From contig JAJZIX010000007.1 in NCBI GenBank assembly GCA_021810345.1, positions 1-33,082 of the forward strand: a DNA stretch of 33,082 nt, in the 5' to 3' direction. Positions within the stretch are counted from its first letter, which is position 1, and each line of letters opens with the position of its first letter. Source of the stretch: Nanobdellota archaeon (GTDB lineage Archaea; Nanobdellota; Nanobdellia; Parvarchaeales; Parvarchaeaceae). A model generated the notes under the pieces. The model was not told the DNA's origin. It saw only the letters and a list, made by a program, of their open reading frames with translations, and did no database searches. Made by a program: the position numbers and the translations under genes. Positions 1 to 33,082 of the stretch are shown one piece after another.

Positions 1-353
1 ACTATGTTTTTGATTTTCCGTTTCTCATAGCGCTCTATAGAATACGGTGTTTTCTGCTGTGTTTGGGCAAGCATCTTTTTGACATCCTCAAGCTCCTGCT
101 TGCTCATGTATCCGAAGTCAACTTCAATGCTATCATATCCCAGTCCTTCAAGTGCCTTCTTAATGTCTTTGTCTATTGTTGATGACAGGGGGCAACCTGG
201 TACAGTAAGCTTTATGTTTATTTTCAAAGAGTTGCCTTCTTTGTCTACACTTTGCACCATCTCAAGCTTGGTTATACTGAGGCCAATCTCAGGGTCCCTG
301 ACGTTCGACAGGAGCAGGTTAATCCTGTCCAGCTCCTCCTTTTGGATGCTCAT
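1..353 (-). CDS. MIP18/DUF59-domain protein, possibly the N-terminus of an Mrp/ApbC-type Fe-S carrier ATPase (partial, 3' end outside window)
   Basis: Reverse-strand ORF open to the window edge: [33 protein letters not shown]...[41 protein letters not shown] and 'T.PGCPL' are DUF59 hallmarks. Start ATG overlaps the radA stop (ATGA). Confidence 0.75.
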
Positions 354-1393
354 TTTTTCTTTTCTTCTTCTGCGTCAGTTATCCCATTCGCAGTTATCTC
401 GAACACTGCTTCGCCTTCCGGTAGGCTTGGTGAGTCCACAAGCTTTGCGACCCTAGAACCTTTTTTGCCTTTTCTTAAGTATATCCTGTAAGTTGCGACA
501 TGTCCGATTATATGCCCGCCGACTGCAACTGTTGGGTCTCCGAACATTACATCTGGTCTTGCCATCACCTGGTTTGTTATATAAACCGCTATGTTGAATC
601 TATCTGCAAGTCTCTGAAGAGTGTGCAGGACAACATTTACCTTCTGCTGTCTGTCTGCGAGCGTTCCGCGACCGACATACTCCGCCCTGAACAGCGCCAT
701 CATACTGTCGACTATTATCAGCTTTATCTTTGGGTCTTTGTTTATCAGTTCTGGTATCTTATCAACCAGCAGAGCCTGGTGGTCTGAGGAATAAGCCCTT
801 CCTATTCTTATGTTCTGGAGAACTTCCTTAGGGTCCACGTTTTTTGCTACTGCGAGCTGCTCTATCCTGGCAGGCCTGAATGTTCCTTCTGTATCTATCC
901 AGATAGCATGGCCCTCCAGCCCACCTTTCTCCTTCGGGAGCTGTACATTGACCGCAAGCTGGAATGCCAGCTGGCTTTTTCCAGATCCATACTCACCGTA
1001 ACACTCTGTTATGGCCTGAGTTTCTACGCCGCCGCCTAGAAGTATATCAAAAGCCTGGCTGCCAGTGGATATTCTCTGCACTGATTTTCGCTTGTCCTCA
1101 AACTCAAGGCCGGACATGAAATTCATCTTTGATGCTTCCCTGGCCTCGGCAACGATCTTCCTGGCTGTTGGTTCTCCCACTTCACAGATCTCAGCAAGTT
1201 CAAGCGGATTCGCGGTTGCAAGAGATATTATATCCATATACCCTGCATTTCTTATCTTGGAGGCAGTGGCTGCGCCAACTCCTGGCAAGTCCTTTATATC
1301 CTTATACTCGTAATCAGTATCTATAGGCTCGACCTTTTCTTCCTCCTTCTGTTTTTCTTCCACCGTTTCATCTTCGTCTTCTTTCTTTGCCAT
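350..1393 (-). CDS. radA: DNA repair and recombination protein RadA
   Basis: 347 aa; N-terminal HhH ([17 protein letters not shown]), Walker [10 protein letters not shown], Walker B-like [20 protein letters not shown]-terminal [42 protein letters not shown]. Confidence 0.98.
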
Positions 1394-1402
1394 TTTACCT
1401 CC

Positions 1403-1642
1403 TCACTTAACCCTGCTCAGTACTATTGTGGTGTCTGTTCTACCGACACCTTTCTCCTTTCTGAGATTTGAGACCACAAAATTAGATAGATCTTCCATAT
1501 TGTCGTATTTAAGCCTCACAAGGAGGTCCCACTGCCCGCTTATCATAAGCACTTCGGTAACTCCCTCTATGCTCCCTATTGACCTGGCAACCTCTATAGG
1601 TGAGTTTCCTTCTAAAACCTGAATAAATATAAGCGCTTCCAT
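1403..1642 (-). CDS. Lrp/AsnC-family RAM (ligand-binding) domain-only protein
   Basis: 79 aa, alpha/beta RAM pattern (GVTEVLMISGQWDLLVRLKYDNMEDLSNFV) with no HTH domain. Confidence 0.85.
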   Translation of the reverse strand: MEALIFIQVLEGNSPIEVARSIGSIEGVTEVLMISGQWDLLVRLKYDNMEDLSNFVVSNLRKEKGVGRTDTTIVLSRVK

Positions 1643-1804
1643 ACAACGATACTTATTCTAACGTCTGCTTCTATTTAAAAGTTTATACACACAAAGCGGC
1701 AATTTTTTTGTAATCTATCTTTGCACTTATAAAACCACCGGTCTCTTAATTTAGAGTCGGCGTGACGTCATGTCTATAAATATAACTTTGATTCTTTAGT
1801 TGTT

Positions 1805-3028
1805 ATGAAAATATTCAGGACAGATAGCGGAGTGCCGTACATTTTCTACCCGCTGGATGTGGGGTATACCTCACTTTTGGCAATTGTCTTATACGGCATG
1901 CTGGATGAGTCAAAGCCAGAACTTGCGCATACGCTCGAGCATATGCTGCTTCAAGGCACCCCTACCCAAACTTCAGATTCGATCATGAGGGATTTTAACA
2001 GGCTTTCTCCTTCCTCCTTCAATGCGAGCGCCGAAATAGATATGGTAACAATCCATGCACTTCCGGTAAAAAAGAAGGCTACCGAGGTTGTGGACATGCT
2101 GTCGGATATTATCAAAAACATGACTGTACCCGAAAAAGCCCTTGAAAACGAAAAGAAGGCAATTAATCTTGAGCTAGATGGTTTGAGGGAGAGCGTCGAC
2201 TCTCTGGTTGACCCATACATATACCAAGAGCTGTTCTCAAAAGAGTTTGCAAAGCACTTTGAATTTAGTACGGAAGAACAGGTTTATTCAATAACCCGAG
2301 ATGACATTCTCAAAGATTATAAGCGCTTCTTTGTTCCGGAGAATATGGTCTTTGTCGCTTATGGTGGAATAGAGGAAGAGAGTATGAAAAACGCAATAAA
2401 TAAGGGGTTTGACGGTTTCAAAAGCGGGAGCAGGAACAACAATACCTCAGAAATAAAACCGCGTGGCAAGAGCAGTGAACTTGAACTTGATATACCTAAT
2501 ACATCGGCCTCGAAGCTCTATATATCCATGCCTGGTCTGCGTTTTGAATCTAATAATAGGGTTGAGCGTCAATCACTGCTTATCTCTTCGTATATTCTCA
2601 AGGATAGATTATACAAAGCACTAAGGAATGATAGAGGCATTGTATATGATGTGCAGGCGGAGACATCATCCTACTTCCGCTTTGGCAGAATCTCCGCTTA
2701 CACCGAGTTATCCAAAGAATATTTTAGCGAGGCAAAAGCTATAATGTTCAAAGAAATACAGAAAGTTCACGATGGCGAAATAAACTCAGATGAAATCTCC
2801 GAAGAACTTTCACAGATAATGGACAGTACGCTCATACACCGGTATACAGAGCCTGTAGACTCAAGCATGGCCCTGGGGGCGCTGTATCTGGCTTTAAGGG
2901 ATATCAATGAAGTCAAAAAGTACGGCAGGCCGGAAAAAATAACAACAGATGATGTCAGGGCCGCCTGCTCGAAGTACTTTGACCTTGATAAGGCTGTAAG
3001 CGTAAGTATCTTTGACAAGAATAAATAA
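1805..3028 (+). CDS. M16-family (inverzincin) metallopeptidase
   Basis: 407 aa; HxxEH zinc motif in AHTLEHMLLQGT plus downstream Glu region (NEKKAINLELDGLRE). Confidence 0.85.
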   Translation: MKIFRTDSGVPYIFYPLDVGYTSLLAIVLYGMLDESKPELAHTLEHMLLQGTPTQTSDSIMRDFNRLSPSSFNASAEIDMVTIHALPVKKKATEVVDMLSDIIKNMTVPEKALENEKKAINLELDGLRESVDSLVDPYIYQELFSKEFAKHFEFSTEEQVYSITRDDILKDYKRFFVPENMVFVAYGGIEEESMKNAINKGFDGFKSGSRNNNTSEIKPRGKSSELELDIPNTSASKLYISMPGLRFESNNRVERQSLLISSYILKDRLYKALRNDRGIVYDVQAETSSYFRFGRISAYTELSKEYFSEAKAIMFKEIQKVHDGEINSDEISEELSQIMDSTLIHRYTEPVDSSMALGALYLALRDINEVKKYGRPEKITTDDVRAACSKYFDLDKAVSVSIFDKNK

Positions 3029-3100
3029 TTCACCCGCCGTCACCGCAAATATATAAACTTGCTGGACGCTCTTATTATTAAAGACGCAGGCCAGAAAATC

Positions 3101-3172
3101 GCCTCTGTAGCTTAGCAGCATAGCGCCTGACTTGTAATCAGGAGGTCGAGGGTGCGAATCCCTCCAGAGGCT
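3101..3172 (+). tRNA. tRNA-Thr(TGT)
   Basis: 72-nt cloverleaf: acceptor GCCTCTG/CAGAGGC, anticodon arm CCTGA-CTTGTAA-TCAGG, T arm GAGGG-TGCGAAT-CCCTC; upstream TATA-like aatatataaac. No encoded CCA. Confidence 0.95.
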
Positions 3173-3215
3173 TATATGAATGGGTATAAATATTACGTGA
3201 AGTCATAAAATAAGT

Positions 3216-4034
3216 ATGGAAGAATCCCTAGAGAGCGTCCTGTTGGATAAAGAAATAGAGGAAAACGCTGAAGATAGCTTTCTGCATCACGTCTCAGGGA
3301 TGATAAAGGACAGGTCTAAGCTGGTCGTTGACAAATTTGGTGCTTCCGCCTTCTACCTGGTGAATCTTTCGTCCATGCCAGGCGGGTACAGTGCTTTGGG
3401 ATCAATGGCTTTGCTGCCCAGGCAGAGCATGATGAAACTGAAAAGCATAATAGGGGCAAATATCTTCTTATTTGACTTTAAGGAAGACGCAATGGTAACT
3501 ATAGCAAGAGGTTACGGTAAGTATATGGATTATGACATGCTGATAAGACGCGATAACTTCAGTAGAGTAGGTGTAGATTTATATAATCTAGCTAAATCAA
3601 AGCTGAAGTCAAAAAAGAAGGAGATCGTTGATGGGCACACCCTCGGGTATTTCGACCATTGTTCAAGCAAAATATACTTTTTAGCGTCCAATGTGAAGCT
3701 GTATTCGAAGCTTGTCACATATGATGAGGACGGCCAAAAGATGTATCTGACAACAAAAGAAAGACTGATGTCAGCACAGATCGTCGACAAGAAAGTAGAT
3801 TTATTCAAGGTTTTAACTCACTTGGATTCAGAGTCCGTTAAATTCTTCACCTCTCTTTTTCCAACTGGCCCCCTTATGATCGTGGATATAAAGAACAAGA
3901 AGATATACTCATTCGAGAAGGTCGACGGGGATTATGTCTATAAAGTATCAGACAAGGAAGAGCTGCCAGAAGTATATGGCACAGCCGACCACCTTTTCAA
4001 CAAAAAGGAAGATTATAGCTCACTGTATGGTTAA
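3216..4034 (+). CDS. hypothetical protein (272 aa)
   Basis: Long ORF with an upstream AT-rich TATA-like element (gggtataaatatt); no recognised family. Confidence 0.75.
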   Translation: MEESLESVLLDKEIEENAEDSFLHHVSGMIKDRSKLVVDKFGASAFYLVNLSSMPGGYSALGSMALLPRQSMMKLKSIIGANIFLFDFKEDAMVTIARGYGKYMDYDMLIRRDNFSRVGVDLYNLAKSKLKSKKKEIVDGHTLGYFDHCSSKIYFLASNVKLYSKLVTYDEDGQKMYLTTKERLMSAQIVDKKVDLFKVLTHLDSESVKFFTSLFPTGPLMIVDIKNKKIYSFEKVDGDYVYKVSDKEELPEVYGTADHLFNKKEDYSSLYG

Positions 4035-5314
4035 GGAGCCAGTCTTTCCGGTGTCCTAGGCAGAAGGGTCGCCTCAGCAACATTTTCTAATCCAAGAAGC
4101 TGTTTTACTATCCTTTCCAAGCCTGTTCCGGAGCCGCCGTGCGGGGGCACTCCATACTTGAAAAAATCCAGGTAAAAAGCGAATTTTTCGGGATCTAGCC
4201 CCTTTTCCACGAGCTGCTTGACCAGTACATCGTACCTATGCTCTCTCTGCGCAAGGGTCGTTATCTCCAGTCCTTTGAATATCAGGTCGGCACGGTACGT
4301 AATGGATGGATCAGACTCCTTCCGCATATGATAAAACTGGGCGGCAGACCATGGAAATTCAGTGAGGAAGAAGAAGTCGCTACCGAATTTGTTTTTTACG
4401 TAGTCTCCCAATATCCTTTCTCCTTCTGGGTCTATATCGCCGTCATCCTTTAGTGTTTTGCCGTAGTCTTTCAGTATCTCAGAAGCCTGTGCCATTGTGA
4501 TCCTAGGAAAAGGCACAGCCGGATTCTCCAGATTTAACTGGTAAAGGTCCAGCTCAGGCTTGTTTTTCTCCTTTAAGTCCTTGTAAATCCTAGTTATCAT
4601 CCCTTCCATCACACTCATAATGTCCTCATAGGACTTTATGAAGCTCATCTCCAAGTCTACACTAGTGTATTCTGTCAAGTGCCTTGTGGTATGGTGAGGT
4701 TCCGCTCTGAATACAGGCCCGATCTCGAAGATCTTCTCAAAGCCGGCTGCCATCATCATCTGCTTATAGAACTGTGGAGACTGGGCAAGGTATGCCGTTT
4801 TGTCAAAATATATTATCTGGAAAACATTCGCGCCGCCTTCGGTTGCCTGCGAGACTATCTTTGATGAGTGTATCTGGTAAAATCCTCCTTCCTCGAAGAA
4901 TCGTGATATGCTATTGCTGACTGTGCTCTGTATCTTGAATATAGCAGCTATCTTCGGCTTCCTCAAGCTGAGGAACCTGTAATCAAGGTCTTTGTCTAGT
5001 GAGGATTGCACATTTTTATTCAGGTTTAGTGGGACGGGCTGGGCGGATTCAGTCAGGACTTCAATCTTCTCGGGGATTATTTCGTACCCGTTCAGCGCTT
5101 TCTGGTTTTCTTTTTTCTTTCCGGTTACCTCGATAACAGATTCATTCTTTAGTGCTTTGGAGGTCTCCAGAAGGCTGCCCGCAGTATCTTTCAGCAGTGT
5201 GAGCTGGTAGTGGCCTTTTATATCCCTAACATCCACAAAAACCAGTTTTCCCAGGTCTCTTACGTTTTCGACCCACCCTATCAATCTTATTGCTTCTCCT
5301 TTTTCCTCAATCAT
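4031..5314 (-). CDS. aspS: aspartyl-tRNA synthetase, archaeal type (Asp or Asp/Asn)
   Basis: 427 aa; OB-fold N-terminus (RLIGWVENVRDLGKLVFVDVRD), class II motif 2 (FEIGPVFRAEPHHTTRHLTEYTSVDLEM), motif 3 (GGSGTGLERIVKQLL). Confidence 0.96.
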   Translation of the reverse strand: MIEEKGEAIRLIGWVENVRDLGKLVFVDVRDIKGHYQLTLLKDTAGSLLETSKALKNESVIEVTGKKKENQKALNGYEIIPEKIEVLTESAQPVPLNLNKNVQSSLDKDLDYRFLSLRKPKIAAIFKIQSTVSNSISRFFEEGGFYQIHSSKIVSQATEGGANVFQIIYFDKTAYLAQSPQFYKQMMMAAGFEKIFEIGPVFRAEPHHTTRHLTEYTSVDLEMSFIKSYEDIMSVMEGMITRIYKDLKEKNKPELDLYQLNLENPAVPFPRITMAQASEILKDYGKTLKDDGDIDPEGERILGDYVKNKFGSDFFFLTEFPWSAAQFYHMRKESDPSITYRADLIFKGLEITTLAQREHRYDVLVKQLVEKGLDPEKFAFYLDFFKYGVPPHGGSGTGLERIVKQLLGLENVAEATLLPRTPERLAP

Positions 5315-5366
5315 TATTATCCAAATCCACAGTAGTTATTTAAGCTTATCCTACCAAAAGCAGTTT

Positions 5367-5924
5367 ATGGATGCATTGCAGGAAATAGCCAAACGTGTAA
5401 ATGTCTGCCAGCTTTGCGAACTCTCAAAAGGCAGGATAAATGCGGTCCCAGGCGATGGGAATCCCAACGCCAAGCTGATGGTAATCGGCGAAGCACCAGG
5501 GAAGTACGAAGATCTGCAGGGTAAACCATTTGTGGGCATGTCAGGCAGATTTTTGAACAAATATCTTGAAGCAGCCGGAATATCAAGGCAGGAGGCATTT
5601 GTGACAAATGCAGTCAAATGCAGGCCGCCAAGCAACAGGAAGCCGACGGAGGTTGAAATAGAGACATGCAGGCCGTACCTGATTGCACAGATTGAAGCTA
5701 TAAAGCCGCAGCTTCTGCTTGCGTTGGGCACATCGGCATGCAATGCCTTGGGCATAAAGTACACTCATCTATCGGAGGTAAAAGGCAAGCTGATAGATAT
5801 AGACTTGGGTGGTCTTAAAGTTAAGTGCTTTGTTACCTTTCATCCCTCCTTTCCGATGAGGTTTCCAAGCAAAAGGGAGACATTTTTGGAGGACCTCAAA
5901 CAGGTCAAGAAGATGCTTATTTAA
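5367..5924 (+). CDS. udg: uracil-DNA glycosylase, family 4 (Fe-S)
   Basis: 185 aa; CQLCELSKGR, GEAPGKYEDLQGKPFVGMSGRFLNKYL, TNAVKCRPPSNRKPT, ALGTSACNALG, FHPSF. Confidence 0.95.
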   Translation: MDALQEIAKRVNVCQLCELSKGRINAVPGDGNPNAKLMVIGEAPGKYEDLQGKPFVGMSGRFLNKYLEAAGISRQEAFVTNAVKCRPPSNRKPTEVEIETCRPYLIAQIEAIKPQLLLALGTSACNALGIKYTHLSEVKGKLIDIDLGGLKVKCFVTFHPSFPMRFPSKRETFLEDLKQVKKMLI

Positions 5925-5937
5925 TAACTACAGCTAA

Positions 5938-5958
5938 ATAGTAAAGTATTTATATAGG
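5938..5958 (+). promoter_or_regulatory. TATA/BRE-like promoter core, copy 1 of a 21-nt identical block
   Basis: atagtaaagtatttatatagg, identical to 28187-28207; TATA about 25-30 bp before the ATG at 5977. Confidence 0.7.
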
Positions 5959-5976
5959 AGCTATTCATATAGAGGT

Positions 5977-6861
5977 ATGGTTAAAAAAGCAAAAGAAGAT
6001 AGTAATGCAACAGGTCAATCTGTTGCTTCGAAAGCGAAGACAATAGAAGAGATACTTAATAGCCATCCAAAGGAGAGCATGCCTGGATACTTAAATCTGG
6101 TTAACAGCCTCAAGCAATTCTACAGATCAAAAGACAGCGATAAACTGGATGTAAATACCTTGGGAAAATCGATTTACAATTCACTTGAGACGGTGCTGAG
6201 AGAAGACATGAAGGATGTATATTCCTCTCTTGATGCCAAGGCCATGTTGCAGTCGATTAAATACAACATAGATGGGAACTCCCTAAAGAAGGAGGGCCTG
6301 AATATGTTGGCTACCTACTCAAAGGACATAGTTTCAAAGCTTTGGGATGAGATGAAAAGCAATCTCACCAGCCCAGACTCCAATACTTCGCAACTCAACA
6401 GCCTGTTAGCGGCCATATTACTGGGTGGAAAAGAGTTTGGCGACTTGTACGATCAGCTTTCATCGCATGATAGCTTTAAGCTTCCGAAAGCTTATGGAAG
6501 TCTAATCTCTGAAATAAAAGGAGAGATGGGCGACACATCAAACGTTGGAACGTACTTCGGAAAGCTTCTGGCAGCCAGGGCCGGCACTCCATACAAAAAT
6601 AGCAATTTCACACCAGAGCAGATAAAGAAGATAGAAGATGAGAGTAACTCACTGTACAAAGAGATGGTCGCAGAAATGGATGAGATCCATAAGCAGGCCC
6701 TCCAGAAGAACATATATAACATGCTTTCAGGCGAGATGGTGAACAACATCTCAAAAGTCGATCTCGACCACGCAAGATCCAAACTATCCGGCGCAGACCC
6801 AGTTGAAGGACTTTCAGCGGTATTTAACATGCCGCAGTACTTCCAGGGGCCCGGCGATTAA
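5977..6861 (+). CDS. hypothetical protein (294 aa, predominantly helical and soluble)
   Basis: Long ORF downstream of a clear TATA box; no recognised motif. Confidence 0.8.
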   Translation: MVKKAKEDSNATGQSVASKAKTIEEILNSHPKESMPGYLNLVNSLKQFYRSKDSDKLDVNTLGKSIYNSLETVLREDMKDVYSSLDAKAMLQSIKYNIDGNSLKKEGLNMLATYSKDIVSKLWDEMKSNLTSPDSNTSQLNSLLAAILLGGKEFGDLYDQLSSHDSFKLPKAYGSLISEIKGEMGDTSNVGTYFGKLLAARAGTPYKNSNFTPEQIKKIEDESNSLYKEMVAEMDEIHKQALQKNIYNMLSGEMVNNISKVDLDHARSKLSGADPVEGLSAVFNMPQYFQGPGD

Positions 6862-6944
6862 AACCATATCCGTTTAAATAGCGTCTGTAGTTCATTTTGA
6901 ACGGCCGCAGGAACGTTTTTTAATCTAGATAGTCTATCTAACTA

Positions 6945-7892
6945 ATGCAGAAAAAACTTGAGAATACAGTAGTAGTAGTGATTCTGATCATCCTTCTACT
7001 TTATTTTGTGCTTAATTATAACCTGCCCGAAGCCGCAAAGGACATCTCCAGGATAAGGCTTGTTTATATCCCTTACTTGATCCTTGCGTGGATCGCATTC
7101 ACCTCGACTAAGATATTTCCGTGGTCTTTGGCTATCAGAAAGATAGGAGTCAAGATGTCCCTGCTGAAGAGTTTTCTGATAATGTATGCTTTCTTTGGGG
7201 TGGGCAGCACAAGCATTGCAATAGGGCAGCTTATACCTCTACGAGAACTGGAAAAGTTTAAGAAGAACTCAAAGTTCTTCTCATTTACAATCATATTCTT
7301 TGTGGGAGTGACAAGTGGTATAGCCGCTTTGGTCATGGCAGTTGTCTCATCAATAATTCTGTCTAAGTTCATAATCTACCTCCTTTTTGCCCTTTCCGTG
7401 CTCTATATCTTCACGTCTCTCCTAAGTTTTGAAACCCCATACAACAAATTGAAGGCTGTACTGAACCACTATAAAAAGATACGGAGATCAAAGTTTACTA
7501 AGACTGCCATGAAGTACATAAACGGGATGAAAACCCAAAGGGGCATGATGTCCCAAAAGTACCTAATATCCGGCACAGCGCTTTTCATACCATCGGTAAT
7601 ATTTGAATCACTGCTTCTTGTCTTGATTCTGGCATCATTCAGCGTGAATTTGTCAATATTCGCGGGAATATTTATATTCACTATTGCAGTAACTATAGGT
7701 AACACCTCCGGGCTCCCCTCAGGAATCGGGCCCGAAGACATATCTCTAATTGCACTAATGCTTCTTTTTGGGGTCCCCGGAGTCCTAGCGCTGTCAACTC
7801 TGCTGATATTTAGGTTTCTGAATACTTTCCTGGTTATAATGGCAGGGTATACCTCACTAATTTTGATTAAATTTATAAATATGAAGTCATAA
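6945..7892 (+). CDS. polytopic membrane protein, UPF0104 / lysylphosphatidylglycerol synthase TM (AglD-like) family
   Basis: 315 aa, about 8 hydrophobic segments; GNTSGLPSGIGPEDISLIALMLLFGVP resembles the family's conserved C-terminal G.PGGxG.xE signature. Confidence 0.75.
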   Translation: MQKKLENTVVVVILIILLLYFVLNYNLPEAAKDISRIRLVYIPYLILAWIAFTSTKIFPWSLAIRKIGVKMSLLKSFLIMYAFFGVGSTSIAIGQLIPLRELEKFKKNSKFFSFTIIFFVGVTSGIAALVMAVVSSIILSKFIIYLLFALSVLYIFTSLLSFETPYNKLKAVLNHYKKIRRSKFTKTAMKYINGMKTQRGMMSQKYLISGTALFIPSVIFESLLLVLILASFSVNLSIFAGIFIFTIAVTIGNTSGLPSGIGPEDISLIALMLLFGVPGVLALSTLLIFRFLNTFLVIMAGYTSLILIKFINMKS

Positions 7893-8060
7893 AAGTCAGG
7901 CCTTCCGAAGTCCATAGTTTATTGCCAAGACTCTGGTGTTTCAGCCGTGTTGTCCACTAAACCCATCTAAGTTTTATTCACTAAAATACCAAAATTCGTT
8001 TTAATTTGTATTTGAGAATAACATGTTAAGTAAGATATAAAAACACTGTAATCTCTATTA

Positions 8061-9170
8061 ATGTTTATGCAGGATAAAAAAATACATGTAAAGTTGGTTT
8101 CTCTTTCCTTTAAGAGAGGCAGCGGCGTCGGAGTAGTAGAATACACGGTAAGGCTGGAAAAAGCGATTATAAAATATGATAAGGATATAAAATTATCTAC
8201 AAGAGAGCTTATCCACAGAAAGTTGTATGATTTCGCTAACATTATTTACAAAAATTATAAAAAACCGGATGTAGATAGTCCCACTAAACGTATTCCAGGA
8301 AAACCGCAAATAATACATTATATGGACTTAAACGTGATACCCTTTGATCTTTCTCTTATGGCCAGCAAAGGCGTAAAATTAGTATGTACAATACATGACT
8401 TGGATTCTAGAAGACGTATATTCCGTAGCTCAAAGTTATCAGAGCACAAAAACAACGTGCTTAAAAATATATCAAATTTATTTCTGGATAAGATGATTAG
8501 ATCCTCGTATAAGTACGGCGTAAAGTTTGCAATCAAAAAAGCAGATCATATAATCGTTGTAAGCGAGAAGACAAAAGAAGAAGTTATGAAGTATACTAAT
8601 ATAGGCAAGGATAAGTTATCTGTTGTGTATCCCATAATAGGAGACAACTTTAAGAAAATTAAGGTGGCCAAAAATAAAAACAAAATTGTGGTAGGCCACA
8701 TAAGTAGCTACTTGTACAAGAAAAATGCTGAAGCACTAGTGAGCGCATTTAAACGAACTAAAAATCCAAACCTAGAACTTAGATTATATGGTGGTAAGCT
8801 ACCTTTCAAAATAAATGATGATAGCAGAATCCATTATTTCGGACATGTAAAGGACAAAGATCTACCTAGAGTACTAAATTCGTTTGACGTATTCGTATTC
8901 CCATCTAAGTGGGAAGGCTTTGGGATGCCAATAATGGAGGCGAAAAGATGCAGGGTTCCTGTGATAACTTATAAGAAGGGGGCTCTGCCAAAGATAGTCA
9001 AGGCGCATACATTGCAGTTTAAGGATGAAAAGGACCTAACCTCTATCCTGGAAGAAAAAAGATGGGAAAAAGTTGACACAAATTCAGCGTATAAAGATAC
9101 TAAAAAAACCGAACCTAAATATGTAGCCAAACAAATAGACGAGATATACCACAAAGTACTAGAGAGATGA
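8061..9170 (+). CDS. glycosyltransferase, group 1 / family 4
   Basis: 369 aa; VSEKTKEEVMKY, LYGGKL...IHYFGHVKDKDLPRVLNSFDVFVFPSKWEGFGMPIMEAKRCRVPVITYKKGALPKI (GT-B EX7E region). Confidence 0.92.
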   Translation: MFMQDKKIHVKLVSLSFKRGSGVGVVEYTVRLEKAIIKYDKDIKLSTRELIHRKLYDFANIIYKNYKKPDVDSPTKRIPGKPQIIHYMDLNVIPFDLSLMASKGVKLVCTIHDLDSRRRIFRSSKLSEHKNNVLKNISNLFLDKMIRSSYKYGVKFAIKKADHIIVVSEKTKEEVMKYTNIGKDKLSVVYPIIGDNFKKIKVAKNKNKIVVGHISSYLYKKNAEALVSAFKRTKNPNLELRLYGGKLPFKINDDSRIHYFGHVKDKDLPRVLNSFDVFVFPSKWEGFGMPIMEAKRCRVPVITYKKGALPKIVKAHTLQFKDEKDLTSILEEKRWEKVDTNSAYKDTKKTEPKYVAKQIDEIYHKVLER

Positions 9171-9254
9171 AGTATCCATAATATACTGAAGGCATAAGTA
9201 AACCTCACAGCTACAGAAAAATGTTTATAACCCACAAGTCGATTATTGGTATGT

Positions 9255-10367
9255 ATGTTTATAGGGACAGCAACTTCTGGGCATCAAGTAGAAGGGAACA
9301 ACAAGAACAGCGACTGGTGGCATTTTGAGCAGACTGGCGAGCTCAGGTACAAGTCAGGCAGCGGATGCGCCCAGTACTGGCTTTACAAAAAAGATATAGA
9401 AATAATGAAAAGGCTACATCTGAACGCCTACAGATTCTCCATAGAATTTTCTAGGGTAATGCCTTCACCAGGGGTTATAAGCACCGCAGCAATAGACCAT
9501 TACAGGGATCTCATAAAAGACCTAAAATCCGCCGGGATAGAACCCATCCCAACACTTTGGCATTACACTCTGCCTTTGTGGTTTTATAGGCTTGGAGGCT
9601 TCACCAACAGGGTTAATTTCAAGTATTTCATAAAATACATCGATGCGCTGCTTGAGAGAGGGCTGGATGTGGATTACGTGCTCACTATGAATGAGCCGGT
9701 CATCTACGCTGGGAAAGCATTTCTAACCGGAAGATACCCTCCATTCAAGAACTCAATACCGATGTTCTTTTCTGTCCTTGAAAATATTCTCAACCTGCAT
9801 AATGAAGCTTATGACACCTTGAAGGCTTTCGGGTACAAAGTTTCTTTTGCTAATCACTTCATAAAATTCAATGCAAATCCAGTACTTTACCCTCTGCTTT
9901 ATTACTTGCATAGCTTGTTCAACATAAGGCCCCTTGCACGCACACACTTCGATTTTATAGGCGTGAACTACTACAAAAGCGTTTCCGCGGAGAGGTTCAT
10001 ACTATCGCGCCTTTTCCCGTCTAGCAAGAGAATATGGCTGCCATCGCCGGAAGGATTGAAGCAGGTAGTGGAGGATGTATATAGGCGGTTCAGAAAGCCG
10101 GTTCTTGTCACCGAAAACGGCGTAGACACATTGGATGACAAATTCAGGGAAAAGCTGATAAAAGAAAGCTTTGCATCGCTGATGTCCGCAAGAAGAGACG
10201 GCGTACGCGTGCTTGGCTATCTGCATTGGTCATTTATAGACAACTTCGAGTGGAACTATGGCTATACAAGGAATTATGGGATAATATCGTTCGACCAAAG
10301 GACCAAGAAGCGCGCGCTTAAGGGCAGCGCGAGCGTACTGTCAAAAATAGCAGAAAAATACGCTTAG
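9255..10367 (+). CDS. glycoside hydrolase family 1 (beta-glycosidase-like), compact
   Basis: MFIGTATSGHQVEG, acid/base LTMNEP, NYYKS, nucleophile PVLVTENGVDT, GYLHWSFIDNFEWNYGY. ATG at 9255 preferred over the TTG at 9246. Confidence 0.92.
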   Translation: MFIGTATSGHQVEGNNKNSDWWHFEQTGELRYKSGSGCAQYWLYKKDIEIMKRLHLNAYRFSIEFSRVMPSPGVISTAAIDHYRDLIKDLKSAGIEPIPTLWHYTLPLWFYRLGGFTNRVNFKYFIKYIDALLERGLDVDYVLTMNEPVIYAGKAFLTGRYPPFKNSIPMFFSVLENILNLHNEAYDTLKAFGYKVSFANHFIKFNANPVLYPLLYYLHSLFNIRPLARTHFDFIGVNYYKSVSAERFILSRLFPSSKRIWLPSPEGLKQVVEDVYRRFRKPVLVTENGVDTLDDKFREKLIKESFASLMSARRDGVRVLGYLHWSFIDNFEWNYGYTRNYGIISFDQRTKKRALKGSASVLSKIAEKYA

Positions 10368-10370
10368 GGA

Positions 10371-11120
10371 TTATTTTGCTCTGTTCTTTTTTCTTATCGC
10401 CCTGAAGTGGAACTTGAATCTGCCCGTGAAGAATATAGAAATGCTGGATATGAAGTATATGAACCAAGTTTTGAGCAGGCCTTCTTCTGCGTGTCTTCTG
10501 TACGATACTTTGACCCCACTTTTTAGCATCTTGAAAGCCCCATACCTTCGAAGCCTGGCGTAGAATTCCTTGTCCTCGCTGACATCTATCTCCTCGTTGA
10601 AGACCCCTGCTTTGTCTATTGCGCTTACACGCAAGAAATCACATCCATATGCGGCGGGGACAAGTGTACGGAAGCTCGCTTTCTTATACAAGTATATTGA
10701 GAAATTCAACATCTTGAACTTTAACCAGTCCCTCTTCCTTAGCCCTTTTCTACTCATTCTGGGCTTCGGTTCAACGCACACTATACTCCCTTTTTCATCG
10801 TCGTCGAAAACTTTGACAACTTCCTGAAATACCTTCTTGTCAAGTATGTAATCTGCATCTATGAGCCCTATTATGCTCCCTCTCGCTTCGTTTATGCCCG
10901 CATTTCTGGCAAAGGAGATATTGCTTTTTGGTGTTTCTACGACTTTCGCCCCATATTTCTCTAGTATCTCCTTAGTCTTGTCAGTAGAGTAGGAGTCAAC
11001 ACCTATGATTTCATAGTTTTTGTAGGTTTGCGCCTTTATTGACCTGAGCAGGTCCTCCACATACTCCTCCTCATTGTAAGCGGGTATAACAATGGATATG
11101 AGTGGATCTTCATGATTCAT
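10371..11120 (-). CDS. glycosyltransferase family 2
   Basis: ISIVIPAYNEEEYVEDLLRSIKAQTYKNYEIIGVDSYSTDKTKEIL...GLIDADYIL; C-terminal hydrophobic segment (FIYFISSISIFFTG). Confidence 0.93.
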   Translation of the reverse strand: MNHEDPLISIVIPAYNEEEYVEDLLRSIKAQTYKNYEIIGVDSYSTDKTKEILEKYGAKVVETPKSNISFARNAGINEARGSIIGLIDADYILDKKVFQEVVKVFDDDEKGSIVCVEPKPRMSRKGLRKRDWLKFKMLNFSIYLYKKASFRTLVPAAYGCDFLRVSAIDKAGVFNEEIDVSEDKEFYARLRRYGAFKMLKSGVKVSYRRHAEEGLLKTWFIYFISSISIFFTGRFKFHFRAIRKKNRAK

Positions 11121-11256
11121 CAAATCTATAAAAATAGGTTATATTTAACCGCTTGTATCTGAGCTGCGCTGGATAAAAGCAATCCAGAAAGCTATAAATA
11201 AATGGAGACAAACAATAACCTTATACTGAATTTATTAACGCGTAGCAGGAGCGGAT

Positions 11257-11871
11257 ATGGCAAAAAAAGGGAGGTTTATAGTATTTGAGGGCATTGATGC
11301 AAGCGGAAAATCCTACCTTGTAGACTCCGCCGAAAAAACCCTTAACAGTCTTGGTTATAAATCAATAAAAACAAAAGAGCCCTCCGATTCGGACATAGGC
11401 TTGTTTCTTAGAGAGGTTCTAAGAAAGGAGCGCATCCTAAAATCAAACTTCAGTACACAGCTTTTGTTTTGGGCTGACAGAGCCGAGCACATAGAAGCCG
11501 AAATAATGCCGTCTATACTCAAGGGAATAAACGTAATTTCCGACAGGTACATGTACTCAACTCTGGCGTATGGGGCTGCGTCAGGCCTGCCAAACGACCA
11601 GATGAGGGCGTTCTATGGGCTGTCAAGCGCGTTCTTAAAGCCAGACGCAATTTTTTACCTGGATTGTCCAGCAAAGGTCTCCATCAAGAGAATGGAAGGA
11701 AGAGGTAAAGCGAGGGAACTTTTTGAAAAGGAAGAGTTCCTCGAGAGGGTCAGGAAAGAATACCTCAAAATGAGCAAGAAGTACTATTTTATAAAGCTGG
11801 ACTCAACATTGACCCTGCCCGAGCTTGAGCAGCTAGTCTCGAGCAGCTTAATGCGCATGTTCAAATATTGA
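11257..11871 (+). CDS. tmk: thymidylate kinase
   Basis: 204 aa; P-loop FEGIDASGKS, KEPSDSDIG, ISDRYMYSTLAYGAA (DRY motif), LDCPAKVSIKRMEGRGK. Confidence 0.95.
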   Translation: MAKKGRFIVFEGIDASGKSYLVDSAEKTLNSLGYKSIKTKEPSDSDIGLFLREVLRKERILKSNFSTQLLFWADRAEHIEAEIMPSILKGINVISDRYMYSTLAYGAASGLPNDQMRAFYGLSSAFLKPDAIFYLDCPAKVSIKRMEGRGKARELFEKEEFLERVRKEYLKMSKKYYFIKLDSTLTLPELEQLVSSSLMRMFKY

Positions 11872-11873
11872 GT

Positions 11874-12329
11874 TCATTGCGTGCTCTGATACTCCTTGTT
11901 GTGTCGGAGTCCAAAGTAATTCAAGAACATGAGTGCAAATAGGGGGAGCTGCGCGAAGAAGAAAATGTCATTCCACAAGATTCCATACAGCGAGATCGAA
12001 ATCTTGTTGCTTATAAATTCGTAGAAGAGGAAGAAATTCACCGAGCTGCCCAGCTCATATAAAAATCCAAGAAGCATGTTCTTTCTTCTGTTCACAGAAA
12101 AGAATACCAGCACTATTATCGCAAGCATCTCTTCTGCATAAGCCAATGAGTACCATAGAAACCCTGGCATACTTACATCGGTGAAGAAGAAAGGCAGGCT
12201 GACTACAAAGAATACCCCAAAATCCTTGCTCCAATTGGCAATGCCTATAACCAATCCAATCCAAGGGGCGAGGTAATGCCTTACCACCTTTTTGTTGGCT
12301 CTTATCTTGCTTTTAATAGAGTTAAGCAT
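11874..12329 (-). CDS. hypothetical membrane protein (151 aa)
   Basis: Four hydrophobic segments, basic N-terminus; convergent with tmk. Confidence 0.7.
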   Translation of the reverse strand: MLNSIKSKIRANKKVVRHYLAPWIGLVIGIANWSKDFGVFFVVSLPFFFTDVSMPGFLWYSLAYAEEMLAIIVLVFFSVNRRKNMLLGFLYELGSSVNFFLFYEFISNKISISLYGILWNDIFFFAQLPLFALMFLNYFGLRHNKEYQSTQ

Positions 12330-12468
12330 TTATTCTTAATCCTTCAATCACATAAATATGCTTTTTGTACTGCTTGAACCTATAGCAGCGCTTGAAAGGG
12401 AGCGCACAAAAAGCTCCAGGCCAATAAATTTTTAAATGTAAACAGATAAAGAGGAGCTATTAACATAC

Positions 12469-14139
12469 ATGGAATACAAGTGGACTGTCCTGGCAAACAC
12501 GACGATGGGCGGCCTTATGGCCTCAATAAACGCCACAATAATACTGATCTCTCTGCCGGCCATCTTCAGGGGATTGAATGTAAACCCCTCGGCCCCGAGT
12601 AATTTTGTCCTGCTCCTGTGGGTGCTGATGGGTTACATGCTGGTAACTGCCTCTTTCCTCGTGACATTCGGCAGGCTTTCTGACTACCATGGCAGGAAAA
12701 AGTTCTACACGCTCGGCTTTTCAATATTTGCAGTGTCATCTGTCCTGCTCTCGCTGGTCCCGTACAATTCAGGAGTCTCCGGTGCGATCTACATAATAAT
12801 CTTAAGGCTCATCCAGGCCGTTGGCGGCGGGTTTATAATGGTGAACAGCGTTGCCCTCCTTACTGATGCGTTTCCAGACAAGGAAAGGGGAAAAGCGCTT
12901 GGGTTGAACCAAGTCGCCTTCATGGCGGGCTCATTCATAGGGATAGTGCTTGGAGGCGTTCTGGCGTCGATAGACTTCCACTGGATCTTCATAATAAACA
13001 TACCATTTGCAGTTGCGGGTGCTCTGTGGTCGTATTTCTTCATAAAGGAGGAGAAATTCAAGGGGGTAAGAAAGGGCACAGACTACCTTGGCAATGCCGC
13101 TCTTTCAATCGGGATGGTGCTGGTCTCGCTGGGTCTTACATACTCGCTCGAGCCTTACGGTTCAAGTCAGTTGGGGTGGGGGAACCCATGGGTTTTGGCT
13201 AGCCTGGCCTTCGGAGTCGCTTCATTGATATCCTTTGTTCTAATAGAGCTAAGGGCCAAAGTTCCGCTATTCAACCTGCATCTTTTCAAAAGGAGGGCAT
13301 TTTCATTCGGCACGCTCGCGCTGCTGTTCAATACGCTTGCCAGGGGCGCAGTGATGTTTTTGGTGATAATTTGGTTGCAAGGCGTTTACCTGCCCCTGCA
13401 CGGTTTCCCGATCTCTTCAACACCGTTTTGGGCCGGAATCTACATGATACCCCTCATGGTAGGGTTTATAGCCTTTGGGCCGATAAGTGGTTACCTTACT
13501 GACAAGTACGGGGCCAGGATTTTCAGTACCACTGGCTTAGGTGTTAATATTGTCGGGCTGCTTGCGCTTACGTTGCTCCCAGCGAACTTCAGCTTGATTC
13601 CATTCTTTATCGTTCTTTTTATAATAGGCGCGGGAGGTGGGCTGTTCTCCGCTCCGAACACAAAAAGAATTATGGATGCGCTGCCCAGAGCCGATAGGGG
13701 CGCGGGCAATGGGATAAGGACCACTTTCGCAAACATGGGCCAGCTTGTGAGCATGGGGCTGTTTTTCACAATAGCAATAACAATATTCTCTATAATGCTG
13801 CCATCAGTCATACTGCAGAAGACAACTGCGCTAGGACTGCCTCTATCTATAGGCCAGTCGCTATCTAGTATTCCGGCGTCTGGGATGCTTTTTTCCGCTT
13901 TTCTAGGGATCAATCCAGTAAAAGCATTTGTCTCATCGTTGCCGGCCAGTACTATTTCGAGCATACCAGCCAGTACTTTATCAACCATAACTGCCGACAA
14001 ATTTATACCCACTTTGATATCAAGTGCCTTTATAGAGGGCCTTAGGACATCGATATACATTTCGATAGGGTTCCTAGTGGTGGCAGTGGTATTGTCAGCG
14101 CTCATAAAAAGAAGGTTTGAGGGCACTGTAAAGGATTAA
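12469..14139 (+). CDS. MFS transporter, DHA2 (14-TM) type
   Basis: 556 aa; GRLSDYHGRKKFYTLG, RLIQAVGGGFIMVNSVALLTDAFPDKERGKALGLNQVAFMAGSFIGIVLGGVLA, second half GPISGYLTDKYGAR. Confidence 0.95.
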   Translation: MEYKWTVLANTTMGGLMASINATIILISLPAIFRGLNVNPSAPSNFVLLLWVLMGYMLVTASFLVTFGRLSDYHGRKKFYTLGFSIFAVSSVLLSLVPYNSGVSGAIYIIILRLIQAVGGGFIMVNSVALLTDAFPDKERGKALGLNQVAFMAGSFIGIVLGGVLASIDFHWIFIINIPFAVAGALWSYFFIKEEKFKGVRKGTDYLGNAALSIGMVLVSLGLTYSLEPYGSSQLGWGNPWVLASLAFGVASLISFVLIELRAKVPLFNLHLFKRRAFSFGTLALLFNTLARGAVMFLVIIWLQGVYLPLHGFPISSTPFWAGIYMIPLMVGFIAFGPISGYLTDKYGARIFSTTGLGVNIVGLLALTLLPANFSLIPFFIVLFIIGAGGGLFSAPNTKRIMDALPRADRGAGNGIRTTFANMGQLVSMGLFFTIAITIFSIMLPSVILQKTTALGLPLSIGQSLSSIPASGMLFSAFLGINPVKAFVSSLPASTISSIPASTLSTITADKFIPTLISSAFIEGLRTSIYISIGFLVVAVVLSALIKRRFEGTVKD

Positions 14140-14840
14140 TCCCCATTTGCTATAGCTTGCATGCATTCTGAGAAGTATGGGCAGTATTTGCATTCCCATA
14201 CTTTCTTGTCGTCTACGTAATATTCAGGGGGCGGCAGTTTGTTGTTCCGCAGATGGAAATCGAGATCTTTAAATCGGTTTATCACTTTCTTGTTCACCGT
14301 GTCATCATAATCCACCCTGAACTGTCTCAGCTCAAGGTTCTTTTTGTCAGCGTACAATAATATACCATAATCGGCGGCCTGAGCAGACAGGTACAGCATT
14401 ATCTGCATGACATGCTTTGGGTCCGGCTGGTTTACTTTAGAGACGTCTCCTGTGGATTTGGCTTCTATTATAATCCTTTTGCCGCTTTTTGTCACGATAT
14501 AATCATCTATCCTGCCGTAGATGGAAAACGAGGTAGACCCGTCGGCGTATTCTATCTTTATCGGCTTTTCCTCTTCAACGCTCTGAAATTGATCCGAATC
14601 CTTAAGGGCCTGTGCGATGAAATTGTGCAGGTTGTTTCCGAGCGCAAATATCCTACGTGCGGACGGCGCGGTCTCTTTTGGTATTATGTACGAATAGTAG
14701 CTGCGCCTTATACACATCCCTATCTCGCTTGGGTAGTAGGAGCCTATCTTTTTCGGCCTTGCTTCCTCCTCAAGATAATCATCTATTACTTTCTCTATAT
14801 TTATATCGTCGCTTTTGAACGAGAAATCCTTTTCCGGCAT
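14136..14840 (-). CDS. Cas4/RecB-like PD-(D/E)XK nuclease with probable Fe-S cysteines
   Basis: 234 aa; GRIDDYIV...RIIIEAKSTG...KHVMQIMLYL (D-ExK-QxxxY) and Cys set MCIRRSYY + CKYCPYFSEC. Confidence 0.85.
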   Translation of the reverse strand: MPEKDFSFKSDDINIEKVIDDYLEEEARPKKIGSYYPSEIGMCIRRSYYSYIIPKETAPSARRIFALGNNLHNFIAQALKDSDQFQSVEEEKPIKIEYADGSTSFSIYGRIDDYIVTKSGKRIIIEAKSTGDVSKVNQPDPKHVMQIMLYLSAQAADYGILLYADKKNLELRQFRVDYDDTVNKKVINRFKDLDFHLRNNKLPPPEYYVDDKKVWECKYCPYFSECMQAIANGD

Positions 14841-14892
14841 ACTCTTATTAATGATTCGAAAAGAATTTAAAGCTGTGCTTTTAAAAGTAATA

Positions 14893-15579
14893 ATGCCAAG
14901 AAGGAGGACGCTGTATGCAGGCCTGTCGTTTGTAGCAGCATTTATTGCGATTTTCCTGCTTGTTTACTCAAAGACCTCCTACAGCTTCGATGTTTCTGTG
15001 TTCAGGTTGATAAATTCAACTCTCAGTGTCAAGGCTTTGAATTCTTTTTTTGCAGCTGCAGCCGTGTACGGCAGGGAGTACTTCTGGGTGCCAGTTGTCG
15101 CGTTGATGTGGATATTAGGCGGCGTATTCAAGAGTGAAAAAGCACAGAAAGGCGCGCTTATGCTGGTTATAGTCTTCATAATAGTGATAATGGTGGGTCT
15201 TTCATTGAAAGCAGTGTACTACAGGCCGAGGCCGTTCCTCGTGCTATCTGCTGTTCACGTTCTAGTTCCAAAGGACTTTGATTCATCTTTCCCATCGGGC
15301 CATGCCCTTATAGTTGCCGCTGGTGCGACGGCCGCCTTCTTCTTCCTAAAGAAAAGGTATTCAATCCCGTTGCTGGCGGAGGCTGCAGTTGTTTCATACT
15401 CCAGGGTTTATGTCGGCGTGCATTTTCCAATGGATGTGTTAGCGGGCGTTATTCTCGGCGCAGGAATCGCACTGCTGACCTATTACTTCCTTGACGGCAG
15501 TAAGTACTTTGAAAGACTTTTCGGGCTTGTCCAAGGGGTATATAATAAGATCTTGTCTGTGGTGTTTAGAAAGGCTTAA
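14893..15579 (+). CDS. PAP2-superfamily phosphatase (membrane)
   Basis: KAVYYRPRPF, SSFPSGHALI, SRVYVGVHFPMDVLAG; ATG at 14893 lies about 25 bp after TATA-like atttaaag. The ORF is open from 14815 but that start would lie inside the divergent gene. Confidence 0.92.
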   Translation: MPRRRTLYAGLSFVAAFIAIFLLVYSKTSYSFDVSVFRLINSTLSVKALNSFFAAAAVYGREYFWVPVVALMWILGGVFKSEKAQKGALMLVIVFIIVIMVGLSLKAVYYRPRPFLVLSAVHVLVPKDFDSSFPSGHALIVAAGATAAFFFLKKRYSIPLLAEAAVVSYSRVYVGVHFPMDVLAGVILGAGIALLTYYFLDGSKYFERLFGLVQGVYNKILSVVFRKA

Positions 15580-16583
15580 AGCTTTCCTTTCTCTCTAAAC
15601 TTTTCGGATAGGTTTTTTATCTCCTTTATCAGATCTTTCTCATTATTGAACATCTTGTCCACGAAGTAGGGAGTAAATGGGCCGTATTTTTCGAATGGAA
15701 AGTACAACAAAGTCTCTCTCCCGGTGGAATAGGCATGCATCCTCTCGCTGTCGACCCCACTTGAGTACACAAGTTCCGCTAGGTATATTATAACTAGATC
15801 GCTTTGGTCGATGAGATGCAGGTCTCTCCTGACGGTTTGGTTGTAAACTATCTCTCTCAATCTGTCAGTTTTGTATTTGTACTGCGTTACAGGCACAGAT
15901 CTCGGGTCAAATATAATCAAATACTTTCTTATTTTCCTGAGAAAAGAATCAAGCTTTTTGTAGTCTCTTTTTTTATGTGCCATACTGAAGCTTATGTAGG
16001 CCTTTGGCTTATGCTGCGAGTAAATTAGATCGTAGAGCGTAGAGGGATTTTCTTTTGTGCCAATCACGTAGTTTTTCCTCCTTATCGACTTGCTGATCAG
16101 ATCTGCTGTGTATATCTCCACTTCTGACCATTCAGCCATTTCGTACCCATCTATGTTCTTTTCCTGCCATGTAGGTTTGCTTTTTAGGTTTGTGACTACA
16201 TCGTTCGGGTTGCTGACCATCGATATCAGAAAATCCGGATTTATGCGCTTTATATCCTCTAGGGTAAGCAGCGCTATCGGCCCTCCCCTCCACCAGAACG
16301 ACATCCTCCCATCTATAATATAATCATGCTTTTTGTTGTTAGTGCGTCTTATTATGCTGTTTACCGCATCGTCCTTGAGGTGCTTTATCTTCTCTATGTC
16401 AAGATTGGGCAGATTCCCTGGAGAGATATATGGGTTTGTTTTGTTTGCCACTCTCACAATCTCATCAATTAGATTTATTATTTTTATACGGCCGTGGGAC
16501 ATTCTTACGACTCTCTTTTCAAAGTCTATGCGATTTGAGCCTGCGGTTGCTGAGCTGAATACTATCATGCTTAGTATACGCAT
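15576..16583 (-). CDS. fusion protein: adenylate-kinase-like N-domain (no recognisable Walker A) + nucleoside 2-deoxyribosyltransferase-like C-domain
   Basis: 335 aa; N-half kinase-like fold cues (VNSIIRRTNNKKHDYIIDGRMSFWWRGG, PDFLISMVSNPNDV); C-half PKAYISFSMAHKK...RRDLHLIDQSDLVIIYLAELVYSSGVDSERMHAYSTGRETLLYFP (NDT-like SxGvxxE). Confidence 0.7.
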   Translation of the reverse strand: MRILSMIVFSSATAGSNRIDFEKRVVRMSHGRIKIINLIDEIVRVANKTNPYISPGNLPNLDIEKIKHLKDDAVNSIIRRTNNKKHDYIIDGRMSFWWRGGPIALLTLEDIKRINPDFLISMVSNPNDVVTNLKSKPTWQEKNIDGYEMAEWSEVEIYTADLISKSIRRKNYVIGTKENPSTLYDLIYSQHKPKAYISFSMAHKKRDYKKLDSFLRKIRKYLIIFDPRSVPVTQYKYKTDRLREIVYNQTVRRDLHLIDQSDLVIIYLAELVYSSGVDSERMHAYSTGRETLLYFPFEKYGPFTPYFVDKMFNNEKDLIKEIKNLSEKFREKGKL

Positions 16584-16659
16584 GTCAACAATTAAAATAT
16601 TCCTTTTGCGTCGTATTGACCTACGAAATATTTATAAGCTGGATGCCCCTATAGATATC

Positions 16660-16728
16660 ATGGAAGCAGGTCAAGTGGTGAAGTTTTCTGAAATTAGACC
16701 TACTCATACTTATCTCAATCTTTGGTAG
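16660..16728 (+). pseudogene. 22-codon leaderless mini-ORF MEAGQVVKFSEIRPTHTYLNLW, probable truncated gene 5' end
   Basis: ATG about 28 bp after a good BRE/TATA (cgaaatatttataagc, 16625-16640); VVKFSEIRPTHTYLN resembles ParB/Srx-type N-termini (weak). Confidence 0.35.
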
Positions 16729-17203
16729 AATAATCCGCCAAATAGACAGAGGTTATTTTTAAGTTATTTATTCGTATTTATTTTGAATTTTTTGGTCATT
16801 TTCAGCCGTATTTAGAAAGGAGGTCAAAAATGGAAAGGGAAGTTGAAGAAGAGTTTGAAGTAAGCCAGAGTCGACTTCTGGTTGTACAGATGGGAAGAGA
16901 TAAGGCCGGGTACCATAAGCCGCTCAATTGGTCCCCAACTATTGTTTCTGAGAATGTCAAGAGCTATGGTTGCCATGCAGGACAACATTTTTATAAATGG
17001 GCTCCTGCTGGTACTTAGAAGCTCGTCTGCAATCTCAGCTTTAGCCGTTTTTGATTTTTTCCTGAGTTTAGGGATTTTGTCCTTTCTCCGGGATGGAGAG
17101 GATAATTTACGGATAAGCATGCTGGTGCTCTCTTTGGGGGCTCTGAGGTTGTTCTTGCTGGGATAAGACGCCGCCTGATGATTCCGATAGGGATGAAGGC
17201 GCT

Positions 17204-17968
17204 TTACTTTTTGAGCTTGAATATGATTATGAATGGTATTTTGATCATCCTTTTGTAAAAATCAGGGTATGCCTTCTTCATCGCGGCTATCGGCTTCGGC
17301 TCTAATACCTGCTGGATGCTAAATCCGGCACGAATTGCCTTGTTGATTATATATGATATGGGGGTGTAGTAGAATACTACTTCATCTTCCTCCCACCATC
17401 TATTTTTGATTTGTCTTGGAGTAAAGTAGTCTCCGTACACTTTATTTACTTTTTTACCTATTTTGCTATACCCTAAGATCTTTAACTTTATGTGTTTGCT
17501 CAGCTTTACCTCTTCAAGTGTATCTTCAATTGGGTGTGTAGTGGAGAACAAAAATATTCCATTTTTCTTCAATATTTTATACACCTCCGAAAATACCTTC
17601 CCGATATCACGGATGTAGTGAATAGCTAGATCAGAGTACACGAAATCGAAGCTTTCAGCTTTAAAATCTAAATTGCTTGCTGACATTTTATGTATCTCTG
17701 CCCAAGGTGCATTCAATTTGGATAATGCTACCATATACTTTGATGAATCTATCCCAACCACTTTGTCAGCACCTTTCTTTTTTAGATAATTTAGTTCACT
17801 ACCACTGCCGCATCCGATTGCAAGAACGACTTTTCCCTTTAAGCTAGGTATCGCTTTATGCATTGCAGGTTTATCAAAATATTTATGATGCGGGTCCTTC
17901 CGCTGGAAAACTATGTATTTTCTTACAAAGTCCTCGGAATCATACGCGTTTCTATGTTTTTTTGGCAT
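17204..17968 (-). CDS. class I SAM-dependent methyltransferase
   Basis: 254 aa; VVLAIGCGSGSELNYL (motif I), VVGIDSSKYMVAL, FDFVYSDLAIHYI, ILKKNGIFLFSTTHP. Confidence 0.92.
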   Translation of the reverse strand: MPKKHRNAYDSEDFVRKYIVFQRKDPHHKYFDKPAMHKAIPSLKGKVVLAIGCGSGSELNYLKKKGADKVVGIDSSKYMVALSKLNAPWAEIHKMSASNLDFKAESFDFVYSDLAIHYIRDIGKVFSEVYKILKKNGIFLFSTTHPIEDTLEEVKLSKHIKLKILGYSKIGKKVNKVYGDYFTPRQIKNRWWEEDEVVFYYTPISYIINKAIRAGFSIQQVLEPKPIAAMKKAYPDFYKRMIKIPFIIIFKLKK

Positions 17969-18061
17969 TTTATCTTTAGTAGTCTATCATATTTAAATTG
18001 GAGTTATAATTGAGTTGTAGCTTCACTCGTAGTCGATTGTCCATTAAGCCATAGCGCTGGT

Positions 18062-18455
18062 GAGCCTGTTGCATAAATACTCTTTTAGACAATAAATCCA
18101 AGTAAATCTTTTCCATGTTTTTGCCTTTGCCAGCTTAAGATTTAGGTTATCTTGAGCAGATTGTTGTACGTCAAACACTTGATGAATATCTCTTTTCTCG
18201 AGTTGTTCTACTCCCTGGAGAAAGCGCGTCCTCCAAATATTGCTTTAAAGGTAGACTGGAACCAGATCCATCTATCGCCAAGAATCTTCCTTTCTTCTTT
18301 TTCCCGTTTATTATCCATTTTATCCCTAAAGAAGTCATCCTCCTGCACAGCTGCGAATAAGAAGCGCATCTTCCGGCAAGATTCTTGACTAAGATAGTTG
18401 TTTGCCGCGGTCCCAGAACAAATAGAACAGAAAATGAACACCGCTTTAATTTCAA
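18062..18455 (-). pseudogene. degenerate IS5-like element: transposase fragment plus one terminal inverted repeat
   Basis: End gagcctgttgcataaat; minus-strand frames give SYSQLCRRM...KKGRFLAIDGSGSSLPLK and, after an in-frame TAG and frame change, NNSRKEIFIKCLTYNNLLKIT*. Right boundary uncertain. Confidence 0.65.
18127..18218. repeat. 92-bp direct repeat, copy A (IS transposase 3' end)
   Basis: 90/92 identical to 18907-18998 (differences at 18209 and 18213), offset exactly 780 bp. Confidence 0.95.
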
Positions 18456-18459
18456 TTCT

Positions 18460-18798
18460 TTATGCGAAAAAATCTGGAAGTGTTGGACTTCTATACTTGA
18501 GCTCTAAAGTTGAAGACATATTATTTTCTAAACCAAGGGATTTCAAAAGAAAATCCAAATCAACCTTTTCTTTCGATGCCAACTTTTTTAGTTTGGACGT
18601 TGTTTCTTTTACTTCTTTAGCAAATAAACTTTTTTTGAATGTTGGATCTTCTGCAATTAAATAAGCGTTATATTCCTTTGCTCTGTACAGATTTAAAAGA
18701 GCATTCTTATATGATTTATTGCCAATTTTAGTGTTGGTTTCGCTTAAAAAATATCTGGCTTCAGATAGCAATTCATAAAGTGCCACCTCATCTTCCAT
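18460..18798 (-). CDS. small helical hypothetical protein between the IS remnants
   Basis: MEDEVALYELLSEARYFLSETNTKIGNKSYKNALLNLYRAKEYNAYLI...; TATA-like ctataaatac about 25-30 bp upstream; GTG at 18813 is an alternative start. Confidence 0.6.
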   Translation of the reverse strand: MEDEVALYELLSEARYFLSETNTKIGNKSYKNALLNLYRAKEYNAYLIAEDPTFKKSLFAKEVKETTSKLKKLASKEKVDLDFLLKSLGLENNMSSTLELKYRSPTLPDFFA

Positions 18799-18841
18799 TC
18801 TTAGATTAGACACTTTATAGTATTTATAGCTTTGTTCTCTT

Positions 18842-19178
18842 GGAGGCTGTTACATAAATGTCTAATTCAAATCTAAATCCAAGCGGATTTTGATGTTCTT
18901 CTGCTCTTGCCAGCTTAAGATTTAGGTTATCTTGAGCAGATTGTTGTACGTCAAACACTTGATGAATATCTCTTTTCTCGAGTTGTTCCACTTCCTGGCG
19001 GTCTTCAGTTCGTCTATCACTAACTGAAGTTTTCTCTGGACTAAATCTTTAAATCCTTTCAATGCCTATTTATTCATAAATGCCTCCTTTTTTGCGTTTC
19101 CTTGATGCAGAATAGGGTGCATCTGTTTGATTTATCGTTTATTGCAGGCTGTCCGTAATTGAATTATGCAACAGCCTC
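18842..19178 (-). mobile_element. short internally deleted IS5-like element (MITE-like) with both terminal inverted repeats
   Basis: Left end gaggctgttacataaat and right end ttatgcaacagcctc are inverted copies; inside, SD aaaggagg + ATG AAT AAA TAG... leading to LKGFKDLVQRKLQLVIDELKTARKWNNSRKEIFIKCLTYNNLLKIT*. Confidence 0.75.
18907..18998. repeat. 92-bp direct repeat, copy B
   Basis: See 18127-18218. Confidence 0.95.
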
Positions 19179-19215
19179 GTTATAACTATTTATATACAAA
19201 ACATATAATTTTTGT

Positions 19216-19968
19216 ATGGGGCTTTTGAAAATAATATTTATTATCATAATCGCAATAATTGTATTCTCTCTGATTTCAACATATATCGTAAGCATAAATT
19301 CCCCGCAGGTTGCTCACCTTGTGAGCGAGGCATTCACCTCGTTTTTCAAAAGCTCCGCTTCTAATAGTACTTTCACTTCACACGGCGAAAACTTCACGTA
19401 TCCTGGTAATTGGATTGCCTTTTCTCCTTCTGTAATAAATGGAGTGCCATTCCTCTCACAGTCAAATTCGACAGCATCTGGTCTGTCCGGTGCGCTAGCG
19501 AATTCATCTATTGCGATAATAATACCAAACTCCAATATACTGACTCTAGTTTGGGACATACCAAAAGTAATCTCGGGCGCTATATCAAAAAACATAAGCT
19601 TGTCTAGCATAAGCTCAATCTTGACAAACATAAATCTCGTTGTAGCTAGCGATTTCAATGTCCCATCGAATATCTCAAATTCCAGTGGAATCTCTGGGAT
19701 ATCAAAATACCTGAAGGGCTTCCACATATCTTCTATAAACTATTCAGTTACCAATATATCCGGTTATCCCGGGTTTTTTATAACAGACAGGAACGTTAAG
19801 ATACCGCAGATAGACAATCTGTCCTTCGCTTATGTCAGCGTAGGCGCAGCTGTAACTGGGAAAACCATGTGTCTAATTTTCGGCTTAGCGCACCAAAACT
19901 CATCGGTTTCGCAAGTCGTGCAGGCGTTTAATAGGGTCAAATCCAGTATAAAGTGCAATTCAAATTAA
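19216..19968 (+). CDS. membrane-anchored Ser/Asn-rich extracytoplasmic protein (250 aa)
   Basis: N-terminal TM (LLKIIFIIIIAIIVFSLISTYIV) followed by an S/N/I-rich globular region. Confidence 0.75.
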   Translation: MGLLKIIFIIIIAIIVFSLISTYIVSINSPQVAHLVSEAFTSFFKSSASNSTFTSHGENFTYPGNWIAFSPSVINGVPFLSQSNSTASGLSGALANSSIAIIIPNSNILTLVWDIPKVISGAISKNISLSSISSILTNINLVVASDFNVPSNISNSSGISGISKYLKGFHISSINYSVTNISGYPGFFITDRNVKIPQIDNLSFAYVSVGAAVTGKTMCLIFGLAHQNSSVSQVVQAFNRVKSSIKCNSN

Positions 19969-20010
19969 AGTGCTGCGAAAATCAATTTCTATCGCACGCA
20001 CTATAAAACA

Positions 20011-20081
20011 TGGGTCGTAGGAGATTTGCACTCCTGCGTCTCGGGCTTCAACCGAGTGTTCTCCTACTGAACTAACGACCC
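20011..20081 (-). tRNA. tRNA-Phe(GAA)
   Basis: 71-nt cloverleaf: acceptor GGGTCGT/ACGACCC, D arm GTTC-AGTAGGA-GAAC, anticodon arm CTCGG-TTGAAGC-CCGAG, T arm AGGAG-TGCAAAT-CTCCT. No encoded CCA. Confidence 0.95.
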
Positions 20082-20143
20082 TTTAGATAGGAGAGATAAT
20101 TAAGTATATCCCACCGTATATTTAAGTTTAACCCGGAGTGAAT

Positions 20144-21196
20144 TCATTCAAAAGAGAATTTACACACCGAGCCGTTGACTGCCGAGCAGTCGGTTTCCTT
20201 CAGTTTGACGCTGGTGCCTATAAGTTTGTGCGAAAGCCCGCTGAATAGCCCGGAGAGCATAAAACATCTCCTCTCGGATGCATTGTCTATATGAAGAGCA
20301 TTAAAACTGTCCTTCACATCGATTTCTTTCAGGTAATTCTGATCGGTTTTGATGGTTTCGATTTTTCCTACGCCAGCAAGCGGCGATAAGATATCAAATC
20401 CGCTCAGCTGGTATTTCATGCTGACAAGATCGAAAGGAAAAGGAGCGTAAATCTTTGAGACTTCGCTGCCCACGTTGTTTTCTATCCCGTATACGCCTAG
20501 CCCTATTATCGATCTGAGCTTGCTGAAAAGGTATGGGAAGTAAGTCGCAGGTATTATCTCAATCGGTATTGAGTTTACAAGCGTGCTTGATGAAGTCTTT
20601 ATCAGCTCTATCTTCTCGAGGGATCTTGTCTCCTTCTCATAGGTTTTTGGTGGTATGTAATTGTATGTCTTTTTATCCCCAACAACCTGTACCGTAAATA
20701 GGTCCATATCGGAGCTACCAGTGCTTTTGCACTTGTTTTCCTGTGCATTTGTGTCCCTACTGAAGATTACACGGTAGATCCCTTGCAGATGCCCAATCTC
20801 CTGAAAACAATAGCTTGATGATTTTATTAATGGGAGTCTTGAGTTGAACCCTCTGTCAACCGTCACAGTGTAAGTGTTCAGGTCGCTGGACACCTCCTCG
20901 GCTACGCCGAATCCCATATCCTGGAAAAGAGCGAATATCTCCTCCTTCATCTTGTTTTCATTGCGTTTTTTGATGAGCTTTGAGTTGATTAGGTCTGTCA
21001 GAAAAGAGTAGGTTACTGTGGCCATAGCCTCCTGAAATATGCTCTTTGTTGCGAGTCCGAGCACCTTGCCCACCGTATCCTGGATTGTTTCAAGGCCACC
21101 TTCCGGCAATAGCATGACCCTGAATCCGTTCAAGAAGTACATTCCACCGTCTTTGTCATATCTGAGGTCAATGTCCATGATATCTCTACTTTTCAT
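20144..21196 (-). CDS. V4R-like domain protein, possibly tandem
   Basis: 350 aa; C-terminal RRCFMLSGLFSGLSHKLIGTSVKLKETDCSAVNGSVCKFSFE fits the V4R end signature; an upstream copy-like GHLQGIYRVIFSRDTNAQENKCKSTGSSDMDLFTVQVV. Confidence 0.65.
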   Translation of the reverse strand: MKSRDIMDIDLRYDKDGGMYFLNGFRVMLLPEGGLETIQDTVGKVLGLATKSIFQEAMATVTYSFLTDLINSKLIKKRNENKMKEEIFALFQDMGFGVAEEVSSDLNTYTVTVDRGFNSRLPLIKSSSYCFQEIGHLQGIYRVIFSRDTNAQENKCKSTGSSDMDLFTVQVVGDKKTYNYIPPKTYEKETRSLEKIELIKTSSSTLVNSIPIEIIPATYFPYLFSKLRSIIGLGVYGIENNVGSEVSKIYAPFPFDLVSMKYQLSGFDILSPLAGVGKIETIKTDQNYLKEIDVKDSFNALHIDNASERRCFMLSGLFSGLSHKLIGTSVKLKETDCSAVNGSVCKFSFE

Positions 21197-21268
21197 GCAA
21201 ATTTATAAGTTTGTAGGAACTGCTGGCGCCTGCCAAAGCTTTAAATAAAAGACGCGAAATATCCAGTA

Positions 21269-22096
21269 ATGGCTGAAACAGAAGGCGGTCAAAACATCAG
21301 GTTGAGGTTCAAAGTAAGGAATATCTTATACCTTATAATCATTATGGTGGTAGTGATTGCCGGAGTAGTCGCATACCTGCTTTTTTTTGTAAATGGCTTC
21401 GCAACAGCTGCAGTCGGTAACGGATGGTATTCCATAAGAGGGGCGTCAGCTGTATTCTCTAGCGGTAAGCTAGACATGAATTTCGTAGGGATAGAATCAT
21501 GCGAATTCTGCGCCGCCGAAAGATATGCTATTTTTGATGCCCTTAGCAACTTTGGGAACTGGAGTTATTATGGTGGGCAGGTAACCTTATCTTCATTGCT
21601 AGTCGGCAATTATTCATCGAATCCAGAGCCAGATGCATTATTTTATCTCGCCTCCGAGGGGGATTGGACCCTTAACTTTTTAAACCCTCATCTAGTCTAC
21701 TCCTCAAATTACGTAAATTTCAGCGGTGTTGAAGCCTCAAACAACCAGGGAGAACCTCTGCAGTCGATAACAAGCTATGAGAATAAGTACCTATCCAAGT
21801 ATGACCCCGGCGGTGGGGTACCATTCACACTTATAGGGGGGAATTTCTTTGAGATAGGCGCAGGCGAGAGCCTGATTAATCCATCCAGTGGCCGGCCGAT
21901 AATATTTAATTCAAGCACTAACCAAGGTTTTATGCCACGGTATATAATCTCGCAGTACAACACTTCCGGCTCAACGATAAACAAAGGAATAACACAGGAA
22001 TCTAATTACATAAGCGCCATGATCTGCAAGGACATAGGCAATGCCGCACCGGCCTGCTCCAATCCAGCCATATCTAGTCTTGAGCATTCGGTTTAG
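21269..22096 (+). CDS. DUF929-like thioredoxin-fold membrane-anchored protein (CEFC)
   Basis: N-terminal TM; FVGIESCEFCAAERYAIFDALSNFGNWSYYGG, cis-Pro-like GGVPFTLIGG, C-terminal Cys pair ICKDIGNAAPACS. Confidence 0.8.
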   Translation: MAETEGGQNIRLRFKVRNILYLIIIMVVVIAGVVAYLLFFVNGFATAAVGNGWYSIRGASAVFSSGKLDMNFVGIESCEFCAAERYAIFDALSNFGNWSYYGGQVTLSSLLVGNYSSNPEPDALFYLASEGDWTLNFLNPHLVYSSNYVNFSGVEASNNQGEPLQSITSYENKYLSKYDPGGGVPFTLIGGNFFEIGAGESLINPSSGRPIIFNSSTNQGFMPRYIISQYNTSGSTINKGITQESNYISAMICKDIGNAAPACSNPAISSLEHSV

Positions 22097-22395
22097 CGCT
22101 TTGACTTGATTTTAAATACGCTCAAGCAGCCTGCACCGTACTTCGTCTTCAAGTGCTTCTGAAATGCGGCAGAAAGAACAATAAGCACCGCAGCCATAAA
22201 GAAGTCAAGGGCATAGATATACTGGAAGTTGCCGCTGAATATAGGCATTACCGGTGTTGAAACGCTTATTTGCATGTGGGCGTAGTCTGCGAAACCTATG
22301 AGAATGTTTATTATCGCCAGTGCTATAAACACTATTATCAGCACTGACACTAGCTTTGCCTTAGAGTCTACTCTCGGCCTTGCTTTCCTTGGCAT
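22093..22395 (-). CDS. small membrane protein (100 aa, 2 TM)
   Basis: Basic N-terminus then VLIIVFIALAIINILIGFA and ALDFFMAAVLIVLSAAF. Confidence 0.65.
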   Translation of the reverse strand: MPRKARPRVDSKAKLVSVLIIVFIALAIINILIGFADYAHMQISVSTPVMPIFSGNFQYIYALDFFMAAVLIVLSAAFQKHLKTKYGAGCLSVFKIKSKR

Positions 22396-22485
22396 TCAAA
22401 TTATGCACTTTTGTGGATTAAAAGCTTTTGGCCCCTGCCTTTGTGGCGACGATAACTTTAAATAGAAACTTAGCCATGTAAAATA

Positions 22486-23334
22486 ATGAACCATCAAAAA
22501 TCAGAAAACATAAGCAGATCGAAAGAAATAACGGTTTCATTCAAGTACCAGTTTTATTCTTATCTTAGGACAAAAAGGTTTTTGGCCCTTGCTCTTCTTG
22601 TCGCGGTGATATCAATAGCAGTCCTGGTTCTGGAGATACACCTGGGTTCAGCTGCTATAACCTCGCAGTATAAAACTTCCATGGCTTATTTGTTTAATTT
22701 CATGCAGAACATTATCTTCACAATAGTCCTTGTTGCCGCTTTCTTGGGGGGCAGCGCAATCTCCACAGATTTTGCGTCCAATTACAGCTATTTCATACTC
22801 GTGCAGCCTGCAAGAAGGTCATCGCTGCTGATAGGGAGGTACATTGCTGCGTTGGTCGCCTCATTCCTTATAATATTAGTTTACTACATATTTGCAGCAG
22901 CAGGCAGCCTTTACTTTTTCTCATCAATACCAGCGGCATTTGCAACGTCGATAGGGCTGTCTGTCCTTTTCATTGCTTCGGTGTTGTCACTGGCATTCTT
23001 TATAAGCTCACTTTTCAACAACCCTCAGACAAGCACTGTGGCGGTGGTAATACTGCTAGTGATAGTACTTCCCATGCTGTCTAGCCTTCTGCCGGCATTC
23101 GTAAGTCTAGAGCCGTGGTTCCTGATTAATTATGGGGGCCAAGTGGTGTACAACGTCTTCTCAACAAATTTTGTACACTTCTCATCTATTTCACTGCCGA
23201 CGAAGGCCGGAAGCTACAAGATCTCACAGTATCAGCCATACCTCCTTGAAGGCGTGGAGATAATGCTGGGTTATCTGATAGTTTTTATGGCTGCAGCGCT
23301 GTATACATACAAATATAAGCAGGTGTTAAACTGA
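22486..23334 (+). CDS. ABC-2 type transporter permease
   Basis: 282 aa, six hydrophobic segments; GGSAISTDFASNYSYFILVQPARRSSLLIGRYIAAL; adjacent ATPase. Confidence 0.88.
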   Translation: MNHQKSENISRSKEITVSFKYQFYSYLRTKRFLALALLVAVISIAVLVLEIHLGSAAITSQYKTSMAYLFNFMQNIIFTIVLVAAFLGGSAISTDFASNYSYFILVQPARRSSLLIGRYIAALVASFLIILVYYIFAAAGSLYFFSSIPAAFATSIGLSVLFIASVLSLAFFISSLFNNPQTSTVAVVILLVIVLPMLSSLLPAFVSLEPWFLINYGGQVVYNVFSTNFVHFSSISLPTKAGSYKISQYQPYLLEGVEIMLGYLIVFMAAALYTYKYKQVLN

Positions 23335-23336
23335 AT

Positions 23337-24047
23337 ATGGCAAAAATTGAGGCTAAAGACCTGGTGAAAAGGTACAAGAATGCAGTTGCGCTTGACGGCG
23401 TGTCTTTTGCGTTTGACAAAAAGGGCGCAATAGGGTATCTGGGCCCGAACGGTGCTGGTAAGACCACAACATTCAAGATTTTGACAGGATTGATAAGGCC
23501 GACTTCAGGTTCAGCGGAGATAAACGGCCTCGATGTATCAAAACACATAAAAGAAGCACTTTTGGATGTTGGAGCGGTTATAGAATCTCCAGAGCCGGAC
23601 AAGCAGCAGACCGTCAATGAAGCCTTGCATATGGCAGGGGAGTTCCGCGGAATGTCGAATGAGAGCATAAACTCCCAGATATCAAAGTACAACAAGCTTT
23701 TGGAGCTTCCGCCCTTAGATGCAAGGAATGGCAGGCTTTCAAAGGGGCAGAGGCAAAGAGTTTCATTGGTTGCAGCATTGCTTTCGGAACCTAGCGTGCT
23801 AATCCTTGATGAGCCAACAAGCGGGCTGGATCCAATAGAGCGAGTCAAGCTGAAGAATATGTTCAAGCTACTGAAAAAAGACAGGCTAATCCTAATCAGC
23901 TCACATGTCACACAGGAGATACAAGAAGTGTGTGATTCGATACTGTTCATAAATAAAGGCAAAATTGTCGGGAGCGGCACTGTTCCTGCCCTGAAAAAGA
24001 AGTACAAGAGCCTGGAAAGAGCCTACGAGAAAATTATAGGGCACTAA
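23337..24047 (+). CDS. ABC transporter ATP-binding protein
   Basis: 236 aa; Walker A GPNGAGKTT, signature LSKGQRQRV, Walker B LILDEPTSGLD, H-loop SSH. Confidence 0.97.
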   Translation: MAKIEAKDLVKRYKNAVALDGVSFAFDKKGAIGYLGPNGAGKTTTFKILTGLIRPTSGSAEINGLDVSKHIKEALLDVGAVIESPEPDKQQTVNEALHMAGEFRGMSNESINSQISKYNKLLELPPLDARNGRLSKGQRQRVSLVAALLSEPSVLILDEPTSGLDPIERVKLKNMFKLLKKDRLILISSHVTQEIQEVCDSILFINKGKIVGSGTVPALKKKYKSLERAYEKIIGH

Positions 24048-24081
24048 AAGAATTATAAGGGCACAAAGTTATATCTTATCA

Positions 24082-25680
24082 ATGGAAGGCTTGGAGAGAG
24101 ATGACAAAGGCTTCATAAGAGTGTATTCGTTCCACGGGCTCGGCGCAATTTTCTACAGGACACTGCCTCCTTCAGAAAGCCTCGCTCTAGAGGATCTATC
24201 GATATCAAGCAGGCTTACGCCGAAAGAAGGACAAACAATATTTGAAAAGCTGATTTCCAAATCCGACAGCATAACAAAAAAGAACACAAACATTGAAGGT
24301 GGGCTTTTGGATTTAAACGATGCCAAAAAGATAAATCTATATTTCTCAGAACTGGAAAAGAGACTCGATGAGTCAACAAGGCCGGCTTTATACAATATAC
24401 AATCCGTTTTGGGCCACAGGAATATAGGCGAACAGTCGAACATGATGGTGTCCATGGCTTTACCAGAAATATCTGCGCTTTCGATACAGGATGAAGTCTT
24501 CATGGCTTCACAGGAGAGATCGACAAGGTATGTAGATTTCAGCGAGAACTACACCCCACAAGACTCATCAACACAGCTCAAGGCAGGTTACTCGATCCTT
24601 TCGCAGATTTATCAAACTGTGTTCAACCATATTAAGGAGTCAACCAGCCAGAAGTTCAAGCTTGAGAACATGCGGGGTCCGTCGGACGATGAGATAAAGG
24701 GCGTTATCACACCGACAGCACGTGACTCAGCAAGAAGTTTCGTTCCCCTAGGAGCGATGACCTCACTTGTTATATCAATAAACGCAAGAACGGCTGAAAA
24801 TATAAGCCGAAAGCTCCTGTCCAGCAGCAATTTATACAACAATGAAGTAGGGCAGCTGTTCTCGGCCGTAATAAAGGACAATGTCCCTTCACTGACCACT
24901 CATGCAGACCCGGGCCGCTACAATACCTTCATATACCCAGAGCGTGCAAAGTTCAGCTGGCTTTCAGCGAAAAGAAAGCCTACATTCTCTGGGCTGGAAA
25001 GCGTTCTGGTTGATTTGGGCGAGGGCTCTCAGACGGAGCAGCAGGCGTACATGTCAATATACACACAGATGCCTGAAGATTACAGGCTGAACACTGTCAA
25101 GCAGTCAGTCGATTCATACCTGAAGAACTTATCCTATAACAGGGAGGGAAAATACGACGATTTGAACGACAGCCTCCTGAGGTCAACTTTCCTTCAGTTT
25201 GAGATAACATGCTCTTTGGGTACAGCGCGCGACCTCTGGCGCCACAGGCTAGCAAGCAGAAACATCAACATTATCCCCAATACTTACATACTCCCAGATA
25301 CGGTGTATAGCGATAAGAGACTTTTGGATTATACCCAGACCGAGCTGGAGGACCTAGGTCAGGTCATAATGGATCTTTACGAGACTGAAAAAGGATCCGA
25401 AGCAGAGCTGCTCGTGCCTATGGCAACCCAATCCAAATTGAAAATGTCAATGAGCCTGGCAGAAGCCATATTTATAGCAGAGAACAGGAGCACCGCCGAG
25501 GCACACCCGGAGTACAGGAAGATTGCGTTTGGCATACATGAGAGCCTTAAAGATGTATATCCTCATTTAATAAATGATCTTAGGATATTTATGGGGAACG
25601 CTGGGCTCATGCAGCCCGGAGCCGGCTACTCCAGGGAAATCAAGCCGAAGACAAAAGATGTAAATGATACCTTGTTTTAA
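24082..25680 (+). CDS. tandem ThyX-like (flavin-dependent thymidylate synthase family) protein
   Basis: 532 aa; repeat 1 MASQERSTRYVDF + ARDSARSFVPLGAMTSLVISINAR; repeat 2 RDLWRHRLASRNINIIPN + SEAELLVPMATQSKLKMSMSLAEAIFIAENRSTAEAHPEYRKIA. Confidence 0.8.
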   Translation: MEGLERDDKGFIRVYSFHGLGAIFYRTLPPSESLALEDLSISSRLTPKEGQTIFEKLISKSDSITKKNTNIEGGLLDLNDAKKINLYFSELEKRLDESTRPALYNIQSVLGHRNIGEQSNMMVSMALPEISALSIQDEVFMASQERSTRYVDFSENYTPQDSSTQLKAGYSILSQIYQTVFNHIKESTSQKFKLENMRGPSDDEIKGVITPTARDSARSFVPLGAMTSLVISINARTAENISRKLLSSSNLYNNEVGQLFSAVIKDNVPSLTTHADPGRYNTFIYPERAKFSWLSAKRKPTFSGLESVLVDLGEGSQTEQQAYMSIYTQMPEDYRLNTVKQSVDSYLKNLSYNREGKYDDLNDSLLRSTFLQFEITCSLGTARDLWRHRLASRNINIIPNTYILPDTVYSDKRLLDYTQTELEDLGQVIMDLYETEKGSEAELLVPMATQSKLKMSMSLAEAIFIAENRSTAEAHPEYRKIAFGIHESLKDVYPHLINDLRIFMGNAGLMQPGAGYSREIKPKTKDVNDTLF

Positions 25681-25894
25681 TCTGTCACACACCGCTGAAC
25701 AGGTAATAAAAGAGATCGGTTATTCTGATTATAAGAAACGGCTTTTGATTACTAGCTTAATTTTTCAAGATGGGGTCTAATCATATTGGAAGTGTTAGAT
25801 GTCCTTGGGAGTCTAAACACTTATCACTTTGTAGTCAGAAACGGAAAAGCTTATATACTACTTCATCTCTAAGCTTTACATATACGATTTGATT

Positions 25895-26428
25895 ATGGCA
25901 AACAAACAAGCAAAATTCGATTTGAGCGGTATTCTTGACCAGATAGCAGAGCCACTTACCCCAAGTGAGAAATGGGATTTGGAGGCAGGATTAACTAGCC
26001 TTATAAACAACACGGTCGGAAAACTAGAAGAATCTAGGAAACGGCAATACAGTCTAAATGAAGTTAGAACCAAAAAGGTGCCCTACCTTAATCTTCTTGT
26101 TAAGGACATAGAGTTAAGCCTTCTGAGTGCCTCGCAGTACGCAAATGAAGGTGAGAAGCAAGTTGATGCATTTAAATTTTATTTTAAGGAATTTGCAGGG
26201 TATAGATCTGTCACTGATACTGGTTGGAATTTATACCTCTCTCTTGAGGATATAGAGCGCGATGAAGTCATTGAAAAAGCATACGATAAAATAAAATCCG
26301 AATATGGGAACAAAATCGATGCTGAGTTATTTTCTAAACTTGTGCCTATCGTTAAAGATACAATAGAAAAGATCGGGCAATCTGAAACTAGAAGTTATCT
26401 TGAGAATATGGGCTTACTCGGGAACTAA
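25895..26428 (+). CDS. hypothetical protein (177 aa)
   Basis: ATG at 25895 (track uses TTG 25889); upstream TATA-like cttatatacta; no recognised family. Confidence 0.7.
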   Translation: MANKQAKFDLSGILDQIAEPLTPSEKWDLEAGLTSLINNTVGKLEESRKRQYSLNEVRTKKVPYLNLLVKDIELSLLSASQYANEGEKQVDAFKFYFKEFAGYRSVTDTGWNLYLSLEDIERDEVIEKAYDKIKSEYGNKIDAELFSKLVPIVKDTIEKIGQSETRSYLENMGLLGN

Positions 26429-26571
26429 TAACGTGACCTGGTAATAAACATGCAAAACCAAAAAATCAAGGACCGAAAAGGGATAAAAAATTCTAGCAAA
26501 GCCCTTAAGAAAGCGTACATTTTTGGGTCTATTTTAAGGCTTAAATCCATATTAAAGGGGTACTGAGGTTT

Positions 26572-27279
26572 ATGATAAGACAAGCCGTCATACTTGCGGG
26601 TGGCAAGGGCAAGAGAATGAGAAAAGGCACATCCGATCCAGAGCTTTTGTCGACCCCGAAGCAGCTGCTTAAGATTAATGGGGTTCCGATAATAGAGAAG
26701 CACGTTAAAGCGCTGTCCAAAGAAGGAATAGAGACAGTTATAGTGGCCAACAATGACAACAAAGCGGCCTTCCAGGAAGCCCTAAAAGGATACGATGTAA
26801 AATATGTGACGCAGGAAGAGCCATTAGGAACAGCGAATGCGCTTTACCGGGCAAAAGATTACATCAATAGCGATTCGTTCCTAGTCATTATGGGGGATGA
26901 TATAGCAGAGTACGACATCTCCAAAATAAAAACAATGGAAGATCCAACTGTTTTTGCCTATGAAGTCGATGACCTAAGCAGCTATGGTGCAGTGGTGACC
27001 GATGACAATGGTTTGGTCAAGGAAATCAAGGAGAAATCGGTAAAAGGAAGGGGCCTAGCAAACTCAGGAATCTATATAATGCCGATTGACTTTTTTGATG
27101 TTTATGGGAGTATACCGATCAATGAGGGCTCCGGCGAGTTTTACCTCACAGATGCCATAAAGATACTTAAAGACAGGGGCACAAGCTTCAATGTTGAGAA
27201 GCTGGATTTATGGATGGGTATAAACACCCCGGAGGAGCTCAAGGCCGCAAGGGAGAAGCTTGAAAATGAGACTCGATGA
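26572..27279 (+). CDS. sugar-1-phosphate nucleotidyltransferase
   Basis: VILAGGKGKRMRKGTSDPELLSTPKQLLKINGVPIIEKHV, EEPLGTANAL, VIMGDDI. Confidence 0.93.
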   Translation: MIRQAVILAGGKGKRMRKGTSDPELLSTPKQLLKINGVPIIEKHVKALSKEGIETVIVANNDNKAAFQEALKGYDVKYVTQEEPLGTANALYRAKDYINSDSFLVIMGDDIAEYDISKIKTMEDPTVFAYEVDDLSSYGAVVTDDNGLVKEIKEKSVKGRGLANSGIYIMPIDFFDVYGSIPINEGSGEFYLTDAIKILKDRGTSFNVEKLDLWMGINTPEELKAAREKLENETR

Positions 27280-27736
27280 AATTATGGAGAAAAGCATAGT
27301 TGTGAGGAAGGCAGAAGAGAAGGACCTCCTGCCGCTTTTAAGTGTACTGCAGCAGCTCAAGCCGAAGAACAAGGATTATCCAATCGGAGACCTGGAAAAA
27401 TTAAGGGGCATACTCAGGGACATAAGCAATGATAAAAACTATTATCTTAAGGTTTGCGAGGTAGACGGCAAGATAGCCGGAACGGCGACACTGCTTGTGC
27501 AGATGAATCTGACGCATGGCGGGAAGCCTTATGGCCACATAGAAAACGTCGTGACGGATCAGGCCTACAGAGGTAAAGGTATAGGTGAGCTTCTTGTGGA
27601 GAATCTGATAACCGAGGCAAAAAACAGTGGATGCTATAAAGTGATATTAGACTGCTCAAAGGACATCACAGGATTCTACAGCAAGATGGGCTTTGAAGAG
27701 CGCGGGTCGGTAGAGATGAGGCTCAACCTAGTGTGA
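27266..27736 (+). CDS. GNAT-family N-acetyltransferase
   Basis: GHIENVVTDQAYRGKGIGELLVENLITEAKNSGCYKVILDCSKDITGFYSKMGFEE (motif A RGKGIG). Overlaps the nucleotidyltransferase stop. Confidence 0.92.
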   Translation: MRLDEIMEKSIVVRKAEEKDLLPLLSVLQQLKPKNKDYPIGDLEKLRGILRDISNDKNYYLKVCEVDGKIAGTATLLVQMNLTHGGKPYGHIENVVTDQAYRGKGIGELLVENLITEAKNSGCYKVILDCSKDITGFYSKMGFEERGSVEMRLNLV

Positions 27737-27772
27737 AGCAAGTTATTTAATCTAATATTCCGTATCAAACAT

Positions 27773-28120
27773 ATGAGAGCACAGGAATTGCCGGTTTCTG
27801 TTATCATCCTTATAATAATAGCAATAATAATCCTAGTGTTGGCGGTTTTCTTCATAATAATCCCAATATCGAAGGCACCAGTGCCCACCCCTTCTTCAAC
27901 AAATGTCTCTGGCTTTGAGTTTACTTGCTCCACAGCCTGCCAGCTGGCGTCGAGCGACATACCCTCACAAACTTCATTCTGCACCGATACTTTGTCTGGC
28001 ACTTCCTACCACTGTTATGATCAGTACTCAAACGGCCAGTACTTCTATGACAGTGGCCAGTGCTTTTATACCGCGAGCAATGGCAAGCAGATGGTGGCAA
28101 ATTCAATGACCTGTAAATAG
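27773..28120 (+). CDS. small membrane-anchored six-Cys extracytoplasmic protein
   Basis: 115 aa; N-terminal TM (VSVIILIIIAIIILVLAVFFIIIPI), then six Cys (FTCSTAC...FC...HC...QC...TCK). Confidence 0.7.
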   Translation: MRAQELPVSVIILIIIAIIILVLAVFFIIIPISKAPVPTPSSTNVSGFEFTCSTACQLASSDIPSQTSFCTDTLSGTSYHCYDQYSNGQYFYDSGQCFYTASNGKQMVANSMTCK

Positions 28121-28186
28121 GGTTTTAATCACTGTTGCCGATGCCACAGGCCATGCTAAAATTTACATAAATCTCATTACATTATA

Positions 28187-28207
28187 ATAGTAAAGTATTT
28201 ATATAGG
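28187..28207 (+). promoter_or_regulatory. TATA/BRE-like promoter core, copy 2 of the 21-nt identical block
   Basis: atagtaaagtatttatatagg, identical to 5938-5958; a short leader with SD-like gaggtaat precedes the ATG at 28241. Confidence 0.7.
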
Positions 28208-28240
28208 TTATTATCATATTCAGAGTATAACTGAGGTAAT

Positions 28241-29089
28241 ATGGTTCACTTAAAAAGTATACAGGGGTGTGGGGTTTATTCGAATGGTTACTACAGAACA
28301 GGGTTTACTATAGCTAATACTACACCAACAGTAGATTACCAACAGGCCTCGCAGGATTCTGACCCGCAGTTGCAGGACTTCCTTTCTGCCATAAGCAGCC
28401 AGGAACAAGATGGAATAGGCGACATGTTCAGCAACAAGTACCTAGGTCAGCTCCAGTACACGGGCGCAGAGCCAGGTGTGGAGGTATTAGGTAAGATAAA
28501 CGAGCTGCAGGAGAAATACAAGCAAAATATGATGGAGCAGGATGCCGTCGAGTTTCCATCCAACCTTGCAGGTTTTGGTCTCCTAGATCATGTTTTGGTC
28601 CCATACTATGATGCAAATGGGCACTTAGTATACAATAATGGCCAGCCCACATACATGCTTAGGGGGCGCTATGGTTACAAGCTTCTCTCAAAGAAACCAC
28701 AATATCACAGCAAAATGTACCCTGTTGCACAAACCATTTGGCAAAATTCGATAAATGAGCGTATGCATCTTGGTAATTTTAAGAGGCATTTAATAAACAC
28801 GAAAATTTATTCTGACAGCCTAGAGATGCACATTTTCTCTCCTTACAGGCTTGCAGGGGGATATCCATCACCGCTTAGCTCGTGGGCAAAGTCGCATTTA
28901 GGTATGGGCTACTACCCGCTGCATTACATGGTCGGCACGCCGTTTGAAATCATAAAAGGCCTGGTGTTGGGTCCAAGGATTGACATTGTCACGAAGAAAC
29001 CAGTCACAATCAATGAGGCAAAGAAACTATTCTCTATACTATCAGCAGGCAACGCACAGGCAAGGCTGGAAGCTGAGGAGAACACCTAA
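28241..29089 (+). CDS. hypothetical protein (282 aa)
   Basis: Long ORF, SD-like tgaggt before ATG, followed 2 nt later by the next ORF. Confidence 0.78.
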   Translation: MVHLKSIQGCGVYSNGYYRTGFTIANTTPTVDYQQASQDSDPQLQDFLSAISSQEQDGIGDMFSNKYLGQLQYTGAEPGVEVLGKINELQEKYKQNMMEQDAVEFPSNLAGFGLLDHVLVPYYDANGHLVYNNGQPTYMLRGRYGYKLLSKKPQYHSKMYPVAQTIWQNSINERMHLGNFKRHLINTKIYSDSLEMHIFSPYRLAGGYPSPLSSWAKSHLGMGYYPLHYMVGTPFEIIKGLVLGPRIDIVTKKPVTINEAKKLFSILSAGNAQARLEAEENT

Positions 29090-29091
29090 AT

Positions 29092-29970
29092 ATGTTCGGA
29101 AAAGTAAAAAGCATGTTTGGAGAAGGGACTTCCTACGTCAAGAAGCAGGTTGACTCATATAAATCTGAGATCGAGCAGGGCAAAGACTGGGAAAATGCTC
29201 TTGTAACAGAGGGTTCTACGCTATGCAAGGTGGAGATAAGCCCAGTGGATAACTTCCCGCCACCCGAGCATATACTGGTCAAGAAGGGTACGCTTGAAAG
29301 CATCCTGGGTGTAGGCGCTTCAGGGTTCGTCGAAATGTTCGGACCCACGCAAGACAGCAAGGGCAAGCTGAGCGGATATTACCTTCAGGGTTCTTTCCCA
29401 ATGATAACAGCAAGCGAGGAGATCTCTAAAAAGCTAAGGGATGGTGTGGCTTACATAAGCAGGGCAAACGATCCGAAAAACACGGACCCAGCTCGTATGC
29501 CGCAGATGGGTCTGATAAATCCCGCTTATCTTACAAGGGAGAACAGCCTCAAGAAGAGCACGCTTTATATCAATGGGAATTATGAGGGCTACAGCAATGG
29601 AAAGCTTACACCTTTGAACTATAGTAGGGCCCAGGCAGTCAGGAATAACATCACAAAGGATATAGGGGTTGGAATGGTTGGCATGCTGCCAAAGGAATGG
29701 ACGGACAAAATAGCAGGATTGCTGTTTCCCGCGCCTAAAGTCGGTGACATCATCCCAGTGATAGCTTACCGCTCACCGGAAGCAGTAAAGAACCCAACGA
29801 AGGATAACACGATAACTTTCCCAGCGGTTGTTGCTGCCGGTATAAACAGGCTTCAGGTTCCAATGTCTGCTACCACTTACAAAGATTATAAGGGCAATCA
29901 GAGGAGCGGAATATCGAGCGTGTACGCCTTTGAAGCAATAATAGGACTGGACAAAAGATTTATGAGGTAA
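29092..29970 (+). CDS. hypothetical protein (292 aa), operonic with the preceding gene
   Basis: Starts 2 nt after the upstream stop, same strand. Confidence 0.78.
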   Translation: MFGKVKSMFGEGTSYVKKQVDSYKSEIEQGKDWENALVTEGSTLCKVEISPVDNFPPPEHILVKKGTLESILGVGASGFVEMFGPTQDSKGKLSGYYLQGSFPMITASEEISKKLRDGVAYISRANDPKNTDPARMPQMGLINPAYLTRENSLKKSTLYINGNYEGYSNGKLTPLNYSRAQAVRNNITKDIGVGMVGMLPKEWTDKIAGLLFPAPKVGDIIPVIAYRSPEAVKNPTKDNTITFPAVVAAGINRLQVPMSATTYKDYKGNQRSGISSVYAFEAIIGLDKRFMR

Positions 29971-29974
29971 AGGC

Positions 29975-30892
29975 TCAGACAAGCCTCATGTAATAGTATT
30001 TTTGCTGCGAAAACGATAAGCTTCTAAGAAACTCTCCATCTACCGGCGGATCGATTGAAGCCTGGTACCCTATCTTCCTATTAGCCTTTTGAACTGCCGT
30101 CCTTTTTTTGCTTGTACCGAGCGCAGAGAACAGCTCTTCCGTGCCAGGATCCCCGGCGACTATGTACTGGCACCCCATTCTCTCGGCAAAAAAGAAGGAT
30201 GCCGTAACAGCGAGCTTGAAAGCACCAGGATCCCTGTCAATCCAATCGGATATGTAGTGTTTGTAGTTCAACCCCTCAAAGTTGTCCATAAACAAGTACA
30301 CCTTACCGCTTTGGTCTACTCCGATAAAATCCCTGCCAAAAAGAAGATGCTCTTCTTCCCTCTTGACCGTGAATATGATGCTGCCGCCGTACTCATTTAT
30401 ATCCCTGGCGTAGTTTTTACTGTACCCGAATGCGTTTTGGGCATCCCAGCATATATTTACTCCCTGCGCCCATTCCTTAATCTTAAGGTAATCTTCCCCC
30501 TGGCGGTAGATTTCCATCCTGTACCGATCTGTTTTTGCCATAAGCAGGCCTATTGTCTGTTCTGTATTCTCCCCATTTGCGGAGTAATCAGGCCGTTCCT
30601 CTTTTTCATAATAAGTGTGTTTATCTATTATGTCAAGTATTGATTCAAGGTGCGAAATCTTTGCCTGTTTCTCCGGCTTGGTCATCTTTATTCGCCCTTT
30701 TAGGATGTCATCCAGCTCTATCATGGGATAATTAAGCATGAAATCTGCTGACCTCTTTATGTAAGCAGGATTGAAGTCGGTTTTGAAGCTGCTTGTCATC
30801 TCTTTGTGCTTTAGGGCGAAGTCGTCATGCCTGCTGCTTATCTCGCTCGGGTCATAAAACGGAAGAAGATTCTTCCGTGCATCCCTTTCCAT
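29975..30892 (-). CDS. hypothetical protein (305 aa), possibly acyltransferase-like C-domain
   Basis: Long ORF; VDQSGKVYLFMDNFEG...LAVTASFFFAERMGCQYIVAGDPGTEELFSALG weakly resembles a GNAT-like layout. Confidence 0.7.
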   Translation of the reverse strand: MERDARKNLLPFYDPSEISSRHDDFALKHKEMTSSFKTDFNPAYIKRSADFMLNYPMIELDDILKGRIKMTKPEKQAKISHLESILDIIDKHTYYEKEERPDYSANGENTEQTIGLLMAKTDRYRMEIYRQGEDYLKIKEWAQGVNICWDAQNAFGYSKNYARDINEYGGSIIFTVKREEEHLLFGRDFIGVDQSGKVYLFMDNFEGLNYKHYISDWIDRDPGAFKLAVTASFFFAERMGCQYIVAGDPGTEELFSALGTSKKRTAVQKANRKIGYQASIDPPVDGEFLRSLSFSQQKYYYMRLV

Positions 30893-31092
30893 ATAAGTGG
30901 AAGCCTAAACTCTAGGCTATCTCAACAATATTATGGCGTTCCCGGCTTAAATTTTAAAGACAAGCAGCACTATTTGTAATTTTTACAAAATATCCGGCTT
31001 CTAAACCATTTACTGCAAATTTTAGTTCAATGGGTTAATGTATTTATACTGGGCCCTTGTTAATTACATATCTTTTTTGCACCGAAGTAAAT

Positions 31093-32577
31093 ATGGAAGA
31101 CGGCAAAGAAACAAAAAACAACAAGTATATGGACAAGATCTCGGAGCCGCAGGATGCTGACAGCAAGAATCCAGAGGAAAGCGCGAAGCCGGCAAAAGCA
31201 GAACCGCAGCAGTCCCAGGATGCAAAACCACAGGCCCAGAATGAACAGCAACACAGCGTTCAACCAAAGCCTTCAGTGTCACCAGCCCCTGCAGAAAAAC
31301 CACCAGAAGCTTCTTCCAATAATACAGATGAGGAGATGGAGCGGCTGAGGAAGGAGAACCAGAAGCTCAAAGAGATGCAGAGGCTGAAAGAGGAGAATGA
31401 AAGGCTTGCGGCAGGTCATGCAGCCGAAGCAAAACCTGGCCAAAATAAGTCATTTTTGATGAAGAAGAACAAGTTCCTCAAGATCAATAACATTTTCTTT
31501 ATAGTGATAATAGCGATCATAATAGTAGCAGTTTATTTCGTTTTTGTAAATCATAACATCACCTCTAATGGAGTAAGATTTCCAGTTCCTTACAGCGCAA
31601 CCTCATCCTCAGCTTTCTACCCAGGACCGATAGGCCAGCAGATGAGTTCAAGCTTTGTCTCTGCTCTTTCTAGCCTTGGCCCGCAGCTAGCCACTGTTGG
31701 TGCACAAGAGCTGAGCGGTAAGATTGAAGCAGTCCCCGCAAGTAGCAGCCAGCCATCTCCGGCGTTCTCCGCGCTTTCTTTTGACAACAACTATGCGCTT
31801 ATCCCAATAACTCCGAATGAAACGATCCCTAAGCTGACATCAAATGGCAAACCAACTGTGGTTTATATCGGAGGGCAGGGTTGTCCATTCTGCGCTCAGG
31901 AGAGGTATGTGCTTTTTATAGCCCTATCAAGGTTCGGGAATTTCAGCAAAGTATTCTATGATAGATCGGCGCTTAATGATATCTCTGGCATACCAACCTT
32001 TACCTTCCCTACATTTTCCTTTAACTATTCATCAGCAATAGCCAACGAGGCGTTTTCACTTCCGCCTATAACCTCTGGGGGCAAAACAGTCGCTCCTGGT
32101 GGGGATCAAACCCCTACGCCTTTCTTTTACGGCGCATCTTACAATTCAAGCTACGTGAATTTCGTTTCTTTAGACGAAGCGGGCTCTTCTTTCCTTGTAA
32201 ATGTTACAGGTATAGAAAGCCTCAATCCAATGGTTTATAATGATGTAATAAAACCATCTGGGATACTGAGCGGTTCAAAAGACGGTTTTAATGTTTCAGA
32301 TTTTGAGTTTGGCGGAGTACCTTTCTTTGACATAAACAACCAATACCTATTCGACGGCGCCACAAACAACGCAGACCTGGCGTTTTCTAATGCCTCGCTG
32401 ATGCAGGCAACTCACTCAGAGGTTCTTGCAATGCTCCAGAATCCAACTGCCGGCTCATGGGGCCAAAGCGTATTGGGAGCGGCAAACATCCTTACAGCGC
32501 AGATTTGCCTGACAATAAATAATACTGCGCCGGTATGCAGTTTATCCTACATCTCCGGTCTGGAAAAGATGGTTTGA
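31093..32577 (+). CDS. DUF929-like thioredoxin-fold protein with long charged N-terminal region and one TM (CPFC)
   Basis: E/K/Q/P-rich and coiled-coil N-terminus, TM NIFFIVIIAIIIVAVYFVFV, then VVYIGGQGCPFCAQERYVLFIALSRFGNF, GGVPFFDINNQYLF, ICLTINNTAPVCS. ATG 31093 preferred over TTG 31057. Confidence 0.82.
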   Translation: MEDGKETKNNKYMDKISEPQDADSKNPEESAKPAKAEPQQSQDAKPQAQNEQQHSVQPKPSVSPAPAEKPPEASSNNTDEEMERLRKENQKLKEMQRLKEENERLAAGHAAEAKPGQNKSFLMKKNKFLKINNIFFIVIIAIIIVAVYFVFVNHNITSNGVRFPVPYSATSSSAFYPGPIGQQMSSSFVSALSSLGPQLATVGAQELSGKIEAVPASSSQPSPAFSALSFDNNYALIPITPNETIPKLTSNGKPTVVYIGGQGCPFCAQERYVLFIALSRFGNFSKVFYDRSALNDISGIPTFTFPTFSFNYSSAIANEAFSLPPITSGGKTVAPGGDQTPTPFFYGASYNSSYVNFVSLDEAGSSFLVNVTGIESLNPMVYNDVIKPSGILSGSKDGFNVSDFEFGGVPFFDINNQYLFDGATNNADLAFSNASLMQATHSEVLAMLQNPTAGSWGQSVLGAANILTAQICLTINNTAPVCSLSYISGLEKMV

Positions 32578-32628
32578 TCCTTTTGGGATGCTAAAGTATT
32601 AATACAAAACTCTATCTTTAATTATTAG

Positions 32629-33082
32629 ATGACAGAAAATGACATGCTTGAGTACTTTCTGAACAAGGAGTATATTACCTCCTCCGATGTAAATCTTCTG
32701 TCTTTAATAAACAGCAAGCCAAATCTAGCCCTGCTTCAGTCAAAAGACAGATTTGACTGGAGTACAATGGAAGGGTCAGCTGAGCACATTGTAGGCGAGT
32801 ACAATTTAAATTACCATCATATAAAGAGGCTCGAGCCCACACTGGATCTATACCTGATAGATGAGGACAGGCTGAAGGATGCAGGTGAATCCTACAAGAT
32901 AGAAACCCGTCTTCACGACAAAGGCCATGAGAGGAGGATGGATAGCTCGCCAAACCTAAAGTATCTCGAGCTCGCCTTAAGGCTGAGTAACAAAGACACA
33001 AAAAACTTTGTGCGGCTTTCGAAGTACTCAATAAGCGAAACGGAGCGCTATCTAGAGTACGTTTCGATGTCTGACTTCACAA
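32629..33082 (+). CDS. hypothetical protein, partial (3' end outside window)
   Basis: ATG followed by an open frame to the window end: MTENDMLEYFLNKEYITSSDVNLLSLINSKPNLALLQSKDRFDW... Confidence 0.65.
   Translation, partial: MTENDMLEYFLNKEYITSSDVNLLSLINSKPNLALLQSKDRFDWSTMEGSAEHIVGEYNLNYHHIKRLEPTLDLYLIDEDRLKDAGESYKIETRLHDKGHERRMDSSPNLKYLELALRLSNKDTKNFVRLSKYSISETERYLEYVSMSDFT

Follow-up and report, generated by a model that had tools for sequence, protein, structure and literature searches.

Two tRNA genes of a small-genomed archaeon, tRNA-Thr(UGU) and tRNA-Phe(GAA), carry A18 and G55 where elongator tRNAs have G18 and U55. Both very probably function as elongator tRNAs, with A18·G55 taking the place of the elbow pair G18·Ψ55 through a compensatory switch that occurs naturally and has recurred. 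Across the sequences compared, positions 18 and 55 covary almost perfectly, with A18·G55 apparently standing in for G18·Ψ55.

Two tRNAs with A18 and G55

The window (the whole stretch of 33,082 nucleotides that was analysed) contains just these two tRNA genes (Table 1). The preliminary description of this DNA had reported A18 and G55 in tRNA-Thr, which direct reading, ARAGORN and Rfam RF00005 all bear out; the tRNA-Phe had escaped it. The covariance-model scores of 69 bits for tRNA-Thr and 62.8 bits for tRNA-Phe, against a cut-off of 29, place both among tRNAs with an elongator cloverleaf. Both have stems of 7/4/5/5 bp, with 7 of 7 acceptor and 5 of 5 T-stem pairs formed. On reading the sequences, the tertiary pairs U8-A14, G15-C48, G19-C56 and U54-A58 were all found, and the G18·U55 (Ψ55) contact of elongator tRNAs was absent from both. 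In tRNA-Thr the D-loop was numbered A14 G15 C16 A18 G19 C20 A21 (G19 at position 3118) and the T-loop U54 G55 C56 G57 A58 A59 U60. An alignment artefact at A18 was ruled out, because at 7 nt the D-loop is exactly as long as the canonical A14-R15-Y16-G18-G19-N20-A21 loops of the same genome, such as AACGGCA of tRNA-Asn.

Table 1. Positions of the two tRNA genes and of their residues 18 and 55 in the window.
Feature	Position	Strand	Evidence
tRNA-Thr(UGU), A18/G55	3101..3172	+	ARAGORN; Rfam RF00005 69 bits; own-genome tRNA table
A18 of tRNA-Thr(UGU), canonical G18	3117	+	D-loop AGCAGCA, 7 nt; D-stem GCTT/TAGC
G55 of tRNA-Thr(UGU), canonical U55 (pseudouridine target)	3154	+	T-loop TGCGAAT inside GAGGG/CCCTC
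tRNA-Phe(GAA), A18/G55 as well	20011..20081	-	ARAGORN; Rfam RF00005 62.8 bits; own-genome tRNA table
A18 of tRNA-Phe(GAA)	20065	-	D-loop AGTAGGA, 7 nt
G55 of tRNA-Phe(GAA)	20029	-	T-loop TGCAAAT inside AGGAG/CTCCT; pattern match 20028-20074

The genome is a draft of 670 kb in 22 contigs, 90% complete. The genes of the window include a RadA-like recombinase and a family 4-type uracil-DNA glycosylase, which we take to be a content of the small-archaeon type. All 43 tRNA genes detected in the genome were laid on the standard tRNA numbering. G18/U55 was found in 37, G18/C55 in four and A18/G55 in two, with no other combination. A18 and G55 fall in the identical two of 43 tRNAs, for which the chance under random pairing is 1 in 903. 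The preliminary description had held that standard G18/U55 tRNAs elsewhere in the genome would speak against a real exchange. The other tRNAs are indeed largely standard, but tRNA-Phe shares the variant, and the argument fails since both letters switch together, tRNA by tRNA. The four G18/C55 tRNAs (Gly-GCC, Glu-UUC, His and Glu-CUC) also have no pseudouridine target at position 55. A tRNA-Arg(UCG)-like gene on contig C18 (8270-8374) was matched by Infernal and missed by ARAGORN; it appears to contain additional sequence on the side of the T-arm, which may be an intron lying outside the anticodon loop.

No other Thr-UGU or Phe tRNA is among the 43 detected, so both variants must serve translation, barring a further copy in the missing part of the genome. 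Draft assembly in 22 contigs could favour a sequencing or assembly error, or the genes might have decayed. However, the identical double change is found in two separate tRNAs whose stems are complete and which are the sole tRNAs of their kind detected, an orthologue in a second assembly (99% identity) has A18/G55 too, and the combination recurs in many other genomes, one of them complete. Error or decay is already refuted by this recurrence, and we give it practically no weight. RNA editing of G55 back to U was also rejected as an explanation, as it would leave A18 unexplained; we know of no G-to-U RNA editing.

Covariation of positions 18 and 55 in other genomes

To survey the class to which this archaeon belongs, 236 of its genomes were searched with patterns spanning U8 to C56; these demand G10, C25, G19, C56, a short variable loop and no intron, and partners in tRNAs of other shapes could escape them. 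The pattern for G55 with a purine at position 18 gave 56 matches with a loose stem filter and 48 with a strict one, with A18 in all and G18 in none. Two of the 56 (labelled Leu-UAG and Gln-UUG) are probably chance matches, leaving about 54 tRNAs. These belong to 12 isoacceptors, mostly Thr but also Cys, Gly, Ala, Val, Phe and Tyr among others, and to about 23 families, in a tally that assigns genomes without an entered family to the window's genus by default. The pattern for G55 with a pyrimidine at 18 gave five matches in the 236 genomes, none of them tRNA-like, and hence no C18 or U18 partner. A18/U55 was found in three to four tRNAs at most, including a tRNA-Ala in two genomes of one family. 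Most matches to the A18/U55 pattern were discarded as tRNA-Asn or tRNA-Thr with A17-G18-G19, whose loops are canonical but matched in a shifted register. The common G18/U55 form gave about 109 matches in just 17 genomes. A Fisher test on the class counts returned p ~2e-40, a value to be read with the caution that the genome sets differ and that the counts are of related sequences and not of independent events; how many switches arose independently is the more telling figure.

Switching is visible among close relatives. DNA similarity searches recovered the tRNA orthologues in part, because tRNAs diverge fast, and the orthologous Thr, Phe and Ala tRNAs of relatives had either G18/U55 or A18/G55. 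In the window's genus A18/G55 occurs in at least Thr-UGU, Thr-GGU, Phe, Gly-CCC and Ala-CGC, varying with the species. The closest natural pair consists of two tRNA-Thr(UGU) genes from one genus (loci L054 and L058) that differ at 6 of 71 bases, namely positions 18, 55 and 57, two bases that together exchange a pair of the anticodon stem, and a sixth base. As a separate observation, two species of the genus have a tRNA-Thr(UGU) whose T-loop, ATCATCA, is far from any consensus.

The combination is also found outside the class. A scan of one genome per GTDB species with the strict A18/G55 pattern returned at least 120 stretches, and ARAGORN identified G55 tRNAs in 56 of the 80 loci examined among the matches listed. 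The tRNAs identified in this way include tRNA-Phe of SAR11, tRNA-Cys of Patescibacteria, tRNA-Ile(GAU) of Mycoplasma haemocanis, tRNA-Val of Armatimonadota, tRNA-Phe of Chloroflexi and others; one of the matches listed comes from a genome named as Micrarchaeota. When any base was allowed at position 18, A18 was found in 89 of 89 tRNA-like G55 matches, covering ten isoacceptors, in 144 genomes of a class of the Parcubacteria group, and, across 60 SAR11-family genomes, in 21 of 21 G55 tRNA matches, read without applying the stem script. In all three surveys (the archaeal class, the Parcubacteria-group class and the SAR11 family) G55 went with A18 and no other base, and no G18/G55 tRNA was seen. 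The earlier claim that 18 and 55 had changed in concert, with 19-56, 15-48, 8-14 and 54-58 intact, is thereby strengthened by covariation over hundreds of genomes.

One array departs from this rule. In a Verrucomicrobia-binned tRNA array (CALMOL010000128.1, 5510-7815), possibly of a virus or plasmid, most tRNAs have G55, together with either A18 or C18 (D-loops, for example, AACCGCA in tRNA-Val and AACACGTA in tRNA-Lys). C18/G55 in a few odd tRNAs of the array is a counter-instance to strict partnering with A18.

Could A18 and G55 be tolerated separately, under a relaxed elbow in reduced genomes, and be joined only through shared ancestry or tRNA gene conversion? Many carriers are small-genomed (DPANN-like, Patescibacteria, SAR11 and Mycoplasma), and the dominance of Thr in the class suggests some common descent. 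In contrast, at least 12 isoacceptors from about 23 families of a single class are involved, bacteria add further isotypes, and switching occurs within a genus. All of this argues against the explanation, as do the lack of any G18/G55 or Y18/G55 tRNA in the class and Parcubacteria-group surveys and the existence of carriers with large genomes (Nostoc-binned and Streptomyces tRNA-like genes). We consider separate tolerance unlikely and favour a compensatory switch of the pair.

tRNA-Gly variants with altered D- and T-loops are used in cell-wall synthesis, and A18/G55 tRNAs might likewise be special-purpose molecules that act outside the ribosome and have lost elbow bases. In addition to this precedent, the T-arm is irregular in four tRNA-Gly(UCC)-like genes with A18/G55 from Streptomyces and Streptacidiphilus, which are perhaps degenerate or special-purpose. 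Against such a role, the variants of the window are the sole tRNA-Phe and tRNA-Thr(UGU) detected. In the complete chromosome of M. haemocanis, of which 30 tRNAs were read, G55 occurs in tRNA-Ile(GAU) alone, and this is the only tRNA with that anticodon among the 30. Sole-copy status means that these A18/G55 tRNAs must decode codons, making a special-purpose role very unlikely. M. haemocanis also has U56 for C56 in several Gly, Glu, Asn and Asp tRNAs, with the T-loops TTTGATT or TTTGAAT, and A19 in the D-loop of at least the two Gly tRNAs; here the neighbouring elbow pair has apparently been exchanged for A19-U56.

A proposed elbow in which A18 faces G55

In the usual elbow, residue 18 inserts into the T-loop between positions 57 and 58, where it pairs with Ψ55 through a single hydrogen bond; residue 19 pairs with residue 56 (PMC4810234). 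Since 54-58, 19-56, 15-48 and 8-14 are kept and 18-55 alone is changed, the simplest reading is that residue 18 inserts as usual and makes a new A·G contact. U54-A58 would still close the T-loop, with the backbone turning after residue 55. A18 would insert between R57 and A58 and touch G55, and the ribosome, RNase P and other partners could still reach the G19-C56 face of the elbow. The covariation is the basis on which the A18·G55 contact is predicted. The variants resemble the canonical elongator elbow (G18·Ψ55, G19-C56, U54-A58) in the other elbow and core pairs, in stem and loop lengths and in the exposed G19-C56, and differ from it in having A18/G55, which precludes pseudouridine at 55. 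The data point to a local exchange of the pair in an ordinary T-loop fold, for which "redesigned elbow", the term of the preliminary description, is too strong. The evolutionary path may have led through an A18/U55 intermediate, because A18/U55 tRNAs are rare but present and G18/G55 tRNAs are absent.

A similar arrangement is known from T-box riboswitches. The T-loops of the T-box elbow-binding motif have the consensuses AGAGA and UGxRA, both with G at position 2 (PMC7583486), and the position-5 A of one T-loop slots into the gap in the other and touches residue 2 there (PMC4810234). An RNA solution in which an inserted A faces a position-2 G is thus already established, one that we infer tRNAs to use as well. 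The pentaloops UGCGA of tRNA-Thr and UGCAA of tRNA-Phe both fit this motif, U54-G55-C56-R57-A58 corresponding to UGxRA, with an A as the proposed filler of the gap between positions 4 and 5 (PMC4810234, PMC7583486). Since the UGCRA loop matches UGxRA, the variants probably form a Ψ55-independent elbow of the same kind, in which A18 would be intercalated opposite G55 as the T-box A is opposite its position-2 G. The two differ in that two T-loops interlock in the T-box, whereas in the predicted geometry of the tRNA variants the inserted base would come from the D-loop. Eukaryotic tRNA-Ala, with the unusual tertiary pairs R15/A48 together with A54/A58, is a further case in which some tRNAs have exchanged a near-universal tertiary pair in a coordinated way (PMC7566577). 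It differs in concerning other positions and eukaryotes only, and the accessible part of that source mentions no 18/55 swap.

In reviews and surveys, Ψ55 and G18 are consistently described as conserved (PMC7912444, PMC9023262). No natural A18-G55 pair was reported in the literature that we searched, older suppressor-tRNA selection work lying outside that search. Zagryadskaya, Doyon, Kotlova and Steinberg reportedly randomised the D- and T-loops of suppressor tRNAs (2003-2007) to test which combinations give active tRNA, and the A18-G55 solution may already have been described there. That work used artificial selection in E. coli, whereas the tRNAs considered here come from natural genomes.

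A broader proposal, whose chances we judge to be about even, is that A18·G55 constitutes a second elbow, widely distributed, repeatedly evolved, independent of Ψ55 and built like the riboswitch UGxRA T-loop, with lineages switching individual tRNAs between the two types, so that G18·Ψ55 would be a local optimum alongside A18·G55 without being required universally. A covarying natural replacement marks the 18-55 contact as a selected pair with two solutions. Single-copy tRNAs that must function without Ψ55 are now identified, and matched natural pairs (the same tRNA with both elbow types in the same genus) allow the contributions of the pair and of the modification to be measured. The variant also bears on tRNA gene finding and on the elbow rules used in synthetic tRNA design.

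Pseudouridine 55 and its enzymes

Both genes encode G55, leaving no U55 substrate for Pus10, TruB or Cbf5 and therefore no Ψ55, which both tRNAs evidently do without. The earlier statement that tRNA-Thr offers no target to the Ψ55 synthase follows directly from G55 and extends to tRNA-Phe. Of the two synthases that had been singled out for a search, Pus10 gave no match over the cut-off in the genome and no full match in relatives, and a TruB-family protein with TruB_N, TruB_C_2 and PUA domains is present. This protein is Cbf5-like, and it presumably acts on the 37 other tRNAs with U55 or on rRNA. Loss of a pseudouridine synthase is not implied.

On contig C18 of the genome, at about 28305-29150 on the minus strand, we observed a short insert that is found in seven genomes of the genus and is absent in four other species of it; a sister genus has a 16-nt insert at the same place. 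The insert region, GGGACTTT...RAAGAAATCCC, folds like a relaxed bulge-helix-bulge, and crenarchaeal cbf5 introns occupy the same codon position (PMC2738675). The insert is apparently an archaeal pre-mRNA intron of very small size, carried by a DPANN-like lineage.
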